A DNA stretch of 64,000 bases from Methanoregula boonei 6A8 (GTDB lineage: Archaea > Halobacteriota > Methanomicrobia > Methanomicrobiales > Methanospirillaceae), in the NCBI RefSeq assembly GCF_000017625.1, contig NC_009712.1, positions 2,356,001 through 2,420,000 on the forward strand. Reading direction: 5' to 3'. Shown here piece by piece: positions 1 through 64,000 of the stretch (positions are counted from its first letter, which is position 1; each line of letters starts with the position of its first letter). The position numbers were made by a program, and so were the translations under genes. The notes below the pieces were generated by a model that was given only the letters and a program-made list of their open reading frames with translations, was not told where the DNA came from and searched no databases.

Positions 1-560
1 GAGAGCACGATGGTCCGGCCCTCACCCTTGAGCTTTTTCAGGTACCCGGAGATAAACCGGGAGGTCATGGGATCAAGGCCGCTTGCCGGTTCGTCATACA
101 CGAGAAACTTCGGATTGTGAATAAGGGAGCGGGCAATTGCCACCTTGCGCTTCATACCCTTGCTCATCTCGCCCAGTTTCTTCCCACCGGTCTCAAGTGA
201 CAGGGCCGCAAAGAGCCGGCGGGTGCGGAGCACAATCTCCTCTTTTTCTATCCCGTAGATTTCGCCGAAGAACGAGAGGTAGTCTTCCGCGGTCATGGTC
301 TCATAGAGCCGGGACTCCTCGGGCAGGTAGCCCAGCGTCTCCTTGAGCGCTACCGGGTCATGTACCACATCGATCCCGTTGACCACGAGGCTTCCGGATG
401 TGGGGGCAACAAGGCCGGAAACAATTTTCAGAAGCGTGGTCTTACCAGCCCCGTTGTGCCCCACGATCCCGAAGATGCCGGCGCCGGGAAAAGAGAAACT
501 CACATCGTCAAGTGCGGTAAAGCCATCGTAGCGCTTGATAAGGTGGTCCGCGGCAATCAC
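1..560 (-). CDS. ABC transporter ATP-binding protein, 3' end outside window
   Basis: This is the ATPase subunit of an ABC-2 type exporter and powers the two permeases encoded divergently at 714 and 2507. From a GTG start preceded by GGAG, residues 34-41 read GHNGAGKT (Walker A), about 131-136 EMSKGM (signature), and about 153-164 contain FLVYDEPASGLDP (Walker B with D-loop). The H-loop and C-terminus lie beyond position 1, so the gene is cut by the window edge and not truncated biologically. The GTG at 558-560 was chosen because it places the ribosome-binding site about 8 bases upstream and removes an unmatched N-terminal extension. The substrate cannot be told from the ATPase. Confidence 0.93.
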   Translation of the reverse strand, partial: MIAADHLIKRYDGFTALDDVSFSFPGAGIFGIVGHNGAGKTTLLKIVSGLVAPTSGSLVVNGIDVVHDPVALKETLGYLPEESRLYETMTAEDYLSFFGEIYGIEKEEIVLRTRRLFAALSLETGGKKLGEMSKGMKRKVAIARSLIHNPKFLVYDEPASGLDPMTSRFISGYLKKLKGEGRTIVL

Positions 561-713
561 GGCAGGTACTCCGGGGGGCTTTGATGTACTGTGGAGGGAA
601 CGGGAACATATACATTGGGATGGGTGCAGGCCAAAAAACACCGGAGTGTCATCAACGATCAGTATTTGAGCCCTGTTCCCACACCTATTGGCTATCGATA
701 TACGGGGCCGGCC

Positions 714-2519
714 ATGAGTGCAGCGCGGGACATTGCGATCATCGCACGCTGGGAAGTAAAAAAGACCTTCTCGGTCATGTCCCGCAATGTCCTGCCGGTC
801 GCGATTGTCCTTTTTGTGCTCCTTGTTTTTGTAACCGGCTTTGCCGCAGAGAGCGGGCTCCACATCCAGGACGGGATGTACCGGATCGGCGTGGATGATC
901 CGAAAGTCGCCGCACTCTTTACCTCCGATACCCGGTTTACGGTATACCAGGATACCGACGCCGATCTTATCCGGGACCGGGGAACCTACGACATTGTCAT
1001 AGTCCGGGGAGGGGTCTTTGCAAGCGCCACACAGAAAGGCCAGTCGGCCGAGAACGCCCTTGCACGGGACTATGCGCAATACAAGAACAGCGTGTACGCC
1101 GGTGAAAGCGATCTTTTTGCCGCGTACCCGCTCTGGATCGATACCGAATCGGTGGAAAGCGAGATCAACTTCTCTACACCCCAGAACGGACAGTACATAC
1201 CGGTGCCTCCCGGGCCGGGTGCACCGGTGCCGCAGGGCCCGGTCGAGAACATCCCCACGCCCTCACCCACGCTCGGCATTACGCAGGACGAGCTCCGGCA
1301 GCAGATTGCTATATCCTCGCAGGAGAACTCGCCGGTATCGCGGTACACGGATGTGCTCTCCCCGAACAGTGCTGCCATGGGATCGTTTGTCACCCCCGAC
1401 CAGCTCTCTCCCCCGCTGCCTTTTGACTCGATCATCCTTGTCTTTGTCTTCATCTTCCCGCTGTACTTTTCTTCGCAGTTTTTCATGATGAGCATCATGA
1501 ACGAGAGAATAGAGCGCCAGGGCGAGCCCCTCCTCTCCATGCCGGTGAAGACTTCTTCGATCATTCTCGGAAAGATGCTCCCGTACTTCCTTGCGATGCT
1601 TGCGATCTGCACCGTGATCACGCTCTACATCCATGCTTCGCTGCTTGTCCTCCTCCCGCTCATTCCCATCATCGTCTTCTTTCTCGCAAACGCTCTCATC
1701 ATCGGGATGCTGGCCCGGAGTTTCCGGGAGCTCTCGTTTGTCTCCATCTTCTTTTCCACAGTCGCGACCTCGTACCTGTTCTTTCCCTCCATCTTTGCAA
1801 ACGTCCACGTAATCAGCCTGGTCTCCCCACTCACGCTGATTGTGCTCACCGTCCAGGGGACCGCGTGGACAGTAGCAGACTATGTCTATGCCACGTCCCT
1901 TTTCTGGCTGACCGCTGCCGTGCTCTTTGCGATTGCAGCCAAAAACTTCAATGAAGAGCGGCTTTTTTCCGAGAAAAAATTCCTGCCCCGGATCCGTGAG
2001 TTCCTCTCAGGGATCCTCCCGGAAAAGCATCCCTTTGCGGCGCTCTTTGTGCTTGCCCTTATCTCGATCCCGTTTGTCTTCATGGCCCAGATGATGGGCC
2101 TTGTGGTTTTTTTCAACCTGCCCATGCCGTACTCGCTTATCTCCCTCCTCGTGCTTGCGGCACTCATCGAAGAGATGGCAAAGGCGGCCGGGATCTACAC
2201 GCTCTTTGTGCGCGATCCGTCATTTTTCTCGTGGAAGAACCTGGTCCTTGCCTCTGCTGCCACGGCTATCGGCTTTTTGGTGGGAGAAAAACTTCTTCTC
2301 TTTGCCACGCTTGCCCAGATCTCCGAGTCGATATTCGGGAGCGTCCTCTTTTTGTCGCTTGGGTCGCTCTGGATGCCGCTCCTCCTCCATTTTGCCTGCG
2401 TTCTTATCGTTGCCTCCTCGCTCAAACTCGGGGGGAAAAAGGCGCTTGTGCCCGGCCTCTTTGCCGCAACCCTCCTGCACTGCTGCTATAACCTGTACGT
2501 CCTGGGGTGGTTCCATTGA
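714..2519 (+). CDS. ABC-2 permease fused to a PrsW-like intramembrane protease domain
   Basis: The N-terminal ~420 residues look like an ABC-2 permease: a transmembrane helix near residue 25, a large extracytoplasmic segment with a Pro-rich stretch, and a helix bundle. The C-terminal ~170 residues carry the four-motif pattern of PrsW-type glutamic membrane peptidases: E486-E487-x-x-K490, F521-x3-E525, H559, and H589-x3-N593. The start ATG at 714 (protein MSAARDIA) was preferred over an upstream in-frame codon at 591, because the extra 41 residues look like translated upstream sequence. It is the first gene of a permease pair transcribed away from the ATPase. Whether the tail is an active protease or only a membrane scaffold cannot be seen here. 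Confidence 0.88.
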   Translation: MSAARDIAIIARWEVKKTFSVMSRNVLPVAIVLFVLLVFVTGFAAESGLHIQDGMYRIGVDDPKVAALFTSDTRFTVYQDTDADLIRDRGTYDIVIVRGGVFASATQKGQSAENALARDYAQYKNSVYAGESDLFAAYPLWIDTESVESEINFSTPQNGQYIPVPPGPGAPVPQGPVENIPTPSPTLGITQDELRQQIAISSQENSPVSRYTDVLSPNSAAMGSFVTPDQLSPPLPFDSIILVFVFIFPLYFSSQFFMMSIMNERIERQGEPLLSMPVKTSSIILGKMLPYFLAMLAICTVITLYIHASLLVLLPLIPIIVFFLANALIIGMLARSFRELSFVSIFFSTVATSYLFFPSIFANVHVISLVSPLTLIVLTVQGTAWTVADYVYATSLFWLTAAVLFAIAAKNFNEERLFSEKKFLPRIREFLSGILPEKHPFAALFVLALISIPFVFMAQMMGLVVFFNLPMPYSLISLLVLAALIEEMAKAAGIYTLFVRDPSFFSWKNLVLASAATAIGFLVGEKLLLFATLAQISESIFGSVLFLSLGSLWMPLLLHFACVLIVASSLKLGGKKALVPGLFAATLLHCCYNLYVLGWFH

Positions 2520-3613
2520 AGGGCCGGCACATTGCGGTCATCGCAAAGAAGGAATTCCGGGGGCTCGCGTCAGAGAAAACAATCCTCTTAGCCATCCTGC
2601 TCCAGGTTTTTATCGCGCTCTTCTCGTCATTCCTCATGGTTGGGCTCACCGCAATGTACGACCCGGTCTCGCTCTCGCGCTACTCCCATTTCCGGTATGA
2701 TATCGCGTATGCCGGAAACGAGAGTCCGCTGCTTGGGTATCTGGAGGGGAGCAACGATCTCCGGGTGCACCGGATGGACCTCTCGACCGCAGTCGAGCTC
2801 CTCAAGGAGCGCCGGCTCTCCGCGGTAGTGTACGTGCCGGATACAGCACCCGGTTCCGACGACCCGGTCAAGATCACGCTATACACACTGACCGACGATC
2901 TGCAGGGTGCAGTTGTCGATGTGCGGCTCAAGTCGGTCCTGTTGCAGTACGAGGGCGACCTGCGCACGATCCGGGCCGGCCGGCTCGATGTGACGCCGAT
3001 CCCGCTCCAGGTCCCGGCGTCCGCTGGCAGCGGGGACTTCTACGGGTTTGTGTACGGTCTCCTGGTCCCGCTGCTGGTCTTTTTGCCGGGCATCCTCTCT
3101 GCCGCGCTCGTGATCGATCTTATCACTGAGGAATACCAGCACGGGACACTAGAGACACTCATCTCAACGCCGGTCACGTTTGCCGAGATGGTCTGGGGTA
3201 AGGTGCTGATCTGCGCCATCCTTGTCCCGGTTCAGGCCGGGGCATGGATCCTTCTCCTCTCGCTCAACCGGATCGCGATTGCGGATCCCCTGCTGATCCT
3301 GCTCCACGTTACGTTCGCGTCCCTGCTCCTGATCCTGATCGCTGCGTGCTGCGCTCTTTATTACCGTGAGCGTACCGCTGCGCAGTTCGTCTTCTCAACG
3401 GCACTCGTGGTGATCCTGCTACTCGTGCTCGCCCTGCCCTACAACCCGCTCAATCTCGTGGCCCGGATAGCCGTCGGGACCGCAGGAGCAGAGCAGTGGA
3501 TTGTCCTTGGTGCGGTCATGGCAGCAGTCCTTGCTCTTGGATATGTGATGCAGAAATATGCAGGCCGGATCGGTGGGCGCAGCGCAGGAGAGGAGGGACA
3601 GGGGCCCGGATAA
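2507..3613 (+). CDS. ABC-2 type permease
   Basis: This is the second membrane subunit of the exporter. It has one N-terminal helix (about residues 25-50), an extracytoplasmic domain of about 130 residues, and five or so C-terminal helices. The ABC-2 hallmark EEYQHGTLETLISTPV sits between helices near residue 210. It overlaps the upstream permease. Translation may begin at GTG 2507 or at TTG 2516, where the codon overlaps the TGA of the previous gene and would couple translation. With the ATPase at 1-560 it makes an ABC exporter with two non-identical permeases, resembling Na+ or antibiotic exporters in general layout. No substrate is assigned. Confidence 0.9.
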   Translation: MVPLKGRHIAVIAKKEFRGLASEKTILLAILLQVFIALFSSFLMVGLTAMYDPVSLSRYSHFRYDIAYAGNESPLLGYLEGSNDLRVHRMDLSTAVELLKERRLSAVVYVPDTAPGSDDPVKITLYTLTDDLQGAVVDVRLKSVLLQYEGDLRTIRAGRLDVTPIPLQVPASAGSGDFYGFVYGLLVPLLVFLPGILSAALVIDLITEEYQHGTLETLISTPVTFAEMVWGKVLICAILVPVQAGAWILLLSLNRIAIADPLLILLHVTFASLLLILIAACCALYYRERTAAQFVFSTALVVILLLVLALPYNPLNLVARIAVGTAGAEQWIVLGAVMAAVLALGYVMQKYAGRIGGRSAGEEGQGPG

Positions 3614-3619
3614 AAAAAG

Positions 3620-4144
3620 TTAGGAGTGATCGAGGGAGGAGTACGTGGAACTGTAGGGGTTTGCTGATCCAACGTCCTGGTCATAGACCAGGTAGACCTT
3701 GCCGCCCATGGTGATGTGCACCTGGGCATGATCAACGCCGTCGAGTGAGCCCGGGAGGGTGATCGATGCATCTCCGGATATCTGGCCGAGGTCGTTGGCG
3801 TTGGTGAGCTTCTGGTCCTCCACCGTTCCATCGGCACGGGTGACCGTGAGATCGATGACCTGGGCCGAGCTCATCCCAGGGCCATTATTGCACAGGAGGG
3901 TGATCTTGCCGGTCGGGCGGTCCTTGGTGACCGTGAAGTACACCGTCTGGCTTGCCGGGAGCGGGACAACTGTTTCTACCGTGGTCGGTACCGGGGTTGC
4001 AGTCATAACGGGAGTTGTCGGGGCTGCAGTTGTTTCGGGCGTAGAAACCGGCTGGATCTCGGCCTGGGTCGGACTCGTGCACCCGGCAAAGAGCGTAAAG
4101 AAGAGTACCGCACAACAGGCGGCCATAATTATTGCGTATCGCAT
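3620..4144 (-). CDS. Lipoprotein of unknown function
   Basis: The 174-residue product starts with a signal sequence whose hydrophobic core ends in a lipobox-like LFAGC, so it is probably exported and lipid-anchored at Cys21. A Thr/Pro-rich linker (about residues 25-60) precedes a compact beta-rich domain of about 110 residues ending at YSSTYSSLDHS. It converges with the exporter permease and is divergent from the RDD gene at 4309. I do not recognise the domain. Methanogens encode many such low-complexity-linker lipoproteins. Confidence 0.8.
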   Translation of the reverse strand: MRYAIIMAACCAVLFFTLFAGCTSPTQAEIQPVSTPETTAAPTTPVMTATPVPTTVETVVPLPASQTVYFTVTKDRPTGKITLLCNNGPGMSSAQVIDLTVTRADGTVEDQKLTNANDLGQISGDASITLPGSLDGVDHAQVHITMGGKVYLVYDQDVGSANPYSSTYSSLDHS

Positions 4145-4308
4145 GAATAACGCTTTCTTATGGGACCTATTTCTGGTTTGTGCCCGGGTATTTTTTATAC
4201 GGTACCGGACCGCCCGGAATCCGGGACATTTTCTCTAAAAGCCAAAAATAAGAACAGATAAATTAAAAAGGACACCCGGATTAACTTTACCTATCAGGAG
4301 TATGAGGA

Positions 4309-4917
4309 ATGTTCTGTCCAAAATGTGGGAAGGAGACTGACGCTTCCGGACAATTCTGCCAGTGGTGTGGAGCACCCATCGATGCGGCTCCCCCGGCAGC
4401 CGTGGCCTCCGCAGAACCCGAGGAAACCGCCGAGATCGGAATCTACGCCGGCCTCGGGCGCAGGTTTGTTGCATTCATTGTCGACATCATCCTTATTGCC
4501 CTCTTTGGCATTATCGCGGTTGCATTCTTCAACCAGACAAACGGGATTATGTATCTCTATTATCTCGTAGTCGACCATGCACCGATCTCCACCCTTACCG
4601 AGTCGGGAGCACCGATTGCAGCCCTCGGGCCCATCGCCGCTGCAGTAGGTCTCCTAGTGATCGTTGTTCCCTGGCTTTATTATGCCGGTTTTGAGTCGAC
4701 ACGGGGACAAGCCACCCCGGGTAAGGTTCTCATGAGTCTCCAGGTGACCGATCTCGAAGGCAACCGGATCTCCTTTGGCCGTGCAACACTCCGGTTCTTT
4801 GCCAAGTTTATCTCGATCCTGATCATTTTTATCGGGTTTATCATGATCGGGCTCACGAAAAAGCGCCAGGGCCTCCACGACAAGATCGCCGGTACCCTCG
4901 TACTCCTTCAGGACTAA
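4309..4917 (+). CDS. Zinc-ribbon RDD-family membrane protein
   Basis: The N-terminus holds a double CxxC zinc ribbon (residues 2-23, CPKCG...CQWCG). A short Ala/Glu-rich linker leads to an RDD domain with three predicted membrane helices. The RDD signature is visible as GRRFVAFIVDIILIALFG (about 44-61) and TPGKVLMSLQVTD (about 138-150). The role is unknown; RDD proteins have been linked to ion or small-molecule transport. The start is supported by GAGG just upstream, and an A/T-rich TATA-like segment lies near 4250-4265. Confidence 0.85.
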   Translation: MFCPKCGKETDASGQFCQWCGAPIDAAPPAAVASAEPEETAEIGIYAGLGRRFVAFIVDIILIALFGIIAVAFFNQTNGIMYLYYLVVDHAPISTLTESGAPIAALGPIAAAVGLLVIVVPWLYYAGFESTRGQATPGKVLMSLQVTDLEGNRISFGRATLRFFAKFISILIIFIGFIMIGLTKKRQGLHDKIAGTLVLLQD

Positions 4918-4981
4918 CTTTTTTTATCCATTTTCTGAAAATTTTAAAAAAAATGGCAGATGCCTGCGGGCTGTTCTCTTC

Positions 4982-5236
4982 TCACCGGTATCGCAGCTTG
5001 ATCCCGAGCAGGACAAGGATCAGGACAAGTGAGATGCCGTTTGCCGCGATGATGGGGAGAGCATCTGACCAGACCCCATACACGAACCAGAGGAAGACAC
5101 CGGTTGCATAGAGCACAAGCATGGAAAGCGAGATGTCCCGGGTCTCCTTGAGTTTCCAGCTCCGGATCACCTGGGGGACATAGGCAACAGTAGTCAGTGC
5201 CCCGGCAACAAAGCCAAGGATTGTTATGGTATCCAT
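4982..5236 (-). CDS. SemiSWEET/PQ-loop membrane protein
   Basis: From the internal ATG at 5236 the protein is 84 residues with three helices, the normal size of a SemiSWEET half-transporter that works as a dimer and may carry sugars. The PQ-loop prolines and glutamines are at residues 21-22 (AYVPQVIRSWK). The longer reading frame adds 33 residues without membrane character, so the internal start was chosen. The gene stands alone, and the substrate is not predictable. Confidence 0.85.
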   Translation of the reverse strand: MDTITILGFVAGALTTVAYVPQVIRSWKLKETRDISLSMLVLYATGVFLWFVYGVWSDALPIIAANGISLVLILVLLGIKLRYR

Positions 5237-5350
5237 AGTATCCGTATCCTCATTTCCGTAGGATATCTCTCCATTTATACCGGTGGGCACGCGGAGTGCG
5301 AAAGTGCCGGGTTCAGCCATGCCAGGTGTGGACAACGGGAAGAGGGAGGT

Positions 5351-6163
5351 TCATTCCCGAACCGTACCGGTCGCTTTGAAGAACGTGTAACAGAAGACGC
5401 CGTCCGGTTCGCAGGTCCGGTACAGGTCTGCAATTCCCCGCTCCAAGTCTTTCTGGGTCATCATGCCTTTCTCCAGTGCCGCATCCCGGATGCCCTCGAC
5501 CATGGCAGTGAAGGTCTGTCGGGTAAATCCCTCCACGAGTGCCGGCCGCGAGGCATCGACATACACCATACGGGGCGAAACCTGCACATCACAAAACCCG
5601 GCAGAGGCAAGCAGGGGATAGAGTTCCCGGCCAACAAGCGCATTTCCCCCGGCCTCTTTCTGGAGATCTACCAGACACTGTATTGCCCGATGAGCTGCCG
5701 TACTTTCGGGGTGGAAATAGGCAGAGCCGTGATCGCCTTCGATCACAGTGACAGTCCCGCCAGGGCGGATCAGCGGGCGCAGGGATGCGAGAGCACATCC
5801 GGGATCAGGGAGGTGCTCAAGAACAAAGCATACAAAAACATGGTCAAACGTTTGTGGCGCAAACGGGAGGCTGAAGAGATTGCCGGCCCGAAAGGTCACG
5901 TTTGCGATCCCTTCAGACCGCACGCGTTCCTCCGCACGCACCAGGGACTCCAGGGAGATATCGATGGAGGTGATTGCCGCACCGGGACTGTTTTTGGCCA
6001 GGATCACAGTTTGGGCGCCGGTGCCACAACCGGCTTCGAGCACCCGGCTCCCGGGCGGGTACCGGGTATCGTGATGGAGGAGTGAGGTCAGGGTCCGGGC
6101 CTGGTCACCCAGTCTTTCTGCCTCCCGCTCCGAGTACCCGTGGACATACCCTCCTTTAGCCAT
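5351..6163 (-). CDS. Class I SAM-dependent methyltransferase
   Basis: A Rossmann-fold methyltransferase of about 270 residues. Motif I is VLEAGCGTGAQT near residue 45, a second SAM-binding acidic residue follows at SIDIS, and motif IV-like FDHVFVCFVLEHLPDP lies near residue 110. The ATG at 6163 has GAGG about 8 bases upstream; the ATG six bases earlier would be too close to it. The family (UbiE/Methyltransf_11-like) methylates small molecules, and nothing nearby identifies the acceptor. Confidence 0.88.
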   Translation of the reverse strand: MAKGGYVHGYSEREAERLGDQARTLTSLLHHDTRYPPGSRVLEAGCGTGAQTVILAKNSPGAAITSIDISLESLVRAEERVRSEGIANVTFRAGNLFSLPFAPQTFDHVFVCFVLEHLPDPGCALASLRPLIRPGGTVTVIEGDHGSAYFHPESTAAHRAIQCLVDLQKEAGGNALVGRELYPLLASAGFCDVQVSPRMVYVDASRPALVEGFTRQTFTAMVEGIRDAALEKGMMTQKDLERGIADLYRTCEPDGVFCYTFFKATGTVRE

Positions 6164-6217
6164 ATGCATATCCTCTCTTACGTAAGGTGCTGCGCCATCG
6201 GTATAAAAGCGCGGCGA

Positions 6218-7105
6218 TCACGGGATGTTGAACCGCACCTGTTTGTAATGCGGGGGATAGAAGATCCGGCCGTATACCCGGAGCGGGTCAGAGAACACGA
6301 GCGCACCGTTCTCTTTTTCCACAGTCAAAAGGTAAGAGTGGTACCGCAGGCGTTTCAGTTCCGGCAGCGCAAGATACGGCGCAATCTCTGCGGCAGTGGT
6401 GCCCCGGTACTTCTGCCAGACCATGGATGCACCGCTACCCCTCCCCATCCGGTATTCCTTTACCTCCCATGCTTCGCCCCTGTCGTACAGGGCAAGCCAG
6501 CGGCGCGGGTCCGGCTGGGGCAGGACAAGCATCACATCCCGGAGCTCCGGTCGGGAGAGGCAAAACGCGATTGCCCGGACGAGCAGGAACACACAAAAGA
6601 TCGCCATGTACGCCGCCATCCCTCCTGCAAAGGTGACCACTCCAAGCGCCATCCAGATCAAAAAGAAGAGGCTTAGGGCCATCAGGAGAAAGCTTGGGCC
6701 CGGCAGGACAAAGAGCGCGTACTTTTTGTCTGAATGAGGGGCCAGAAGCGGGATACCCGGGCTTGCAGGAAGGTCCATGGCAAGATGGAGGAATGCTCCG
6801 GTGAGCACTGCTGCGGCTCCGGCCGGGCCGAAGCCGAACGAAAGGGCCGGGGGTATGAGACCGGCAATGGTAGCGAGCACGATACCGGCATATGCGAGCG
6901 CGGACATGACAACGGCACCTGTAAGGCTGTGGGCGATCCCGCCGTGAATAAAAAGGTAGAGTGAGGGAGTGTTACGGGAGAAGAGGGAAAAAAGGACGTC
7001 GGCATCGATGATGACCGCACCGAGCACAAAAAAGGGCAGGAGATGCGGGAGACCGGCGGCGTACGCAAGGGCCGCGGCCACAAGCGCATGGGTAAGGGAG
7101 TCCAC
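6218..7105 (-). CDS. Membrane-bound metal-dependent hydrolase, YdjM/DUF457 type
   Basis: The N-terminus begins MDSLTHALVAAALAYA and continues through several hydrophobic helices, with a conserved His/Asp arrangement (DSLTH, then VIIDADV, then FIHGGIAHSLTG, then FLHLAMDL). This pattern defines the membrane-bound metal-dependent hydrolase family that includes LexA-regulated YdjM. The last ~100 residues are soluble and unlike the short family members. The function of the family is still poorly known. It is preceded on the same strand by about 150 bases with no clear gene. Confidence 0.85.
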   Translation of the reverse strand: MDSLTHALVAAALAYAAGLPHLLPFFVLGAVIIDADVLFSLFSRNTPSLYLFIHGGIAHSLTGAVVMSALAYAGIVLATIAGLIPPALSFGFGPAGAAAVLTGAFLHLAMDLPASPGIPLLAPHSDKKYALFVLPGPSFLLMALSLFFLIWMALGVVTFAGGMAAYMAIFCVFLLVRAIAFCLSRPELRDVMLVLPQPDPRRWLALYDRGEAWEVKEYRMGRGSGASMVWQKYRGTTAAEIAPYLALPELKRLRYHSYLLTVEKENGALVFSDPLRVYGRIFYPPHYKQVRFNIP

Positions 7106-7291
7106 ACCTTCTGTTGCCGGACCAGCTACAAAAGGCTGATCGATCCTGCATCCCGCCGCCGGCCCGGTACCCCGGAGCGGGTGTGGGCATAACCAGGCGA
7201 TTCATTGAGCTAACCACGCGGTTACATCAGCGGAAACTACTCAAATACCCAGGCAACAATGGATCAAGGCAACACGGGGGAGAAGAGGGAT

Positions 7292-8035
7292 ATGACCACA
7301 CCAGCAGGAATACCGGCCCGGATCGGGAAATTTGCCGGGATCGTCTGCCTTGTTGTACTCTGCATCGGTGCGATCCTTACGGCCGGGTGCATGGAAAGCG
7401 CCCAGGCCGGTATTGCGACCAGCTCTGCATCTCCTGCAGCCGATGCTGCTGCAGCCCTTTCTTCCTGCACCCGGACGCTACCGGGATCGCTCGATCTCGA
7501 TCCCATTGCCGGCACATGGAGGAGCCCGGGACAGGCGAACCAGTTCCGGATCACATTTGGCCTGGACGGGACAACCCAGGAGACCTTTTCCAATCAGCCC
7601 GGGGTGAGCTTCAACGGGACCTGGGTAGAGGCCGGAGACAACCAGTACATCGTAACCCGTGATACAGGGGTAAAGAGCGTCTGGATCTATGCGCCGGATG
7701 CAAATACGATCACCAAAAAGACGGCCTCGGGGATCACGTACTCACTCTACCAGGGAACGAACAGCGCTGGATCGGTCTCCTTTGCCGGGAACGGGACAAC
7801 GGTGGTCCCCTTTACGGTGACAAGCCCCGGCCTTTGGGTGTTTACCCTTGACCACACAGGAGGGGGCAACTATATTGTCTGGATCACGGACAGCGCAGGA
7901 TGCCGGGTTGCGCTCCTTGCAAACGCGATCGGGACCGGCACTGTGACCGATACCGAGAAACTGGGCGCAGGAAAGTATTACCTTGATGTGACCGCGGGCG
8001 GCCCCTGGACAGTTGCAGGCATGGTCTCATCCTGA
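7292..8035 (+). CDS. Secreted lipoprotein, beta-rich
   Basis: The start ATG at 7292 follows GAGGGAT. It opens a 247-residue protein with an N-terminal signal helix ending in a lipobox-like TAGC. After an Ala/Ser-rich linker, two repeats of a beta-rich fold appear: about residues 75-160, with SLDLDPIAGTWRSPG and NGTWVEAGDNQYIVT, then about 165-247, with FTVTSPGLWVFTLDHTGGGNYIVW. The second half resembles domains that bind ligands on cell-surface proteins, but I cannot name a family. The gene is monocistronic, followed by T-rich sequence. Confidence 0.78.
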   Translation: MTTPAGIPARIGKFAGIVCLVVLCIGAILTAGCMESAQAGIATSSASPAADAAAALSSCTRTLPGSLDLDPIAGTWRSPGQANQFRITFGLDGTTQETFSNQPGVSFNGTWVEAGDNQYIVTRDTGVKSVWIYAPDANTITKKTASGITYSLYQGTNSAGSVSFAGNGTTVVPFTVTSPGLWVFTLDHTGGGNYIVWITDSAGCRVALLANAIGTGTVTDTEKLGAGKYYLDVTAGGPWTVAGMVSS

Positions 8036-8161
8036 CCAGGCCGTTTTTTTGATTTTGTGCCACCCGGGGGCATTTTCTTGTGTGCAGGGTCTTTTTTGCA
8101 CGCGGATAACAGTACGGCCGCCCCGTAACTCTTCAAGAAGCAAAATACAGGAGAAAAACGA

Positions 8162-8235
8162 GGCCAGGGCCGAGATTTGAACCCGGGTCGAGGGATCCAC
8201 AGCCCCTTAGGATAACCAGACTACCCTACCCTGGC
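8162..8235 (-). tRNA. tRNA-His (GTG)
   Basis: Read on the minus strand, the 7-bp acceptor stem GCCAGGG/CCCTGGC, a D arm, an AGGGG/TCCCT anticodon stem with loop CTGTGGA (anticodon GTG), and a T arm with GGTTCAAATC are all present. The discriminator base is C73, expected for tRNA-His. The 3' CCA is not encoded. The genomic base at position -1 is T, not G, so the G-1 of mature tRNA-His would have to be added after transcription. Confidence 0.95.
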
Positions 8236-8267
8236 AGATGTTCCTGTTAACTTGGTTGTGGACTCTG

Positions 8268-8278
8268 ATTAATTTAAC
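8268..8278 (-). promoter_or_regulatory. TATA-like box of tRNA-His
   Basis: On the minus strand this reads GTTAAATTAAT and lies 33-43 bases upstream of the tRNA 5' end, the usual spacing for an archaeal TATA box. On the other side of the tRNA, a run of T residues soon after the 3' end (about 8152-8158 read on the minus strand) would terminate transcription. Confidence 0.6.
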
Positions 8279-8500
8279 TCCCTGCTGCACCGCGTGGACA
8301 GGGAGGATACGGGTCTGCCGCCGGTTGCCTTGTGGCAAGGGTCAGGGAGCGATGATTAATAGGGTAAGGCATCCATTAAGATAACAGGTGGCCCTGACAG
8401 GATTAGCGTAGGAACGGGGAAGCGGCATCTCAGGCCGCACCACGAACGGTTTTTGATATCCTGTAATCCAGGGCGCGTGTGCATAAGGGAGGTTTGGGGT

Positions 8501-10276
8501 ATGTCAGACCCGAAGATCAGGACGCCGATCGTGTGCGTCATGGGACATGTGGATCACGGGAAAACCTCACTTCTCGACCGGATCCGCGGGTCATCGGTCG
8601 TTGCCTCGGAAGCAGGTGCGATCACCCAGCACATTGGCGCTACAATCGTCCCCATCGAGGCGATCCGGAAGATGAGCGGATCGATGGAGAAGATCCCCAT
8701 CAACATCCCCGGCCTGCTCTTTATCGATACGCCGGGGCACCACGCGTTTACCACACTTAGGGCCCGGGGAGGGGCGCTTGCCGACATGGCGATCCTGGTC
8801 GTGGACATCAGCCAGGGGTTCCAGCCCCAGACCATTGAGGCCCTGCAGATCCTGCGGAACTGCAAGACGCCGTTTGTGATCGCTGCCACCAAGGTGGACC
8901 GGATCCATGGCTGGCGGATCAACAAGGACGAATCGTTTTTGTCCAGTTTTGGCAAGCAGAACGAACGGGTGAAGACCGATATCGAGACCAAGACCTACGA
9001 GATCGTTGGCAAACTCTCCGATCTCGGGTTCTCCGCGGACCGGTACGACCGGGTCTCGGATTTCCAGCGCAACCTTGCAATTGTTCCCGTAAGCGCCCAC
9101 ACGGGCGAGGGGATCGCGGACCTCCTCATGATCATGATCGGGCTTGCCCAGCGGTACATGGGCGAGGAGCTCAAACTTTCTGCAGAGGGACCAGGCGAGG
9201 GGACCGTGCTCGAGGTAAAAGAAGAGCGGGGCCTGGGGACAACGCTTGATGTGATCCTGTACAACGGCACGCTCTCGGTCGGTGACGAGATCGCGATGGC
9301 CAGCCAGGATGACGTGGTGACCACCAAGGTCAGATCGCTTTTGAAACCCCGACCCATGAAGGAGATCCTCATCGAGGACCGGTTCGAGCGCGTAAAGTCG
9401 GTTGTGGCGGCGTCCGGGATCAAGGTTTCGGCCCCGGGCCTTGAAAAAGTGATTGCCGGTTCGCCGCTCTTTGTGACCCGGGGGAACATGGACGAGCTCG
9501 CCGCCAGGATCCGAAAGGAGATGCAGGAGATCCATGTGAACCTTGCCGAAGAGGGGATCGTGATCAAGGCGGATACAATCGGGGCACTCGAAGCGCTCTG
9601 CAAAGAGCTGGAGTCAAAAGAGATCAAAGTGATGCGGGCACAGGTTGGCCCGGTAAGCCGGCACGACCTGATCGACACCGAGACCATCAAGAACCCGACA
9701 TTCCGCGTGCTCCTGTCCTTCAATACCCCGATCCTTCCCGACGCGGCGGATATGATAAAAGACCCGCTCTACACGCAGGTGAAGGTCTTCTCAGGCCAGG
9801 TGATCTACCAGCTCATCGATCAGTACGTGGCATGGCGCGACGAGCAGAAACGGATCGCGGAGAAGGCGCAATTCGAGCACGTGATGATGCCGGCAAAAAT
9901 CCGGTTGCTGCCGGACTGCGTGTTCCGGCAGAGCAACCCGGCCGTGGTCGGGGTGCGCGTGCTGGGCGGGAAGCTCCGTGCGGATGTGGACCTGGTAAAG
10001 ACTGACGGGAAAAAGATCGGGCACCTCAAGACCATGCAGCTCCGGCAGGAATCGATTAAGGAGGCGGACGCAGGCCTTGAGGTGGCAATCTCGATTGAAG
10101 GGGCAACCGTAGGACGGCAGCTCAACGTGGGAGACGATCTCCTGGTGGACCTGCCCGAGCGCCACGTGAAGGTGCTTGAACGTGAGATGCTCAAGAACCT
10201 CAACATCAGCACGCAGGAAGTGCTCGCGGAATTTGTTGCGATCCGGCGCAAGGCCGAGCCGTTCTGGGGTAAGTGA
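8501..10276 (+). CDS. infB: Translation initiation factor aIF5B
   Basis: This 591-residue GTPase promotes ribosomal subunit joining at start codons. G1 is GHVDHGKT (residues 15-22), G3 is DTPGHHAF, G4 is ATKVDR in place of NKxD, and G5 is VPVSAHTGEG. These are followed by the beta-barrel domain II, the alpha/beta domain III and the C-terminal domain IV (from about residue 430), as in archaeal aIF5B. ATG 8501 follows GGAGG; an in-frame codon at 8453 would add 16 residues with no match to the family. The eS6 gene follows, a common archaeal arrangement of translation genes. Confidence 0.97.
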   Translation: MSDPKIRTPIVCVMGHVDHGKTSLLDRIRGSSVVASEAGAITQHIGATIVPIEAIRKMSGSMEKIPINIPGLLFIDTPGHHAFTTLRARGGALADMAILVVDISQGFQPQTIEALQILRNCKTPFVIAATKVDRIHGWRINKDESFLSSFGKQNERVKTDIETKTYEIVGKLSDLGFSADRYDRVSDFQRNLAIVPVSAHTGEGIADLLMIMIGLAQRYMGEELKLSAEGPGEGTVLEVKEERGLGTTLDVILYNGTLSVGDEIAMASQDDVVTTKVRSLLKPRPMKEILIEDRFERVKSVVAASGIKVSAPGLEKVIAGSPLFVTRGNMDELAARIRKEMQEIHVNLAEEGIVIKADTIGALEALCKELESKEIKVMRAQVGPVSRHDLIDTETIKNPTFRVLLSFNTPILPDAADMIKDPLYTQVKVFSGQVIYQLIDQYVAWRDEQKRIAEKAQFEHVMMPAKIRLLPDCVFRQSNPAVVGVRVLGGKLRADVDLVKTDGKKIGHLKTMQLRQESIKEADAGLEVAISIEGATVGRQLNVGDDLLVDLPERHVKVLEREMLKNLNISTQEVLAEFVAIRRKAEPFWGK

Positions 10277-10350
10277 GAGAAGCGCTCAGGGTCAGCTGGC
10301 GGCGCCGAGCTTGCGGGTCTGGGAGACGCGAGGGTTTAATAGCGTACTGG

Positions 10351-10395
10351 TATAATTAAATGGGTACTTCACGTGCACAGGCGTACGTTACGCCT
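10351..10395 (+). promoter_or_regulatory. eS6 promoter with inverted repeat at the start region
   Basis: A TATA-like TATAATTAAA lies at 10351-10360. About 26 bases downstream, the expected transcription start falls within an inverted repeat at 10379-10395 (AGGCGTA, 3-base spacer, TACGCCT). The remaining ~70 bases to the eS6 start may be an untranslated leader. The repeat could be an operator or the stem of an mRNA hairpin. Confidence 0.4.
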
Positions 10396-10463
10396 AAGGG
10401 CCGGAGAGTGAACGGGAATGCCAATCGGTTGCGTCCCGGGATGACCAATACGGAGAATCAAGC

Positions 10464-10895
10464 ATGGTTGAATTAAAAGTCGTAGTATCAGACCCGAAGA
10501 CCGGTCGCGCATACAATGTCGATGCCAGCACCGGAGCGGCAGGAGCAGTCGTGGGCAAGAAGATCGGGGATGAAGTGGACGCCGGCCCCCTCGGGCTTGC
10601 CGGTTACAAGATCCTGATCACCGGGGGCTCGGACCAGACCGGGACACCGGCACGAAAGAGCCTGCCGGGCGCAGGGCGGAGGAAACTCCTGCTTGCAGAG
10701 GGCGTAGGGTTCCACCCCGTGATGGAAGGCGAGCGCAAGAGAAAGATGATCCGCGCCCACCAGATCACCCCCGAGTTTGTGCAGGTCAACGCACGCGTGA
10801 CCGCGTACGGCGAAAAGACCCTCGACGAGCTCTTCCCCAAGGTCGAAGGCGCCGAGAAGAAAGAGAAGACCAAAGAGAGAAAGGTCCGGAAGTAA
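10464..10895 (+). CDS. rps6e: 30S ribosomal protein eS6
   Basis: A full-length archaeal eS6 of 143 residues, a small-subunit ribosomal protein. Hallmarks are the N-terminal VVSDPKTGRAY, the central TGGSDQTGTPARKSLPGAGRRK (split here by reading as two parts: TGGSDQTGTP, then ARKSLPGAGRRK), and a basic C-terminus. Its last ~250 bases and the sequence just downstream are repeated, with damage, at 11242-11505. The intact copy has all expected segments and is surely the functional one. Confidence 0.97.
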   Translation: MVELKVVVSDPKTGRAYNVDASTGAAGAVVGKKIGDEVDAGPLGLAGYKILITGGSDQTGTPARKSLPGAGRRKLLLAEGVGFHPVMEGERKRKMIRAHQITPEFVQVNARVTAYGEKTLDELFPKVEGAEKKEKTKERKVRK

Positions 10896-10937
10896 CGTTC
10901 CCGGGCAAAAATACTTTTTTCGCGCTTCGCTGTTTTT

Positions 10938-11241
10938 CCGGTTTCTGTTCTGTGGTGCACGTTTCTGATACGTGTGCGTGTCGCGGTTCTTTGGGAACAT
11001 CCCGCAACAGAATCCGACCGCATTTTTGAGTGCAAAATCCATTTCACTCAACGCCAAGACTATTTCATACCAAAACAATTTCCCTGTATGTCAATCAAGA
11101 CCAAGTGTCCGAAAGGACTGAGATACAGCTGCTGCGGCTGCTGGTTCCGGAGCTTTTGCCCGTATTCCAACTGTGGATAACTGCATGAACACAGCCGGCG
11201 CCTGAGCCGGATGAGGAGGGGGTACCCATTCCCCAGCGGGA
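10938..11241. other. Spacer between the two eS6 copies
   Basis: About 300 bases separate the functional eS6 gene with its T-rich tail from its broken copy. The only coding candidate is the short Cys-rich frame at 11088-11180. I see no transposase, tRNA or strong hairpin here. Confidence 0.5.
11088..11180 (+). CDS. Possible Cys-rich 30-residue peptide
   Basis: An ATG frame in the spacer encodes 30 residues with six cysteines, ending in SCCGCWFRSFCPYSNCG. The Cys density would suit a small metal-binding peptide. No ribosome-binding site is visible upstream and the composition does not prove coding, so it may be chance. The same frame extends upstream to 10974 without better support. Confidence 0.2.
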   Translation: MSIKTKCPKGLRYSCCGCWFRSFCPYSNCG

Positions 11242-11505
11242 CGGCACGAAAGAGCCTGGCGGGCGCGGGGCGTAGGGTTCCATCCTGTGATAGAAGGCGA
11301 GCGCAAGAGAAAGATGATCCGCGCCTACCAGATCACCCCCGAGTTCGTGCAGGTCAACGCCCGCGTGACCGCGTACGGCGAAAAGACCCTTGACGAGCTC
11401 TTCCCCAATGTCGAAGGCGCCGAGAAGAGAAAGAAAACCAAAGAGAGAAAGGTCCAGGAGTATGTTTCCCGGGCAAAAATACTTTTTTCGCGCTTCGTTG
11501 TTTTT
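11242..11505 (+). pseudogene. Broken partial duplicate of the eS6 gene
   Basis: This segment repeats 10648-10937 almost base for base. It begins inside the gene at CGGCACGAAAGAGCCTG and ends in the T-rich tail beyond the stop codon. It lacks the N-terminal half. It has also lost 26 bases between two GGGCG repeats (the copy-one segment starting near 10673), which shifts the frame. Several substitutions and a lost stop codon show it is not maintained. The surviving frame still matches eS6 from GERKRKMIRAYQ to KKTKERKVQ. Confidence 0.9.
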
Positions 11506-11610
11506 GTTTCTTGAAGTTCCAGGGATCATTTCCAGTACGCGTGCGTATCGATTTGCGCTCCGCTCTTCTCCACAAATACTGGCCGGCAGGGTGTACCCCG
11601 CGGATCGAAA

Positions 11611-11801
11611 GGGGGGTGGGTGGGGGGCACCCCCCCCTCCACCGGATCAGTGTGGCTCTTCCATTCTGCGCGGGAAAAAGCGGGCCGTTCGCGTTGAGTT
11701 GCCGACGGAAGGATGTGGGCCGGACAGATGCCGTACCAAGGGGGTACCCCCCATGAGCTAAAAAACAGTCGGGGGGAGGGTGACCCCCACCCCCCTCCCC
11801 C
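11611..11801. repeat. GC-rich modular repeat, locus A
   Basis: Three G-run/C-run inverted modules occur in order. Module 1 (11611-11640) is GGGGGGTGGGTGGGGGG followed by a C run. Module 2 (11739-11754) is centred on GGGGGTACCCCC. Module 3 (11771-11801) is GGGGGGAGGGTG followed by C runs. Each can fold as a hairpin, and the G runs could form a quadruplex. The same three modules, in the same order, recur at 50135-50358. Long open frames across this segment are artefacts of base composition. Confidence 0.75.
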
Positions 11802-12103
11802 AATAGCGCGGATCCCGGAAGGGAAACGGGAGACAAAACTGCACAGAGGGGCTCAGGGAGTTCACAAGCAGCACGCGAAGCCCCACGAGCGACCAGCGAG
11901 GTTTGTGGTGCGGATGGGATGGGGATTGATGCGATCAAAGCGGAGTTGTTGCCGCAGATGCTATATGTGGGGGTGGAGTGATGAAGGCAAGAAAAGATCC
12001 CCCACAAAATAAACAATATTTCTCGCTCCCGGGGATCCATTCGGCCAAATTGCTATTCCATGAACGAGACGGACCACCTTCATATTTGGGATTATCTGTT
12101 TGT
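11802..12103. other. Intergenic stretch before the A+T-rich island
   Basis: About 300 bases without a convincing gene. Base composition changes here from G+C-rich to A+T-rich at around 12000, marking the left edge of the accessory island. Confidence 0.5.
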
Positions 12104-12523
12104 TTATTTGAGTTCATTTGTAGATTGTACAATGCTAGGGCTATCCACATAACAAAAAGATTGTGGAGGGACAAAACGCTCGAACGTGTTGTATGGATTT
12201 ATTGGTTCTTCGAATGTCTCCAACTCATCAATCGGAATCGCATAGCCGGTTTCTTTACCAGAAAAGTAATTAAAGAATTCTGACTCGCTTAGTCCAGAAA
12301 ACTCACGGAACTGCTCCCAAAGGAAATCCGGTGAGCCCTGCACAATTTTCCCGGGGTGGAAACAAGCAACAATTTTCTTCATAGGAGATGAGGAGTAAAT
12401 ATAAACGGTTTTACTATTGGAATCATTGAAGATCTTCTTTCGAAATTCGTAATGCTTGGTCCCCTCCAAGATAGCTTGGACATACTTAGGTTTGATGGAA
12501 AGCAAAACACCGGTCAATTCCAC
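12104..12523 (-). CDS. ASCH-domain protein
   Basis: A 139-residue protein made almost wholly of an ASCH (PUA-like) domain, a fold associated with RNA or modified-nucleotide binding. The family signature is LLSIKPKYVQAILEGTK followed by EFRKK near residue 26. A strand-turn with VYIYSSSPMKKIVACF follows, then the W-x2-F segment and a C-terminal PPQSFCYV. It starts with GTG at 12523, preceded by a weak GGGAG. It is read toward the eS6 duplicate and away from the PIN fusion. It closely resembles the ASCH protein at 14211 and the C-terminal domain of the gene at 14626, so the locus has three related domains. Confidence 0.85.
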   Translation of the reverse strand: MELTGVLLSIKPKYVQAILEGTKHYEFRKKIFNDSNSKTVYIYSSSPMKKIVACFHPGKIVQGSPDFLWEQFREFSGLSESEFFNYFSGKETGYAIPIDELETFEEPINPYNTFERFVPPQSFCYVDSPSIVQSTNELK

Positions 12524-12673
12524 AAACTCCCAAATCTAAAAAATATGTTTCGTCTATACCTATTTAAGTACCGCGTAGGAGAAGTGAAAATAAACATCCC
12601 GCTATCTTACTATAGCACTCTAAAAGATCCCAATGCGTTATATTCATCAGTTTGTAGAAAGGTATATGGGAGA

Positions 12674-12690
12674 TTTATAATATATATTTA
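12674..12690 (+). promoter_or_regulatory. Strong TATA box for the PIN/ASCH/GNAT genes
   Basis: The run TTTATAATATATATTTA is the most TATA-like sequence in this region and lies 32-48 bases before ATG 12722. There is no Shine-Dalgarno-like motif before that ATG, so a very short or absent leader is likely. Confidence 0.55.
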
Positions 12691-12721
12691 AAAAGATCGA
12701 TTGGTTGTGTCGGCGATCTCG

Positions 12722-14233
12722 ATGAAATTATTGTTGGATACTAATATTATTTTACACCGTGAAGGGAAAAATCCCATCAATCCAGATATTGGGAAATTAT
12801 TTTCCTGGATCGACCGGCTAGGTTATCAAAAATGTGTACACCAGATTACTGTTGATGAAATAAAAAAAATTCAAGATCAAAAAGTCCGTACCGCTTTTTT
12901 GGTGAAACTGGAAAGTTATCACATCCTTCCTACTGTTGCACCAATTCATACCGATGTAAAAAAAGTATCCGATCATTGGGATACCAAATCCAATGATTTA
13001 AACGATACTCTACTTCTAAATGAAGTCTATGCAGGTCGAGTTGATCTTCTACTAACGGAAGATAAGAAAATTCATAAAAAAGCCAGTGATCTGGGGATTA
13101 ATGGCAAGATCTTTACCATTGATTCATTATTAGAGAAATTAACGTCAGAAAATCCCGATTTTGTAGATTATAAGGTTCTAGCCATAAAAAAAGAGTTCTT
13201 TGGGAACATAGATATCACAGATGAATTTTTTAATAGTCTGCGAGAGGATTATTCGGATTTTAATGAGTGGTTTAATCGGAAATCTGACGAAATCGCGTAT
13301 GTTTGTATGTTGGAGAAAAAAGTCCTGGCCTTTCTCTACATGAAGGTTGAAACCGAAAAAGAGTCCTATAGCGATATTACACCGATATTTAAACCAAATA
13401 AACGGTTGAAAATTGGTACCTTCAAAGTGAAACTAAATGGCTATATTTTGGGAGAGCGCTTCCTAAAAATTATATTTGATAATGCGTTACACCAGTCCGT
13501 CAAAGAAATCTATGTTACAATTTTCCCCAAACGCCCCGAGCAAGAAAGGCTCATTCAGTTACTTACTGATTTTGGATTCACACCTCATGGAATTAAAACA
13601 TCTAAATACGGTGAGGAACTGGTATATGTCAGGGATTTTTCACCTAAAGTATCCCTCAATACTCCTAAAACAACATATCCCTACCTATCTAAAAACGCAA
13701 GAAAATTTATTGTTCCAATTTATCCGGCCTATCACACGAGCCTACTTCCTGACTCCATTCTTCAAAGAGAATCTCCAGCGGATTTTATTGAAAATGAACC
13801 TCACAGAAATGCTATCTCCAAAGTTTATATTTCGCGGTCCTATCGCAAAGATTTGCAATCCGGTGATGTAATTATTTTTTACAGAACTGGTGGATACCAT
13901 CAATCAGTAATCACGACTATTGGAATCGTGGAAAACGTCCATAAAAATATTCAAAGTTTAGAGGATTTTGTTTGGATTTGCAGAAAAAGGAGCGTGTTTT
14001 CTGCAAATGAGTTGAAAGAGCAGTGGGATAAATACCCAACCATTCGGCCATTCGTAGTAAATTTTCTCTATGCGTATTCATTCCCTAAACGACTCACTTT
14101 GCAACGCCTTATTCAGTTGGGAATTATTACCGATATTCATTCTGCACCTCGGGGATTTGAACTAATCTCTGAAGAGGCATTCGAAAAGATAGTTTTGGAG
14201 ACAGGAACCGATGGCCATATTATTATCAATTAA
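12722..14233 (+). CDS. PIN nuclease - GNAT - PUA-like fusion protein
   Basis: The product has 503 residues in three parts. Residues 1-140 form a PIN domain with candidate metal ligands D6 (LLLDTN), E46, D95 and D114. Residues about 155-305 resemble a GNAT acetyltransferase, with a motif-A-like stretch NGYILGERFLKIIF (239-252) and a C-terminal GFTPHG. Residues about 318-480 look like an EVE/ASCH-type PUA-like domain, with KVYISRSYRKDLQSGDVIIF and the hydrophobic strands that follow. It is A+T-rich unlike neighbouring core genes. It overlaps the next ASCH gene by 23 bases, suggesting translational coupling. Possible roles are RNA cleavage and tRNA or protein acetylation guided by a nucleic-acid reader; none is shown by sequence alone. 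Confidence 0.82.
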   Translation: MKLLLDTNIILHREGKNPINPDIGKLFSWIDRLGYQKCVHQITVDEIKKIQDQKVRTAFLVKLESYHILPTVAPIHTDVKKVSDHWDTKSNDLNDTLLLNEVYAGRVDLLLTEDKKIHKKASDLGINGKIFTIDSLLEKLTSENPDFVDYKVLAIKKEFFGNIDITDEFFNSLREDYSDFNEWFNRKSDEIAYVCMLEKKVLAFLYMKVETEKESYSDITPIFKPNKRLKIGTFKVKLNGYILGERFLKIIFDNALHQSVKEIYVTIFPKRPEQERLIQLLTDFGFTPHGIKTSKYGEELVYVRDFSPKVSLNTPKTTYPYLSKNARKFIVPIYPAYHTSLLPDSILQRESPADFIENEPHRNAISKVYISRSYRKDLQSGDVIIFYRTGGYHQSVITTIGIVENVHKNIQSLEDFVWICRKRSVFSANELKEQWDKYPTIRPFVVNFLYAYSFPKRLTLQRLIQLGIITDIHSAPRGFELISEEAFEKIVLETGTDGHIIIN

Positions 14234-14633
14234 GCCAGTATACGTCAAAAAAATTTTTTCCGGTGAAAAAACCGTCGAATTTCGAAAGGCGAAACCTAAC
14301 TATCCCCCAAGCGTGATTTTTATTTATGAAGGATCCCCCACAAAAAAAATTGTAGGGTGGTTCACTGTAAAAAAAATATTTTCCGGAACCCCAAATGAGA
14401 TTTGGGCGAGATATGGTACAGTCGGTGGAATTTCGAAAAAGATGTTTTTTGAATATTGCTCTGACAGCAAACAAATTTTCGCCTTCGAAATTGATAAAAA
14501 AAGCCGATTCCCCAATCCAATAGATCCTTTGAAAATTGATCCCAATTTTTCACCTCCCCAAAATTTCTCTTATCGAAATTATCCCTTGGCACAGTCTGGT
14601 GTTAACGAGCAAATGGAGTTAGACCATGTCTGA
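14211..14633 (+). CDS. ASCH-domain protein
   Basis: This 140-residue protein is a paralogue of the ASCH protein at 12104: LLSIKPVYVKKIFSGEKT and EFRKAKP at the N-terminus, FIYEGSPTKKIVGWF in the middle, and SPPQNFSYRNYP near the end. The start lies inside the 3' end of the PIN-GNAT gene, and the stop overlaps the start of the GNAT-ASCH gene by 8 bases. The three genes are therefore almost certainly one operon. As a free ASCH domain it may be a reader subunit or an antitoxin-like partner for the fused enzymes; this is inference. Confidence 0.85.
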   Translation: MAILLSIKPVYVKKIFSGEKTVEFRKAKPNYPPSVIFIYEGSPTKKIVGWFTVKKIFSGTPNEIWARYGTVGGISKKMFFEYCSDSKQIFAFEIDKKSRFPNPIDPLKIDPNFSPPQNFSYRNYPLAQSGVNEQMELDHV

Positions 14634-15897
14634 ATATCGACTTGATCGGATTCTTCAGGATGATGAGATTCGTCAATTAAATGACTTATTATCTCCAAAA
14701 TTTTCGGCAGATTATCCGAATTTTGAAATTTGGTTAAAAAGTGTTCAGACGGAAATGTCCAATGGTAAAAGGCGCTTTGCGATAGGGATCTGGAAAGAAA
14801 AATTGATTGCCACTTCGATTATCAAATTAACGGCCAGTGGTGTTGCAGAATTAAAAAGTTTTTTTGTCGATCCGGATTTTATCCATCAGAGATACAGTAA
14901 TGACTTATATTCTGAAGTGGAAAACCAGTGTCGTAAATCTGGTACGACTCGAATCATTTCTTATCTCTATATCGATAACAAGGAAATGATTGAATTTTTA
15001 ATTTCCAAAGGATTTTTAATTTCAGGTAAAGATGATCTCTACGGTAATGGGCGGGAATCCTATATCCTATCAAAGGCCTTAATGCCAGAATATTTTGGGG
15101 ATCCTTTCGATTGGGAAAATTTGGGAGGATGGTATCTCAGTATTGTTCTTAAGGCTGCGAAAATTGAGGATCATCCGGTTGTAAGCGATCGCGCTTTTGA
15201 TAGACATATGAAAATTGATTTTAATAATTGTTCATTAGATGCTCTTGTTGAAATTAAAGATGAAAAAGTTGACTTCGATCCAATTATGGTTTTACATCAA
15301 TGCTGTTCAACCTCTAAGTACCATTTTCCAATATTTGTGGCACGTTCGTTTTCTAAACGGGCAGAAAAATATGCAAGAGAGAATGGCGTGCTGATATTTT
15401 CATCTAAAGATATCGCAAAGATCCTTGGTAACCTACCTCCTGTTTTCTGCGATGGTCCCATCAAGGGTATGGTTGTCTCAATTAAACCAGAATACCTTAA
15501 ACGACTTCTTCAAAAGAAGCGCCCTCTTTATTATGTTAAAGGCGGGCCCATAGGGAAGAAATTACAAAAAGGTCAAACTCTGGTTTTTTACTCACTTGAT
15601 CCTGAAAAAGCAGTCACTGCCCTTGGTGAAATCCAATCTGTTCATATCGACACTCCGCAAAAAATCTGGAATCGCTTTGGTAAACATTTGGCCTTTTCAG
15701 AGCAGGAGTATTTCCGATTTGCATCCATCAAACAAAACATAGTCGCAATTGAATTGAGTAAAATCACGCCCATCGCCCCGATAAAAGAATCCGAGTTAGA
15801 CGCAATAATCCCTAAAAAAGATAGAAGTGGATCTTATCTCTCCGACAAAACGCTTAAAAAAATATTAAAGTATGCAAATTTGCAGCATTCCATCTAA
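14626..15897 (+). CDS. GNAT - restriction-nuclease-like - ASCH fusion protein
   Basis: The 423-residue product has three regions. Residues 1-150 are GNAT-like, with LKSFFVDPDFIHQRYSNDLY (76-95) and a following EMIEFLISKGF helix-strand typical of the fold. Residues about 160-270 resemble the restriction-endonuclease-like (Mrr) fold, with DALVEIKDEKV (205-215) as a possible core and FPIFVARSFSKRAEKYA then GVLIFSSKDIAKIL as in Mrr C-terminal halves. Residues about 282-390 are a third ASCH-like domain starting VVSIKPEYLKRLL. Catalytic residues of the middle part are uncertain. It ends the operon and is followed by a hairpin at 15898-15921. Confidence 0.8.
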   Translation: MSEYRLDRILQDDEIRQLNDLLSPKFSADYPNFEIWLKSVQTEMSNGKRRFAIGIWKEKLIATSIIKLTASGVAELKSFFVDPDFIHQRYSNDLYSEVENQCRKSGTTRIISYLYIDNKEMIEFLISKGFLISGKDDLYGNGRESYILSKALMPEYFGDPFDWENLGGWYLSIVLKAAKIEDHPVVSDRAFDRHMKIDFNNCSLDALVEIKDEKVDFDPIMVLHQCCSTSKYHFPIFVARSFSKRAEKYARENGVLIFSSKDIAKILGNLPPVFCDGPIKGMVVSIKPEYLKRLLQKKRPLYYVKGGPIGKKLQKGQTLVFYSLDPEKAVTALGEIQSVHIDTPQKIWNRFGKHLAFSEQEYFRFASIKQNIVAIELSKITPIAPIKESELDAIIPKKDRSGSYLSDKTLKKILKYANLQHSI

Positions 15898-15921
15898 ATG
15901 ACGACAGGTTGCTGCCGTCAT
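15898..15921 (+). terminator. Hairpin after the GNAT/ASCH operon
   Basis: An imperfect inverted repeat, ATGACGACAG / CTGCCGTCAT with a 4-base loop, starts right at the stop codon of the last island gene. There is no strong T run, so its role as a terminator is only likely. Confidence 0.4.
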
Positions 15922-15960
15922 GGAGAATTTCAAATTTTAGATCTTCAAAAGAGACAGCCA

Positions 15961-16113
15961 TTATAATCTGGTTTTTCTTGCCAGATATGCCGCCTTGCGT
16001 GCCAGCTCGCGACCCTCGGGCGTATCGTAGCGTGCCGGGTTTTCCATATACCGGTAAAATTCCCGGGCGTCCTCACCTTAAAGGACAAGCCCCACTTCTA
16101 TTGGTCGAGCCAT
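15961..16113 (-). pseudogene. Broken small antitoxin-like gene with an internal stop
   Basis: On the minus strand an ATG opens the frame MARPIEVGLVL, then an in-frame TAA, then GEDAREFYRYMENPARY and on to ARKTRL and a second TAA, 51 codons in all. Coding character continues unchanged across the TAA, so a single codon seems to have mutated, probably from AAA or GAA. The size and the IEVGLVL...GEDAREF pattern resemble small archaeal antitoxins beside PIN toxins, but I see no toxin gene downstream. The island at 12.1-15.9 kb starts where one would be expected. Confidence 0.55.
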
Positions 16114-16235
16114 GTTATCTCTCTGCTATAATGCGAACTCAAATCTAATTTTATGTCCGATACCTGAGTTTATTTTCCTGCAATCATGTAAAGATATTCT
16201 ATCCGATCGGAACTTTCAACAAACAGCAAATTTTT

Positions 16236-16796
16236 TCACTCCGCGTGAAACACCCCCTCTAGGCAATACACCGTCATCTTCTCCACCGTCCCCTCATCTT
16301 CGCACCGGCTATGAAGGTCGCAGGCCGGGCACATCATCCGGCCCAGGTCCTTCTTGTCCACGTTGAGCGTACCCTTCTGCTCGTGAAGATCGTAGAGCAG
16401 CTTAAGATACTTGCCCTCTGCAATCCGTGGGATCGCGTCTTTCTCTTTGAGGCCCTTCCACTCGTACAGCCGCCGGGCACCTTTGGCCGAATTGCACGGC
16501 CTGCAGACCCGGATAGCGTTGTCGGGGATGTCCGGGCCGCCACAACATCGGGGGAGGATGTGTTCGGTAGTGAGCGGACCGCCCGCTGCCCCGCAGTAGA
16601 TGCATGCACCCGGATTCTCGTGCTCGTGCAGCCATTCCCGGATCGTGGACGACCACACGATCTCTCCGTCACGGAGCTTCACAAACCGGCTCATCTGGAA
16701 GGCCCGGGCATTTGAAAGCCCGGCGGATTTCGAGATCAGCTTTGCGTACTGCCAGAAGATCTGGTCACGGATCGTTTTTACAGCAGAGGGAGGCAT
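16236..16796 (-). CDS. HNH endonuclease family protein
   Basis: The 186-residue protein has a classic HNH zinc-finger nuclease core: CIYCGAAGG, LTTEHILPR with the catalytic-type His, and NAIRVCRPCNSAKGARR, where paired cysteines hold the structural zinc. The N-terminal ~60 residues are helical and the C-terminus has two more CxxC-like pairs (CPACDLHSRC). It lies upstream of the broken antitoxin-like gene on the same strand. It may be a free-standing nuclease of a mobile or defence locus; the target is unknown. Confidence 0.88.
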   Translation of the reverse strand: MPPSAVKTIRDQIFWQYAKLISKSAGLSNARAFQMSRFVKLRDGEIVWSSTIREWLHEHENPGACIYCGAAGGPLTTEHILPRCCGGPDIPDNAIRVCRPCNSAKGARRLYEWKGLKEKDAIPRIAEGKYLKLLYDLHEQKGTLNVDKKDLGRMMCPACDLHSRCEDEGTVEKMTVYCLEGVFHAE

Positions 16797-16998
16797 AGTT
16801 ATTTTTCTGTCATGGTGGCGGCCCGATAAAGATATCGGAGGACAGTTCTAGCCGGAAGGGTGCCGGACTACCACTGGGGGCGGATCGAACAAAACTGTGA
16901 TCTTCAACTCCCGAGCTCATTTTTACATGAGACCCCACGACACCAGCTCAGTGCAAACAACTATTATCACTTACGAAATACCTAATGTCAGTGCCATT

Positions 16999-17127
16999 AT
17001 GCCAACCAAACGAATCCATAACCCCGTAACCGGAAAATATTATCAACTGCGGCAGCGTTCGAGCGTGAACGGTGAAGCAGGACAGATCAAGGGGTTGTGG
17101 AGCCCAAAGAAAAAAGCAAGGAGATAA
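16999..17127 (+). CDS. Small basic protein, likely antitoxin of the PIN pair
   Basis: A 42-residue basic protein beginning MPTKRIHNPVTGKYYQLRQR and ending KKKARR. Its stop lies 31 bases inside the following PIN gene, which argues that the two are co-translated. Small basic proteins in this position before PIN toxins are common in methanogens and are taken to be antitoxins. The internal ATG at 16999 was used because upstream codons in the frame look non-coding. Confidence 0.65.
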   Translation: MPTKRIHNPVTGKYYQLRQRSSVNGEAGQIKGLWSPKKKARR

Positions 17128-17804
17128 CGTTGACGTACGTCGGCAGCCGATGGTGTATTGATACCAATACACTCGTCCCCTGGCTGATCACTGACTCCGG
17201 AGTCCTTGCGCTTCTTATCAAAAAATACCAAATCCCCTCCGATTTTCGCGATATCTATCTGAACCGGCATAAGCCTTCCATTGATTTCATCCAGGGAATT
17301 ATCGATCTGAGATCAAAGGGATTGCCGGATGAATTTTATTTTTCATACCTCGCGATGAATGAAGTCTACTCTGCCGTCCGCGACGAAATCCGGAGCATCC
17401 TGTTATTCAGGAACGGTACCCCGCTTTCCCGCTGGAACGAAGAGAAGAATGCCATCGATCTTCCGGAAGACTCCATGGAGTCCGTATACGAAGATATTGA
17501 AAACAGATTCGATGTATTGTTCGGGAACGGCTCAATCTTCCCCTTGTCCGACGAACCAGAAGAAGATGGCGATAACTTTTCTGAAATTGTCGCCTCTCTG
17601 ATCTTTAAATTCAAGAGGGTAAAGACGCAGGACGCGATTCTACTTGCAACCGCCATCTCAATCAAAGCCAATTATTTCGTGACATTCGATCAAAGACTGG
17701 TGACGGAGGTATCAAAGGCACTCGCTGACAAATACCGGCTTGTGCTCATTTCCCCAAAAGAGGGGAATGCCCGACTTAAAAAAATCGGGAAACAAAACAA
17801 ATAA
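17097..17804 (+). CDS. PIN-domain protein, likely toxin
   Basis: A 235-residue protein with PIN-type acidic residues spread as expected: D22 (CIDTNTLV), E in AMNEVYSAV, D in KTQDAILLATAI and D in FVTFDQRL. PIN toxins are usually ribonucleases that cut tRNA or rRNA. It is longer than typical VapC (about 135 residues) because of a charged insert in the middle, so the substrate may differ. It starts with GTG within the preceding small gene. Confidence 0.82.
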   Translation: MEPKEKSKEITLTYVGSRWCIDTNTLVPWLITDSGVLALLIKKYQIPSDFRDIYLNRHKPSIDFIQGIIDLRSKGLPDEFYFSYLAMNEVYSAVRDEIRSILLFRNGTPLSRWNEEKNAIDLPEDSMESVYEDIENRFDVLFGNGSIFPLSDEPEEDGDNFSEIVASLIFKFKRVKTQDAILLATAISIKANYFVTFDQRLVTEVSKALADKYRLVLISPKEGNARLKKIGKQNK

Positions 17805-17922
17805 TCCGTTCTGTTAGGGCATATTCCTGTTGATGAGATGGCAGGACACCGGACCTCAGCCCCGGATTATCCTCAATCCTTAATACCTTAAAGAGGAGAC
17901 AGGAACGTAACTGACCCAGGTA

Positions 17923-18273
17923 ATGACCATGGCACTCTGCACAGTCCGGGAAAAAGGTGACTGCCTCATCGTCACCCTGCCCGTTTCTCTCGATCACGTG
18001 GAAGCCATGGCCCTGGAAAAGGAGCTCCGGGAATATGTTGCACGCGAACCAAAGGCACTCCTCTGCGACATGTCCGGATCAGAATATATATCGAGCTCGG
18101 GGCTCCGGGTGTTCCTTGCCATCGGGAAAAAGGCAAAAGAATCCCATGTCCACTTCGGTGTCTTTGCGCTCACGAAATTTGTCGACCATATCATTTCCAT
18201 GACCGGGTTTACACAGATTATTGCCATCTACGATACCGAAGAGGCAGCAGTCCGGGCAGTATCCCGGCTCTAA
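17923..18273 (+). CDS. STAS-domain protein, anti-sigma-antagonist-like
   Basis: A 116-residue single STAS domain of the SpoIIAA type. The conserved segment with the phosphorylatable serine is visible as SEYISSSGLRVFLAIGKKAK around residues 49-68. In bacteria such proteins bind anti-sigma kinases; in methanogens they occur without a sigma factor and may work in other partner-switching circuits. A second ATG two codons downstream at 17929 is possible. No kinase gene adjoins it. Confidence 0.9.
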   Translation: MTMALCTVREKGDCLIVTLPVSLDHVEAMALEKELREYVAREPKALLCDMSGSEYISSSGLRVFLAIGKKAKESHVHFGVFALTKFVDHIISMTGFTQIIAIYDTEEAAVRAVSRL

Positions 18274-18319
18274 AAAGCGTCCGGCTCCTGTAATAAAAAA
18301 AATCGTAACGTTCCCGGCA

Positions 18320-18850
18320 TCACACGGTTGCCGAGACCGTGACCTTGCCGTACGATGCGCTTGTGTTATCGATCGCAAGCTGCTGGCCGTTCTTGTAAAT
18401 GCTCACGCTCAGCGGGTGAGTGGCGGTGCTGTCGGTCTTCTGGAAGGTGGCAGTGATCGTGCCGGTCGCGTTTGCCACGGTATAGACCTTCGAGCCCGAA
18501 CCGGAGACCGTCATGATCCCGTCACCCGAATTGTACGTACCGTTGAAGCCCCCGATGTAGCTCACGCTGATCGAAACGCCGGTTGAGGAGACGACTGCAG
18601 GAGTACTGGTCGCTATAACCACCGGTGTCGAAGATGTGACAACTGCATGTGTCCCGGTTGCTGCAAGAGTGCCGGTCGGGGTCGGTGTAAGCGGGACCAT
18701 ATCGGAGGAGGAATGCCCCGATGACGACCCGCCGGAGAAATAGAGAACTGCGGCACCGGCCACGATCACAACGCCGATGATTGTGGCAACAAAAAGCCAC
18801 GGGATCTCGGCAGACCTCCGCCGCCGGCCACCATGTATTCGCGCCTGCAT
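18320..18850 (-). CDS. Membrane-anchored protein with Ser/Thr-rich stalk
   Basis: An N-terminal run of Arg residues (GGRRRRSAE) is followed by one transmembrane helix (about residues 20-40). A Ser/Thr/Pro-rich stalk of about 60 residues follows, and a small beta domain completes the 176-residue protein from ATG 18850. The basic flank before the helix suggests the C-terminus faces outward. The stalk looks like a glycosylated linker. I do not recognise the C-terminal domain; a pilin-like or surface role is possible. Confidence 0.7.
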   Translation of the reverse strand: MQARIHGGRRRRSAEIPWLFVATIIGVVIVAGAAVLYFSGGSSSGHSSSDMVPLTPTPTGTLAATGTHAVVTSSTPVVIATSTPAVVSSTGVSISVSYIGGFNGTYNSGDGIMTVSGSGSKVYTVANATGTITATFQKTDSTATHPLSVSIYKNGQQLAIDNTSASYGKVTVSATV

Positions 18851-18958
18851 ACCTACCGGTAGCACGTTGGATTATATTGCTTTTCCGGCAATACTGGCGG
18901 GAAAATCCAAACAGCCGGGATAAAAATCACGAAAAAATAAACCGTGCCACGAATGGGT

Positions 18959-19420
18959 TTATCCTTTTTTCAGTGCGGCAATGAGGACCTCGCGCAGATC
19001 CTCGTACGGCACGCCGTATTTTTTGGCAAGGAGCACGAGCGCTGCCGGGGGGAGCAGGTTCCCGCCAAACTGCTCCCGGATCACCGCGTTCATCTCGCTT
19101 GCCACCTCGGTCTCGGGTACATTCCGGGCTTTGGTGATCCGGCCAATCAGCTCCTGCGTCGGATCGTGAGCCTCGAATACCGTCGAGCCCGGCCTAAAGC
19201 CCATCGGGATGGTCTCGGTGGCCGGGTCAAAAAGGATCGTGTAGACTCCGTTCTCCTGCCGGAGCAGGCCGGACTCCTCGGCACGCTTGAGCAGCACGGT
19301 CGCCTGTTCGGTGCTCATCCACTTGCGGTCGAGCGCATAATAGTACACGAGCTCGTTCTTGCGCAGGGCATCTTTCCGCGTGTGCCTGAACGGTGCGGCG
19401 ACCGTGATCCGGAGTGTCAA
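18959..19420 (-). CDS. DUF2240 family protein
   Basis: The 153-residue protein has an N-terminal winged-helix-like half (MSTEQATVLLKRAEESGLL) and a C-terminal helical half with IPMGFRPGSTVFE. This matches the archaeal DUF2240 family, whose role is not known. It overlaps the preceding gene at 19417 by 4 bases, so the two are probably co-translated and functionally linked. Nothing else in the sequence tells its substrate. Confidence 0.75.
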   Translation of the reverse strand: MTLRITVAAPFRHTRKDALRKNELVYYYALDRKWMSTEQATVLLKRAEESGLLRQENGVYTILFDPATETIPMGFRPGSTVFEAHDPTQELIGRITKARNVPETEVASEMNAVIREQFGGNLLPPAALVLLAKKYGVPYEDLREVLIAALKKG

Positions 19421-19839
19421 TTCGGTTTACCAAGGAGGATACTTTTCATGTCCATGGCATCAAGACCCTCGCCCGAGTCCTGCCGTGCGATATCGATATC
19501 GGTGCAGTTGCCCCGGTCGGTGAGCCGGACATAGAAGATATCGTTTGCGAGCGGTACCTTCCCGCTCCCGCGAAGAGCAAGGGCGAGGACCGATATTCTG
19601 AGATCGGCCGCTTCAGTGATCACACCGGGTCGCAGGATATCGGGAGTGATGTCACCGAATTCCGCACGGTTGGTCGCGATCTCGACTTTTACCTTGACCC
19701 GGATGAGTTCCTTTCCTGTGGTCTTGGTGGACTCCTGCCCGCTCAGATCCGAGACGTACTGCAGGGTTTCCGGAAATGTCATTCCCATCGCAAACGAGAG
19801 ATCCACCCGCTGCGGGTAACGATAATAGATCCTTCGCAT
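19417..19839 (-). CDS. Conserved archaeal protein of unknown function
   Basis: A 140-residue protein of mixed alpha/beta character starting MRRIYYRYPQRVDLSF. No membrane segments or cysteine motifs are visible. I do not recognise the family. The 4-base overlap with the DUF2240 gene is the only functional hint. It lies just downstream of the eS8 gene on the same strand, separated by about 130 bases. Confidence 0.75.
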   Translation of the reverse strand: MRRIYYRYPQRVDLSFAMGMTFPETLQYVSDLSGQESTKTTGKELIRVKVKVEIATNRAEFGDITPDILRPGVITEAADLRISVLALALRGSGKVPLANDIFYVRLTDRGNCTDIDIARQDSGEGLDAMDMKSILLGKPN

Positions 19840-19967
19840 AATTACACTATGGGAGAGCCTAATCTAAAAAACAATTGCTGCGCCCTTAACCGGTTAAAAA
19901 ACCTGCAGCGGCAAAACAAGGCCTTAATGGCCATCGAAAAAAGATCGGGGATGTATTTTCCCCGCAC

Positions 19968-20345
19968 TTATGCGAGTAACACCGCGTTGATGATGCCGTC
20001 CTGACCGGGGCGGCTCATGATCCGGGCGCGTCCGATCTCAGTCCGGATGATAGCGCCCTTGGTGAGCAGGTTCCGCCGGACATAGTTCGGGTTTGCGCCG
20101 TTCTCTTCAACATTCTCGATCTTTACTTTCTTGGTCTCGCCGTTTGCGAGGTTGGTGACGTTTGCAAACTGCGCACGCATGGACCGGATCTTGGTGTTCC
20201 CGCCCGTGGTCCGGACCAGTTTTGACCGGTCCTCGCCGATATGGGTGTCTGCCGGTGCAAGCCCGATCTCAAATCTCCGCTTTCCTTGGGCCGGGCGGCG
20301 CCTGCCACCAGTGACCTTCCGTATGGATTCTCCCTGCCAGAGCAT
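19968..20345 (-). CDS. rps8e: 30S ribosomal protein eS8
   Basis: A 125-residue small-subunit ribosomal protein. Family marks are the N-terminal MLWQGESIRKVTGGRR with a Gly/Arg-rich stretch, the middle RTTGGNTKIRSMRA, and NPNYVRRNLLTKGAIIRTE toward the end. Its length is normal for archaeal eS8. It is apparently transcribed alone, about 115 bases downstream of hypB on the same strand. Confidence 0.96.
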   Translation of the reverse strand: MLWQGESIRKVTGGRRRPAQGKRRFEIGLAPADTHIGEDRSKLVRTTGGNTKIRSMRAQFANVTNLANGETKKVKIENVEENGANPNYVRRNLLTKGAIIRTEIGRARIMSRPGQDGIINAVLLA

Positions 20346-20459
20346 GGTGTTACTTCCTTTCAGATCTTTTCCCGGGACCTATTGAACCGTTCCCGGAAAT
20401 GGTGCTCTATATGTTCCCTCCGGAGTTATTTATACTATTTCCCTTTCGTACCGGGCCGG

Positions 20460-21107
20460 TCACGCGAGGATTGCGTCGAGAAGCTGCGCCACGTTCTCCC
20501 CGGTCTTCATGTTGGTCTTAAAGACCGGCATCTTCGGATTGTACCGGTGGATGTCGGACTCCATCCGGCCAAGGTTTGCACCCACGAGCGGGGCAAGGTC
20601 AACCTTGTTGATGACGCCAATTGTGCAGTCCCGGAACATCATCGGGTGCTTGTTGACCACATCATCGCCTTCGGTCGAGCTTACGATCACGATCCTTTTT
20701 TCTGCGCCGAGCCGGAAGTCTGTAGGGCAGACCATGTTCCCCACGTTCTCGATAAAGAGGACATCGATCGTGTCGAGCGGGAGGTGATCGATCGCGTGCT
20801 CCACCAGATGAGCGTCCAGGTGGCATTCCTTGCCGGTGTTTGCATTGTATGCGGGGATCCCGGTGGCTACGATCCGCTGGAAATCGTCATCGCCGTACAC
20901 GTCGCCGGCAATGGCGCCGGCCCGCAGGCCGCGTTCCTTTAAGAGCGGGACAAGGCGCTCGATAAGCGCGGTCTTTCCCGAGCCGATTGCCCCCAGCAGA
21001 TCAAATGCCCGGATACCGTGCTCTTTAAGGTGCCGTGCGTTCTCATCGGCAATCGAGTTGTTGACGTCGTATACATCCTTTTCCATCCTGACGTCGATGT
21101 GGTGCAT
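20460..21107 (-). CDS. hypB: Hydrogenase nickel incorporation GTPase HypB
   Basis: HypB delivers nickel to [NiFe] hydrogenase precursors with GTP hydrolysis. The P-loop GAIGSGKTALIER lies near residue 40. The GTPase-linked metal site GKECHLDAHLV follows around 95-105, and NKVDLAPLVG is G4. Length is 215 residues, typical of HypB without the N-terminal His-rich stretch found in some bacteria. No hypA is adjacent. Its start lies about 29 bases from a TATA-like sequence that it shares with the divergent SRP19 gene. Confidence 0.95.
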   Translation of the reverse strand: MHHIDVRMEKDVYDVNNSIADENARHLKEHGIRAFDLLGAIGSGKTALIERLVPLLKERGLRAGAIAGDVYGDDDFQRIVATGIPAYNANTGKECHLDAHLVEHAIDHLPLDTIDVLFIENVGNMVCPTDFRLGAEKRIVIVSSTEGDDVVNKHPMMFRDCTIGVINKVDLAPLVGANLGRMESDIHRYNPKMPVFKTNMKTGENVAQLLDAILA

Positions 21108-21129
21108 ACCTTTAGTTTTTGAGCGGACA

Positions 21130-21141
21130 GTGTTTATACCT
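21130..21141. promoter_or_regulatory. Shared TATA region between hypB and SRP19 genes
   Basis: The sequence GTTTATACC sits midway between the divergent starts at 21107 (minus) and 21164 (plus), about 28-29 bases from each. Both transcripts would be leaderless or nearly so. A TATA box is only weakly directional, so one box might serve both genes, or a second hidden box may exist. Confidence 0.4.
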
Positions 21142-21163
21142 TGACCCCCATACTTTTTACCTG

Positions 21164-21439
21164 ATGGAAAAAGGCGAGTGCATCCTCTATCCCTGTTATT
21201 TTAATGCGGCCCTTTCCCGGGCGGAAGGCCGCCGGGTCCCGCGCAACATCGCGGCAAAAGGCCCGAATGCAAACGATGTCGAGAGGGCGCTCAGGCGCCT
21301 TGGGATAGCCTGCCAGGCAGAGGAGCACCACCACCCGGCCCACTGGGCCCGGCACGAGGGCCGGATCATTGCCACATATACCGGGAAAAAAGAGGCACTT
21401 ATCAAAAAAGTAGCCCGGGCCATTGAGGTGCGGAAATGA
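21164..21439 (+). CDS. srp19: Signal recognition particle subunit SRP19
   Basis: SRP19 binds 7S RNA and helps SRP54 load for co-translational targeting. From ATG 21164 the 91-residue product begins MEKGECILYPCYFNAALSR, a family start. It continues with GRRVPRNIAA and a C-terminal half with KKEALIKKVARAIE, consistent with the short archaeal SRP19. Its stop codon overlaps the ATG of the PHP gene (ATGA), indicating coupling. Confidence 0.93.
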   Translation: MEKGECILYPCYFNAALSRAEGRRVPRNIAAKGPNANDVERALRRLGIACQAEEHHHPAHWARHEGRIIATYTGKKEALIKKVARAIEVRK

Positions 21440-22089
21440 ACGGGCTGTACGATCTCCATACTCACACGATCCTTTCTGATGGCGAGATGCTTCCGACAGA
21501 ACTGGTGCGCCGGATGGCCGTGATCGGGTACACCACTGTAGCCATCACTGACCATGTAGATACCTCCAACGCGGTATCGGTTGTAAAAACGCTCCTTGAT
21601 GTACAGGAATCAGCCCGGCTTTTCGGCGTCCGTCTCCTCTGCGGGGTCGAGATCACGCACGTTCCCCCGTCCCAGATCGCCGCCGTTGCCCGGCAGGCGC
21701 GGGACGCGGGTGCGGAGATCGTTGTTGTGCATGGGGAGACCACGGTTGAACCGGTGGCACCCGGCACCAACCACGCGGCCTGCGCCTGCCCTGAGGTGAA
21801 TGTGCTCGCCCACCCGGGACTTATCACCCGCGAGGATGCAAAGCTTGCGCAGGAGAACGGGATCGCGCTCGAGATTACGTCCCGTGGCGGGCACAACCGG
21901 ACAAACGGCCACGTGGTCAGGATCGCCCGCGAGGTTTCATGCCAGCTCGTGGTGGACTCGGATGCGCACGCGCCGCACGATCTCATGGACCGGAGCGCCA
22001 AGGAGAAAGTGGCGATGGGGGCCGGGCTGACTGAGGAAGAAGCCGCCGCTATCATCTCTTTAAATATCGACAAATTCCTCGGTTTCTGA
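21436..22089 (+). CDS. PHP-domain phosphoesterase, histidinol-phosphatase-like
   Basis: The 217-residue protein has PHP metal-binding motifs: DLHTHTILSDGEML at residues 5-18, then AITDHVDT near 36-43, GVEITHV, NVLAHPGLITRE, and a C-terminal DSDAHAPHDL. Three metals are typically bound and the family includes histidinol phosphatases and RNases or phosphatases of unknown substrate. It is translated from an ATG overlapping the SRP19 stop. Confidence 0.88.
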   Translation: MNGLYDLHTHTILSDGEMLPTELVRRMAVIGYTTVAITDHVDTSNAVSVVKTLLDVQESARLFGVRLLCGVEITHVPPSQIAAVARQARDAGAEIVVVHGETTVEPVAPGTNHAACACPEVNVLAHPGLITREDAKLAQENGIALEITSRGGHNRTNGHVVRIAREVSCQLVVDSDAHAPHDLMDRSAKEKVAMGAGLTEEEAAAIISLNIDKFLGF

Positions 22090-22097
22090 AATTTCTA

Positions 22098-22146
22098 TTT
22101 ATACTTTCACGCAATGGTTAAATACAACTAAGTCTCACATATATAG
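22098..22146 (+). promoter_or_regulatory. Promoter region of gar1-tfb with several TATA-like boxes
   Basis: Three A/T-rich candidates occur before the Gar1 gene: TTTATACTT at 22098-22106, TTAAATAC at 22118-22125 and CATATATAG at 22138-22146. The last gives the best spacing to the start at 22196 and would leave a leader of about 30 bases. Multiple boxes ahead of a gene for TFB might allow self-control, which is only a guess. Confidence 0.4.
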
Positions 22147-22195
22147 ATTACTAAATTACTTTAGTACTTTGTATACCCCCCCGAGGTTGCTTTAC

Positions 22196-22474
22196 GTGAA
22201 AGTTGTTGGCCGAGCGATGAGCACCTATGGAAAAAGGATGCTCGTTATCCAGTGCGACGCCGCTCAGCTCCCGGGGTTGTATAGCGAAGTGATGGACCGG
22301 AGGACAAAACCGGTGGGAAAGATCACAGACCTTTTCGGGAACGTGAAAAACCCCTATGCCCTTGTCCTCTGCCGAGGCCCGTGCAGCGTACAACCGGGCG
22401 AGAAACTCTTTGCGCGGGAATCCCCCGTCCCCGCAAAGACCCGGACAGGACCGGTCTGGTCGAAAGCAAGATAA
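22196..22474 (+). CDS. gar1: H/ACA RNP protein Gar1-like
   Basis: Gar1 binds Cbf5 in the H/ACA complex that makes pseudouridine in rRNA. The short beta-barrel core is recognised by SEVMDRRTKPVGKITDLFGN and the following PYALV strand. Translation was placed at GTG 22196 (VKVVGRAMS) because the frame upstream to 22169 has no family-like residues and a GAGG lies at a reasonable distance. The next gene, tfb, starts 15 bases after the stop, so both are probably co-transcribed. Confidence 0.82.
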   Translation: MKVVGRAMSTYGKRMLVIQCDAAQLPGLYSEVMDRRTKPVGKITDLFGNVKNPYALVLCRGPCSVQPGEKLFARESPVPAKTRTGPVWSKAR

Positions 22475-22489
22475 TGATGGTGATGCCGG

Positions 22490-23494
22490 ATGCAGGAAGT
22501 AGAAAAACTCAAACTTCTCCAGAGTGAGCGGGAAGCGCTCAAATCGCGTATAAAAGTCAAGGAACAGGAAAAGAAAGCGGAGAACCACACCGAGACAGTC
22601 TGCCCGGAGTGCGGCGGCAGGCAGCTGGTGCACGATTACGAACGTGCGGAGCTGGTCTGCCAGAGCTGCGGGCTTGTTATCGATGACGATTTCATCGACC
22701 GGGGCCCGGAGTGGCGTGCGTTCGACCACGACCAGCGCATGAAGAGGTCGCGTGTCGGCGCTCCGATGACCTTTACGATCCATGATAAGGGTCTCTCCAC
22801 CATGATCGACTGGAGGAACCGGGACAGTTATGGCCGGGCCATCTCCTCGAAAAACCGCGCCCAGCTCTACCGCCTCCGCAAGTGGCAGCGCCGGATCCGT
22901 GTCAGCAATGCGACGGAGAGGAATCTTGCGTTCGCACTCTCCGAGCTGGACCGTATGGCCTCGGCCCTTGGTCTCCCCAGAAACGTCCGTGAGACCGCGG
23001 CCGTGGTGTACCGTGATGCTGTGGACAAGAACCTGATCCGTGGCCGGAGCATTGAAGGCGTTGCGGCGGCTGCACTCTATGCTGCATGCCGGCAGTGCAG
23101 CGTGCCCCGTACGCTCGATGAGATCGCAGAAGTGTCGCGTGTCTCACGAAAAGAGATCGGCAGGACGTACCGGTTTATCTCCCGTGAACTGGGCTTAAAG
23201 CTCCTCCCGACCTCGCCCATCGATTACGTGCCCCGGTTCTGCTCCGGTCTCACCCTCAAGGGCGAGGTCCAGAGCCGGGCAGTCGAGATCCTGCGCCAGG
23301 CCGGCGAGAGGGAACTCACGAGCGGCCGCGGACCGACCGGTGTTGCGGCAGCTGCAATCTACATCTCCTCCATCCTTGGCGGCGAGCGGCGCACCCAGCG
23401 CGAAGTAGCGGAGGTGGCCGGGGTAACCGAAGTTACCATCCGGAACAGGTACAAGGAACTGGCAGAGAAGCTCGACATCGAGATCATCCTCTGA
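22490..23494 (+). CDS. tfb: Transcription initiation factor TFB
   Basis: This is the archaeal TFIIB homologue, bridging TBP-TATA and RNA polymerase. After a ~35-residue N-terminal helix, the zinc ribbon has CPEC at about 37-40 and CQSC about 18 residues later. The B-reader/B-linker follows ([14 protein letters not shown]), then two cyclin-like repeats of about 95 residues each, ending with the C-terminal HTH-type core ([16 protein letters not shown]). The 334-residue length is typical. It follows the Gar1 gene in one unit and is succeeded by T-rich sequence. Confidence 0.97.
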
Positions 23495-23534
23495 TTTTTT
23501 CTTTTTCCCGCGGTTTTACAAGGAGTACAGCAAT

Positions 23535-23543
23535 AACTATATT
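23535..23543 (+). promoter_or_regulatory. TATA-like box of tRNA-Ala (CGC)
   Basis: AACTATATT lies about 35 bases upstream of the tRNA start. A very similar AACTATAAG is found at the corresponding place before the second tRNA-Ala at 27886. Confidence 0.5.
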
Positions 23544-23573
23544 CCATCCGCAGGAGAATTGTAATACCGCACT

Positions 23574-23645
23574 GGGCTCGTAGATCAGGGGTAGATCGCT
23601 ACGTTCGCAACGTAGAGGCCGCGGGTTCAAATCCCGCCGGGTCCA
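23574..23645 (+). tRNA. tRNA-Ala (CGC)
   Basis: The acceptor stem GGGCTCG/CGGGTCC contains a G3-U70 pair, the main alanine identity element. The anticodon loop TTCGCAA is closed by CTACG/CGTAG and gives anticodon CGC. The T-loop GGTTCAAATC is normal, the discriminator is A73 and CCA is not encoded. Confidence 0.96.
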
Positions 23646-23723
23646 TCCTGTTTTAATTTAAAAAATGCAATCCTTTTCGTATTCTCTCCTGCGGGGAAAA
23701 TCCTGGTACCAGCGGCAAATCAG

Positions 23724-24545
23724 CTATTTCTCCCGGGCCGTCACGGATCCTTCCGGGTCCGCACCCGCTCCGGTCCATTTCGGGTTTCCCCACGTGATAT
23801 TGAAGACATTGTTGATCGCCCGGGTCACCATATCGTTTGCCACCCAGAGCGCCACCACATTCTCCCGGGCCGCCATCCCGGCCTCGGGCAGGGGAAACAT
23901 CATGAGCATCTCCTTGTTGTCGATGGTAAGCGTCCGGATAAACGGCTCCGGCGCCACCTGGACATCGCTTGTCACCTGCGAAAAGGATTCGTACACGTCA
24001 ACAAGCATGTCTTTTGTCCGGACCGGGTTGTTGGATGAGATCCGGATCACGACACCCCGGCGTTTTGCCGCCGCCACCTGGCCCTTGATTGGCGCGAGTT
24101 CCTCCGGGTAATAGAGCGTCCCAAAAAGGTACAGGCTGGCCCGTGCCCGCCCCATCATCTCAGCAGTTTTGACCGCAATATTATCGATACCCCGGATGAT
24201 GCTTGCTTTTGGGATCTCGGTTTCCGTGCGTTTCTCGTACTGCATGGTAAACTCGGTTTCCAGCCGGTCGATCTCCGCAACGATCGCTGATTTACGCCTG
24301 CCAATAGCTTCACTCGGACAGACTGGCGATATTTTCCCCGGCCTGCCCTTTTCGACCCGGATCCAGTCCTGTGCTTCCAGCCGTTTTATCGTCTCGTAGA
24401 TCTTGGTCCGGGGAATTCCCGCTTCCTCGGCAAGAATAAACGGTGTCGTGCTGCCGATCCTCATCAGGACTGCGTAGGCCTTTGCATCATAGGTTGAAAG
24501 CCCGAGCGTCTGGAGGAGCGCAATTGTCTTTGGGTCGCTGGTCAT
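23724..24545 (-). CDS. TrmB-family transcriptional regulator
   Basis: TrmB proteins bind DNA by an N-terminal winged helix and often respond to sugars or other ligands through a C-terminal sensor. The winged helix is visible as LLQTLGLSTYDAKAYAVLMRIGSTTP..., with IPRTKIYETIKRLEAQDWI as the recognition part (about residues 40-60). The C-terminal half has the TrmB-like RGIDNIAVKTAEMMGRAR. The ATG at 24545 is preferred over GTG 24554, because a TATA-like run at 24569-24578 (minus) then gives a leaderless transcript. It faces the SnoaL-CDGSH-Rieske genes divergently and probably controls them. Confidence 0.88.
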   Translation of the reverse strand: MTSDPKTIALLQTLGLSTYDAKAYAVLMRIGSTTPFILAEEAGIPRTKIYETIKRLEAQDWIRVEKGRPGKISPVCPSEAIGRRKSAIVAEIDRLETEFTMQYEKRTETEIPKASIIRGIDNIAVKTAEMMGRARASLYLFGTLYYPEELAPIKGQVAAAKRRGVVIRISSNNPVRTKDMLVDVYESFSQVTSDVQVAPEPFIRTLTIDNKEMLMMFPLPEAGMAARENVVALWVANDMVTRAINNVFNITWGNPKWTGAGADPEGSVTAREK

Positions 24546-24589
24546 CCGTACCACACTATGATATATACCCTCATATAAGTTACAAAATT

Positions 24590-24611
24590 ATTATCTGCCC
24601 GACAGGATAAT
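24590..24611. promoter_or_regulatory. Inverted repeat, candidate TrmB operator
   Basis: ATTATC and GATAAT lie 10 bases apart, with CTG...CAG inside, in the 95-base gap between the TrmB gene and the divergent SnoaL gene. It is placed about 30-50 bases before ATG 24641, near the expected transcription start, where a bound repressor would block transcription. Confidence 0.45.
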
Positions 24612-24640
24612 TCACGATCGTAATACAAAGGAGATCCACG

Positions 24641-25078
24641 ATGTCGAGTGTTGAAGAGAACATGCGTCTGATGCAGACGCTGGATGATGCCTGGAACGCC
24701 CAGGATTGGGCAACATTTGAGAAACGCCATGCAAAGGATGTTGATGTCTTTTGGCCGGCACAGGCAGATCCGACCCATGGCCGCCACTCCCACAAGGATG
24801 AAGCGATTGCCTTCTTTAAGATCTTCCCGGACAACAAGGTCGGGAACCGGCCGTATAAGATATTCTTCGGCCAGGGGGACTATACGTGCTCTGTCGCCGA
24901 GTTCACCGGCACTTTCAAGGGCCCGATGACCACACCTGATGGGAAAGTGATCCCGCCAACAGGCAAATCCTTCAAAGTCGAATTCTGCACGGTTGCCCAC
25001 TGGAAGAACGGGGAGATCGTAGAGGAGAAACTCTTCTATGACAAGATCGCCTTAATGCAGCAGATCGGGCTGATGTAA
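24641..25078 (+). CDS. SnoaL-like/ester-cyclase domain protein
   Basis: A 145-residue protein of the SnoaL-like NTF2 fold: an N-terminal helix pair (LMQTLDDAWNAQDWATFEKRH), WPAQADPTHGRHSHKDEA, and a beta sheet with SVAEFTGTFKGPM and VEFCTVAHWKNGEIVEE. The fold makes small-molecule-binding or isomerase proteins, but the ligand is unknown. A good AAAGGAG ribosome-binding site precedes it. It opens a three-gene run with the CDGSH and Rieske genes. Confidence 0.85.
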   Translation: MSSVEENMRLMQTLDDAWNAQDWATFEKRHAKDVDVFWPAQADPTHGRHSHKDEAIAFFKIFPDNKVGNRPYKIFFGQGDYTCSVAEFTGTFKGPMTTPDGKVIPPTGKSFKVEFCTVAHWKNGEIVEEKLFYDKIALMQQIGLM

Positions 25079-25138
25079 GACAGGCCACAAGGTCCTGCCC
25101 ACTGTACGAGAAGACACCTGTTTTTTTTTGACCAGATC

Positions 25139-25837
25139 ATGACCGACAAGAAAAAACCTGCACCGGAACAGAAAGACGAGATGAAGATCACCGTTACAAA
25201 GAACGGTCCCTATATTGTTACCGGGGGCGTCCCGCTTATCCGGATGGAGATCTGCAATGATGATGAGGGCTATTGCCGTACATGGCGGGAAGTGGAACGC
25301 TTTTCCGTTCAGGAAACCTATGCCCTCTGCCGGTGCGGCCATTCGCAGCACAAACCGTTCTGTGACGGGACGCACGCGAAGATCGGTTTTATCGGTACCG
25401 AGACCGCGGGAAGCGAGCCATATCTCCGGCAACCGCGGATCATAACGGGGCCCGAGCTTGAGCTGCTCGACTACGAGAACCTCTGTGTCCATGCCCGGTT
25501 CTGCATGCGGGCCGGGGGAGTCTGGAACCTCACCGAAAACTCGGACAACCCGGCTGCAAAGGCAACTGCCATTGAGGAGGCCTGCAACTGTCCCTCGGGA
25601 CGGCTCGTGATCCGCGATGCGGAAACAGGAAAAGCCATTGAGCCCGAACTGGAAAGATCGATCGTGCTCATCGAGTACCCGCCCCGGGAAGAACACGGCC
25701 CGCTCTGGGTACGGGGCGGCATACCCGTGGTATCGGCCGAGGGGAAGCCGTACAGGATCCGTAACCGGCTTACCCTTTGCCGGTGCGGGAGATCCAAAAA
25801 CAAGCCGTTCTGCGACGGGAGCCATATCCAGCATTGA
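25139..25837 (+). CDS. Double CDGSH iron-sulfur protein with central ferredoxin-like segment
   Basis: The 232-residue protein has two CDGSH motifs, CRCGHSQHKPFCDGTH (residues 64-79) and CRCGRSKNKPFCDGSH (214-229). Each should bind a [2Fe-2S] cluster by three Cys and one His. Between them a segment with C...CMRAG...CNCPSG resembles the single-cluster Fer4_19 ferredoxin-like domain. The pattern is known in some bacteria and archaea, where it may act in electron transfer or iron-sulfur trafficking. The gene lies between SnoaL and Rieske genes, all in the same direction. Confidence 0.9.
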   Translation: MTDKKKPAPEQKDEMKITVTKNGPYIVTGGVPLIRMEICNDDEGYCRTWREVERFSVQETYALCRCGHSQHKPFCDGTHAKIGFIGTETAGSEPYLRQPRIITGPELELLDYENLCVHARFCMRAGGVWNLTENSDNPAAKATAIEEACNCPSGRLVIRDAETGKAIEPELERSIVLIEYPPREEHGPLWVRGGIPVVSAEGKPYRIRNRLTLCRCGRSKNKPFCDGSHIQH

Positions 25838-25866
25838 GGAGAGAATTGTTAAACGGAGTGAAAAAC

Positions 25867-26292
25867 ATGGGATTTGTCAAAGTTGCAAAAGCAGATGAGA
25901 TTGTGCCCGGTGCCATGAAACACGTGGAGATCGGGGAGACAGAGATCTGCATCGTAAATGTTGAGGGTGTGTTTTATGCAATCGGGGACCGGTGCGGCCA
26001 TGAGAATGCCCGGATGTCCCGCGGCTCCCTGATGGGAACGATCGTCACCTGCCCCATGCATGCCTCGCAGTTTGACGTAACCACCGGGAAACTGATGTCC
26101 GGGCCGGTCCTGGAACTCGACGGGATCGCAGAGAAGTTTTCCGGCTGCCCCGAGAACGTGAGAAAATCGGTGGGAGAGATGTTTGCCGGTATCGTAGAAG
26201 AACAGCGCCTGATCAAGACCTACGATCTTCCCGTCTACAACGTCAAACACGAGGGCAGCAATATCCTCGTCGACATCAGCGCCGGCAGGTAA
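25867..26292 (+). CDS. Rieske [2Fe-2S] protein
   Basis: A soluble Rieske protein of 141 residues with the ligands C43-x-H45 (DRCGHENA) and C62-x2-H65 (TCPMHASQFD). The extra C-terminal region (about 95-141) has an unusual Cys (FSGCPENV) and no membrane helix, so it is probably a cytoplasmic electron carrier. The ATG at 25867 was chosen because the upstream part of the frame overlaps the CDGSH gene and does not look like a Rieske protein. It completes the iron-sulfur trio facing TrmB. Confidence 0.9.
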   Translation: MGFVKVAKADEIVPGAMKHVEIGETEICIVNVEGVFYAIGDRCGHENARMSRGSLMGTIVTCPMHASQFDVTTGKLMSGPVLELDGIAEKFSGCPENVRKSVGEMFAGIVEEQRLIKTYDLPVYNVKHEGSNILVDISAGR

Positions 26293-26310
26293 GATCCGGC
26301 ATCCTTTTTC

Positions 26311-26493
26311 CTATTTTGCGGTGAGAATCTTAACTTCGCTCTCCAGCGTCTCCTTAAGCCGCTGCACTGCCTCGTCAAGGCTGTTTGTGGTCGTAACCGT
26401 GAACTGGTTATCCGTCTTCACATCGTGGTACGTCACGATGTAATCGATCTGGCCGTCCTTTGCTTTCTTGGGTTCGATGATCAGTTTTACCAT
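26311..26493 (-). CDS. Small conserved archaeal protein
   Basis: A 60-residue beta-rich protein, MVKLIIEPKKAKDGQIDY to VKILTAK, in its own minus-strand frame between the Rieske gene and the PEGA gene. It is compact enough to be a real small domain, with no cysteines and a helix toward the end. I do not recognise it. Confidence 0.6.
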   Translation of the reverse strand: MVKLIIEPKKAKDGQIDYIVTYHDVKTDNQFTVTTTNSLDEAVQRLKETLESEVKILTAK

Positions 26494-26663
26494 GGGATCG
26501 CCCGGGTCCTTCCGGGGAGATCACACCCTGTTCCCCGGATCTGATCACAACTTTTGCCCGGGAAATAATAAAACACTCCGGAGCCGGCAAAACCCGCCGG
26601 GCCGGGGCGAAACTATCAACACGGAGACCGGCCAACCATGATCCCGGAAAGGAGATCTCTGTT

Positions 26664-27803
26664 ATGGCAAATCTCTCCCCCTCCCCGGTTGCGTGTGCCG
26701 CGTTACTCTGTGCCGCCCTGTTCCTTGTGATGCCGGGGTCTGCGATCACTGCTGCGGTGTACGGGGGTACCGCAGGATTAAACACGAGCCTCCACCAGGA
26801 CGAATTTGTTGTGGCCTGCTCGCTTCCCGGCCTTGCGGGGCCCGAGCTCGACGGAGACCTGTCCTGTTTTACCAACGCGTCCACGGAAGTCATCATCCTT
26901 GGCGGCGACCCGGGATTTTCCAGTAGTTCCGCCTCGGGCATCATCAATGCAACAGCGGCCGGCAGGATCCTTCTTTTGAGCGGGGACGATCTGGACCGGT
27001 TTTCTGATATCCTCCCGGTGCAGTCTTCAGGTACCTCCCCGGGCAGTCCGGCACTCATCGTAAGTGACCCGAATGCCACGCTCTCTGCGGACCTTTTTGC
27101 CGGCCTGCCCGGCCAGTACCCCAACACCACGCCGGTCTCCACGCGGGAGTCATTTGTGGCGCGTTCCGGTGCTACCACCCTGCTCTCGTTTGAGAACGGA
27201 GATCCGGCACTTGCCTTTGCCCCGTACGGAAACGGGTATGTTGTTGCATGGCTGCCCCCTGCAGATACGGCGTACCTCAACAGTACGGAGGCCGACCGGG
27301 TAAACGAGCGCCTGGTCACCCGGCTGCTGGCGCTGCGGACCGGGATTCCCGCGGTTACGATAACAACTGCCGGCACAAATGCCACGACCTCTGCCACTCC
27401 GGTGGCAAATGTCACCACCACTCCTCCGGCCCAGGGGTATGTCTTTGTCTCTTCAACGCCCGGCGGGGCCAATGTGTACATCGACAATGTGTATGAGGGG
27501 ATCACCCCGGTAAACCTGAGCACGATCGCTCCCGGGACCCATGCACTCCGGCTCACGATGAGCAGCTATGCGGATTACGGGACAACAATCACAGTGGCCG
27601 GGGGAAGCACGGTCGCAGTCTCCGGATCGCTTGCAGATCAGAACCTGACCGCAGCTACACCGGCAGCTACAGTAACACCGGTCCCGACCGATACTGCATC
27701 GTTCTGGACGAGCACCTCTGTTCTTGCTGCGCTGATCGGAAGCATTGCCGCAATCATCGGGGCGGTTGCAACGGTGCACTCCCTCTATCGCAAGCATCCG
27801 TAG
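26664..27803 (+). CDS. Surface protein with signal peptide, PEGA domain and C-terminal membrane anchor
   Basis: The 379-residue protein begins with a signal peptide (to about residue 30). A ~240-residue extracellular domain of unknown family follows, then a Thr-rich linker. One PEGA domain comes next, STPGGANVYIDNVYEGITPV (about 260-280) with PGTHALRLTMSSYADY. A Thr/Ala/Pro-rich stalk then leads to a C-terminal transmembrane helix ending in a short basic tail (YRKHP). PEGA domains are found in archaeal S-layer-associated proteins. AAAGGAG precedes the start. Confidence 0.82.
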   Translation: MANLSPSPVACAALLCAALFLVMPGSAITAAVYGGTAGLNTSLHQDEFVVACSLPGLAGPELDGDLSCFTNASTEVIILGGDPGFSSSSASGIINATAAGRILLLSGDDLDRFSDILPVQSSGTSPGSPALIVSDPNATLSADLFAGLPGQYPNTTPVSTRESFVARSGATTLLSFENGDPALAFAPYGNGYVVAWLPPADTAYLNSTEADRVNERLVTRLLALRTGIPAVTITTAGTNATTSATPVANVTTTPPAQGYVFVSSTPGGANVYIDNVYEGITPVNLSTIAPGTHALRLTMSSYADYGTTITVAGGSTVAVSGSLADQNLTAATPAATVTPVPTDTASFWTSTSVLAALIGSIAAIIGAVATVHSLYRKHP

Positions 27804-27844
27804 AATTGACCGGGGCTTCCTTCTTTTTCCTGCCGATCAGTAAC

Positions 27845-27853
27845 AACTATAAG
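27845..27853 (+). promoter_or_regulatory. TATA-like box of tRNA-Ala (TGC)
   Basis: AACTATAAG lies about 37 bases upstream of the tRNA, matching the position and sequence seen for the other tRNA-Ala gene. Confidence 0.5.
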
Positions 27854-27885
27854 CATGCCGCAGAAAAAGTATATGCCGCATACGA

Positions 27886-27957
27886 GGGCTCGTAGATCAG
27901 GGGTAGATCGTCACGTTTGCAACGTGAAGGCCACGGGTTCGAATCCCGTCGAGTCCA
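27886..27957 (+). tRNA. tRNA-Ala (TGC)
   Basis: Acceptor GGGCTCG/CGAGTCC has the alanine-specific G3-U70 pair. The anticodon stem is TCACG/CGTGA around loop TTTGCAA, giving TGC. T-arm GGTTCGAATC is normal. The discriminator is A and CCA is not encoded. It is a near twin of the tRNA at 23574, differing mainly in the anticodon stem-loop. Confidence 0.96.
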
Positions 27958-27986
27958 TCATTTTTCCTGAAAATTTAAAAAAAAAA

Positions 27987-28433
27987 TTAATCGATCCAGT
28001 CGAGGAGCTGGGTTTTACTCGCCTCGCTTTTCTGGATCAGCTTCCGTTTGACCTTCTGCACGGCCGCGTCCGCGGGGGAGGGTGGAAGCGGGGCTGGTGC
28101 TGCGGCGGCTCTTTCGAATTTTCCGTAATCGAGAAGCCCGTCATCGGTCTCGATCTCGTGGAGGGCAGCCGGTGCTTCAGCCTCGTGCACCGGTTCCGAT
28201 GCAGCCGGCGGGACGTACTCCCGGGCAAGAGACGCCGGCGGCTCCTCCACCGGTGCCGGATCAGGGGTGATGAGCGGCGGGGCAATGGATTTTGCCGGAA
28301 TCGGGTCGTGGGACGGCAGCTGCACGGTCACCCGGATCCCCTCTGCCCGCTGGATCAGAAAATCGACAAAGTCCTCCACCTCCCGGCGCTGTTCGGCCGT
28401 GAGGTGGTCCAGCTTGCTTTCCAGCGTATCCAT
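27987..28433 (-). CDS. Conserved protein with DUF2281-like N-terminus
   Basis: The first ~45 residues, MDTLESKLDHLTAEQRREVEDFV..., have the short helical DUF2281-like pattern sometimes found in antitoxins. The rest is Pro/Glu/Ala-rich and probably disordered, ending with a small conserved patch near SEASKTQLLDWID. The start ATG at 28433 was preferred over the earlier MHV. Function unknown. Confidence 0.65.
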   Translation of the reverse strand: MDTLESKLDHLTAEQRREVEDFVDFLIQRAEGIRVTVQLPSHDPIPAKSIAPPLITPDPAPVEEPPASLAREYVPPAASEPVHEAEAPAALHEIETDDGLLDYGKFERAAAAPAPLPPSPADAAVQKVKRKLIQKSEASKTQLLDWID

Positions 28434-28504
28434 AACGTGCAACCGGCTCCTTTATCCACTATTTTTTATTGTTTGTATTTAAGCAAACTGCGCCGGCGAG
28501 GAGG

Positions 28505-29365
28505 TTACCAGCGGTGCTGGTACCCGCGTTTCTCCATGGGCCTGCCATCCACGAGCACGGACCTTTTCTCTGTGACCGTTCCGATCACCGTGCAGGGGAC
28601 TCCTGCAACCGGGTACCGGTCCGGGGCAATCGTGAAGATCAACTCGTAATCACCGCCGCCGTACAGAGCGAGCTCGCGTGCCTGCGGTTCCGGGACCTCG
28701 TCCGGCCGGGGAACGAACGCCGAATCTATGGCAAAACCGCACGTGTTCACGCTCATGAGATCGTAAAGCGAGAGGGCGATCCCATCGCTGTCGTCCATCA
28801 TCGCCGAAACCCCGGCACGGGCAAGTGCCTGTCCTTCGGCAACCCGGGGCTGCGGCTCAAAAAGTGCTTTCTCGAACTGTTTATAGCCGTCGAGCCAGGC
28901 CTGTGCCTGCCCGGGAACCCCTGTGATGCAGACAAGATCCCCGGGCCATGCCCCTTCGCGCCGGGCAAGATCCCGGCGGGAGGTAAGCCCGAGGCCGGTC
29001 GTGACAACCGTGAGTTCCCCGTGACGGTCAATATCGCCGCCGACGATCTGTGCGCCAAAGCGCGTGCAGCAGTCCTTTGCCCCCTGCATCACACCGGCGA
29101 GCTGCTCCCAGCGGTCAAGACCCACCGCGATGAGTAGATACTTCGGCGCCGCGCCCATGCTCGCAATGTCGCTGATGGTGACCGCAGCGCTCATCCAGCC
29201 GATCTGCCAGTCGGTCATGCCGTCCACAAAGTCGGTTGTTTTATGGAGCATATCTGTCGTGGCCACCATCACCTGGTCGCCGCACGGGAGGATTGCGCAG
29301 TCATCCCGGCAGTTTTCCTCGCCCACGATCCTCATCACGGTCTTTAAGAGTTCACGGTCGTCCAT
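28505..29365 (-). CDS. thiL: Thiamine-monophosphate kinase
   Basis: ThiL phosphorylates TMP to TPP, the last step of thiamine biosynthesis. The N-terminal metal-binding DDCAIL and TTDML, the DIASMGAAPKYLL segment and the MMDDSDGIALSL motif are characteristic. Length is 286 residues, slightly short for the family but with all its motifs. Its start overlaps the DUF460 gene's end by 14 bases, making a coupled unit with that gene and Rio2. Confidence 0.93.
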   Translation of the reverse strand: MDDRELLKTVMRIVGEENCRDDCAILPCGDQVMVATTDMLHKTTDFVDGMTDWQIGWMSAAVTISDIASMGAAPKYLLIAVGLDRWEQLAGVMQGAKDCCTRFGAQIVGGDIDRHGELTVVTTGLGLTSRRDLARREGAWPGDLVCITGVPGQAQAWLDGYKQFEKALFEPQPRVAEGQALARAGVSAMMDDSDGIALSLYDLMSVNTCGFAIDSAFVPRPDEVPEPQARELALYGGGDYELIFTIAPDRYPVAGVPCTVIGTVTEKRSVLVDGRPMEKRGYQHRW

Positions 29366-31343
29366 CGTTCCGGCCCCCGCCTTTTTTTACTTCCTTACCC
29401 CGTTCGCTCTTGTACTCCTTGAACATGTGCTCGATCCGTGAGGACTCCTTCTCGCGGACAAACTGCGCCTGTTCTTCCTGCCAGCGGGAAATGGCCGGCC
29501 CGATCCGGTCTTTGGGAGCAAGGCCCTGCCTGCCCTTTACCTGAACCGCGGTCTCTGAAGAGGTGAGGAGCGGGATGCCCGCTTCACGAAACGCGGCACC
29601 CATCTGCACGTCCCCTTCCCCGCCTCCCGGGGTGATCAGGGCCCGGACTTTTGCTTCGGCAAGGTCACGGACCACACTCTTTCCCCACCCTCCCGTGCGC
29701 TGCACGTACACGATATCGCCTTCGTGCACCCCGGTATCTCCGGTAAGCCGACGCAGGCCCTCGCGGGTGAGTGCATCGAGCACTTTTACCGGCTGCGCCT
29801 CACCATCCACCGAGAGCTCGGCATAGGTCCGGATCCGCTCCACCCTTTTTGCAAGCGTCCGCCCGTGCCGCTCCTCCCGGCGCAGCCTTTTTTTGAGGCT
29901 TGCGATGATCGCGTCCCTTTTTGCCACTTCGGCATCTTTGGCGAGTTGCACGGTCCGGTCATCGTGCACGGTCCGGAGCCGTCCCTGGAGCCGGTGGATC
30001 TCGTACTCCTTTGCCTTGACCTCTTCCTGGAGCTCATCAACGTACGTGCGCAGGCGCTTGACCATCCCGTCCAGCACCCGGACCCGATCATCGTGCCGGC
30101 CCCCCTCGCCGGCCGGGGCTGTGGGGGCTTCCTCTGCTGGCGCTGCTGACGGGGCCACCGCATGCATCTCCACCAGTACCTGGTCGAGCGCCTGGCCCCG
30201 GATTACCCGGGCCCGGACCTCATCGAGATCGTGGCCGGGAGGTACTCTCTTGATGAGGTTCCGGAACTTGTGCTGGTACTGCACGCTTGCATCAAGAGCA
30301 GCGGAGAGGGCATCGCGCTCGTGGACATTTGAGTACGGGTAACCGGCCGTGAGTGCCAGTTTTGTCTCAACCGGCGTATCCTGGTTTGGCGTGTACGCCA
30401 CTGCCGAGAACGCCCTCCGTATCTTCTCTACCGTGTGCGGCATCTCCTGCACATCAGAAGCGATCACCAGCGGTTTTCCCGCGCGGTACAGGGCCTCGAT
30501 CACACCGGACATGTTCATCTGCCGGGAACTCTCCAGGTGCAGGAGATTGCCATCCAGATCCAGTGCCGCAATGGCCGTGGTGGTGCCGGGATCGATACCC
30601 ACGATCATGTACCGTGGCTTTCCCGAAAGCGGCCGGAACCGGATCCGTTCGAGCTTTTTCCCGCTGATCCTTACCTGGACGTCTGCCCCGCGGTACGTGG
30701 AGATAGGGACCTGGCCCCGGGCGGCAAAGACCCGGAAGAGCACCCGGCTGCACCCGCCAAAGGCTTTGGTCTCCTTCTTCTCGTACCGGAGCCCTGTTGC
30801 GGCAAGCTGCATCTCGATCTCGCGCCCCTTGAGCTGGACAGCGCCATGGATCTTTCTCACGTACCGGTTCTGGCTCCACCCGCCCCGGCCGGGCGAGCGG
30901 TGCCGGCTTACTACGACTTCACTTTCGTTCTCGAACGCGATGACCTCTGCCCCGGCCCCAAGGGCTGCCACCCGGGCCGAAGTGCGGGCCTCGGCAAAGG
31001 GGTCGAACCGGTCAAAGCTGATGTTGAACCGGGCCGCAACCTTCCCGAGCGTCTCCTTCTTTTCGCCACCGGTCACCTGCACGAGCTTTGTCTGCGGGGG
31101 CAACCCTTGTAAAAAGAAGAAGAGTTCGTGCTGGTCGGTCGCGATCTCCTGGATGCTGTCAACGGCAAGGATGTCGGGCCGCTCTTCAGAGAGGAGCCGG
31201 AAGAGCCGGAACATTGAGACCGTACCTTCGCTTACAATCTCGCTTTCTTCCAGCCTGACGAGCGCGTACATCGGCCGGCGGGACCGCGAACGCACCGAGC
31301 CTTTGACAATATCGATCCCAAATACACTCAGGCGGTCACGCAT
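29352..31343 (-). CDS. DUF460 family RNase H-like protein
   Basis: The 663-residue protein has an N-terminal segment (about 1-230), then an RNase H-like fold core near FIVGIDPGTTTAIAALD (visible as IVGIDPGTTTAI). A long linker with coiled-coil-like charged helices follows (about 430-560). The C-terminus carries a compact domain ending in GGAFREAGIPLLTSSETAV. DUF460 proteins are archaea-specific with predicted nuclease activity. It lies between Rio2 and ThiL genes and overlaps both (16 and 14 bases), suggesting a role close to ribosome or RNA metabolism; that is inferred. Confidence 0.88.
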   Translation of the reverse strand: MRDRLSVFGIDIVKGSVRSRSRRPMYALVRLEESEIVSEGTVSMFRLFRLLSEERPDILAVDSIQEIATDQHELFFFLQGLPPQTKLVQVTGGEKKETLGKVAARFNISFDRFDPFAEARTSARVAALGAGAEVIAFENESEVVVSRHRSPGRGGWSQNRYVRKIHGAVQLKGREIEMQLAATGLRYEKKETKAFGGCSRVLFRVFAARGQVPISTYRGADVQVRISGKKLERIRFRPLSGKPRYMIVGIDPGTTTAIAALDLDGNLLHLESSRQMNMSGVIEALYRAGKPLVIASDVQEMPHTVEKIRRAFSAVAYTPNQDTPVETKLALTAGYPYSNVHERDALSAALDASVQYQHKFRNLIKRVPPGHDLDEVRARVIRGQALDQVLVEMHAVAPSAAPAEEAPTAPAGEGGRHDDRVRVLDGMVKRLRTYVDELQEEVKAKEYEIHRLQGRLRTVHDDRTVQLAKDAEVAKRDAIIASLKKRLRREERHGRTLAKRVERIRTYAELSVDGEAQPVKVLDALTREGLRRLTGDTGVHEGDIVYVQRTGGWGKSVVRDLAEAKVRALITPGGGEGDVQMGAAFREAGIPLLTSSETAVQVKGRQGLAPKDRIGPAISRWQEEQAQFVREKESSRIEHMFKEYKSERGKEVKKGGGRNDGRP

Positions 31344-32185
31344 CGCAGGGTTTCCCCGGGGTCATACGCGAGTTTGTACTTCCGCACAAAGAAGGCAAGG
31401 ATATTGGTGATATCCCGTTCAAGGGTTGCGGCGGCATTGGGGTGTGTTGTCTCCATCCACTGCGGCCAGTCGATGATCACGGGACGGTCGTCCTCCATGA
31501 GGATATTGAACTCCGAGAGGTCTGCGTGGATCACCCCAAGCTGGTACGCGGCCCGCACGTTTTTGAGGACAGCATCCAGCGTTGCCGCCGGGTCAGAGAG
31601 TTTGCACCGGGCAAGGCTCGGGCCCTCGATCTTTGCCATCACGACTGCATTCCGGTTCTGGGCCACGGGAAGCGGGACGGAGACCTTCGGGTGGAGGGCA
31701 TTAAGAGCCAGGTACTCGCGTTCGGCCGATAGCCGGGAAGCAAGGAGCCAAGGGCAGCTGCCGGTCTCGGGAAGATACTCCCGGTTGAGCCGGGGCGTGT
31801 TAAACGAGCGCTGGCCCACCCGGTGGAACTTGATTGCCACCGGCCCAAGGCCCAGTGCCTCGTGCACCACCGATTCCTTTCCCTCGCCAATCTTTGCCCC
31901 CAGGGCCGAGATGGCTCCTTTTTTTACCAGGGTCATGAGGGCGAGCGTATCGTATCCGCCAAAAACGAGCGCGTAGCCGTCATAGGGCACGGGGTTAAAC
32001 CGGACCATGCCCCACTGGATCAGCCGCGAGAGCCGGTAGTTGACCTCGGACTCGGAGAGGCCGGTTGCCTGCTCCAGGCTTTCGAGCGGCACCCACTCAT
32101 ACCGCTTCATGGACCGTTCGAGGGCGGTAAGAATCGCCTTCTCGTACTTGTGCAGGCTGCGGATGCGCTCGGGGGCAACGACCAT
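31328..32185 (-). CDS. rio2: RIO-type serine/threonine kinase Rio2
   Basis: Rio2 is an atypical kinase involved in small-subunit ribosome maturation. The N-terminal winged helix is followed by the P-loop-like IGEGKESVVHE. The catalytic loop HADLSEFNIL and the metal-binding VIIDWPQWME come next. With ATG 32185 the protein has 285 residues. A TATA-like ATTTTATAGT (32211-32220, minus) about 27-35 bases upstream of this ATG points to leaderless initiation here and not at 32236. Confidence 0.94.
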   Translation of the reverse strand: MVVAPERIRSLHKYEKAILTALERSMKRYEWVPLESLEQATGLSESEVNYRLSRLIQWGMVRFNPVPYDGYALVFGGYDTLALMTLVKKGAISALGAKIGEGKESVVHEALGLGPVAIKFHRVGQRSFNTPRLNREYLPETGSCPWLLASRLSAEREYLALNALHPKVSVPLPVAQNRNAVVMAKIEGPSLARCKLSDPAATLDAVLKNVRAAYQLGVIHADLSEFNILMEDDRPVIIDWPQWMETTHPNAAATLERDITNILAFFVRKYKLAYDPGETLRCVTA

Positions 32186-32301
32186 AGGTACCAGTGTGGT
32201 TATGTGGCAGACTATAAAATCATGGGCACGGTGCATACCGGCGTCACGAGCACAACTTTAAACATCTTCCATTTGCCAGATAAGAAAAGGATTGGTCACC
32301 C

Positions 32302-33198
32302 ATGCAGTGCAGCGCATGCCGGCGCGAGGCCATTGTTTTCCAGCCCTATTCGGGAAAACATCTCTGCCCGGTGCATTTTACCCGTGACCTGGAGGCAAAA
32401 GCCAAGCGCACCATCCGCACCCACGGCTGGCTGCGCCCGGGAGATACTATCGCGGTAATGCTCGAAGGGGATGCAGCGAGCGCCGGCCTCCTCTTTTTTC
32501 TTTTTGGCCTGATCAGGAACCGGCGGGATATCCGGCTTTGCGCGATAACTGTTGACCCCGGAATATCCGGATCCCCGGTCGCAGAGCGGGCCCGGGCGAT
32601 TGCAGAGGGGCACGGCATTCCCTGGTTTACCGGCTCACTCGCAGAGCGGTACGGAATTACGCTGGACCGCCTCATCCAGGATGAGGGGCAGGATGCGGCG
32701 GCCCGTGCCTGCCGGGTGCTTACAACCGATCTCCTCAGTGAGATCGCGGAAAGTCACGGGGTTACCCGGTGCGCCATTGCCACCTCGGTTGACGAGATCG
32801 CGGAGGGGTTCTTTTCCGACCTCCTTACGGGTACCCCGGAGCAGACTATCTTTTCCCGAAAGTCCGTGGGGAGATCCGGGATCCCGGTTATCCGGCCATT
32901 TATAGAAATTCCGGCAGCGGAACTGGAGCGCTACGGACAGCTGCATGTCCCCGGGAACTTCCTGCCGGCGGCTCCCTGCACCGGCACAAGCGGTTTTGCG
33001 CGCGATGCAAACGAAGCTCTCAACACCTACAACAGCCGGCATCCGGCCGCACGGTTCGCACTTGCAAATCTTGCCGGGACCCTTTCCGGGATTGCATCAG
33101 ATCACCCTTCCACTTGCCCGGCATGCGGTGAACTACAGAGCGCCGGGGGCTGCCCGGCATGTGCCATCCGGGAAAAGTACAGGAGGGGCACTGCATGA
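32302..33198 (+). CDS. TtuA/NcsA-like protein lacking the PP-loop motif
   Basis: The overall plan is that of a tRNA 2-thiolation enzyme: an N-terminal zinc finger (CSAC...LCPVHF), an alpha-hydrolase-fold ATP pyrophosphatase core and a C-terminal zinc finger (CPAC...CPAC). The ATP-binding SGGKDS is replaced near residue 51 by MLEGDAASAG, and the ATGHNLDDEAQ-like motif is replaced by ATSVDEIAEGF. Two of the usual cysteines in the middle are missing too. It may be a non-catalytic paralogue or carry a different activity. Its stop overlaps the start of the next gene (ATGA). Confidence 0.82.
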   Translation: MQCSACRREAIVFQPYSGKHLCPVHFTRDLEAKAKRTIRTHGWLRPGDTIAVMLEGDAASAGLLFFLFGLIRNRRDIRLCAITVDPGISGSPVAERARAIAEGHGIPWFTGSLAERYGITLDRLIQDEGQDAAARACRVLTTDLLSEIAESHGVTRCAIATSVDEIAEGFFSDLLTGTPEQTIFSRKSVGRSGIPVIRPFIEIPAAELERYGQLHVPGNFLPAAPCTGTSGFARDANEALNTYNSRHPAARFALANLAGTLSGIASDHPSTCPACGELQSAGGCPACAIREKYRRGTA

Positions 33199-34895
33199 GA
33201 TCGCGCCAAAACGTGATCTGGCGAATCGTCCACACCTCGGCAAAGATGCGGGTCCTGCTCTATTTTGTGCTCTTTGTCCTGCTGATCGCAATCCTGACCG
33301 TGACCTTCCATGGGTTGTATCCCGAGTTCGAGGGCAGATCTGTTGACTGGGCCCAGTCCCTGCTCTTTGTGATCGAGACCCTCACGACCACCGGGAGCCT
33401 GATCACGTACCACTCGGACGCGATGATCCTCTTTGCAACGGTCACGATGCTCTCTGGAGTGATTATGCTTTTCATGGTCATCCCCCTGATCCTCACGCCG
33501 TACCTCGTTGCCGTGCTCCGCTCGGGGCCGGCGCGCCGGACACCTCACCCCTTGTACCACCACACCGTTATCGTGGGAAACGGGGAGCTCTCCCGTGCGC
33601 TTGTCGAGAGCCTCTCGCTTTCGGAAAAAGAGATCCTGATTGTGGAGGAGGATGAGAAAGCAGCACGCGATCTTGCGCAGCGGCACCTGAGAAGGGCGTT
33701 TGTCATCTGGGGAGAATACGACGACCCGCAGACCTGGGAGCAGGCATGGATACAGAACGCAGACTTTGTGATCCTCTGCGAAAACGAGAGGACAACAGCA
33801 AGCATCATCCTTGGGATACGCGGGATCACCAGGGCGCGGATCATCTCGATTGTGGACAAGATCTCCTTTGACCGGTACCTGCGCTATGCCGGGGCTGAGT
33901 TCGTGCTCTCCCCAAAGCAGGTCACCGGGAGGATCCTTGCCCGGCATGCGGTCCTTAATCCAAGCGGCGACACCGCCTCGCTCATCCCCGGCCTTGACCG
34001 GCTCACCATCAACGGCGAGGAGTTCCCGGAGAAAAATCTCCGCCTGATCCATATCCCGGTGATGCCCGAGAGCAAGGTGGTAGGAATGAACCTGGGCGGG
34101 GTCGACCTCCCCGGGAAGTACGGCGTCGCGGTCCCCTTCCTCTGGAAGGCGGGCAGGTTTATCCCGCAGCCTGATCCTTCCGAGACGATCGATGCCACGA
34201 CATCGCTTTTCCTGTTCGGCCGGGCCGACGCGGTACGCCGGGCCGTACACGAGGAACTAGAGGTGGACAAGGCGCAGATCGGCCATGCCGTGATCGCCGG
34301 GTTCGGGGACGTAGGGTCATCGGCCTATGCCGAGATGATCGCTTCAGGCATTGCCTGCGTGGTTGTAGACGCAAAGAAGTACAACGTGAACGAGGTTCTC
34401 GGGAATGCCGAGAGCGAGGAGATCTTAAACGAGGCCCGGATCGGGGAAGCCCGGTTCTGCATTGTTGCGCTCAACGATGATAACGTCAACATCTTCACCA
34501 CGCTGATGGCGCGCAACCTCAACCCCGGCATCCGCATCCTTGCCCGGGCAAATGATCCCGCGGCCGTGGAAAAACTCTACCGCGCCGGGGCGGATTACGT
34601 TGCACTCCTGCCGCGTATCGGAGGCCAGACCGTGGGGAGGATCGTGCTTGCCGGGACCATCACCATCCTCATCGATCTCCCGGACGGGGAGATCGTGGCG
34701 CTCAAACAGGTGCAGCATTCCCGAGGCCTCTCCGTGGGTACTGTTGCTGCAAAGAGCGGCGTACGGGTGCTCGGCCTTGAGTGTCCGGACCGGGTCATGG
34801 TCCTGCCTCCCGCAACAGAGCACCTGACGGATGGGGATGCAGTGATCGTTACCGGGACCACCGAACAGTTAAAGAAATTCATCCGCTTATTCTAA
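33195..34895 (+). CDS. Potassium-channel-like protein with two RCK/TrkA-N domains
   Basis: Two helices with a re-entrant loop fill the first ~105 residues. The pore signature that should read TVGYGD is replaced by ETLTTTGSLITYHS. Two TrkA-N type NAD-binding units follow, VIVGNGELSRALVES (about 120) and AVIAGFGDVGSSAYAEM (about 360), and TrkA-C-like segments lie between and after them. The 566-residue protein therefore looks like an ion channel with a pair of ligand-gating rings. Ion selectivity is questionable. Start ATG 33195 overlaps the previous stop codon. Confidence 0.87.
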   Translation: MRSRQNVIWRIVHTSAKMRVLLYFVLFVLLIAILTVTFHGLYPEFEGRSVDWAQSLLFVIETLTTTGSLITYHSDAMILFATVTMLSGVIMLFMVIPLILTPYLVAVLRSGPARRTPHPLYHHTVIVGNGELSRALVESLSLSEKEILIVEEDEKAARDLAQRHLRRAFVIWGEYDDPQTWEQAWIQNADFVILCENERTTASIILGIRGITRARIISIVDKISFDRYLRYAGAEFVLSPKQVTGRILARHAVLNPSGDTASLIPGLDRLTINGEEFPEKNLRLIHIPVMPESKVVGMNLGGVDLPGKYGVAVPFLWKAGRFIPQPDPSETIDATTSLFLFGRADAVRRAVHEELEVDKAQIGHAVIAGFGDVGSSAYAEMIASGIACVVVDAKKYNVNEVLGNAESEEILNEARIGEARFCIVALNDDNVNIFTTLMARNLNPGIRILARANDPAAVEKLYRAGADYVALLPRIGGQTVGRIVLAGTITILIDLPDGEIVALKQVQHSRGLSVGTVAAKSGVRVLGLECPDRVMVLPPATEHLTDGDAVIVTGTTEQLKKFIRLF

Positions 34896-34909
34896 CAAAG
34901 GAGAACCGG

Positions 34910-35656
34910 ATGGCACAGGAACTCGGGTGCAGGATGGGACAGGTCGAACAGATGATCCGGTACGCGTACTGGAACAGCAAATCCCAGGGGATCGTGGTCG
35001 GGGTCTCGGGAGGGGTAGACTCGGCGCTTGCCGCAGCCTTCTGCTGCCGGGCAATCGGCCCTGAGAAGGTGCTGGGTCTCTCTCTTCCTGCATCGGTCAG
35101 TAACCCGCAGGATCTTTCTGACGCACAGGAACTCTGCGCCATGCTTGGGATGGAGCACCGGGTGGTACTGATCGATCCTATGCTTGCGGCATTCAAAACG
35201 ATCCCGGGCTTTGTGGAGACCCCCTACCTGCTCGGGAACCTGATGGCCCGGATCCGGATGACCGTGCTGTATTACCACGCAAACCGGGACCACCGCCTTG
35301 TCTGCGGCACTTCCAACCGGAGCGAGGCGATGCTTGGCTACTGCACCAAGTACGGGGACAATGCCGCCGATTTCCAGCCCATTGTCCACCTGTACAAGAC
35401 CGATGTGTACGAGATGGCAAAAGAGGTGAAGATCCCAAAAGCCATTCTCGAAAAGACTCCTTCGGCAGGGCTCTGGGCCGGCCAAAGCGACGAGGGCGAG
35501 ATCGGCCTTTCCTATGCCGAGATCGATGCGGCGCTCAAAAACCTTGAGGCAAACGGCTGGAAGGCAGGGACACCCTCTGAGGAAAAAGTGCTCTCTCGGG
35601 CACAGGCAAATGCCCACAAGCGCCTTGCTGCCCCTAATCTTTTGTCAGTCCCGTAA
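34910..35656 (+). CDS. nadE: NH3-dependent NAD+ synthetase
   Basis: NadE adenylates nicotinate-adenine dinucleotide and amidates it with ammonia. The PP-loop VVGVSGGVDSALAAAF (residues 27-42), GTSNRSEAMLGYCTKYGD and VHLYKTDVYEMAK are all present. The 248-residue length fits the ammonia-dependent class, with no glutaminase domain. AAAGGAG lies upstream of ATG 34910. Its end overlaps the 3' end of the pgi gene on the other strand by 23 bases. Confidence 0.95.
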   Translation: MAQELGCRMGQVEQMIRYAYWNSKSQGIVVGVSGGVDSALAAAFCCRAIGPEKVLGLSLPASVSNPQDLSDAQELCAMLGMEHRVVLIDPMLAAFKTIPGFVETPYLLGNLMARIRMTVLYYHANRDHRLVCGTSNRSEAMLGYCTKYGDNAADFQPIVHLYKTDVYEMAKEVKIPKAILEKTPSAGLWAGQSDEGEIGLSYAEIDAALKNLEANGWKAGTPSEEKVLSRAQANAHKRLAAPNLLSVP

Positions 35657-36347
35657 AAACGTCCGGGTATTTTTCCGGCTCGTTCAAGAATGCGAGTGCA
35701 TCCCGGTTGCTGACCAGCGAATAGAGCGATCCCGTGCATGCCCGGCCGGCTGCGTCCCTTCCTTTTACTGCTGTGAGATGCCGGACCGGGGGAACTTCCG
35801 GATAATGCCGGTTTTTTACGATCCGCCCGTCGTTCATGAGGTAGTATGCCGCCCCGTGCAGGGTCTCGTATTCCCCGTACTCGCTTTCAAACGCGGTGGA
35901 GACAAGGTTTGCGAGAGCAAGCGTTGCATCAGGAGAAGGATTGATGGTGATATGGCCGTAGCCCGGCGGGATCGCCACGCGGGCCCCGGTCCCGGCATGG
36001 ATAAGGACAATATCGTCAAGTGTCCGGGACTGGAGGAGGAAGAAGGCCTCGCCCTGAGTCACTTCGTACAGCTCCGGGTAGCCGGTACCGGCCGGGTCAG
36101 CCGGGTGATAATGCCCCTTGGTCTTGACATACTCGCCGCAGAGGTCACGCGGGGGGATGACGGTAACATCGTACCGGAGCCGGTTTTGCGCAAGCCAGCA
36201 CCGGTCAGGGGCTGACCGGGCAAGATCGCGGTACATGAAATAGAGCGCCCCTGTTTCCGGGCACCGGGGCTCGGCAAGGACGCTCTTCATGTCCCGGACC
36301 GTCCGTATCCCGGGGGCCGGGAGTGCCCCGTTCCACCCGGGGGTCAT
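35634..36347 (-). CDS. pgi: Cupin-type glucose-6-phosphate isomerase
   Basis: This archaeal cupin isomerase interconverts glucose-6-phosphate and fructose-6-phosphate with a bound metal. Metal ligands are expected in GHYHP (about residues 77-81) and in the following YPELYEVTQGEA, where Glu is the active-site base. A later GYGHITIN is also conserved. The 237-residue length is usual. It is downstream of the CARDB gene, its start overlapping that gene's stop by 4 bases; its own end overlaps nadE in the opposite direction. Confidence 0.93.
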   Translation of the reverse strand: MTPGWNGALPAPGIRTVRDMKSVLAEPRCPETGALYFMYRDLARSAPDRCWLAQNRLRYDVTVIPPRDLCGEYVKTKGHYHPADPAGTGYPELYEVTQGEAFFLLQSRTLDDIVLIHAGTGARVAIPPGYGHITINPSPDATLALANLVSTAFESEYGEYETLHGAAYYLMNDGRIVKNRHYPEVPPVRHLTAVKGRDAAGRACTGSLYSLVSNRDALAFLNEPEKYPDVFTGLTKD

Positions 36348-37639
36348 TGTTTCCTCCTCATCACAAAGAAGTAATATCCGGCCGCCGCGATAATGGCGAT
36401 GGCAGCGACAATTTCAGCAGCCTGTACCAGGGGGGATGTGGGAGGTTTTTGGGTGACGGTAACGTTTGCGGTAAAGGTATCGGAGACCTGGCTGTTATCG
36501 AGCTGATCGCGGTACCTGACCTCGGTATCGAGGGGATAGGTCCCGGTTGCGGCATTAGTATCGGCGGATATGGCATAGCGTGCAGTCACGGTTCCACCCG
36601 GGGGGATATCGCCGAGATAGGCCAGGGAATCGTCGCTTGAGAGCGGGGCATAGGTGGTGAGCCGTGCCTCGGCGCTCCGCGCGGTGATCGCACCGGTGTT
36701 CTGGTAGGTGATAGTGATCACGGTATTTGCACCCTGGACTACCTCTGCCGGGGGAGAGACCACGGCAAAGGTGATCTTGCCGGCCACCGGGATACCCACG
36801 GTATCGATCGCGGATGTGACTACGTTACCGTCAGAGTTGGTATAGGTCACTTCCACATCGACCGGATAGGTCTGCTGCTGGGCATTGTCGGAGACCGAGA
36901 CCTTGTACTGGCAGGTGACCGTGCCATTGCGCGGGAAGTCGCCGATCCAGACGCTGTTATCGGTCGGGTAGATGGCGCTGTCACCATGCTGCAGGATCTG
37001 CACGGTTGCTTTGGTCCCATCCTGGTACCCCGTGTTTTTGAGGGTCAGGTTGACATAGCCTTCCGTTCCGACCGCAAGGCCCGACGCCTCGGCGTCCAGT
37101 ACCGTGACCTGGACCACCGGCTGGATCCGGACCGTGAGCGGAATGGTTACGTTTACCGGTGAATACTCCGGGTTGACCTCGTCGCTTGCCGGCTGGTTTG
37201 CCAGGCTGTTCGAGAGATACGAGTACTGCACCTCAAGCGGCAGCGTGTAGGATCCCATGTTCGCATCCGTGGTGATCTTCGCCGTGAACGGTACACTCGT
37301 GATCCCGGGACTCGCAAGATCCCCGAGTGCCTGCGGACCGGTCGTGATGTTGATCGGCGCCCCTCCGGAAGTAAGAGATACCGTCAATAACTTCGCGGTC
37401 GTGGGTATATCCGCCTGATGCAGCGTTCCCTGGTTGAGGAACAGGACATCTGCAGTCCCGCTGTTCTGGATAACTACCGTGATCGTCGCATCCTCACCGG
37501 GCGAAAACTCGTTGGTCCCGGCGATATACGCCGTTATCTGCGGAGAGCCACCGAGATATTTGTCCTGGGCAAGCACCGGCATTACGCAGAGTACCGCCAA
37601 AAGTACGAGAATTATCGCACCGGGGGCAAAAAATCTCAT
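36344..37639 (-). CDS. Secreted CARDB-like repeat protein with C-terminal anchor
   Basis: The 431-residue protein starts with a signal peptide (LVLLAVLCVMPVLA) and ends with a hydrophobic helix and basic tail (YYFFVMRRKQ). In between are Ig-like beta repeats with N-x-G-x-A/T patterns such as TITVVIQNSGTADV, GYVNLTLKNTGYQDG and TVITITYQNTGAITA. These are typical of the CARDB family, found on archaeal cell surfaces, and several sequons suggest glycosylation. The repeats occur about four times at 100-residue spacing. Confidence 0.82.
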   Translation of the reverse strand: MRFFAPGAIILVLLAVLCVMPVLAQDKYLGGSPQITAYIAGTNEFSPGEDATITVVIQNSGTADVLFLNQGTLHQADIPTTAKLLTVSLTSGGAPINITTGPQALGDLASPGITSVPFTAKITTDANMGSYTLPLEVQYSYLSNSLANQPASDEVNPEYSPVNVTIPLTVRIQPVVQVTVLDAEASGLAVGTEGYVNLTLKNTGYQDGTKATVQILQHGDSAIYPTDNSVWIGDFPRNGTVTCQYKVSVSDNAQQQTYPVDVEVTYTNSDGNVVTSAIDTVGIPVAGKITFAVVSPPAEVVQGANTVITITYQNTGAITARSAEARLTTYAPLSSDDSLAYLGDIPPGGTVTARYAISADTNAATGTYPLDTEVRYRDQLDNSQVSDTFTANVTVTQKPPTSPLVQAAEIVAAIAIIAAAGYYFFVMRRKQ

Positions 37640-37724
37640 GGGAGGATCACGCGCCGAAATTTAAGGTACAATTTCTCCGGGATCCTATAAAGCGATGCAA
37701 GGCAAAAAGAAGCGGCGCCCGCAT

Positions 37725-38471
37725 TTAGTAATCCCGGATCTCCACGAATTTTTCCACATCCATGACACCTTTGAGCGCCTGGGTCTGGACAAAACGCCCG
37801 CCCTCACGGATCGCGGCGATCGGGTTTGTGCCGCCTACCGCAGCAATGGAGACGTACTGCGGGCTGCCCGGTACGCCAAGGAGCGGGATATTGGGCACAC
37901 CGACCTCAAGGATCCCGGTAAAGCTGCTCTCCACAAGCTCGTCAAGCACCTGGCCCACGAGCGGCTCTGCCTCCATATGGAACTCCCGGATGTTTGCAAG
38001 GATGTTCCCGCTGCCCTTGCGCATCACATCGTTTACCGAAGTGATCTGCTGGGAGATGAGCACCTGGAGCGGGTCGATGGTGGTATGCTCGTACAGGATG
38101 ATGTGGGTGAACCGGATGGGCGAACGGTCCTCGACTTCCACCACGCCCCCGCCAATCGGATTAATCGGGATGCCGCGCCGGATCAACAGGCCGTCGAAGG
38201 TCAGGCTGCAGACCGTGCAGATTGCGGTAAACCCGTCAGGTACCACGAAGTCCTCGATCTTCTCGTTTGAAGAGGCAAACCGTACCAGGCCGCTCACAGA
38301 AACGCCGGTCTTGTACGCGTCCCTGAGAACCGAGACTGCGTACTCGAAGTCCTCGTTTTTCACAAGGGTTATATTGTAAACGACCTTGCCGGTCCCCTTG
38401 GCGGGATCGTAGGTCACCTGCATCGCGTAGTCGTCAATGCTGTGATTGACAAACTTGAGTGGCCCGGTCAT
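37725..38471 (-). CDS. Stand-alone NrpR-type regulatory domain protein (DUF128)
   Basis: The 248-residue product (ATG 38471; protein MTGPLKFVNHS) matches the C-terminal regulatory domain of the nitrogen repressor NrpR, with VTVGNPIGGG-like DGLLIRRGIPINPIGGGVVEV split as GIPINPIGGG and VGGTNPIAAI. The usual N-terminal winged helix is absent, and so are any DNA-binding residues. It may modulate NrpR by binding 2-oxoglutarate or a partner protein. It is transcribed divergently from the next gene. Confidence 0.8.
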   Translation of the reverse strand: MTGPLKFVNHSIDDYAMQVTYDPAKGTGKVVYNITLVKNEDFEYAVSVLRDAYKTGVSVSGLVRFASSNEKIEDFVVPDGFTAICTVCSLTFDGLLIRRGIPINPIGGGVVEVEDRSPIRFTHIILYEHTTIDPLQVLISQQITSVNDVMRKGSGNILANIREFHMEAEPLVGQVLDELVESSFTGILEVGVPNIPLLGVPGSPQYVSIAAVGGTNPIAAIREGGRFVQTQALKGVMDVEKFVEIRDY

Positions 38472-38532
38472 GATTAGTGATCTCGGCGATTTCAATAGAA
38501 AAATTGTTCTATAAGCCCATAGCAAACTCTAT

Positions 38533-39495
38533 ATGATGGAACAGGACATGCGGGAAAAAGCCAGGAATGCGATGAGGCTCATTCTTGAAGCGGCGAAGTT
38601 TGAGGTCGAAGAGGTTGACGAACCCCTCGATCTTTCGGCCGTAAGGGACGGCGAATGCGTTCTTGTACTCTGCTCAAATGATGCGGAACTCGTCGGGCAG
38701 TTCGACAAGACCAACTACAGCCTCATGGTAGACGACCACGAGATGACCTGCAAGAAACTGCTCTTCACCCTCGAAAAGGACATTACGACCGAGAACTGTA
38801 CCCAGTGGGGTGTCGGGGAGTTTGTCCAGTACGCAGGGGAGGCGGTACTTGCCGACATCGTGGAGCAGGAACTCAAGCTCGACCTCACACCGGGCAAGGC
38901 AAAGGCAAAAAAGGCGGCAGCTGCTGCAGAGGAAGCACCGGCCGAAGACGAGCACTCCGGCATCTCGATCCTCCACTTCCCGGTCAAGCTCTCCGAGCAG
39001 GCCGCGATCCGGACCGCGGGAATCCAGGGCGCGGCAAAACTCCGGTTCATGCCCTACTACCTGATCCACTACACAAGCAGCGGGGAGCAGGTGTACAAGG
39101 ACCGGCGCATCCCCTTTGATGCAGACGGCTGGGGCGCGATCAATGCGATTAACGGCATCAAGCTCGATCTTGACGGGACCAAAGTCGAGGACTCCGAGAT
39201 CCCGGCCAATGCCGAGGTATCCGATGCGCACATCACAAAAGAAGAGGCATCCGAGCGCATGGTGACCGAGCTTATCGAACGGCTCACCCAGAAGGTCAGG
39301 ATCAAGCAGGAAAAGGGCGACGCGATCTTCTATGAGGAAAAGACCCTCAAGCCCGACCGCAAGAACATTACAATCGACACAAAACAGGTCTACATCCCGG
39401 TCTGGCAGATCCGGGGCAAGAAGATCGTGGAGGTCAATGCCTTCACCGGCGAGCTCCTGTCCGAGCCTATGGACGAGGGCGTCGAGGTCTTCTAA
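38533..39495 (+). CDS. Conserved archaeal protein of unknown function
   Basis: The 320-residue protein has an N-terminal alpha/beta region of about 115 residues (EAAKFEVEEVDEPLDLSAV...) and an Ala/Glu/Lys linker around 120-140. A second domain of about 170 residues with LRFMPYYLIHYTSSG and QVYIPVWQIRGKKIVEVNAF completes it. No membrane or metal motifs are seen. I do not recognise it. The next gene begins 14 bases after its stop, so the two are likely co-transcribed. Confidence 0.78.
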   Translation: MMEQDMREKARNAMRLILEAAKFEVEEVDEPLDLSAVRDGECVLVLCSNDAELVGQFDKTNYSLMVDDHEMTCKKLLFTLEKDITTENCTQWGVGEFVQYAGEAVLADIVEQELKLDLTPGKAKAKKAAAAAEEAPAEDEHSGISILHFPVKLSEQAAIRTAGIQGAAKLRFMPYYLIHYTSSGEQVYKDRRIPFDADGWGAINAINGIKLDLDGTKVEDSEIPANAEVSDAHITKEEASERMVTELIERLTQKVRIKQEKGDAIFYEEKTLKPDRKNITIDTKQVYIPVWQIRGKKIVEVNAFTGELLSEPMDEGVEVF

Positions 39496-39508
39496 CTTTT
39501 TTCCTCAT

Positions 39509-40855
39509 ATGATCGTTGTCCTGGGCGGGGGCCCGGCCGGGCGGATAGCCTCGATCCGGCTTGCCTCTGCCGGAAAAAAAGTCACGCTTGTCGAACCCAA
39601 AGGAAAAGAGCAGGGGATCGGCGGGCAGTGCCTCCATTTTGGCTGTATGCCGGTCTGTGCCTTAAACGACGCCGCACGCATCGCTGCAACCACGCGCAGG
39701 TTTTACAAGCGCGGGATGATCGATACCCTGCCCGCGTTCCGGTTCGGAAAACTGATGGACGAGACGTATGTTGTCCAGCAGAAGATCTCGGGCATTCTTG
39801 ATGATGAAACCCGGCAGGCCGGCGTGGATGTGGTGTACGGCAAAGCCGGCCGGGTTGACGGACGACAAGTCTTTATCGGCGACGAGCCGGTTGACTGCGA
39901 GGCTGCGATCATCGCCACCGGTTCCCGGCCCAACATCCCGGCAATCCCCGGCGTTTCGCTCCCCGGGGTGTACACACCGCACACCCTCTGGAGCCTTCGC
40001 GAGCTCCCAAAAAAAATTGCAATCATCGGCGGGAGCGTGATGGCAGCAGAGTTTGCGTACATCTTTTCTGAGTTCGGGAGCGAGGTTACGGTGCTTGCCC
40101 GGAGCGGTTTTTTGAAAAACCTGGACCGGCATCTCCGGGCGGTCGCGATGAAAGAATTATCGGGTGTGAATATACAGGAGGAGACCGAAGTTGCCGGGAT
40201 CGCCGGGACGGACCTGACCACAGGGGTCCGGTACCGGGCTGCCGGAACAGAGAGGGCAATTTCGGCTGATGCCGTGCTGCTCGCAGCTGGCCTGGTGCCA
40301 AACTCCGGCATGGTAACGGGGATCGACAAAGGACCGGATGGCGCGATCATCGTCAACGACCGGATGCAGACAAGCGTGCCCGGCATCTATGCCTGCGGGG
40401 ACGTGGCAGGCGCCCCGTTCCTGACCCCGGTTGCTCGGCACGAGGGCATTGTTGCGGCGGATAATATTCTGGGAAAAGAGCGGCACATGGACTATTCCCG
40501 GATCCCGCAGGCAATCTACCTTGCCCATGAGCTCGCCTTCTGCGGTAGCAGTGGCGAGGGGAGCGCCTCGATTGCCCTGCCCGGCCCGGCAGGGCCGGGA
40601 ACCTACTGGTCGGTGCAATACGGAGATACCGGGCTTGCCAAGCTCTTTGCCGATCCTGCAACGGGTGAGATCGAGGGGATCTGTGCCGCGGGGCCTTCGG
40701 GAGGGACCGTTGCCGCCTATCTTGCGTTTCTCATGCAGCGGGAGATCTCCGTGCACGAATTCGAAGATTTTATCGAGGTCCACCCGTCCACGGACGGGAT
40801 TTATGGTCTTGCCAAATACGCTTCGGAGATTTTCAGGAAGCGGGACTCCTCCTGA
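39509..40855 (+). CDS. FAD-dependent pyridine nucleotide-disulfide oxidoreductase
   Basis: The protein of 448 residues belongs to the dihydrolipoamide dehydrogenase-like family. It has the N-terminal FAD motif VVLGGGPAGRIA and the redox-active pair in GGQCLHFGCMPVCAL (C-x4-C near residues 43-48). A central NAD(P)H motif IAIIGGSVMAAEFA and the late FAD motif GIYACGDVAGAPFL follow, then a dimerisation domain. No lipoyl-dependent complex genes adjoin it, so the partner is unclear. The ATG at 39509 was chosen by family alignment; upstream codons overlap the preceding gene. Confidence 0.92.
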   Translation: MIVVLGGGPAGRIASIRLASAGKKVTLVEPKGKEQGIGGQCLHFGCMPVCALNDAARIAATTRRFYKRGMIDTLPAFRFGKLMDETYVVQQKISGILDDETRQAGVDVVYGKAGRVDGRQVFIGDEPVDCEAAIIATGSRPNIPAIPGVSLPGVYTPHTLWSLRELPKKIAIIGGSVMAAEFAYIFSEFGSEVTVLARSGFLKNLDRHLRAVAMKELSGVNIQEETEVAGIAGTDLTTGVRYRAAGTERAISADAVLLAAGLVPNSGMVTGIDKGPDGAIIVNDRMQTSVPGIYACGDVAGAPFLTPVARHEGIVAADNILGKERHMDYSRIPQAIYLAHELAFCGSSGEGSASIALPGPAGPGTYWSVQYGDTGLAKLFADPATGEIEGICAAGPSGGTVAAYLAFLMQREISVHEFEDFIEVHPSTDGIYGLAKYASEIFRKRDSS

Positions 40856-41154
40856 TCTTTTGTCCTGGAATAACCCTTTTTAAAAAATTACTCAAGACCC
40901 CCCATTACGCCAGCCCTGCCCCCAACAGGGGCGGGGGCGTATGCGATGCACTCGGTATTAACCCGTGTCGGGAGCTGCCCGGAATGCAAGTTATACGGCA
41001 TCATTGCAAACGGCGAATGCCCGAGCGACAGGGGCAGGCCGCAGCCCCCAAGAGCATCAATAAAATTTCAGTTCCAGCCAATCGAAATTTTGGTGGAGGT
41101 TACACAATCAACTCGAATTAATGTACTGATCTCTCAAAAATCATCATTTTGATT
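40856..41154. other. Intergenic stretch with a GC-rich hairpin
   Basis: A T-rich tail follows the flavoprotein stop. Then a GC-rich hairpin lies at about 40914-40938 (CCCTGCCCC and GGGGCGGG arms), followed by an uncertain stretch ending in A+T-rich sequence before the HEPN gene. A short plus-strand frame at 40946 (68 residues, two CxxC-like pairs at its start) has no start signals and is not called. Confidence 0.45.
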
Positions 41155-42294
41155 CTATTTTTTGAATACATCAGCACTACACTCAAATTTTCGCTTTTTC
41201 ATTTCAGGATCGGATGATCCAACTAACATTATGCCAGAGACATTACACGGTCCATGAGAGTTTTTTAATGTATATCTCACGGTCAGCGTCTTCTCGTATC
41301 CATTTGGAACATCTGTTTGAGCTTGTTCGCTACTTTGAAGAATTAATTCTGGCAAATAAGTCATGTCCATCGATTTTTTATCAGCATTAATCAATGTCGC
41401 AATAAGTCTTGTTTCAGTTTTTGAGGGGCGGGGATATCCTGGACGAATTAGTTTGTATATTTCTGCCTTTGATAGGCCAATACACTCGTATATTCCTGTA
41501 AGGAGGGATTCTTCAAGTGTGGACAGATAATTAGTTACGATTGTTTTAATCAACTCAAGGGATTTATTACCGTGGACGATTGAATCCCGAATCTCTTTAA
41601 TTTCCACCCATTCGTTGTACGATTTTCCTTGAATTTCCATTAGCAAATATTTGATACCAGCGAGATTGATCAATTCCGTTGGTTTTTCTTTCCTGTGGTA
41701 ATGGCGTAGGGAATGGTTCGTAATGTTTTCAATATACTTCTCTTTAATTACGGGATTAAGAATTTCAAGACCTAACCAATAACAAGTATACTTTGTAAAG
41801 TGATCTGACTCGAATATCCCCATTCTAAACCAGCGGATGGCGCGTTCAATTCGTTGAGGGAATTTTTTTCGATACGGTATCTCCGTCTCATTCAACTTGC
41901 TGAATAAAATTCCAAATTTCTCGGGATCAAATTCTCTAACTTTACCAAGATTATGTGGCAACACAGTATTCTGGATAAATTCTCGGTCGTGAATTCCATC
42001 ATCCCATTCTATCGCCTTTTCAAAAATCGGTACATCTGTTGGTGTGACTAATTGCAGTGAAATTAGTCCGATTGCAGCATCGAAAAACACTAACGCATCA
42101 TCAATAGCAGATTCGATTTTCTCTGAAGAAATAATTACATCAACTTTACAGCAGTGAAGCCAACGACATTTATCCTCGATTGGTCCAATTGAATCATAAA
42201 TTGTCATCGAACATATTGGAAAATTGAAATCGACCCGCGTTTTCAATTTAAAATTGGTTTTAACGGAATATCGAACTAAATAACTATGACTCAT
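41155..42294 (-). CDS. HEPN-domain protein, ApeA-like
   Basis: The 379-residue protein has an N-terminal beta region (about 1-130) and a helical C-terminal half with the ribonuclease-type HEPN motif R236-D-S-I-V-H241 in EIKEIRDSIVHGNKS. The run IERAIRWFRMGIFESDHF and the following WLGLEIL helix resemble the ApeA-like HEPN family, in which RNases act in anti-phage defence. A TATA-like ATTATATTTTAA (42318-42329, minus) lies 24-35 bases upstream of the start. Composition is markedly A+T-rich, unlike neighbours. Confidence 0.78.
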   Translation of the reverse strand: MSHSYLVRYSVKTNFKLKTRVDFNFPICSMTIYDSIGPIEDKCRWLHCCKVDVIISSEKIESAIDDALVFFDAAIGLISLQLVTPTDVPIFEKAIEWDDGIHDREFIQNTVLPHNLGKVREFDPEKFGILFSKLNETEIPYRKKFPQRIERAIRWFRMGIFESDHFTKYTCYWLGLEILNPVIKEKYIENITNHSLRHYHRKEKPTELINLAGIKYLLMEIQGKSYNEWVEIKEIRDSIVHGNKSLELIKTIVTNYLSTLEESLLTGIYECIGLSKAEIYKLIRPGYPRPSKTETRLIATLINADKKSMDMTYLPELILQSSEQAQTDVPNGYEKTLTVRYTLKNSHGPCNVSGIMLVGSSDPEMKKRKFECSADVFKK

Positions 42295-42551
42295 TTGACT
42301 CCCCAGTTCAGTGTAACTTAAAATATAATAGGGGATAAAATTGCCCTATCGTTCGCGCACGCCCAAAAAGAGAGATGAGCGCCGTTAGTTCTACAAATGT
42401 GTTAGGACATATTTTCACCATATGCATTTTTGTGAGAAGTTGACTCATTCACCTATTCCCTTTTTCGGCGTGGCAGCTGCGTTGTAGGTATTATTACGCT
42501 TGAAGGCGAACGTATGAGACAGACGTTTATCCACCGCCCCGGAGCATTCCC
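42295..42551. other. Intergenic region between HEPN gene and lysS
   Basis: The first third is A+T-rich and carries the HEPN promoter. The remaining ~170 bases hold no gene. Before lysS only weak A/T-rich candidates such as GTATTATTACG (around 42488) could be a promoter. Confidence 0.4.
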
Positions 42552-44096
42552 GTGACCGATCCTGCTGATACCCTTGCATTCGACCAGACCCGGCTCGACA
42601 AAGTCCGGGCCCTGCGGGAGAAAGGCATCGACCTCTATCCCCCCACCTTTGACCGGAAGAATACGATCGCGGAGATCAGGACAAAATTCTCAGAGATCAC
42701 CCACGAGAAGAGTGCCGAGGGCGTTGTTACCGCAGGACGGCTCTCCATCATCCGCAACCATGGCAAGACCATCTTTGCAGATCTCGGGGACGAAAGCGGC
42801 AAGATCCAGCTCTACATCAGGAAGGCAGATCTTGGGGACGAGGCATTCGACTTCTTTAACCAGTACATCGAGCGGGGCGATTTTGTCGGCGTGACCGGGC
42901 ACGTCTTCCGGACAAAACTGGGCGAGATCACGATCTGGGTGGACAAAATCCAGCTCCTTACAAAAGCCGTCTGCCCGTTGCCCGAGAAGTTCCACGGCCT
43001 TACCGATGTGGAGAAACGCTACCGGCAGCGGTACGTGGACCTGATTGCAAACGAGGAGGTCCGGCAGAACTTCCGGAACCGGAGCCGGATCCTCTCTTCC
43101 ATCCGGCGCTACCTCTCCGAGCGGGACTTTCTCGAATTCGAAACCCCGATCCTCCAGCCGGTGTACGGCGGTGCGAACGCACGCCCGTTTACCACGTTCC
43201 ACAACTGCCTGGGCCAGAAGCTCTTCCTCCGGATCGCACCCGAGCTGTACTTAAAACGGCTCGTGGTCGGCGGCTTTGAGCGGATCTTTGAGATCGCACG
43301 GAACTTCCGTAACGAGGACATTGACACGCACCACAACCCCGAGTTCACCATGGTAGAGATCTACTGGGCGTACCACGATGTGTATGACATGATGGACCTC
43401 ACCGAGGATTTCCTGGCAACGCTCGTGCAGGAGGTGCACAACAAAACGGAGATCACGTTTGAGGGCACAAGTATCTCCTTTGCAAAACCCCTGCGCAGAC
43501 TCTCGATGGCCGATGCGGTAAAGGAGTACGCCGGGATCGACATCTTTGCCCTGTCGGTGGACGAGCTCCGGGCCTTTGCAATCCAAAACAAGCTCAAGGA
43601 AGCCGAAAAACCCCAGACACAGCGCGAGTTCCTGGTGTACTTCTTCGAGAACATGGTGGAGGAAAAACTGATCCAGCCTACCTTTATCTACGATTTTCCC
43701 GTGGAGAACTCGCCGCTTGCAAAACGCCACCGGACAAAAGAAGGATTCACTGAGCGCTTCGAGCTCTTCATCTACGGCATGGAACTGGCAAACGGTTTCT
43801 CCGAGCTCAACGACCCGCTCGACCAGAAGGAGCGCTTCGAGGCGCAGGACAAAAAACGCCAGCTCGGCGATCTTGAAGCCCAGATGATCGATTACGATTT
43901 CATCAACGCGCTCGGGTACGGCATGCCACCGACCGGGGGCGTGGGCATCGGGATCGACCGGCTCGTGATGCTTCTTACCGGCAACAATTCCATCAAGGAA
44001 GTGATCCTCTTCCCGTCCATGAAGAGCGTTCAGGCAGATGGCGAGGAGGCCGCCGGGAAAACTTCCCCCGCGGCCGAACCGGCGCAGAAGAACTGA
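42552..44096 (+). CDS. lysS: Lysyl-tRNA synthetase, class II
   Basis: This is a bacterial-type class II LysRS of 514 residues, charging tRNA-Lys. Motif 2 shows as FEIARNFRNEDIDTHHNPEF, with FTMVE after it. Motif 3 shows as GMPPTGGVGIGIDRLVMLL. The N-terminal OB-fold anticodon-binding domain lies at about 60-160. A hydrophilic C-terminal extension (about 25 residues, rich in Ala/Glu/Gln) is unusual. Start is a GTG at 42552 with GGAG about 8 bases before it. Archaea use either class I or class II LysRS, so the type helps place the organism. Confidence 0.96.
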   Translation: MTDPADTLAFDQTRLDKVRALREKGIDLYPPTFDRKNTIAEIRTKFSEITHEKSAEGVVTAGRLSIIRNHGKTIFADLGDESGKIQLYIRKADLGDEAFDFFNQYIERGDFVGVTGHVFRTKLGEITIWVDKIQLLTKAVCPLPEKFHGLTDVEKRYRQRYVDLIANEEVRQNFRNRSRILSSIRRYLSERDFLEFETPILQPVYGGANARPFTTFHNCLGQKLFLRIAPELYLKRLVVGGFERIFEIARNFRNEDIDTHHNPEFTMVEIYWAYHDVYDMMDLTEDFLATLVQEVHNKTEITFEGTSISFAKPLRRLSMADAVKEYAGIDIFALSVDELRAFAIQNKLKEAEKPQTQREFLVYFFENMVEEKLIQPTFIYDFPVENSPLAKRHRTKEGFTERFELFIYGMELANGFSELNDPLDQKERFEAQDKKRQLGDLEAQMIDYDFINALGYGMPPTGGVGIGIDRLVMLLTGNNSIKEVILFPSMKSVQADGEEAAGKTSPAAEPAQKN

Positions 44097-44142
44097 TCAC
44101 CCGGCAGAGAAATCCCTTTTTTTCCGGCAAAGAGAGTACCGG

Positions 44143-44481
44143 TTATTTTGCGAGCGTTGAGACGTACGCGATAGCAGCCGAAAAGATCTCTTTGTCGTTC
44201 CGGTACTCTTCTGAGGTGTCCCGGTCAATCCGGATCCATTCCTTCATCTGCCGGCGCCCGAGTGGCACAAACCAGGTGATGCCGGGCTGTCCTGCACGTT
44301 TTGCTGCCATTGCGGCCGGCACCTTGATGCCTACGCCGTTTTCGTACACGCAGGCAAACAGTTTTCCCTTCACGTAATATGCCGGGTACCCGAACATTTT
44401 GCCCGGCTCAACGCCGGGGAGGGCAAGAAGGAGATCGTCCAGGACTGCCTTGTGCCCCGGGTTGTATACGGCAGGTGCCAT
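44143..44481 (-). CDS. TfoX N-terminal domain protein
   Basis: The 112-residue protein matches the TfoX N-terminal fold, with KMFGYPAYYVKGKLFACVYENGVGIKVP (split here as KMFGYPAYYVKGKLF and FACVYENGVGIKVP). In bacteria TfoX proteins regulate competence; stand-alone archaeal members have no known role. It is downstream of the charged protein at 44486, with only 4 bases between. Confidence 0.8.
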   Translation of the reverse strand: MAPAVYNPGHKAVLDDLLLALPGVEPGKMFGYPAYYVKGKLFACVYENGVGIKVPAAMAAKRAGQPGITWFVPLGRRQMKEWIRIDRDTSEEYRNDKEIFSAAIAYVSTLAK

Positions 44482-44485
44482 GCAG

Positions 44486-44857
44486 TTATCCTTCCTTTTG
44501 AGCGTCCGTGCGGGTTGGAGGGGAAAGATCCGGCCCGTCCCATGGCCGGCGCAGCTTCTCCTTTTCCTTTTTGAAAAACGAGAGTGTCACCTGCTCGTCA
44601 GCCCCTTTCGTATCGCGTGATATCCCGGTTTCGTCCCGCGGGCCGGCGCGGCCGCCCATCTTCTCTGCCGGGGGATTGGGATCTTCTCCCTTATGCAGCG
44701 GGGGCATCTCGACCGGTATGGCCGGCTCATCGAGCTCTGCCATCTCGTAGGGCTGGAGGGGGGATATGTCGTCTGCGACAAAATCCTGCTCCTCGGGAAA
44801 GAGCCGGTCTACCTTATAGACACGGGGAAACGGATCGTCATCCGCATCCGGAATCAT
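44486..44857 (-). CDS. Low-complexity charged protein
   Basis: A 123-residue protein rich in Asp, Glu, Pro and Lys and mostly predicted disordered. No domain is recognised. It ends 4 bases before the TfoX-like start, in the same direction, which is the main support for it being a real gene. Confidence 0.5.
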   Translation of the reverse strand: MIPDADDDPFPRVYKVDRLFPEEQDFVADDISPLQPYEMAELDEPAIPVEMPPLHKGEDPNPPAEKMGGRAGPRDETGISRDTKGADEQVTLSFFKKEKEKLRRPWDGPDLSPPTRTDAQKEG

Positions 44858-45030
44858 AGACGATCATGGGTGCGGTGCGGGCAAGAATCTTGTGCCAAAA
44901 AAACCGGTAAACATCAATCCATCAAAGAAAGAGAAGAGGGAATACACCGGATTACTTCAGCAGGTTTTTATCTTTTTTATGGTAACCAAGAAGAGGATTT
45001 GATCAAATCCGGTCAAATGCGAGGTAAACA

Positions 45031-45270
45031 ATGAGCTTAGTCTGGCACCACCGCCTGTCCAAACAGATCCAGGAACTTGGATTCGATATCGACAAAGAAA
45101 CCCTTGTGGTCACCCGCAATGATGGCGTCCGGCGCTTCTATGGCCCGGTCAGCTATGAAACGTATGTGCAGATCAGCCGGTCATCTTTTCCCGAATACCT
45201 GATTAAGGAGATCATCGAAGGAAAAGTGCCCCAGACCGGCCACCGGCTGCCGGTAAAGTGGGCGCCGTAA
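45031..45270 (+). CDS. Small conserved protein
   Basis: The 79-residue protein begins MSLVWHHRLSKQIQELG and continues with YGPVSYETYVQISRSSFPEYL, a compact alpha/beta arrangement. A GAGGT lies upstream of the start, and an imperfect direct repeat TCAAATCCGG / TCAAATGCGA lies around 45004-45020. I do not recognise the family. It is followed by a clear terminator. Confidence 0.65.
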   Translation: MSLVWHHRLSKQIQELGFDIDKETLVVTRNDGVRRFYGPVSYETYVQISRSSFPEYLIKEIIEGKVPQTGHRLPVKWAP

Positions 45271-45298
45271 GGATCCCAAGGGATCCCGCTCTTTTTTT
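45271..45298 (+). terminator. Hairpin terminator
   Basis: A perfect inverted repeat, GGATCCC, 2-base loop, GGGATCC (45271-45286), is followed by CGCTC and seven T residues. It lies right after the stop codon of the preceding gene. Confidence 0.65.
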
Positions 45299-45413
45299 AA
45301 TTAATATCGGGTCGATGCCCTTTAGGGAACGATCTTCCCGGAAAAGCCGATAAAAATTGCCGGAAGTGAGTACTATACTGAATTATAAATAGCACAAGCC
45401 GGAAGATGAGGGT

Positions 45414-45833
45414 ATGGAAACAGTAGCAGTGCTGGTAGATTCCCGGGCAGGACGCACCCGGAGTGCCGCTGTGGCAATTGCGGAAGTGTCGGGTGTGAGC
45501 GTCGGGGACATAAAAAAACCGCTGCCTGATGCAGAGATCCTTTTCCTCGGGAGCGGAATGTATGGCACCGGGCCGGGGGATTATATGAATCGCCTTCTGG
45601 AGGAGGGCACATTTACCGGAAGGAAGGTTGCCCTCTTTGCAACGGCAACGTATCCCCGGGATGGAGAGAAGATGCTTGGCAATATGGCAGAAACCCTGGA
45701 AAAGAAGGGCGCGACAATTGTCGGGAACACAGGAAGTGTCCGGGGCAAACTGATTATCAGCAGGTACCTGCGCCTGCATCCGGAGGATCTGGAAGAGTTC
45801 AGGAACTGGGCCCGGGAGATTGTGGGGAATTAG
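45414..45833 (+). CDS. Flavodoxin-fold protein
   Basis: The 139-residue protein is a flavodoxin-like fold: VAVLVDSRAGRTRSAAVAIAE corresponds to the FMN phosphate loop, then ILFLGSGMYGTGPGDYM and VALFATATYP are the following strands and loops. Sequence is short, like methanogen flavodoxins that act with iron-sulfur or reductase partners. A TATA-like stretch occurs near 45375. No partner gene lies adjacent. Confidence 0.82.
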   Translation: METVAVLVDSRAGRTRSAAVAIAEVSGVSVGDIKKPLPDAEILFLGSGMYGTGPGDYMNRLLEEGTFTGRKVALFATATYPRDGEKMLGNMAETLEKKGATIVGNTGSVRGKLIISRYLRLHPEDLEEFRNWAREIVGN

Positions 45834-45995
45834 CCCGCGTTGATTCTGCCTCTGGTGGCCCGATCCTCTGCCGCAATCTCCTGCTGCCCATTGGGCTGAC
45901 AATTGTTACTTGCGATTAATATCTTTATTTTCAGGCATTCCGTTTATCAGAACCCTGCTTTTTTCCGGGAGACCTGCATCCTGCACGGTGCCGGA
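45834..45995. other. Intergenic spacer
   Basis: No gene supported; the reading frame at 45903 has no start signals or family match. Confidence 0.4.
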
Positions 45996-47063
45996 CTACG
46001 GGCTGACCGCTACCCGTCGTCCACCGGTGAACGCATCATTCTTGCGTTTTTTATGAATCGCGATCTCGAGGTTTGCAAAAAGTTCCTGCCGGTTGATCGG
46101 CTTGACCAGGTAGCCTTCTGATTCTGTCAGCACCACCCGCCGGATGCTCTCGTCGTCCGGCTGGGCTGTCATGAAAATGGTTGGGGTGCTGTACAGCTCC
46201 TTGATCTGGCGTGCCGTCTCGATGCCATCTATGTCGCCCTCGATGTGGATGTCGATAAGGATCACATCCACCCGGTTTTCTCCGCGGGCCAGGGCAAGCG
46301 CCTCTTCGCCGCTCACGGCAATCCCGACAACCGTGTAGCCGATCTCCATGAGCAGGGTCTCGAGCATCTGGGAGAAGTGTACATCATCTTCGACCAGGAG
46401 GATACGCTTTTCATCGGGGTTTGCGGCATTTTTGGGCATGATGTGACTGCGGACAGGTTTTCTGGCGTTTTTGATTTCTGCCGGTCGCAGTGCGCCGGGA
46501 CCGGATTCCTGTCCCTGTAGTCTCTGGGTAAACTGCTCGAGTGCGGCCTGTAACTTATCGGATTCTTTACGGAGTTCGGTGATCCTCTGGGTATTTTTCG
46601 AGTCGGCTTCTTTTAAGGCACCCAGCTCGTTCTCTTTTTCCTGGAACAGCTGGATGTACCGGTCTATGACCGATCTCAGCCTCCCGCATTCATTCTCCAG
46701 TTCAACCAGGCGCCGGGCATTCTTTTGTTCTGACTCTTTGAGCATCCCCAGTTCCTGTTCCCGGGTGTCAAGGACATCGTGAATGTTACCGGTGGAATTT
46801 TTCAGGGAGTCATGCTCTTTTCTGAGCCGGGAATACTGGTTTTTCTGGTTCTCCAGATCGCTGTAGAGCTGGCGGATTCGGATTTCTGCCTGTTCGTTTT
46901 GCGCATACAGGGCATTGAGTTCGCCGATGATTGTCCGGAGTTCGTTGCCGGCAGCAGCATTCAGGTGCCCGATCCGGTCCCAGCCAAACAGCCGGTCAAA
47001 AAAACCAAGAGATTTGATATTTTCGAGCAGATTTCGCAGATTGTCGGTTGAAGAAACAGCCAT
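45996..47063 (-). CDS. Coiled-coil protein with C-terminal receiver domain
   Basis: The first ~220 residues are a coiled coil. It includes a 42-residue repeat, seen as EQELGMLKE (102), ENELGALKE (144) and a decayed ESGPGALRP (186). The C-terminal ~120 residues form a response-regulator receiver: D226-D227, phospho-acceptor D271 (ILIDIHIEGD), T299 (FMTA) and K321 (LVKP). The usual order of receiver first is reversed. It probably takes part in a two-component pathway, but no kinase is adjacent. Confidence 0.88.
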   Translation of the reverse strand: MAVSSTDNLRNLLENIKSLGFFDRLFGWDRIGHLNAAAGNELRTIIGELNALYAQNEQAEIRIRQLYSDLENQKNQYSRLRKEHDSLKNSTGNIHDVLDTREQELGMLKESEQKNARRLVELENECGRLRSVIDRYIQLFQEKENELGALKEADSKNTQRITELRKESDKLQAALEQFTQRLQGQESGPGALRPAEIKNARKPVRSHIMPKNAANPDEKRILLVEDDVHFSQMLETLLMEIGYTVVGIAVSGEEALALARGENRVDVILIDIHIEGDIDGIETARQIKELYSTPTIFMTAQPDDESIRRVVLTESEGYLVKPINRQELFANLEIAIHKKRKNDAFTGGRRVAVSP

Positions 47064-47825
47064 ATAAATCTCTTATTTTACAAAACGAGTTGGAGATATA
47101 AATAGATTCTGTTAATATCACAATTGATCTCTGTATTTTTATCCCGTAGAAAATATTCCGGGAAATTTTTCCGGCAGGTTTTGCACAGAGGCGAATCGTT
47201 ATTCCCCGGATAATCCCGGTTGAGATCCGCTTCATTGTTTCAAGCTTGAGGATCTGCTTGATCTCATTTACCGGGAAGAGTGCAGAGTTGTTTTCGAACG
47301 CGACAAAATTCTCAAAGCCGGTAGATCGTTTCCGGGTCTTTTCCACGGATCCCGTATTTTCCTAAAACATTTTCGAAAAAAAACACGCCAACCTTCCGCA
47401 GTGGGGCCTCCGACGTGAGATATGGGGAGCATTCCGCGGTTTTCTGGCCAAAATATGCCCGTAAAACCGTCAATTTCCGACCCCGCGATTAAAGGCTCAC
47501 CAAGGCCTTTTGCGGGCCGATCGGCATTCACACGGGCAAAAGTATGTGGAAAATGAAAACTCACCCAGATCCTGGGGGTCTTTTTTGGGGCACAATTTGC
47601 AGGAATTTCAGCAATCAGGGCGATTATAACGGGATTTCCCGGCACCTCCAAATCCGGGCGTTTTACGGGGTTTCCCGGAGGGGTTTGAGGAGAATCCGGG
47701 GGAGATACGGGCTCCATTTTCTGAGGGGAAACTGCAGATCTGATGACCGGAAAATGAGGATCTGTAAGAGTCCCACACCCTTAAATCCCCTCATTCCATA
47801 AAGTAATACCAAGGATAATCGCCCG
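47064..47825. other. Long intergenic stretch
   Basis: About 760 bases lie between the receiver gene and the methyltransferase gene. Several long frames cross it; the best, on the minus strand at 47268-47717, encodes 149 residues but has no start signal, no family match and skewed composition. A T-rich segment near 47800 may be a promoter for the methyltransferase gene. I see no CRISPR, tRNA or transposase. Confidence 0.45.
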
Positions 47826-48830
47826 ATGACATCCTCAGCAATCCCCCCTCAAATCGATCTGGCATTTCTTAATCCGCTGATCGAAGAGGTTGGTATTCAG
47901 AAGGCTATCCCAGCAATATCAAAAAATGCTAATCTCATCAAAAAGATCGAAGCGATCACCCGGCTTGTGCAGACGGAACACAAACTGGTTCTCGGTGATG
48001 CCCGCGATCTCTCCAGTATCGATGATGAATCCGTTCATCTCATTGTCACCTCTCCACCATACTGGAGCCTGAAAAAATACCACGAGTCGGACGGGCAACT
48101 AGGGAACATTCAGGACTATGAGGCGTTCCTTCCAGAACTCGATAAAGTATGGGCAGAATGTTACCGGATCCTTGCCAAGGGCGGGCGGCTTATTGTGGTC
48201 GTTGGCGATGTGTGTCTTTCGCGAAAGGAGGCAGGGCGGCACCTCGTGATGCCTCTCCATGCCAGCATCATCGAATCCTGCCGCAGGATCGGTTTTGATA
48301 ATCTCTCACCCATTATCTGGCATAAGATCGCCAATGCTACGTTCGAAGTCAGCAACGGAGGTGGGGGAATCCTCGGGAAACCCTTTGAGCCTAACGGTGT
48401 GATAAAAAATGATATCGAGTTTATCCTGATGCAGAGAAAGCCTGGTGCCTACCGAAAACCGGATACCGAAAAGCGATTGCTGAGTACCATATCGCAAGAG
48501 AACCACAAGTTATGGTTCCGGCAGATCTGGACTGATATCCCCGGTGCATCTACACAGGATCACCCGGCGCCGTACCCGGTTGAACTTTCCACCCGACTGA
48601 TACGAATGTTCAGTTTCGTTGGCGACACAGTGCTCGATCCCTTCGTGGGAACCGGTACAACAATGCTCTCCGCAGCCGCCACAGGGCGGAATAGTATCGG
48701 AATAGAGATAGATCCTAGGTATCTCGAGTATGCATACCAACGGCTGCGGAAGCAGGGGATCATGATAGAAACTCCGCAGACCGTGAAAAAATACCAGCAG
48801 ACACTATCCGGGGATTTCCCGTACCGGTGA
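47826..48830 (+). CDS. Site-specific DNA methyltransferase
   Basis: An amino methyltransferase with the catalytic motif TSPPYW (residues 75-80), a motif order with the target-recognition middle region, and the SAM-binding VLDPFVGTGTTMLSA near residue 265. The pattern is that of the SPPY/W class, usually N4-cytosine. It overlaps the following restriction gene by 4 bases. The R-M pair is presumably a type II system that protects a palindromic site. Confidence 0.9.
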   Translation: MTSSAIPPQIDLAFLNPLIEEVGIQKAIPAISKNANLIKKIEAITRLVQTEHKLVLGDARDLSSIDDESVHLIVTSPPYWSLKKYHESDGQLGNIQDYEAFLPELDKVWAECYRILAKGGRLIVVVGDVCLSRKEAGRHLVMPLHASIIESCRRIGFDNLSPIIWHKIANATFEVSNGGGGILGKPFEPNGVIKNDIEFILMQRKPGAYRKPDTEKRLLSTISQENHKLWFRQIWTDIPGASTQDHPAPYPVELSTRLIRMFSFVGDTVLDPFVGTGTTMLSAAATGRNSIGIEIDPRYLEYAYQRLRKQGIMIETPQTVKKYQQTLSGDFPYR

Positions 48831-49555
48831 GGTCACAAATGGACGAAAAGATTGTTAATGCTGTTCGGTCCTACCGGACTATCCGGAAGAGACAGATTAC
48901 AAAACAGACGGAGTCTGGAAGACACGATCAGGGAACCCGCGGTGCGGCAACCGGCGGGGCACAGATGGACGCCTTTGCCGATCTCATCTGTTCGGCAATC
49001 ACAGAGGCCGGGATTCCTGAATCGGCTATTTTCCAAAAAACTGCTGTAGAACTGCCGGGCTACTACCGGCCGGAAAAGAAATGGGATATTGTGGTAGTCC
49101 AGAAGGGTGTGCTTGGCGCAGTCATTGAACTGAAATCCCAGATGGGCCCGTCGTTTGGAAATAATTTCAATAACCGAAGCGAGGAGGCACTCGGGAGTGC
49201 CACGGATATCTGGGTCGCATTCCGGGAGAAACGATTCGGGAGCCGGATGTTCCGACCGTGGCTGGGGTACCTTTTCCTTCTAGAGGACTGCCCGGAATCG
49301 ACCGCCCCGGTTGCGGTTCGGGAGCCACACTTTGCCATCGATGAAATATTCAGGGATGCTTCGTACAAAAAACGGTACGAGATCCTCTGCGAGAGGCTTA
49401 TTCTCGAACGGCTCTATGAATCGTCCTGTTTTATTACAGCCCGGTTTGAAAGTACAGATATCCATGTCGATGAACCCAATCCGAACCTGTCATTCGAGCA
49501 TTTTATTGGTTCGCTTAAAGGTCATATGCAGATGCTCAGTAACCAGATGAAATAA
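48827..49555 (+). CDS. PaeR7I/XhoI-type restriction endonuclease
   Basis: The 242-residue protein matches the PaeR7I family: KKWDIVVVQKGVLGAVIELK contains D87 and E101-x-K103 as the PD-(D/E)xK catalytic set, and SQMGPSFGNNFNNRSEE follows as in family members. Relatives recognise CTCGAG. Start is either GTG 48827, overlapping the methylase stop, or ATG 48839. Confidence 0.9.
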   Translation: MRSQMDEKIVNAVRSYRTIRKRQITKQTESGRHDQGTRGAATGGAQMDAFADLICSAITEAGIPESAIFQKTAVELPGYYRPEKKWDIVVVQKGVLGAVIELKSQMGPSFGNNFNNRSEEALGSATDIWVAFREKRFGSRMFRPWLGYLFLLEDCPESTAPVAVREPHFAIDEIFRDASYKKRYEILCERLILERLYESSCFITARFESTDIHVDEPNPNLSFEHFIGSLKGHMQMLSNQMK

Positions 49556-49557
49556 CC

Positions 49558-50133
49558 ATGCCTCCGCACTCCCACGCCCGCGACGTCTTCTCTGCCGAAC
49601 ACGCTTCCCATCTCGACACGAAATTCCGCCGCATTCTCTATCGCCCCGACCGGCTCGCGGAAAGGTACGTGAAGCCCGGCGACCGGGTCCTCGACTTCGG
49701 CTGCGGCCCGGGATTTTTTACCCGCGAGTTTGCAAAGCGTGTCGGGGACAAGGGATGCGTGATTGCCGCCGACCTCCAGGAAGAGATGCTTGCAATCGTC
49801 CGGGAAAAACTTTCGGCCGAAGGCCTCATGCCCCGGGTAAAAACGCACCGGTGCAAGCCGGACTCGCTTGATCTTTTACCGGACCGTGACGGGCAGGTCA
49901 ACGCGGCCTTTGCGATCTTTGTTGTCCACGAAGTCCCAGACCGGGAAAAACTCTTCTCCGAGATCGCCGCTATGCTTGCGCCCGGCGGGATTTTTTTCTA
50001 TTCCGAACCGCCGTTTTTGGTTTCGGGAACGGAGTTCCGCGAGAACCTGACGATTCTGGAAAAACGCGGGCTTGAGGTAGTGGAGACCCGGAGATATTTC
50101 GTGAACCGGGCGGCCGTGCTTAAAAAAAGGTAA
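49558..50133 (+). CDS. Class I SAM-dependent methyltransferase
   Basis: A 191-residue methyltransferase. Motif I is RVLDFGCGPGFFTREFA near residue 43, the following VIAADLQEEMLAIV forms the adenosine-binding strand, and FVVHEVPDREKLF and GGIFFYSEPPFLV follow in the usual order. Substrate unknown. It begins 2 bases after the restriction gene stop in the same direction and could be part of that operon, although it lacks DNA-methylase signatures. Confidence 0.85.
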   Translation: MPPHSHARDVFSAEHASHLDTKFRRILYRPDRLAERYVKPGDRVLDFGCGPGFFTREFAKRVGDKGCVIAADLQEEMLAIVREKLSAEGLMPRVKTHRCKPDSLDLLPDRDGQVNAAFAIFVVHEVPDREKLFSEIAAMLAPGGIFFYSEPPFLVSGTEFRENLTILEKRGLEVVETRRYFVNRAAVLKKR

Positions 50134-50134
50134 A

Positions 50135-50358
50135 GGGGGTGGGTGGGGATCACCCCCCCCTCTCCACTTTTTTCTCAAAAGGGGGGTACCCCCTCCTCCC
50201 CTTTGATCCGATCCGGCCCGGCACCGGTGCATGCAGGAGTCCTGCAGCCGGATATTTCACGCCGGAAGTTCCGCACGAACATACCCTTGTTGCCCCTGCA
50301 AAATTAGTTTAGTACCCGGATCCGGGGGAGGGGGGTGGCCCCCACCCCCTCCCTCCCT
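50135..50358. repeat. GC-rich modular repeat, locus B
   Basis: Three G-run/C-run modules recur here in the same order as at 11611-11801. Module 1 is at 50135-50165 (GGGGGTGGGTGGGG and a C run). Module 2 is at 50179-50196 around GGGGGGTACCCCC. Module 3 is at 50322-50358 (GGGGGAGGGGGGTGG and C runs). The modules lie farther apart than in locus A. The nearby GAGGGGCACCCTCC is a further related piece. They may be structured RNA or DNA elements; the surrounding 150 bases have no gene. Confidence 0.75.
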
Positions 50359-50527
50359 TTTCGGTAAACTGAGGGGCACCCTCCCTCTTTGTGTCCGGAC
50401 ATGTGGGGTCCCCACGCTGGTACCGGCCGGTTGCAGGAAAAGTCACCAAAAAAACTGTCGCGTGTTCTGGAACAGACAAAAGGGGCACTTGAAAAAATAA
50501 AAAGGGAAGGAGAACGGTGCCGGGAAA

Positions 50528-50722
50528 TCAGTGCTTGTGACCGGCCTTCTCCTCGTCGTGATGGATCAGCCGGCACTTGTTCACGCACTCCCAGTTCTCG
50601 GGCAGGAATTTTCCGTCCGGGCCGGCTTTCATTGTGGCATGATATTTTTCGCCACAGACCAGGCATTCCATCAGGCCGCTCTTCTCGTCAACCACGCGGG
50701 TGGTGTGTTCCCTGGTGCTCAT
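50528..50722 (-). CDS. Small Cys/His zinc protein
   Basis: From ATG 50722 this 64-residue protein has CLVCG and CVNKC pairs (C-x2-C and C-x3-C) and a His-rich tail (HHDEEKAGHKH). It resembles a one-zinc ribbon. It lies in the unit that contains rlmH. Confidence 0.6.
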   Translation of the reverse strand: MSTREHTTRVVDEKSGLMECLVCGEKYHATMKAGPDGKFLPENWECVNKCRLIHHDEEKAGHKH

Positions 50723-50777
50723 GGAAGAGTGGTCTTGTGCGTCCGGTTCATATAGGTGTGGATCGGGGACCAGGGGA

Positions 50778-51257
50778 TTATTTGTGATAGGGCTCGCCGC
50801 TGTTGATCCGGCAGGCCCGGTAGAGCTGCTCCACAAGGATCAGGCGTGCCATCGGATGGGTAAAGGTCAGGGGAGAGAGCGAGAGCCGGAACGCGGCCCG
50901 GTTGATCACTGCATCGGAAAGGCCGAGATCTCCGCCGATCACAAAAGCGATCGTGTTCGTACCCGCAAGCTGCCAGTCGTGCATCCGGGCGGCAAGCTCA
51001 ATGCTGGATATTTCCGTTCCCCGGAGATCGAGCGCTACCACGTACGCACGCTCTGGGATCGCAGCAAGGATCCGCCCGCCCTCTTTCTCTTTTGCAAGCT
51101 CTTCCTGGCCGGCCGGGGCCCGGGTTCCCCGGTGCTCTTCAGGGATTTCAACAATGGAAAGTTTCAGGTACGGGGAAAGGCGCTTGGTATATTCCGCGAT
51201 CCCCTCGGAAAGAAACCGCTCCTTGATCTTTCCCACCGCAATAATGCGAACCTGCAT
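50778..51257 (-). CDS. rlmH: rRNA large-subunit methyltransferase RlmH
   Basis: RlmH methylates a pseudouridine in helix 69 of 23S rRNA. The SPOUT-fold marks are FVIGGDLGLS, SLSPLTFTHPMARLILVEQLYRACRI (in two pieces: SLSPLTFTHPMARL and LVEQLYRACRI) and the end SGEPYHK. The 159-residue length is exact for the family. A longer frame to 51479 adds unmatched residues, so ATG 51257 was used. RlmH is scarce among archaea. Confidence 0.92.
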   Translation of the reverse strand: MQVRIIAVGKIKERFLSEGIAEYTKRLSPYLKLSIVEIPEEHRGTRAPAGQEELAKEKEGGRILAAIPERAYVVALDLRGTEISSIELAARMHDWQLAGTNTIAFVIGGDLGLSDAVINRAAFRLSLSPLTFTHPMARLILVEQLYRACRINSGEPYHK

Positions 51258-51312
51258 GATCTTTTCCTTAAAACGTCCTGAGGCAAAAAGAGTACGGTCC
51301 CCACGGCGGGTC

Positions 51313-51630
51313 TCACGGATCCGGCCGGTTACGCTCCCCGTTTGCTGCCCGCGGGGGAGCAAGGACATCCACGAGTGCCCCCCGGATCTCGTGCCGAAGG
51401 AATTCCCGGCCCGCGTCAGAGGCAAGGTACTCGCGGAAGAGCTGCTCTGCACGTTCCCGGTCGTGGCGGGTATCGACAAACGAGATCAGCGCCTGCGTGA
51501 TGCAGTCGGAGACCGTGGAAAACTTCTTCTCCTCATACACAAGCCGGTTTACTTTTTCATAGATATTGGGCGGCATCTTGTAGGAGATGGCTACCCGTTC
51601 TCCCCTGCCGGCCGGCTTTTTTTCCGCCAT
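51313..51630 (-). CDS. Ribbon-helix-helix-type protein
   Basis: The N-terminal ~55 residues (RVAISYKMPPNIYEKVNRLVYE...STVSDCITQALISF) have the beta-strand plus two-helix pattern of RHH DNA-binding proteins. The last ~40 residues are basic and probably helical. It may be a regulator; a target is unknown. It lies between pgk and rlmH on the same strand. Confidence 0.7.
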   Translation of the reverse strand: MAEKKPAGRGERVAISYKMPPNIYEKVNRLVYEEKKFSTVSDCITQALISFVDTRHDRERAEQLFREYLASDAGREFLRHEIRGALVDVLAPPRAANGERNRPDP

Positions 51631-51715
51631 GTCCTTATGGAGTTGGAAAGGCCGCTATAAATATCCCGCGACGGCAGCAAAAAAGAGAGTTTTGGTGGAG
51701 GGGTGCGACGTGCGT

Positions 51716-52930
51716 TTACCCGAAGAGCTGGTACGACTCTTCGAGCGCCTCGACTGCCGGGAGTTTTTTGCCGGTCAGAAACTCGATGCAGGCCCCGCCA
51801 CCTGTTGAGATGTGGGTGAACTCTTTTTCTATCCCGAGCTTCTCGATCACGGCTGCGGTGTGCCCGCCGCCCACGACCGAGAACCCGACTTTCGATGCGG
51901 CCCGGAGGAGCTCGTAGGTGCCTGTGGCAAAGTCCGGGTCCTCAAAGACTCCGGCCGGGCCGTTAAAGACCACGGTCCCGGCATTTTTCAGGGTGGAAAC
52001 AAGGGCCGGGAGGGCATCCATGCCGAGATCCATGACCGGTGCATCGAACGGGATCTTTTCTACCGGGTATTCGGCACGCCGCCCGTTCTGCCGCACGGCA
52101 ACCGCAGAGGGCAGGATCACCCGGTCGCCGAACGTATCAAGGATCGCTTTGGCCTTTGCTATCTCGCCCTGGTACTTCAGCTGCTCGATGAGCTGGGTGG
52201 AGGGTTTGCCGATATCGTACCCGGCAGCGATGTAGAAGGCATTGGCCACGACCCCGATCACGATTACGTTATCGGCAATGCCGTTTGCAAGCACGTGGGC
52301 GGCAACCTCGATCGAGTCATCGATCTTGGTGCCGCCAAGCACCATGGTGACCGGGCGGGGGGCACCCGAGAGTACTTTTGAAAGGGTGGCAACCTCTCGT
52401 TCCATCAAAAGGCCGGCAGCGGAACGCATGGCAAGCGGCAGGCCGACCACGGTCGGCTGGGAGCGGTGGGCAGTCCCGAACGCGTCATTGACAAAGACAT
52501 CGGCCATGGATGAGAGGCGCCTGACGATATGCGTCTTTTTTGCGTCCTCAGGTTTCATCGTGAGGTTCTCTTCAGCCGCAAACCGCACGTTCTCGAGCAT
52601 CAGGATATCGCCGGGCTTTGAGGCCTGCACGGCATCCCTGGCGTGTTTCCCGAAGATGCTGTCAATGTAGGTAACAGGAGTGCCCAGGAGCTCTTCGAGC
52701 TTGCCTGCGTGGGCCTCAAGCGTGGTAAAGTCCTTTTTCCCGGGCCGGCTCTGGTGGGTGACGATCACAACCCGGGAATCCGAAAGGGCACGTACCGTGG
52801 GCAGGTGCTCGCGGAACCGTTTGTCATCCAAAATAAGGTGGGAGGTGGGATCGATGGGGGAGTTGAGGTCAAGACGGAGAAGCACCGTTTTTCCTTCTGC
52901 CCCCAGATCCGGGAGGGTACCGATCGGCAT
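51716..52930 (-). CDS. pgk: Phosphoglycerate kinase
   Basis: The 404-residue enzyme interconverts 1,3-bisphosphoglycerate and 3-phosphoglycerate. Family marks include VLLRLDLNSPID at residues 14-25, VVIVTHQSRPG, VLGGTKIDDS and the nucleotide-binding GFSVVGGGHTAAVIEK. It starts 18 bases after the stop of the ATP synthase subunit D gene, in the same direction, so read-through from the ATPase operon is possible. Confidence 0.96.
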   Translation of the reverse strand: MPIGTLPDLGAEGKTVLLRLDLNSPIDPTSHLILDDKRFREHLPTVRALSDSRVVIVTHQSRPGKKDFTTLEAHAGKLEELLGTPVTYIDSIFGKHARDAVQASKPGDILMLENVRFAAEENLTMKPEDAKKTHIVRRLSSMADVFVNDAFGTAHRSQPTVVGLPLAMRSAAGLLMEREVATLSKVLSGAPRPVTMVLGGTKIDDSIEVAAHVLANGIADNVIVIGVVANAFYIAAGYDIGKPSTQLIEQLKYQGEIAKAKAILDTFGDRVILPSAVAVRQNGRRAEYPVEKIPFDAPVMDLGMDALPALVSTLKNAGTVVFNGPAGVFEDPDFATGTYELLRAASKVGFSVVGGGHTAAVIEKLGIEKEFTHISTGGGACIEFLTGKKLPAVEALEESYQLFG

Positions 52931-52948
52931 GTGGCCACACTCCCGGGG

Positions 52949-53578
52949 TTACGACGAACCCCGGGCCTTGATCTTCTTCATCCGGAAGAGCTCTTCTCTT
53001 TCCATCTCGTCAAGGCGCATCTTGATGAAGTCCCGGGCCTCGGTGAGTTCAGGGATGACCTTGAACTCAAGCGCGTTTACCCGGCGCTTGGTCTTCTCGA
53101 TCTCGTCGAGGAGACGCTTCATCGTGGTCTCGATCTCGGCGCTCTCTATGATGGCTTCGACCAGGTCTTCGAACGACGAGGCGGTCTCATCAATGACCGG
53201 GGAGGTGCCAAGCACCCCGTATCCCCGGTCGGCAAGGGTCTTTTTCACCTTGGAGGACTCGATCTCCGGCACGACCACGCCCATGATGTTCTTGCTCTTG
53301 AGCGTGATCTCCGGGGTCTCTTTTACGGAGAAGGCAGCGGCCTTGACACCGAGCGCGCCTTCCACCGTGTTTGCCACTGCCATCATCTCGACAGCGTGCT
53401 TGTACCTTCTTAAGAGCTCCCCGCGGCTGTCCTTTGCCTCGGAAAGGATCTTGAAGAATTCCATGATCAGCCCATCGCGCTTCATCTTGAGGATCTTATA
53501 ACCGCGCTGCGAGAGCTGGATCTTCCTCTTGAGGTTGATCAGTTCCGAGCGGGTTGGTTTGATATCGCGCAGCGCCAT
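52949..53578 (-). CDS. atpD: A-type ATP synthase subunit D
   Basis: Subunit D forms the central shaft. The 209-residue coiled-coil protein starts with MALRDIKPTRSELINLKRKIQLSQRG and ends with a long helix rich in Glu/Arg. It ends the ahaHIKECFABD operon and starts 10 bases after atpB. Confidence 0.96.
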   Translation of the reverse strand: MALRDIKPTRSELINLKRKIQLSQRGYKILKMKRDGLIMEFFKILSEAKDSRGELLRRYKHAVEMMAVANTVEGALGVKAAAFSVKETPEITLKSKNIMGVVVPEIESSKVKKTLADRGYGVLGTSPVIDETASSFEDLVEAIIESAEIETTMKRLLDEIEKTKRRVNALEFKVIPELTEARDFIKMRLDEMEREELFRMKKIKARGSS

Positions 53579-53587
53579 GGATTCTCC

Positions 53588-54976
53588 TTACTCCTTCTTG
53601 GCTCCGGCCTTGAGCTTCGGGTGGTACTTGTTGATCAGGTCACGGTCGATACGGGTGAGCTGTTCTACCGGCAGCGTGGAGAGGAGGTCCCAGCCGAGAT
53701 CGAGGGTGTCCTCGATGGTACGGTCCTCGTCATATCCCTGGCGGACAAACTTGTCCTCGAAGAGGTCGGCGAACTCAAGAAGTCCGCGGTCACGCTCGGA
53801 GAGTGCATCCTTACCGACGATAGCAACAAGGCCCCGGAGATCGTTTCCTTCCGCATAGCCCGCGTACATCTGGTCGGAGACCTTCTTGTGGTCTTCGCGG
53901 GTGTGCCCCTTGCCGATACCCAGGTTCATGAGCCGGGAGAGCGAGGGCAGCACGTTGATGGGCGGGTAGATACCCTTACGGTGCAGTTCACGGTTGACCA
54001 CGATCTGGCCTTCGGTGATGTACCCGGTCAGGTCGGGGATCGGGTGGGTGATATCATCGCCGGGCATCGTTAAGATCGGGATCTGGGTGACCGAGCCCTT
54101 CTGGCCCTTGATGATACCCGCACGCTCGTAGATGCAGGCCAGGTCCGTGTACATGTACCCGGGATAGCCACGGCGGCCGGGCACTTCTTCACGGGCAGCG
54201 CCGATCTGGCGGAGCGCTTCGCAGTAGTTTGTCATATCCGTAAGGATGACAAGCACATGCATGCCAAGCTCGAATGCAAGGTACTCGGCAGTGGTCAGGG
54301 CGAGCCGGGGCGTGATGATACGCTCGACTGCCGGATCGTCTGCGAGGTTGAGGAACACGACGGCGTGTTCGAGGGCGCCGGTGCGTTCGAAATCCTGCAT
54401 GAAGTAGTTGGCTTCTTCTTTTGTGATACCCATTGCAGCGAATACGACCGCGAAACTCTCGGTAGAGCCGGGCACCTTTGCCTGCCGGGCAATCTGGAGA
54501 GCCACGTTGTTGTGCGGAAGACCGGCACCCGAGAAGATCGGGAGCTTCTGGCCACGCACGAGCGTGTTCGTGCCATCGATGGTGGAGATACCGGTCTGGA
54601 TGAAATCAGACGGGGAGTTGCGGGCCCACGGGTTGATTGCAGCACCCGTGATGTCGAGGCGCTTTTCCGGAACGATCTCCGGGCCGCCGTCGATCGGCTT
54701 ACCGCCGCCCGAGAGGATACGCCCGAGCATTTCGCGGCCCACCGGCATCTTGATGGTTTCGCCGGTGAAACGGACGCCGCTGTCCCTGCCGATACCGGTC
54801 GTGGTCTCGAAGATCTGGACAACGACAAGGTCGTCGCTTGTGTCCAGCACCTGGCCGCGCTTGATCGTGCCATCGGAAAGGACTATGTTTACGAGTTCCT
54901 GGTACCCGATAGGCTCGGTCTTCTCGACAAAGACAAGCGGGCCGGCTATTTTTGTGATCGTCCTGTATTCCTTCAT
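53588..54976 (-). CDS. atpB: A-type ATP synthase subunit B
   Basis: The 462-residue non-catalytic nucleotide-binding subunit of the A1 hexamer. It has [22 protein letters not shown] (split as [11 protein letters not shown] and [11 protein letters not shown]) and the usual [17 protein letters not shown] but lacks a Walker A, as expected for B. Its ATG overlaps the atpA stop by 4 bases. Confidence 0.97.
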
Positions 54977-56739
54977 GCTGCCGACCTCAGTGCATTGAAT
55001 TCCGCATCCATGTCTTTCTCGATCTTGGCCAGGGGCTGCTTGTAGTCCTTGACAAACTTGATCTGGGGCAGTTCGTTCTTGGCCTTGATCGTCGTGATCT
55101 GGGCCGGGCTGACCCCTGCTGCCTGGGCTGTGTTTGCAAGGTCCGAGTAGAGCCGGATCGCTTTCATCATGTCGTACTGCTTCTGCATGTCGCAGAACGT
55201 GTCGACTGCATCGTACGCGTTCTGCTGGAGGAAGATCTCACGGATCATGCGGGCGACTTCGATGGTGATCTGCTCGGTCTCGGGCAGTGCATCGGAACCA
55301 ACCAGCTGCACGATCTCCTGGAGTTCGGCCTCCTTCTGGAGGACGCCCATAGCCCAGGACCGGAGCTTGTTCCAGTCAGGGGAGACGTTCTTGTCGTACC
55401 AGTCATGGAGTGCATCCAGGTACAGCGAGTACGAGTTGAGCCAGTTGATTGCCGGGAAGTGCCGGCGCTGGGAGAGCTTTGCGTCAAGAGCCCAGAAGAC
55501 TTTGACGATACGCAGGGTGTTCTGCGTGACCGGCTCTGAGAAATCTCCGCCGGGTGGTGAAACTGCACCGATGACCGAAACGGATCCTGACTGGTGGTTG
55601 AGGGTCTCGACAAGACCTGCACGCTCGTAGAACTCGGAGAGCCGGGCCGCAAGGTATGCCGGGTAACCTTCTTCACCGGGCATCTCTTCAAGACGGGAGG
55701 AGATCTCACGCATGGCTTCTGCCCACCGGGAGGTGGAGTCGGCCATGAGGGAGACATCGTATCCCATGTCACGGAAGTACTCGGCGATCGTAATACCGGT
55801 GTATACCGATGCTTCACGGGCCGCGACCGGCATGTTGGAGGTGTTCGCGATGAGCACCGTCCGCTCCATGAGCGGCTTTCCTGATGTCGGGTCCTCAAGG
55901 TGCGGGAACTCGGTAAGCACTTCGGTCATCTCGTTGCCGCGTTCTCCGCAGCCGATGTAGACCACGATCTTTGCATCCGACCATTTGGCCAGCTGCTGCT
56001 GGGTAACGGTCTTGCCGCTCCCGAACGGGCCGGGGATTGCAGCGGTGCCGCCTTTTGCAATAGGGAAGAGACCATCGAGAATACGCTGCCCGGTGAGCAG
56101 CGGGATCGTCGGGTTCTTCTTCTCCTTTACCGGGCGCGGGACACGGACCGGCCAGCGCTGGATCATCGGGTACTCGCGGCCGTCTTCAAGGATAACGATA
56201 ATCTCGTCAACCGTGAAGTCGCCGGCTTTTATCGTCTTTACCACGCCTGCTTTCACGTTGGGCGGGAGCATAACCTTGTGGACGATGTTGGTCTCCTGGA
56301 CTTCGCCAAGGATTGCGCCGGGTTCTACCTTGTCACCGGCTTTTACCACCGGCTTGAAGGTCCACTTCTTCTCGTGGGAGAGACCCGGTGCAGACACACC
56401 GCGCTCGATAAAGTTGCCCATCTTGTTGACGAGCACTTCAAGGGGACGCTGGATACCATCGTAGATACTGGTCAGGAGACCGGGCCCGAGCTCAACTGCA
56501 AGCGAGAGGCCGGTGTTTGAGACCGGTTCGCCGGGCTTGATACCCGTGGTATCTTCGTACACCTGAATAATGACGTTGTCACCCTGGATCTTGATGACCT
56601 CGCCCATCAGGGCTTCGTTACCGACCCTGACCACATCGTACATGTGGGCGTCAAGATTGACGGCCGTTACGACGGGCCCGGCGATCCTTTTGAGGACGCC
56701 CTTTTTTGTTTCTTTTGCTTGGTTGGCTTTTACTTCCAC
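54973..56739 (-). CDS. atpA: A-type ATP synthase subunit A (catalytic)
   Basis: The catalytic subunit, 588 residues, containing the Walker A loop [12 protein letters not shown] near residue 237, the acidic residues of the nucleotide site, and the long non-homologous insert typical of A-type and V-type A subunits. It overlaps the end of atpF by 10 bases. Confidence 0.98.
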
Positions 56740-57032
56740 AGATCAACACCCACCGATCTCTTGATTCTCTCTCTCATGGACAGGCCCCCTTCTTCGCCGC
56801 CAAGGGCAATGACGGTGGGCTTGACTGAGTTCTCAAGCGTGGTACGGAGCCGGCGCGGGAGCCGCTCCATGTCGCTGCTGTTGAGCACGAGAATTCCCAC
56901 CTGTCCGTCCGCAAGAACGCTGTTGACACTTTCCAGGAGTTTCTCGTCGTTTTCCGCGGTATAGGTCTTACGGATGCCTGCAAGGCGGAACCCGAGGATA
57001 AACTCGCTGTTGCCGATAACTGCGATCTCCAT
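56730..57032 (-). CDS. atpF: A-type ATP synthase subunit F
   Basis: Subunit F is a 100-residue regulatory protein at the central stalk. It begins [19 protein letters not shown] and shows [16 protein letters not shown]. It starts right after atpC (1 base between) and overlaps atpA. Confidence 0.95.
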
Positions 57033-57033
57033 C

Positions 57034-58086
57034 TTATATCACCAGGTACTTGCTGATCGTTTCTGCGGGGAGATTCGACTGCTTGCCCCGTGCCAGTGCC
57101 CGGAGGTTGAACACTTCGTACTTCTTCTTCTCCAGGTACACGAGGATCGGATAGATGGAGAACGGATTTCTCCGGGAGAGTTTCTCCATCTGTTCCATCT
57201 GGACGTGTACAAGAAGCGCTGCAATCTCATGGACAGGCCGCTCGGTCTCGATGCTTTTGAGGAGTTCAACAACCGGCCCGGTGCGGACCTTGGCCCTGAG
57301 CTGGTCGGTAAATTCCCGGTAATCCTGGGCCGTGGCCAGAGCGGAGAAGTCGGCAGCAGTGATCGTACCGCCGGGGATGTACAGCTCCTTTGCATCTTCT
57401 CCTCCCTTGTCTGCCCGGAGCCGGAAGAGTGTCAGGACGTTTTTTATGTCGATATCCAGCCGGATATAAGCTAAAAACATCCTGCCCCCGGCATCCCCGC
57501 CGCACTCTGCAATGAGCTCAGCGTAGAACTGCTTGTACAGCTCATTTTCCATCTTTGCAAACGAGCCGGACTCTTTTGCCGCCGGGTACTCGCGGGCAAG
57601 CACCAGGTAAATCCGCTGCCCTTTGAGGGCATCGACAACACGGTCGGGACCGTCTTCAGCAAGAAGCCGGTCGAGCACAATCTTGTCGAGGTTTCCTGCC
57701 GGGACAAGGACCTCCCTGATCCTGCCCGTCTTTTCCCCGTGCAGCTTGCCGCGGAGGATGGTGAGCACGTTCTGGATATCCCAGTAGCGAAGATACGCCC
57801 GGGTGAACTGCTTGAGCGTTCCCGGCGTGATCTTCTGGATCCGCTGGTACTCTTTAGCAAGGTTCCAGCTCAGGGCAATCTCGAGATGGTCGATCCCCTT
57901 AAACGTGGTGCCGAGTTCGTCGATCTCCTGCTTGTAGGATGTCTCTTCGATGATACGGATGATCTCGGGAAGGCTCATGTTGAGCATCCGCTGGTACTCT
58001 TCGCGGGGGAGGAGCTTTGCCTTTCTCACCCGCATCCTGGTACAGACGTAGATTGTGGGCGCTGAAATGCCTTTCATCCCTGCCAT
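57034..58086 (-). CDS. atpC: A-type ATP synthase subunit C
   Basis: Subunit C links the A1 shaft to the rotor ring. The 350-residue, helix-rich protein shows [19 protein letters not shown] and the conserved [22 protein letters not shown] (two pieces), matching other archaeal C subunits (yeast Vma6 equivalent). Confidence 0.95.
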
Positions 58087-58098
58087 ACCTGTACCATC

Positions 58099-58674
58099 CT
58101 ATCCGAAGAGGATATCAGACGCATCCTTGAGCCCGGATTCCCATACTTTGTTCATGAAGGTACGGTAGCTGTAGTCGATCTGCAGCTCGCCCCCTTCGCC
58201 TTCGATCAGGATCCCGCCATCGATGTGAGCCGGTTCGCCGAGGATAAAGCCGGAGAACTCCTTCTCCGCAAGGACAGCCTTTGCCGCTGCCTCATCCCGT
58301 GCATTGCAGTGGATCTTTCCCTTCGGGATCTCCTTTTTTGCTTCTGTGAGGAGTTTTTTGATCGCTTCGCGATGGAAGCTCTCAGGGAGTTTTGCAATTT
58401 CTGCGATTGTACCCTCATACACTTCGTCAAGGAGCCCTTTTTGCGTGTTGAGGATCTCGCGCTTGACCAGGAGGTTTGCCGCGGAAATTTCCTGGGCGGT
58501 TACCCGGGCTGCCTGCTTTGTTGAGGCTTCCTCGGCTTCTGCCTTGATCCCGGCAACTTTCTGGTCAGCTTCAGCAAGGATCCGGTCAGAATCCATTTTG
58601 GACTCGGCACGGATCGCATCCGCTTCCTTTCTGCCTTTTTCCCTGATCTCTTCTAGTACTGCTTCCAGTCCCAT
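58099..58674 (-). CDS. atpE: A-type ATP synthase subunit E
   Basis: Peripheral-stalk subunit of 191 residues: a long N-terminal helix rich in Ala/Glu/Lys (about 1-95), then a small alpha/beta head with GSGILIEGEGGELQIDYSYRTF-like strands (seen as GGILIEGEGGELQIDYS). It pairs with subunit H to form the stator. Confidence 0.95.
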   Translation of the reverse strand: MGLEAVLEEIREKGRKEADAIRAESKMDSDRILAEADQKVAGIKAEAEEASTKQAARVTAQEISAANLLVKREILNTQKGLLDEVYEGTIAEIAKLPESFHREAIKKLLTEAKKEIPKGKIHCNARDEAAAKAVLAEKEFSGFILGEPAHIDGGILIEGEGGELQIDYSYRTFMNKVWESGLKDASDILFG

Positions 58675-58688
58675 TGTTCTGCCTCGCT

Positions 58689-58937
58689 TTAGAACAGGAG
58701 CAGCAGTGCAATGACAAGACCGAAGATGACGATGGTTTCGGGAATGACCGTAAAGAGCAGGCCCAGACCGAAGAAGTCCTTGTTCTCCGCGATTGCCCCG
58801 ACAGCTGCGGCACCGATACCCATCTCGGCTACACCGGTACCAACACCGGTGAGACCGACCGCAAGACCTGCGCCGATTGCCTTCATTCCGACCTGCGATG
58901 CCTGAACCATTTCAATAGTCATGTTAACGTCAGCCAT
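58689..58937 (-). CDS. atpK: A-type ATP synthase membrane ring subunit K
   Basis: The proteolipid of the rotor ring, 82 residues with two helices. The ion-binding Glu is E67 followed by T68 in VIPETIVIFGLV. This E-T pair occurs in some sodium-translocating methanogen rings, but ion choice cannot be decided from one helix. Confidence 0.95.
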   Translation of the reverse strand: MADVNMTIEMVQASQVGMKAIGAGLAVGLTGVGTGVAEMGIGAAAVGAIAENKDFFGLGLLFTVIPETIVIFGLVIALLLLF

Positions 58938-58940
58938 AAT

Positions 58941-60917
58941 CTAGTCCTCCGTAAATTTCCTTTTCATTCCAAATGGATTGTATTTCCTGCCTCCACCCTT
59001 GTAGAACTTGGTGAAGAATTCGACATAATGCAACCGGATTGAGTGAAGACCGCCGTCGAGGAGTCCCAGGGCAAGGTTGAATGCGTGCCCCAGGAGGAAG
59101 ATCAAAACCCCGATAACGATCATGACAATTCCGACAATGGAGAGATCCTTCATACCGGGATTGATGAACATCCCGATAGACATGTAGTTGACCACCATCG
59201 CGATGGCAACCGATGACAGCCCCACCGCTGTCAGACGGGTATACGAGAGCACGTGCGAGATGATCGTCGGGATCTCGATGATCTCGAGGACCGCATCGCG
59301 TGCTATGAAAATGACACCCATTACAATAAAGATGATCGCGACAACCATACCGACAGAGAGCCCCACCGCCACGATGGGAAGCCCGGTGAGATCCGGCATG
59401 AGCGGGATCGGGAACATCGACCAGATGGCAATGAGGATTCCCCACATAACGGTTATCCAGCCGAAGTTTGCAAGCACGGCTTTTATGCGGTGGTCGCCAT
59501 GGTCCTGGCGGGCGTGGTTGACCATGCCAAGCGCCCTGCCGAGCGTGACATACAGGATACCGACCCAGACCGAGACGATTAAGAGCTGGGCGATCGCTGC
59601 CCCCTGCCCCCCGGCTTCAGTTACGCCGATGTTTAAGTGGCGGCTGTAGATGATCGGGGCCCACGGGAGCTCGAATCCCAAAAATTCACTGAACAAGAGC
59701 CCGAAGAAGATGCTCATGATGCTCGCGTTCCGGAGAATTTTCAGGAACTGCCTGGCCTCGTCGCCTTTCATGAACTTCCAGAGGCCAACACACAGTGCAA
59801 GCATCAGAAGGCCGTACCCGACATCACCCACGATCACCCCAAAGAAGATCGGGAACATGATCGACAAGAGAAGCGTCGGGTCTACTTCCGTATACGTCGG
59901 GCGGGAGTAGACATCCATGAGCAGCTGCGCAGGCTTTGCGAACTCCGGGTTGTTGTACTCCACAGGCACGGTGTCGTGCGCGAGATCGATAGGCTGTTCT
60001 GAGACAAAGACCCTGCCGCCGGTCACCTTGTCAAGGGCGGCAAAGAGCCCTGCGGTACGATCCGCGGGAACCCATCCTTCAGCCACGAACGCTTTTGCGG
60101 TCGTAGCAAACCTCAACGGTGCCTCGGTCTGTTCGATCTTTGCCCGGAATGCCTCCTCGCAGGCAACCAGGAGATCGGCGTGCGATTCCCGGATCTGTGC
60201 GAGTTTTGCATTAACCCCTTCAGTCTCTTTTTTGAGCGAGGTGATCTGCTCCGTGTAATACGCGGTGCGGACCGTTGCTGTGCCGCTCTCTTCCGGGATC
60301 CCAACCGACTGGAACTGCGCTTCCTGGAGCTCGCGTTCTGCCTGTGCACGGTCTTTTGCCGCAACCACGGCAATGACAAATACCCGGTCCTTGCCTTTTA
60401 CAACAGTCTCAATCTCGTGCGGGACAGAAAGTACCACGTCCTTTGGGGCGTAACCGGCCAGCACGGAAAAATGCGCAGTGTTGCGCAAAAGAGCAAGATC
60501 GAGCGAAGTGTCCCTGAAGGGAGCAAGCTCTTGGATCTTCTGCTCGTACTCCTTTGCCTTCGTATCGAGTTTCGACCGGGCCGCTGCCAGGTCCTCGACC
60601 TCTTTTTCGATACCCGGGAGATCCTTTTCGATCTTCTGCCGGATCTCGGGTGCACTCAGTTTCTGTTTTGCGTCGATATCTTCGCCGCGGACAGAAAAGA
60701 CGTTCTCAATTGCCCTGACCTTGACAAGCTCCTGCGATGCTTCTGTAGCCCCGGGAAGCGGATTTCCGATCTTAAAGCCCTCGTACCCTTCGCGTCCCTG
60801 CTCCACGTAATCTTCGATATGGAACAGGTGCTCGCGGTAGAGTTCCCCGATAATCGGTTCCGCCTGGTCCCGGGATGCAACGATAAGCACCCGGCTCATC
60901 GGTTTAGGCGCCAACAT
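58941..60917 (-). CDS. atpI: A-type ATP synthase subunit I (a-type)
   Basis: The 658-residue stator membrane subunit. The N-terminal half is soluble, with long helices, and the C-terminal half has seven or eight helices. The channel Arg lies in a conserved helix near VLSYTRLTAVGLSSVAIAMV, and the C-terminus has GLLDGGLHSIRLHYVEFFTKFYKGGGR (two pieces). The start overlaps the end of atpH by 14 bases. Confidence 0.96.
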   Translation of the reverse strand: MLAPKPMSRVLIVASRDQAEPIIGELYREHLFHIEDYVEQGREGYEGFKIGNPLPGATEASQELVKVRAIENVFSVRGEDIDAKQKLSAPEIRQKIEKDLPGIEKEVEDLAAARSKLDTKAKEYEQKIQELAPFRDTSLDLALLRNTAHFSVLAGYAPKDVVLSVPHEIETVVKGKDRVFVIAVVAAKDRAQAERELQEAQFQSVGIPEESGTATVRTAYYTEQITSLKKETEGVNAKLAQIRESHADLLVACEEAFRAKIEQTEAPLRFATTAKAFVAEGWVPADRTAGLFAALDKVTGGRVFVSEQPIDLAHDTVPVEYNNPEFAKPAQLLMDVYSRPTYTEVDPTLLLSIMFPIFFGVIVGDVGYGLLMLALCVGLWKFMKGDEARQFLKILRNASIMSIFFGLLFSEFLGFELPWAPIIYSRHLNIGVTEAGGQGAAIAQLLIVSVWVGILYVTLGRALGMVNHARQDHGDHRIKAVLANFGWITVMWGILIAIWSMFPIPLMPDLTGLPIVAVGLSVGMVVAIIFIVMGVIFIARDAVLEIIEIPTIISHVLSYTRLTAVGLSSVAIAMVVNYMSIGMFINPGMKDLSIVGIVMIVIGVLIFLLGHAFNLALGLLDGGLHSIRLHYVEFFTKFYKGGGRKYNPFGMKRKFTED

Positions 60918-61233
60918 GCAGCTGCTCCTTAAACCGCGATACCAGCAGCTGCACTGCTTTTGAAAGGTTCCTTTTGCCCTTCTCGCTCAATGCCGCTGAA
61001 CGCTGATTGCCTTCTTTTATGATATCAGCGTGTTTTAGAGCTGCCTGGTGCCGTGCTTCTTCCAGTTTCAGCTTCTTGTACTGTTCAGCATTGCTCTGCG
61101 CCTTGGTTACCAGGGTATCAGCTTCCAGTTCAGCCTGGGCACGTCGCTTCTTCTTCTCTTCCTGTGCCGTACTGATCACTGACTGATATTCAGTTTCAGT
61201 TTTCTTGATGTCGTTTAAGACCTCAGTTTTCAT
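60904..61233 (-). CDS. atpH: A-type ATP synthase subunit H
   Basis: Stator coiled-coil subunit, 109 residues from ATG 61233 (MKTEVLNDIKKTETEY), nearly all Ala/Glu/Lys/Arg helix. It begins the operon ahaHIKECFABD. A TATA-like sequence lies 43-52 bases before the ATG. Confidence 0.93.
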   Translation of the reverse strand: MKTEVLNDIKKTETEYQSVISTAQEEKKKRRAQAELEADTLVTKAQSNAEQYKKLKLEEARHQAALKHADIIKEGNQRSAALSEKGKRNLSKAVQLLVSRFKEQLHVGA

Positions 61234-61275
61234 CCAACCCTCCACTCACGGCAGTACATACTTGGTAAAAATCAC

Positions 61276-61285
61276 AATATATGCA
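61276..61285 (-). promoter_or_regulatory. TATA-like box of the ATP synthase operon
   Basis: Read on the minus strand as TGCATATATT, it is placed 43-52 bases before the atpH start. No other promoter is apparent within the nine-gene operon, so this may drive all of it. Confidence 0.5.
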
Positions 61286-61380
61286 TTGTTATTTACGATC
61301 ACAGGTGTTTTTCAGGAGAGGAAGCACCCCCGGTGACAGGCACACTGTACAAAAAGGGTCTCCGGGATGGTACCCGGGCG

Positions 61381-61827
61381 CTAGAGCCACTCAAGCGTCA
61401 CGGTAGCCGGGACCGGGGAAATCCCGACGTTACCTTCGGTCATGCGGACGACAAGGCCCGCCAGTTCATCGGAGGAGCAGACGAGGTGCTGCTCCGGGTG
61501 TGTGCCCCGCACGATCGCACAGCTGGTCAGGATCTCCGGGGCCACGGAAACTACGTACGGGATCCGTTTCGATCCCGGGTGGTTTTTGGGGAGAACCACG
61601 AGCGGAAGATGGTACGTCCTGACCAGTTCAAGGAGCATCAGGGCAGGCTGCACCGGCCCGGCCCCGGGGGCGGAAACCACCACCACGTCGCCGGCATGGA
61701 CCCCCTGGACAAATTCTTCAGCTGCAGTCTCGATGCAGAGCGCAAAACCCTCGCGTACGGGAGCCGCGAGGAGAAAAGAGTGGGCGCCTTTCGCGAGCAG
61801 GATATCGCCGCGGGCGTGTTCGTTCAT
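61381..61827 (-). CDS. Conserved archaeal protein of unknown function
   Basis: From ATG 61827 (MNEHARGDILLAKGAHSF) the 148-residue protein is alpha/beta with repeated hydrophobic strands (FLLAAPVREGFALCIETA, GDVVVVSAPGAGPVQPALM, LPLVVLPKNHPGSKRIPYVV). No metal motif is seen. Its start overlaps the stop codon of the upstream zinc-ribbon gene (ATGA), which suggests the two proteins work together. I do not recognise the family. Confidence 0.7.
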   Translation of the reverse strand: MNEHARGDILLAKGAHSFLLAAPVREGFALCIETAAEEFVQGVHAGDVVVVSAPGAGPVQPALMLLELVRTYHLPLVVLPKNHPGSKRIPYVVSVAPEILTSCAIVRGTHPEQHLVCSSDELAGLVVRMTEGNVGISPVPATVTLEWL

Positions 61828-61979
61828 ATCTCGGCTACGTCTTCGGACTGGCAGGAAGGGCACATGGGCCTTTTGCCGATTCCCTTGAACCGTTCGCCGC
61901 ATTCCCTGCACCGGTAATCCTTTCCTTTCACCCGGTCAGGGGGGATCTCGATATCCGTCGGTCCGCCAACAGTACACAT
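61824..61979 (-). CDS. Small zinc-ribbon protein
   Basis: A 51-residue protein with two CxxC pairs: CRECGERF and CPSCQSEDV, forming a simple zinc ribbon after a short N-terminal MCTVGGPTDIEIPPDRV. The stop TGA overlaps the ATG of the following gene by the ATGA pattern, which is good evidence that it is translated. Similar ribbons adapt partner proteins to nucleic acid or enzymes. Confidence 0.75.
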   Translation of the reverse strand: MCTVGGPTDIEIPPDRVKGKDYRCRECGERFKGIGKRPMCPSCQSEDVAEI

Positions 61980-62029
61980 GTCCAAAGTCACCTCACTACC
62001 CTATCTCCCGTGCTCTTATTTATGCCTGT

Positions 62030-63988
62030 TTACCCGTGAATGCCCGGCCGGTCCGGGTATACGGCGATAAAGAAGGTAAAGACAACAAGGGCAATGATCA
62101 GGAGGACACAGGAGTGCTTGACCCCGGCGGCGAGCGAGGCCTCGCCCATCTGGCCGGCGATCAGACCCGAGAAGAGCGCCTGGATCAGGCAGGCATGGTA
62201 GAGGAGCCGGTCAAAGGATTTGACCGGTACTGACCCAAGACCGGAGAGCGGGCCTGATCCCGAAATCCCCGCGGTCCCGATATGGGCAAGTACCGGCAGG
62301 AACTGTGTAGAGAGAACGGCAACGACAAAGAGGAAAACGAAGAACGAGAGGTATACGATCGCCGTATAGATGAACATCTCGGCAAGGCGCTCTTTTTTGA
62401 GGGTCTCGCTCATCTTTGCATCGCTTGCGGCAATCGCAAGCACCTCGCCGATCTGCCCGGTCATCTCGCTTGCCTTGGTGATGAGGGTCACGGTCCGGGC
62501 AATGGACGCGGTGCTGATCCGCTGCTCAAAGCGCATCAGCGCCTCGGAAAAGTTCGCACCCCAGTCCATGTCCCTTTTTATCCGCCGGATCTCGTAGCTG
62601 AGAAGGCCAAGGTTTGTGTTGACCATAATCCCGATTGCCTGTGCAATCGTGAGGCCGACCCGGTTGATCCCGGCCATCCGCTCCAGGAAATCCGGGATCA
62701 TTGACTGGATCCCCTTGACCTTGTGAGACCAGATCTCATAAAATATGGCGTAGGGAATAAGGACGATCAAAAGGGCAATCACGAGATGAGCGTTCATCAC
62801 CTCCATGAAGATTTCCGGATCCGCATAGTACGGGATATTCAGTAACACCAGTACGATGTAGAGTATCGCTATCGGGACGGTGATGTAGAGGGTATGGTTG
62901 ACATCGTTGACAAAACTCTCAAAGGGATGACGGATGTAATGGGTGAGCGTCCGGACCTTGTCGTACATATGGAGCTGGTCAAAGAGAGGTTCCTCCCCTC
63001 CCTTTTTCTCCCGTAAGACATCCGAATACGTGTTGAGCTCCTTTACCCGTGTATACCTCTCGGCCTTCTCCGCTCTTCCCGATACAACGTCAATGAGCAG
63101 GATAAAGATAAACGACCCGATCGGCATGATCGCATAGACTACCAGGGAGAGCTGGAGAACGGCAGAACCCCCCATCATGCCCATGACCACCATGATGATG
63201 ATCAGAAAAAGCGGGCCGGCAACAAAGAGGGTCACGTACGACTCGGCAACCATGGAAAGGAGGGTCAGGAACTGTTTCTGCTCAAACCGGGCCTCTTCCT
63301 GGTACAGCCTCACCCGGCTCGCGAGGAATTCCGAGAGATCCCCCCCGCTCTCGATCACCGAGAGAAGATCTTCGAGAAAATCCTTGAGCTTTGCAGAGGG
63401 TGTGGTACTGGAGAGATGCCGCATGGCGGTGAGCATATCAGAGCCGAAATAGTCCACATCCCGGGTGATCTGCCGGAACTCGAGCGCCACTTCCCCATAG
63501 ATGGGGGCGTTCTCGGAGAGGGCGTAAAAGATCGACATCAGCTCAGCCCCGCCCCGGCGCATTGCGTACATATAGGCAACAGCGTTGTGCAGCGTCAGGT
63601 TGATCTTGATACTCCGGTTGTTCTTCTCGATGTGGGGGAGGCGGAGCAGGAGAAGGTAGGCGATGTACGCCCCAAAAGCAAAAGAGACTGCAACACTGAC
63701 CGAGACTACTACCGTGGGACTGGAAAGGAACGCAAGACTTTCAGGGAGCTGGAGGTTGAGAACGTTATAGACTCCTCTCCCGGACCGGACCTCCTGGGCA
63801 AAAAACTCACTCACGATGTACCCGAGGATCGCAAAGATGATACCGGAAACAACCGAGATCCTCACAGACTTCCAGAGGTACTGCTCGAGCGTCAGGCCGG
63901 AACGCGACGAGACCAGGTCAGCATGGACGCTGTGGTACCGGATCGGGTCGCGCAGCAGCCATTTCTGGAGGGAGTGCCGGAAGTTCAT
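62030..63988 (-). CDS. Type IV pilus/Tad assembly platform protein, TadC-like
   Basis: The 652-residue protein is a double-length type II/IV secretion platform (T2SF family) in the archaeal pilus/archaellum style. It has two halves with hydrophobic helices, each holding a T2SF-like motif: near residues 140-240 (MRRGGAELMSIFYALSENAPI) and near 430-540 (MAGINRVGLTIAQAIGIMVN). At least seven helices are visible. The gene is directly downstream of the window end, where a secretion ATPase would be expected. It probably belongs to a pilus assembly operon. Confidence 0.88.
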   Translation of the reverse strand: MNFRHSLQKWLLRDPIRYHSVHADLVSSRSGLTLEQYLWKSVRISVVSGIIFAILGYIVSEFFAQEVRSGRGVYNVLNLQLPESLAFLSSPTVVVSVSVAVSFAFGAYIAYLLLLRLPHIEKNNRSIKINLTLHNAVAYMYAMRRGGAELMSIFYALSENAPIYGEVALEFRQITRDVDYFGSDMLTAMRHLSSTTPSAKLKDFLEDLLSVIESGGDLSEFLASRVRLYQEEARFEQKQFLTLLSMVAESYVTLFVAGPLFLIIIMVVMGMMGGSAVLQLSLVVYAIMPIGSFIFILLIDVVSGRAEKAERYTRVKELNTYSDVLREKKGGEEPLFDQLHMYDKVRTLTHYIRHPFESFVNDVNHTLYITVPIAILYIVLVLLNIPYYADPEIFMEVMNAHLVIALLIVLIPYAIFYEIWSHKVKGIQSMIPDFLERMAGINRVGLTIAQAIGIMVNTNLGLLSYEIRRIKRDMDWGANFSEALMRFEQRISTASIARTVTLITKASEMTGQIGEVLAIAASDAKMSETLKKERLAEMFIYTAIVYLSFFVFLFVVAVLSTQFLPVLAHIGTAGISGSGPLSGLGSVPVKSFDRLLYHACLIQALFSGLIAGQMGEASLAAGVKHSCVLLIIALVVFTFFIAVYPDRPGIHG

Positions 63989-64000
63989 CAGAGTACCTGT

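Follow-up and report, generated by a model that had tools for sequence, protein, structure and literature searches.

A decayed second copy of the eS6 gene end in Methanoregula boonei 6A8, probably made by local duplication in a variable gap

Why is the end of a conserved ribosomal protein gene found a second time, a few hundred bases behind the gene itself and on the way to a genomic island? The question arises in a window of 64,000 nucleotides of Methanoregula boonei 6A8, by which is meant the whole stretch of DNA analysed (positions 2356001-2420000 on the single 2,542,943-base contig; all coordinates below are those of the window). The eS6 gene (rps6e; 10464..10895, + strand) is intact there and codes for 143 aa (PF01092, E = 9.5e-40). 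According to a repeat search, its 3' part, with the stop codon and a T-rich tail (10648..10937, + strand; hereafter copy 1), is present again at 11242..11505 on the same strand (copy 2). The two copies are separated by a spacer of 304 bases (10938..11241).

The similarity is divided into two blocks. The longer one (10700-10937 vs. 11268-11505) extends over 238 nt without any gap and with 17 mismatches (93% identity), while the shorter one (10648-10682 vs. 11242-11276) has 35 nt at 91% identity. In the full alignment, the left block of copy 2 amounts to 26 bases with two mismatches and is parted from the 238-base block by a 26-base deletion, across which the offset between the copies goes from 594 to 568 and the frame is shifted. 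The motif GGGCG occurs at 10667, 10674 and 10700 in copy 1, and only at 11261 and 11268 in copy 2. As for the TAA stop codon of copy 1 (10893-10895), it reads TAT in copy 2, whose frame stays open to 11514. A search of the source genome with 10640-10940 matched eS6 itself and, in two pieces, copy 2 (E = 4.2e-98 and 1.9e-4), and nothing else, so that chance similarity is excluded.

The initial annotation had already described this repeat and its reach into the sequence past the stop, the slippage-type loss of 26 bases between GGGCG repeats and the loss of the stop codon; all three are borne out, the deletion to the base. It had also spoken of a partial tandem duplication followed by decay. Duplication and decay stand, whereas the head-to-tail layout does not, with 304 bases lying between the copies. 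Separately, a simple head-to-tail duplication of a 594-base unit was considered and rejected: the sequence behind copy 2 repeats the spacer for about 50 bases only.

Concerning the outer limits of the repeat, the alignment persists for about 50 bases downstream of 10937/11505 at a lower identity, with a score equalled by 3/2000 shuffles and by 3/2000 random pieces of the window. The segment 11506..11556 (+ strand) is thus a weaker extension of the duplicated segment, the counterpart of 10938-10988; over the subsequent 51 bases, the copies do not align. Upstream of 10648/11242, the alignment score of the adjacent 35 bases is reached by 150/2000 shuffles and 77/2000 window pieces, and that of the adjacent 60 bases by 980/2000 and 711/2000, respectively. 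At 10937/11505, the proportion of mismatches rises from 7% to about 24% (17/238 vs. 10/41; Fisher p = 0.002), the 10/41 having been counted by hand from the alignment, cut at the last conserved block.

The differences between the copies were polarised by hand count, using G051, G009, G003 and G010 as outgroup genomes and excluding the deletion columns. Thirteen substitutions are derived in copy 2 and five in copy 1, with one ambiguous case. Among the ten coding changes assigned to copy 2 in the gapless part, three are synonymous and seven non-synonymous (including the stop loss), vs. a random expectation of 78% non-synonymous. Copy 2 is closer to copy 1 (93%) than to the corresponding sequence of G003 (81.5%) or G009 (76.8%), and three bases of the tail are common to both copies and absent from G003, G009, G051 and G010. 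Copy 2 has no start and lacks the 5' half of the gene. Like a partial-duplication pseudogene, it has an intact parent next to it and a disabled frame, is absent from the relatives searched and shows no sign of constraint. Since the substitutions are polarised in this way and the non-synonymous share is near neutral, copy 2 is, judging from its sequence, a decaying and unconstrained fragment, and copy 1 the working gene.

The distribution of eS6 was analysed in 54 genomes besides the source, 38 of the same genus and 16 of other genera of the order. A single match was found in 53 of them, including G023, where a contig edge leaves only part of it, and none in the remaining one (G044, 82% complete). 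A second match exists in the source genome only, among the genomes searched, many of which are incomplete. So far as these genomes show, copy 2 is specific to this species or strain.

Which of the two copies occupies the old place can be read from their flanks. The spacer resembles the sequence downstream of eS6 in G009, where its first 45 or so bases find their match (z = 11 for the whole spacer and z = 8 for the first 63 bases, 0/300 shuffles reaching the score in each case). With the flank of G003, the score is reached by 5/300 shuffles, with that of G051 by 40/300 for the whole and 11/300 for the first 63 bases, and with that of G010 by 280/300. For the flank after copy 2, the best values were 14/300 shuffles over the whole length (G051) and 11/300 over the second part. 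Copy 1 therefore lies in the old place, because it is the flank behind copy 1 that matches that of G009.

A search with 10900-11300 against the 39 genomes of the genus gave matches in four other genomes (E 0.0015-0.0066). The one in G009 is the eS6 flank itself; the other three, in G010, G023 and G053, span only 25-53 bases (E 0.0015-0.0062). That the spacer or copy 2 could be a dispersed repeat was also considered and rejected, the spacer being present in a single copy in the source genome. No protein family was matched by the spacer frame 10974-11180. An exact 15-base repeat, GTTCTTTGGGAACAT, is shared by the spacer (10986-11000), at the place where the old flank of copy 1 fades, and by the PDC-M11A gene of the island (13195-13209).

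The gap behind eS6 is variable within the genus. The interval is bounded by a convergent gene (18320..18865, - strand), for which no family was found above cut-off and which we take, as a guess only, to be pilin-like. Downstream sequence was available at 27 relative loci (26 in the genus) and gave matches in 25 (24 in the genus); the convergent gene was found in 23 of these 24 genus relatives. As measured from the ends of tblastn matches, 21 of the 23 have this gene 39-234 bp from eS6; the distance is 787 bp in G003 and 2876 bp in G009, vs. 7428 bp in the source genome. In the close relative G051 (L062 3-533), a DUF1848 gene is found behind eS6, at the contig end, instead of the genes present in the source genome.

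The source genome carries, at 11838..11975 (+ strand), a 3'-end remnant of a NIR_SIR (nitrite/sulfite reductase-like) gene, which lies intact downstream of eS6 in G009 and truncated in G003. These three states look like a stepwise loss of the gene. Next comes the island (11976..17922, edges approximate), with the genes of a candidate defence locus (PDC-M11A/B) and GNAT, HNH and PIN-like genes, followed by a STAS-domain gene (17923..18273, + strand) in common with G009. The island has no counterpart in G009, between NIR_SIR and STAS. Nor has it one in G003, where no STAS match was found and the stretch in question runs from the NIR_SIR remnant to the convergent gene. The left edge of the island is at about 11.98 kb (vs. 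G009 and G003) and its right edge at about 17.9 kb (vs. G009), neither of them at the eS6 repeat. On one side of copy 2 there are thus the working gene and its old flank, and on the other an older NIR_SIR remnant, as would fit a copy inserted some 300 bases behind its original.

Taken as a whole, these observations make it fairly likely that the end of eS6 was duplicated locally, in this genome only, and that the duplicate then decayed in a tolerant gap. The last part of the gene, the stop, the T-rich tail and about 50 more bases (10648 to ~10988) would have been copied some 300 bases downstream, and we infer that the route was most likely template switching or another form of illegitimate recombination. 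Slippage between GGGCG repeats would then have removed 26 bases from copy 2, which would also have lost its stop codon and accumulated substitutions, copy 1 remaining the working gene. The gap between the two convergent conserved genes appears tolerant, having presumably gained and lost NIR_SIR, STAS and the PDC-M11 island within the clade. Copy 2 resembles the fragments known as prokaryotic partial-duplication pseudogenes in being a 5'-truncated, frameshifted and neutral-looking copy near an intact parent. It differs from them in that the parent codes for a ribosomal protein and in that 304 bases, the last ~250 of them unexplained, lie between the copies; in kind, it is the same. Two observations sit less well with a single local duplication: the mismatch step at 10937/11505 is steeper than would be expected of a segment of uniform age, and the flank of copy 1 has a strong match to G009 only.

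The first of these could be accommodated by an older and longer duplication, the core of which was later kept alike by gene conversion while the flanks diverged, as identity drops sharply at 10937/11505 though homology goes on for about 50 bases. Such a history is nonetheless unlikely. The lack of a second copy in all 54 other genomes searched would leave a narrow time window for the older event, and the excess divergence is that of 41 aligned bases, counted by hand.

Distinctly unlikely, too, is that the locus is the remnant of an integrated element, which would have supplied the tail of copy 1, displaced the original one (copy 2) and later been mostly deleted, or which would correspond to the whole 7.4 kb interval. 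The order of the parts would fit, with the gene followed by an unexplained spacer, a displaced 3' fragment and an older downstream remnant. In addition, the eS6 stop codon is covered by the 13-bp sequence GTAACGTTCCCGG (10892..10904, + strand), which occurs a second time as a direct repeat where the interval ends (18305..18317, + strand), two bases short of the end of the convergent gene. The genome has three exact copies of it, and none of the reversed control pattern. A published parallel is provided by NitEve-E2 of the thaumarchaeon Nitrososphaera evergladensis, an element reported to have integrated at an att site of 13 bp that lies 3'-distally within a protein-coding gene (PMC6563490). 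In both cases, the 3' end of a conserved gene carries a direct repeat of 13 bp and is followed by an insert that varies. For NitEve-E2, however, the site was verified against the empty site of a relative and the element gave the gene a new stop codon (PMC6563490), whereas at the eS6 locus no integrase was found near, no clean empty site was seen, and the repeat is missing from relatives that have part of the insert.

Those relatives are G009, with NIR_SIR and STAS, and G003, with its NIR_SIR remnant, both of which lack the 13-bp repeat. Words of this type are, moreover, over-represented: a 15-mer with up to three mismatches gave 16 matches in the window vs. 1.9 expected. It also counts against an element that the G009-matching flank belongs to copy 1 and not to copy 2. 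Regarding integrases, PF00589 (tyrosine integrase) matches occur in 33 of the 39 genus genomes, and the two in the source genome are both far from the window. Where a genus genome has eS6 and a PF00589 match on one contig, comparison by eye put the nearest such match about 60 kb from eS6, many of the contigs being short. Neither serine recombinase, nor transposase, nor casposase was detected among the island proteins scanned.

The search for a donor was equally negative in what it covered. In viral contigs, the 75-aa frame found in copy 2 gave four pattern stretches, none of which was confirmed, and plasmids and phages queried with 10640-11980 in distant mode gave no match. A single 21-base pattern, compared with genome contigs, matched one Bacteroidales contig. 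In all these searches, records very near this genome were possibly omitted. The idea, raised in the initial annotation, that an integrating element made use of the 3' end of eS6 is therefore not supported, given island edges away from the repeat, no near integrase match and no donor. A broader form of it is quite improbable: the eS6 stop would be a recurrent integration spot in the clade, the 10.9-18.3 kb interval, candidate defence locus included, would have come in or been reshaped by integration between the 13-bp repeats, with an earlier event at that place having left the second eS6 tail as its scar.

That copy 2 is itself functional, as a second terminator or as a small protein (11287-11514, 75 aa), is very improbable. 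Its T-rich tail is nearly unaltered and the 75-aa frame is open, against which stand a non-synonymous share (7/10) close to the neutral expectation, the frameshift, the lost stop and the restriction to a single genome among those searched; an Rfam search of 10200-12200, with E up to 1, gave no match. Finally, a 5'-truncated eS6 reverse transcript ending at the T-rich terminator and inserted downstream would explain the truncation and a well conserved part that stops just past the T-runs, and is extremely improbable with homology extending beyond these runs and 0 PF00078 (reverse transcriptase) matches in the genome, in a search that was positive in 3/14 control genomes.

If local duplication and decay are indeed the explanation, the locus would exemplify the ordinary wear of genomes, at a place where the space between conserved archaeal genes tolerates it. 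It also calls for caution in taking a repeated gene end close to an island for an att site. Were the integration reading true, a ribosomal protein gene would have to be counted as an integration target in methanogens.

Between copy 2 and the NIR_SIR remnant, G-rich inverted repeats of the GGGGGGTGGGTGGGGGGCACCC type are found at 11609-11804. Parts of them recur at five other sites of the genome, and what is found again of this segment in the rest of the genome consists of short G-rich words only.

As for the island, its PDC-M11 locus adjoins the duplication and forms no part of it, PDC-M11 being a candidate system only. It was recognised with PADLOC (PDC-M11A, E = 3.8e-210; PDC-M11B, E = 1.8e-49 and 1.1e-37). 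GC content in the island stays at 35-42% as far as about 16.2 kb, rises to about 60% in the HNH gene and then falls to 46-50%. The GNAT and HNH genes are above the Pfam cut-offs, and the PIN-like proteins below the curated ones. The HNH protein (16236-16796, 60% GC) matches the Cas9d and IscB models in its HNH part, far below their cut-offs. The PDC-M11 locus extends from 12104 to 15897 and comprises PDC-M11A, with PIN matches below the Pfam cut-offs, and two PDC-M11B, one of them with an ASCH domain (Pfam); within the same limits lies the GNAT protein, the C-terminus of which resembles PDC-M11B.

Follow-up and report, generated by a model that had tools for sequence, protein, structure and literature searches.

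A putative toxin-antitoxin-type PIN-GNAT-EVE/ASCH array with an apparently undescribed third gene in Methanoregula boonei 6A8

Described relatives of the array

Gene pairs of the (PIN)-GNAT-EVE plus ASCH kind have been described as putative toxin-antitoxin pairs (Bell et al. 2020, PMC7641849), an arrangement credited to Iyer 2013, whose content is taken here as given in Bell 2020. PADLOC lists such a pair as the candidate PDC-M11, with components M11A and M11B, and the record of the coliphage PhiR47_2 (Escherichia phage, PV340567) annotates an equivalent pair as GevT toxin and GevA antitoxin, a name that we found only in this GenBank record. Strong matches to the M11 pair were present in 27 of 295 surveyed genomes of the host's archaeal phylum, and GevT/GevA occurred in 274 of the 5426 complete genomes of E. 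coli. For a pair so widespread in both, our literature search found no published experiment, no paper naming PDC-M11 and none on GevT/GevA. A further pair, ORFD/ORF5, resides in insert IFa of the archaeal prophage psiM100.

Two other groups of systems share individual features with the locus studied here: the GNAT toxins AtaT and TacT, whose antitoxin is a DUF1778 protein, and the modification-dependent restriction enzymes AspBHI and MspJI. Fusions of restriction endonucleases to ASCH domains have also been noted (PMC10853773), and the third gene of our locus likewise couples a PD-(D/E)xK nuclease to a reader domain.

The locus and its catalogued pair

We analyzed a 64,000-nucleotide stretch of the M. 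boonei 6A8 genome (the window), in which the ORF coordinates bore out the four genes and the two overlaps described in an initial annotation of the sequence (Table 1).

Table 1 Features of the array; positions are those of the window, and residues those of the encoded protein
Feature	Position	Strand	Description
P0001	12104-12523	-	Solitary ASCH
M11A remnant	12495-12554	-	Decayed M11A C-terminal 20 codons (DETYFLDLGVCGIDRCFAFH), directly upstream of P0001; stop lost; in register with P0001 start region
TATA-like box	12674-12692	+	TTTATAATATATATTTAAA; ~30-48 bases before ATG 12722; consensus match only
P0002	12722-14233	+	PIN-GNAT-EVE
P0002/P0003 overlap	14211-14233		23 nt
P0003	14211-14633	+	ASCH
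P0003/P0004 overlap	14626-14633		8 nt
P0004	14626-15897	+	GNAT-like / PD-(D/E)xK / ASCH-like third gene
P0004 GNAT-like domain	residues ~1-152		
P0004 PD-(D/E)xK nuclease domain	residues ~163-270		
P0004 ASCH/PUA-like domain	residues ~280-423		

The foreign, A+T-rich composition claimed for the island was also confirmed: the GC content at 12.0-15.93 kb was 37.2%, compared with 56.7% on average (s.d. 4.2%) across the remaining 1-kb windows, and GC3 values were 0.33-0.44 for the island genes and 0.74-0.79 for core neighbours. The start of P0002 was placed at ATG 12722 rather than TTG 12701 on the basis of homology and the position of the TATA-like box. The run proposed as a strong TATA box is indeed present at 12674, but given that the whole island contains three TATA-like matches, its promoter role is plausible rather than proven. 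The rps6e gene adjoins a DUF2240 gene in the 11 congeners checked, whereas approximately 8 kb are inserted at this position in the window, which argues for horizontal acquisition. No direct repeats that would point to an insertion mechanism flank the island (12-mers common to 11.0-12.3 kb and 15.6-16.9 kb). None of the three nearest right-hand genes matched PADLOC or was a known defence gene, and no restriction-modification (RM) gene was found adjoining the array.

P0002 matched PDC-M11A over its full length (residues 1-502, E 4e-212), and the directly adjoining P0003 matched the PDC-M11B profile (E 1e-37). The M11A/M11B core of the array is thus already catalogued and not new, and the earlier suggestion of a conflict system agrees with both PADLOC and Bell et al. 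2020. P0002 comprises PIN, GNAT-like and EVE (PUA-like) domains; the PIN acidic residues D6, D95 and D114 are retained, and the GNAT domain has GYILGE in place of the canonical Q/RxxGxG acetyl-CoA loop. The first 23 nucleotides of P0003 are dual-coded with the end of P0002. This overlap is kept exactly in approximately 36 of 41 pairs from archaea, Firmicutes (Bacillota), Proteobacteria (Pseudomonadota) and phages, groups in which the gene order is likewise identical, showing that the two genes form a coupled pair with an anciently fixed overlap. K, E and R of the M11B signature GxKxxExR were invariant in 41 sequences. On the evidence of family membership, P0002 is a candidate toxin (a PDC-M11A or GevT-like effector) and P0003 its candidate cognate antitoxin (PDC-M11B or GevA-like).

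Domain content, order and coupled overlap therefore match PDC-M11, with P0001 as a second M11B-type protein; the array differs in the addition of P0004 and of this orphan. The PhiR47_2 pair has the identical 23-nt overlap, but GevT is a GNAT-EVE protein without PIN (37% identity over GNAT-EVE) and there is no third gene. The psiM100 pair, which belongs to an archaeal virus, shares the PIN-GNAT-EVE and ASCH architecture with the 23-nt overlap, whereas its upstream partners differ (ORFB and ORFC), a P0004-type gene is lacking and identity is only ~30%. Like AtaT and TacT, the M11 pair is a two-gene module with a GNAT-fold toxin candidate; it differs in having the toxin gene first, additional PIN and EVE domains, and ASCH instead of a ribbon-helix-helix antitoxin. 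Neither a canonical Q/RxxGxG loop in P0002 or P0004 nor a DUF1778/ribbon-helix-helix partner was found.

The third gene and the orphan ASCH gene

The domains of P0004 were delineated with an AlphaFold2 model (pLDDT 82) and Foldseek. Its nuclease motif, D192-x16-E209-x-K211, is conserved in all seven core members of its family (P4), and the nuclease fold matched NucS (E 2.5e-4), AspBHI (E 9e-4) and MspJI. P0004 resembles AspBHI and MspJI in joining the PD-(D/E)xK fold to a reader domain, but possesses an extra GNAT domain and is located in a PIN-GNAT-EVE/ASCH operon; its cleavage of modified DNA is putative. The Q/RxxGxG loop is lost from its GNAT domain, with IHQRYS instead. Given this loss and the non-canonical loop of M11A, acetyl transfer is doubtful.

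Profiles, the AlphaFold2 model and Foldseek supported the previous assignment of two acetyltransferase-like, two nuclease-like and three ASCH-like modules. The proposed kinship of the three ASCH domains holds for P0001 and P0003, which belong to one family, but the GxKxxExR signature of these two free proteins is absent from the C-terminal domain of P0004, which is the only part matched by PADLOC models. The combination of genes had been proposed as a candidate undescribed system; this does not apply to P0002/P0003, whereas our literature search found no description of a P0004-type protein. P0004 is therefore the novel element of the array, an apparently undescribed GNAT / PD-(D/E)xK / ASCH-like gene.

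Whole-genome searches detected P4 in nine archaeal genomes, always adjoining M11A; in two of them it is fused to the M11B ASCH. The array thus recurs in archaea, and the unlinking of its genes that had been named as a refutation was not seen. P4 is joined to discordant M11A lineages, and no match was found in viruses and plasmids. All three P4 domains are under purifying selection, with P0004 showing the corresponding codon-position bias against relatives at ~60% identity.

P0001 matched PDC-M11B (E 2e-49) and grouped with the M11B of another genome, G223 (support 99/97), which, rather than P0003, was the closest relative found. The remnant upstream of it was 50% identical to the C-terminal 20 residues of M11A from G223, but it is only 20 residues long and its E value of 0.008 came from a very small database. 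In the survey of 295 archaeal genomes, each of the 20 intact M11A genes was accompanied by an M11B, whereas M11B occurs alone in at least four genomes. An orphan M11B lies beside the array in three genomes (the present one and two others), each time with an M11A remnant upstream; no remnant was detected within 1.7 kb upstream of the orphans in G215, G096, G023 and G218, and the pattern is therefore limited to the three array-side orphans. In G149 the cognate M11B has been lost and an orphan is retained 2.2 kb away. P0001 is thus a candidate orphan antitoxin, apparently left from a second pair whose M11A was deleted, a point beyond the view of the initial annotation. Retention of a lone ASCH gene could also reflect another ASCH function.

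Interpretation of the array

We consider the array, with a probability of about 0.6, to be a module of toxin-antitoxin type, acquired horizontally and probably antiviral, that belongs to the (PIN)-GNAT-EVE plus ASCH kind and is extended by a third gene. This reading, drawn from sequence comparison, is supported by M11 family membership, the conserved pair and overlap, the GevT/GevA annotation, the constant company of M11B with M11A, the lone and orphan M11B genes, the remnants and the G149 case. Further support comes from the presence of P4 next to M11A only, its fusions to M11B and discordant lineages, its nuclease motif and fold, and purifying selection. Also in its favour are type I RM neighbours in relatives: such genes surround the cassette in Methanoperedens, where it lies inside an HsdR/S/M operon, and are near it in two others (loci L094, L059 and L093 having RM or other defence neighbours). 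Points against are the right-hand neighbours, the GNAT loops, the short remnant and the alternative reason for keeping a lone ASCH.

In such a module, P0003 would restrain both P0002 and P0004 until infection or loss of the element upset its control. Freed P0002 would then attack RNA, with PIN cleaving, EVE selecting modified RNA and GNAT acetylating, and P0004, by means of its nuclease and PUA-like domains, would cleave nucleic acid, most likely base-modified DNA, the window copy probably working without acetyl transfer. P0001 may be a spare antitoxin. The targets (RNA or DNA, and which modification) are only inferred. More tentatively, and with the balance of probability against it, one ASCH antitoxin may control two effectors, a PIN-GNAT-EVE protein acting on RNA and a P0004-type nuclease acting on DNA. 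The three genes would then form an archaeal abortive-infection system with two targets, whose third gene moves between toxin-antitoxin pairs as an add-on effector. The third gene would add a dual-nuclease architecture to poorly charted archaeal immunity. The frozen overlap, the orphan ASCH genes accompanied by toxin remnants and the fusions of ASCH to P4 make the assignment of toxin and antitoxin directly testable.

The resemblance of the P4 nuclease to modification-dependent enzymes, the position of the Methanoperedens cassette and a reported ASCH-HsdS fusion (Bell 2020, PMC7641849) would also suit an accessory of restriction, in which ASCH, EVE and PUA domains read base modifications, the PIN and PD-(D/E)xK nucleases restrict foreign nucleic acid that carries such modifications or reinforce type I RM, and P0003 is a specificity subunit and not an antitoxin. 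We regard this as unlikely, given that the window copy has no adjoining RM gene and that orphan ASCH genes with toxin remnants, together with the want of any intact M11A without M11B, suit an antitoxin better. Less probable still is that GNAT acetylates a base or aminoacyl-tRNA and ASCH removes the acetyl group, as an enzymatic antitoxin like that of DarT/DarG. YqfB is an ASCH amidohydrolase acting on N4-acetylcytidine (PMC6972931), and the invariance of K, E and R in M11B exceeds the need of a mere binding partner; however, while the equivalents of the catalytic YqfB residues K21 and R26 in the ASCH octapeptide are invariant, its nucleophile Thr24 is Glu in 41 of 41 M11B sequences, and a YqfB-like deacetylase was rejected. 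The non-canonical or lost GNAT loops also speak against acetylation. Finally, the island might be a decaying relic without present function in M. boonei 6A8, as the lost loop of P0004, the almost complete deletion of the second M11A and the stop codons in the G036 copies could indicate. This is improbable, however, in that all four ORFs are open and the codon-position bias of P0004 bears the mark of purifying selection.

The pair of PIN-GNAT-EVE and ASCH genes

PADLOC assigned P0002, the PIN-GNAT-EVE gene, to the candidate family PDC-M11A over its full length (E = 4e-212), and both ASCH genes, P0001 and P0003, to PDC-M11B. This core had looked new because the Pfam matches were limited to weak ones for PIN, EVE and ASCH and one for GNAT. 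(PIN)-GNAT-EVE proteins have been described as putative toxin-antitoxin systems in which an ASCH gene is nearly always present, and which lie near type I restriction-modification (RM) genes or within prophages, with no module characterised by experiment at that time (Bell et al. 2020, PMC7641849). The pair is annotated as GevT toxin and GevA antitoxin in the record of Escherichia phage PhiR47_2, and among the 5426 complete E. coli genomes 274 carry GevT/GevA at ≥99% identity; the archaeal prophage psiM100 has the pair in its inserted fragment IFa. Our literature search found no paper using the name PDC-M11 or GevT/GevA. The statement in the initial annotation that the combination was not known therefore does not apply to the M11A/M11B pair, which is already catalogued, but stands for the array with the third gene and an orphan ASCH gene, which appears to be the new part.

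The coupled 23-base overlap between P0002 and P0003 recurs elsewhere: the ASCH gene, counted from its ATG, shares the same 23 bases with the M11A gene, stop codon included, in about 36 of the 41 pairs compared (33 distinct pairs by script, two by annotated coordinates and one by its junction sequence), which came from methanogens, haloarchaea, Bacillota, Pseudomonadota and phages of these. The junction in these pairs is close to RATGAANGTTTTACTRTCMATTAA, and the shared bases are read twice, as the last residues of the EVE domain (FTVN-stop) and as the first ASCH strand (MNVLLSIK). The overlap is a tight translational coupling that was fixed anciently; Alphaproteobacteria differ, with ASCH upstream and sometimes carrying a helix-turn-helix domain. 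No description of the conserved overlap was found in a literature search that did not extend to Iyer 2013. Another kind of ASCH-doubled layout was seen on a Mesorhizobium plasmid (L098, 4561-6874), where M11A lies between two ASCH genes, one upstream of it and one downstream in convergent orientation. At L073 (9607-11607), L074 (6540-8366) and L075 (6017-8161), M11B is extended at its C-terminus by a long stretch of unassigned family (608-714 residues in total).

The island and its insertion site

ORF coordinates, GC and GC3 confirmed what had been noted initially: four genes that overlap as described and a break in composition. Within this 2.54-Mb, single-contig archaeal genome, the island has a GC content of 37.2%, versus 56.7 ± 4.2% in other 1-kb windows, and a GC3 of 0.33-0.44, versus 0.74-0.79 in core neighbours. 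The rps6e gene lies near a DUF2240 gene in all 11 congeners compared, and here approximately 8 kb (10.9-18.95 kb) that includes the island separates them; M11A is absent from all its congeners in the 295-genome set. Foreign DNA seems to have accumulated in this insert as in a hot spot. A partial rps6e copy sits at its left side and was seen in none of the other genomes when 13 of the genus were compared. A second A+T-rich spot (38% GC) holds a lone 379-residue ORF without family assignment, adjoining a lysyl-tRNA-synthetase-like gene.

Features of the window and of P4-related loci
Feature	Location	Strand	Remark
P0001	12104-12523	-	ORF
P0002	12722-14233	+	ORF
P0003	14211-14633	+	ORF
P0004	14626-15897	+	ORF
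Partial second copy of rps6e 3' part	11268-11462		195 bases, 93% identical to 10464-10895
HNH endonuclease gene	16236-16796		inside ~8-kb insert
PIN-like gene	17097-17804		inside ~8-kb insert
STAS gene	17923-18273		inside ~8-kb insert
Lone 379-residue ORF	41155-42294	-	second A+T-rich spot
P4-like GNAT-X-ASCH gene with downstream ASCH gene	L060 959-2705; L061 8336-10078; L087 6151-7558		no M11A beside; nuclease motif lost; in these other archaea perhaps a sister pair that stands alone
Divergently transcribed P4 variants	L058 2790-4664; L059 9735-11501		degenerate nuclease motif; C-terminal extensions

The third gene, P4

Relatives of P0004 (collectively P4) were searched for independently of M11 in whole genomes, and full-length members of the core kind were found in nine archaeal genomes: the window genome, G149, G375, G032, G232, G261, a Methanocellaceae bin (decayed copy), an ANME-3 Methanosarcinaceae bin and a Methanoperedens bin. 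This neighbourhood survey bore out the linkage of the genes elsewhere, with P4 adjoining M11A in all nine, downstream of M11B in seven (an M11B remnant in G149) and divergent from M11A in two. The M11B ASCH and P4 are fused as one protein of 565-566 residues in G032 and ANME-3. Methanoperedens P4 is sister to the P4 of these two (support 100/98), whereas its M11A and M11B fall in a different well-supported clade; in view of this disagreement between trees, P4 has become associated with two or more M11 lineages on separate occasions. Given that a distant P4-like group (G225, G113, G026) has its own downstream ASCH gene with no M11A adjacent, P4 may itself be an ASCH partner.

The AlphaFold2 model of P0004 (pLDDT 82) predicts an NH2-terminal GNAT fold with PaiA-like matches and a COOH-terminal ASCH fold (ZmASCH match, E = 3e-10). 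The middle part, modeled alone (pTM 0.76), resembles the PD-(D/E)xK enzymes NucS/EndoMS, AspBHI and MspJI, and the residues D192-x16-E209-x-K211 are present in all seven core P4 members and lost in the divergent G232 and G261 forms. P4 proteins of G149, G375, G032, ANME-3 and Methanoperedens retain an intact Q/RxxGxG loop in the GNAT domain; normal acetyl-CoA binding by P0004 is probably not to be expected, because its loop reads IHQRYS. The GxKxxExR signature is missing from the COOH-terminal domain, which has relatives in both M11B (E = 1e-16) and the EVE domain of M11A (E = 4e-12); the GNAT domains of P0004 and M11A are likewise related (E = 1e-6). Changes in P4 fall mainly at third codon positions in all three domains.

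Orphan ASCH genes and a proposed mode of action

In the ASCH tree, P0001 groups with M11B of the methanogen G223 (support 99/97) and not with P0003. The 20 codons directly upstream of P0001 match, in register, the end of G223 M11A (DETYFLDLGVCGIDRCFAFH versus DSKYYLLSEACGIDRRFTVH), with the stop codon lost. An extra ASCH gene lies beside the array in two further genomes, in each case with an upstream M11A remnant (G375, L091: 28 residues at 50%, E = 7e-8; G149, L055: 28 residues at 61%). Because these remnants derive from a different M11A type than that upstream of P0001, a second pair has lost M11A and kept ASCH in at least two independent events. The cognate ASCH of G149 is broken, and its sole remaining ASCH is the orphan 2.2 kb away. 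All 20 intact M11A genes in the 295-genome survey were accompanied by M11B. We infer from these genomes, short of proof, that the occurrence of orphan ASCH genes and of no lone intact M11A in the survey is the trace expected of a toxin (M11A) and its antitoxin (M11B).

Our model has as its observed basis the gene content, coupling, linkage, domain folds and orphan pattern. M11B would neutralise M11A and, judging from P4/M11B linkage and fusion, might also neutralise P4. Upon release, the PIN-GNAT-EVE protein would attack RNA and P4 would cut nucleic acid, and modified bases would be recognised by the PUA-like domains. The attractive idea of a YqfB-like deacetylating antitoxin was rejected, as M11B lacks the catalytic threonine of YqfB. 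No defence gene was found among the three nearest right-hand genes of the window copy. The cassette of Methanoperedens is embedded among type I RM genes, and those of G261 and ANME-3 have such genes in their vicinity, a neighbourhood that is compatible with a role in defence.
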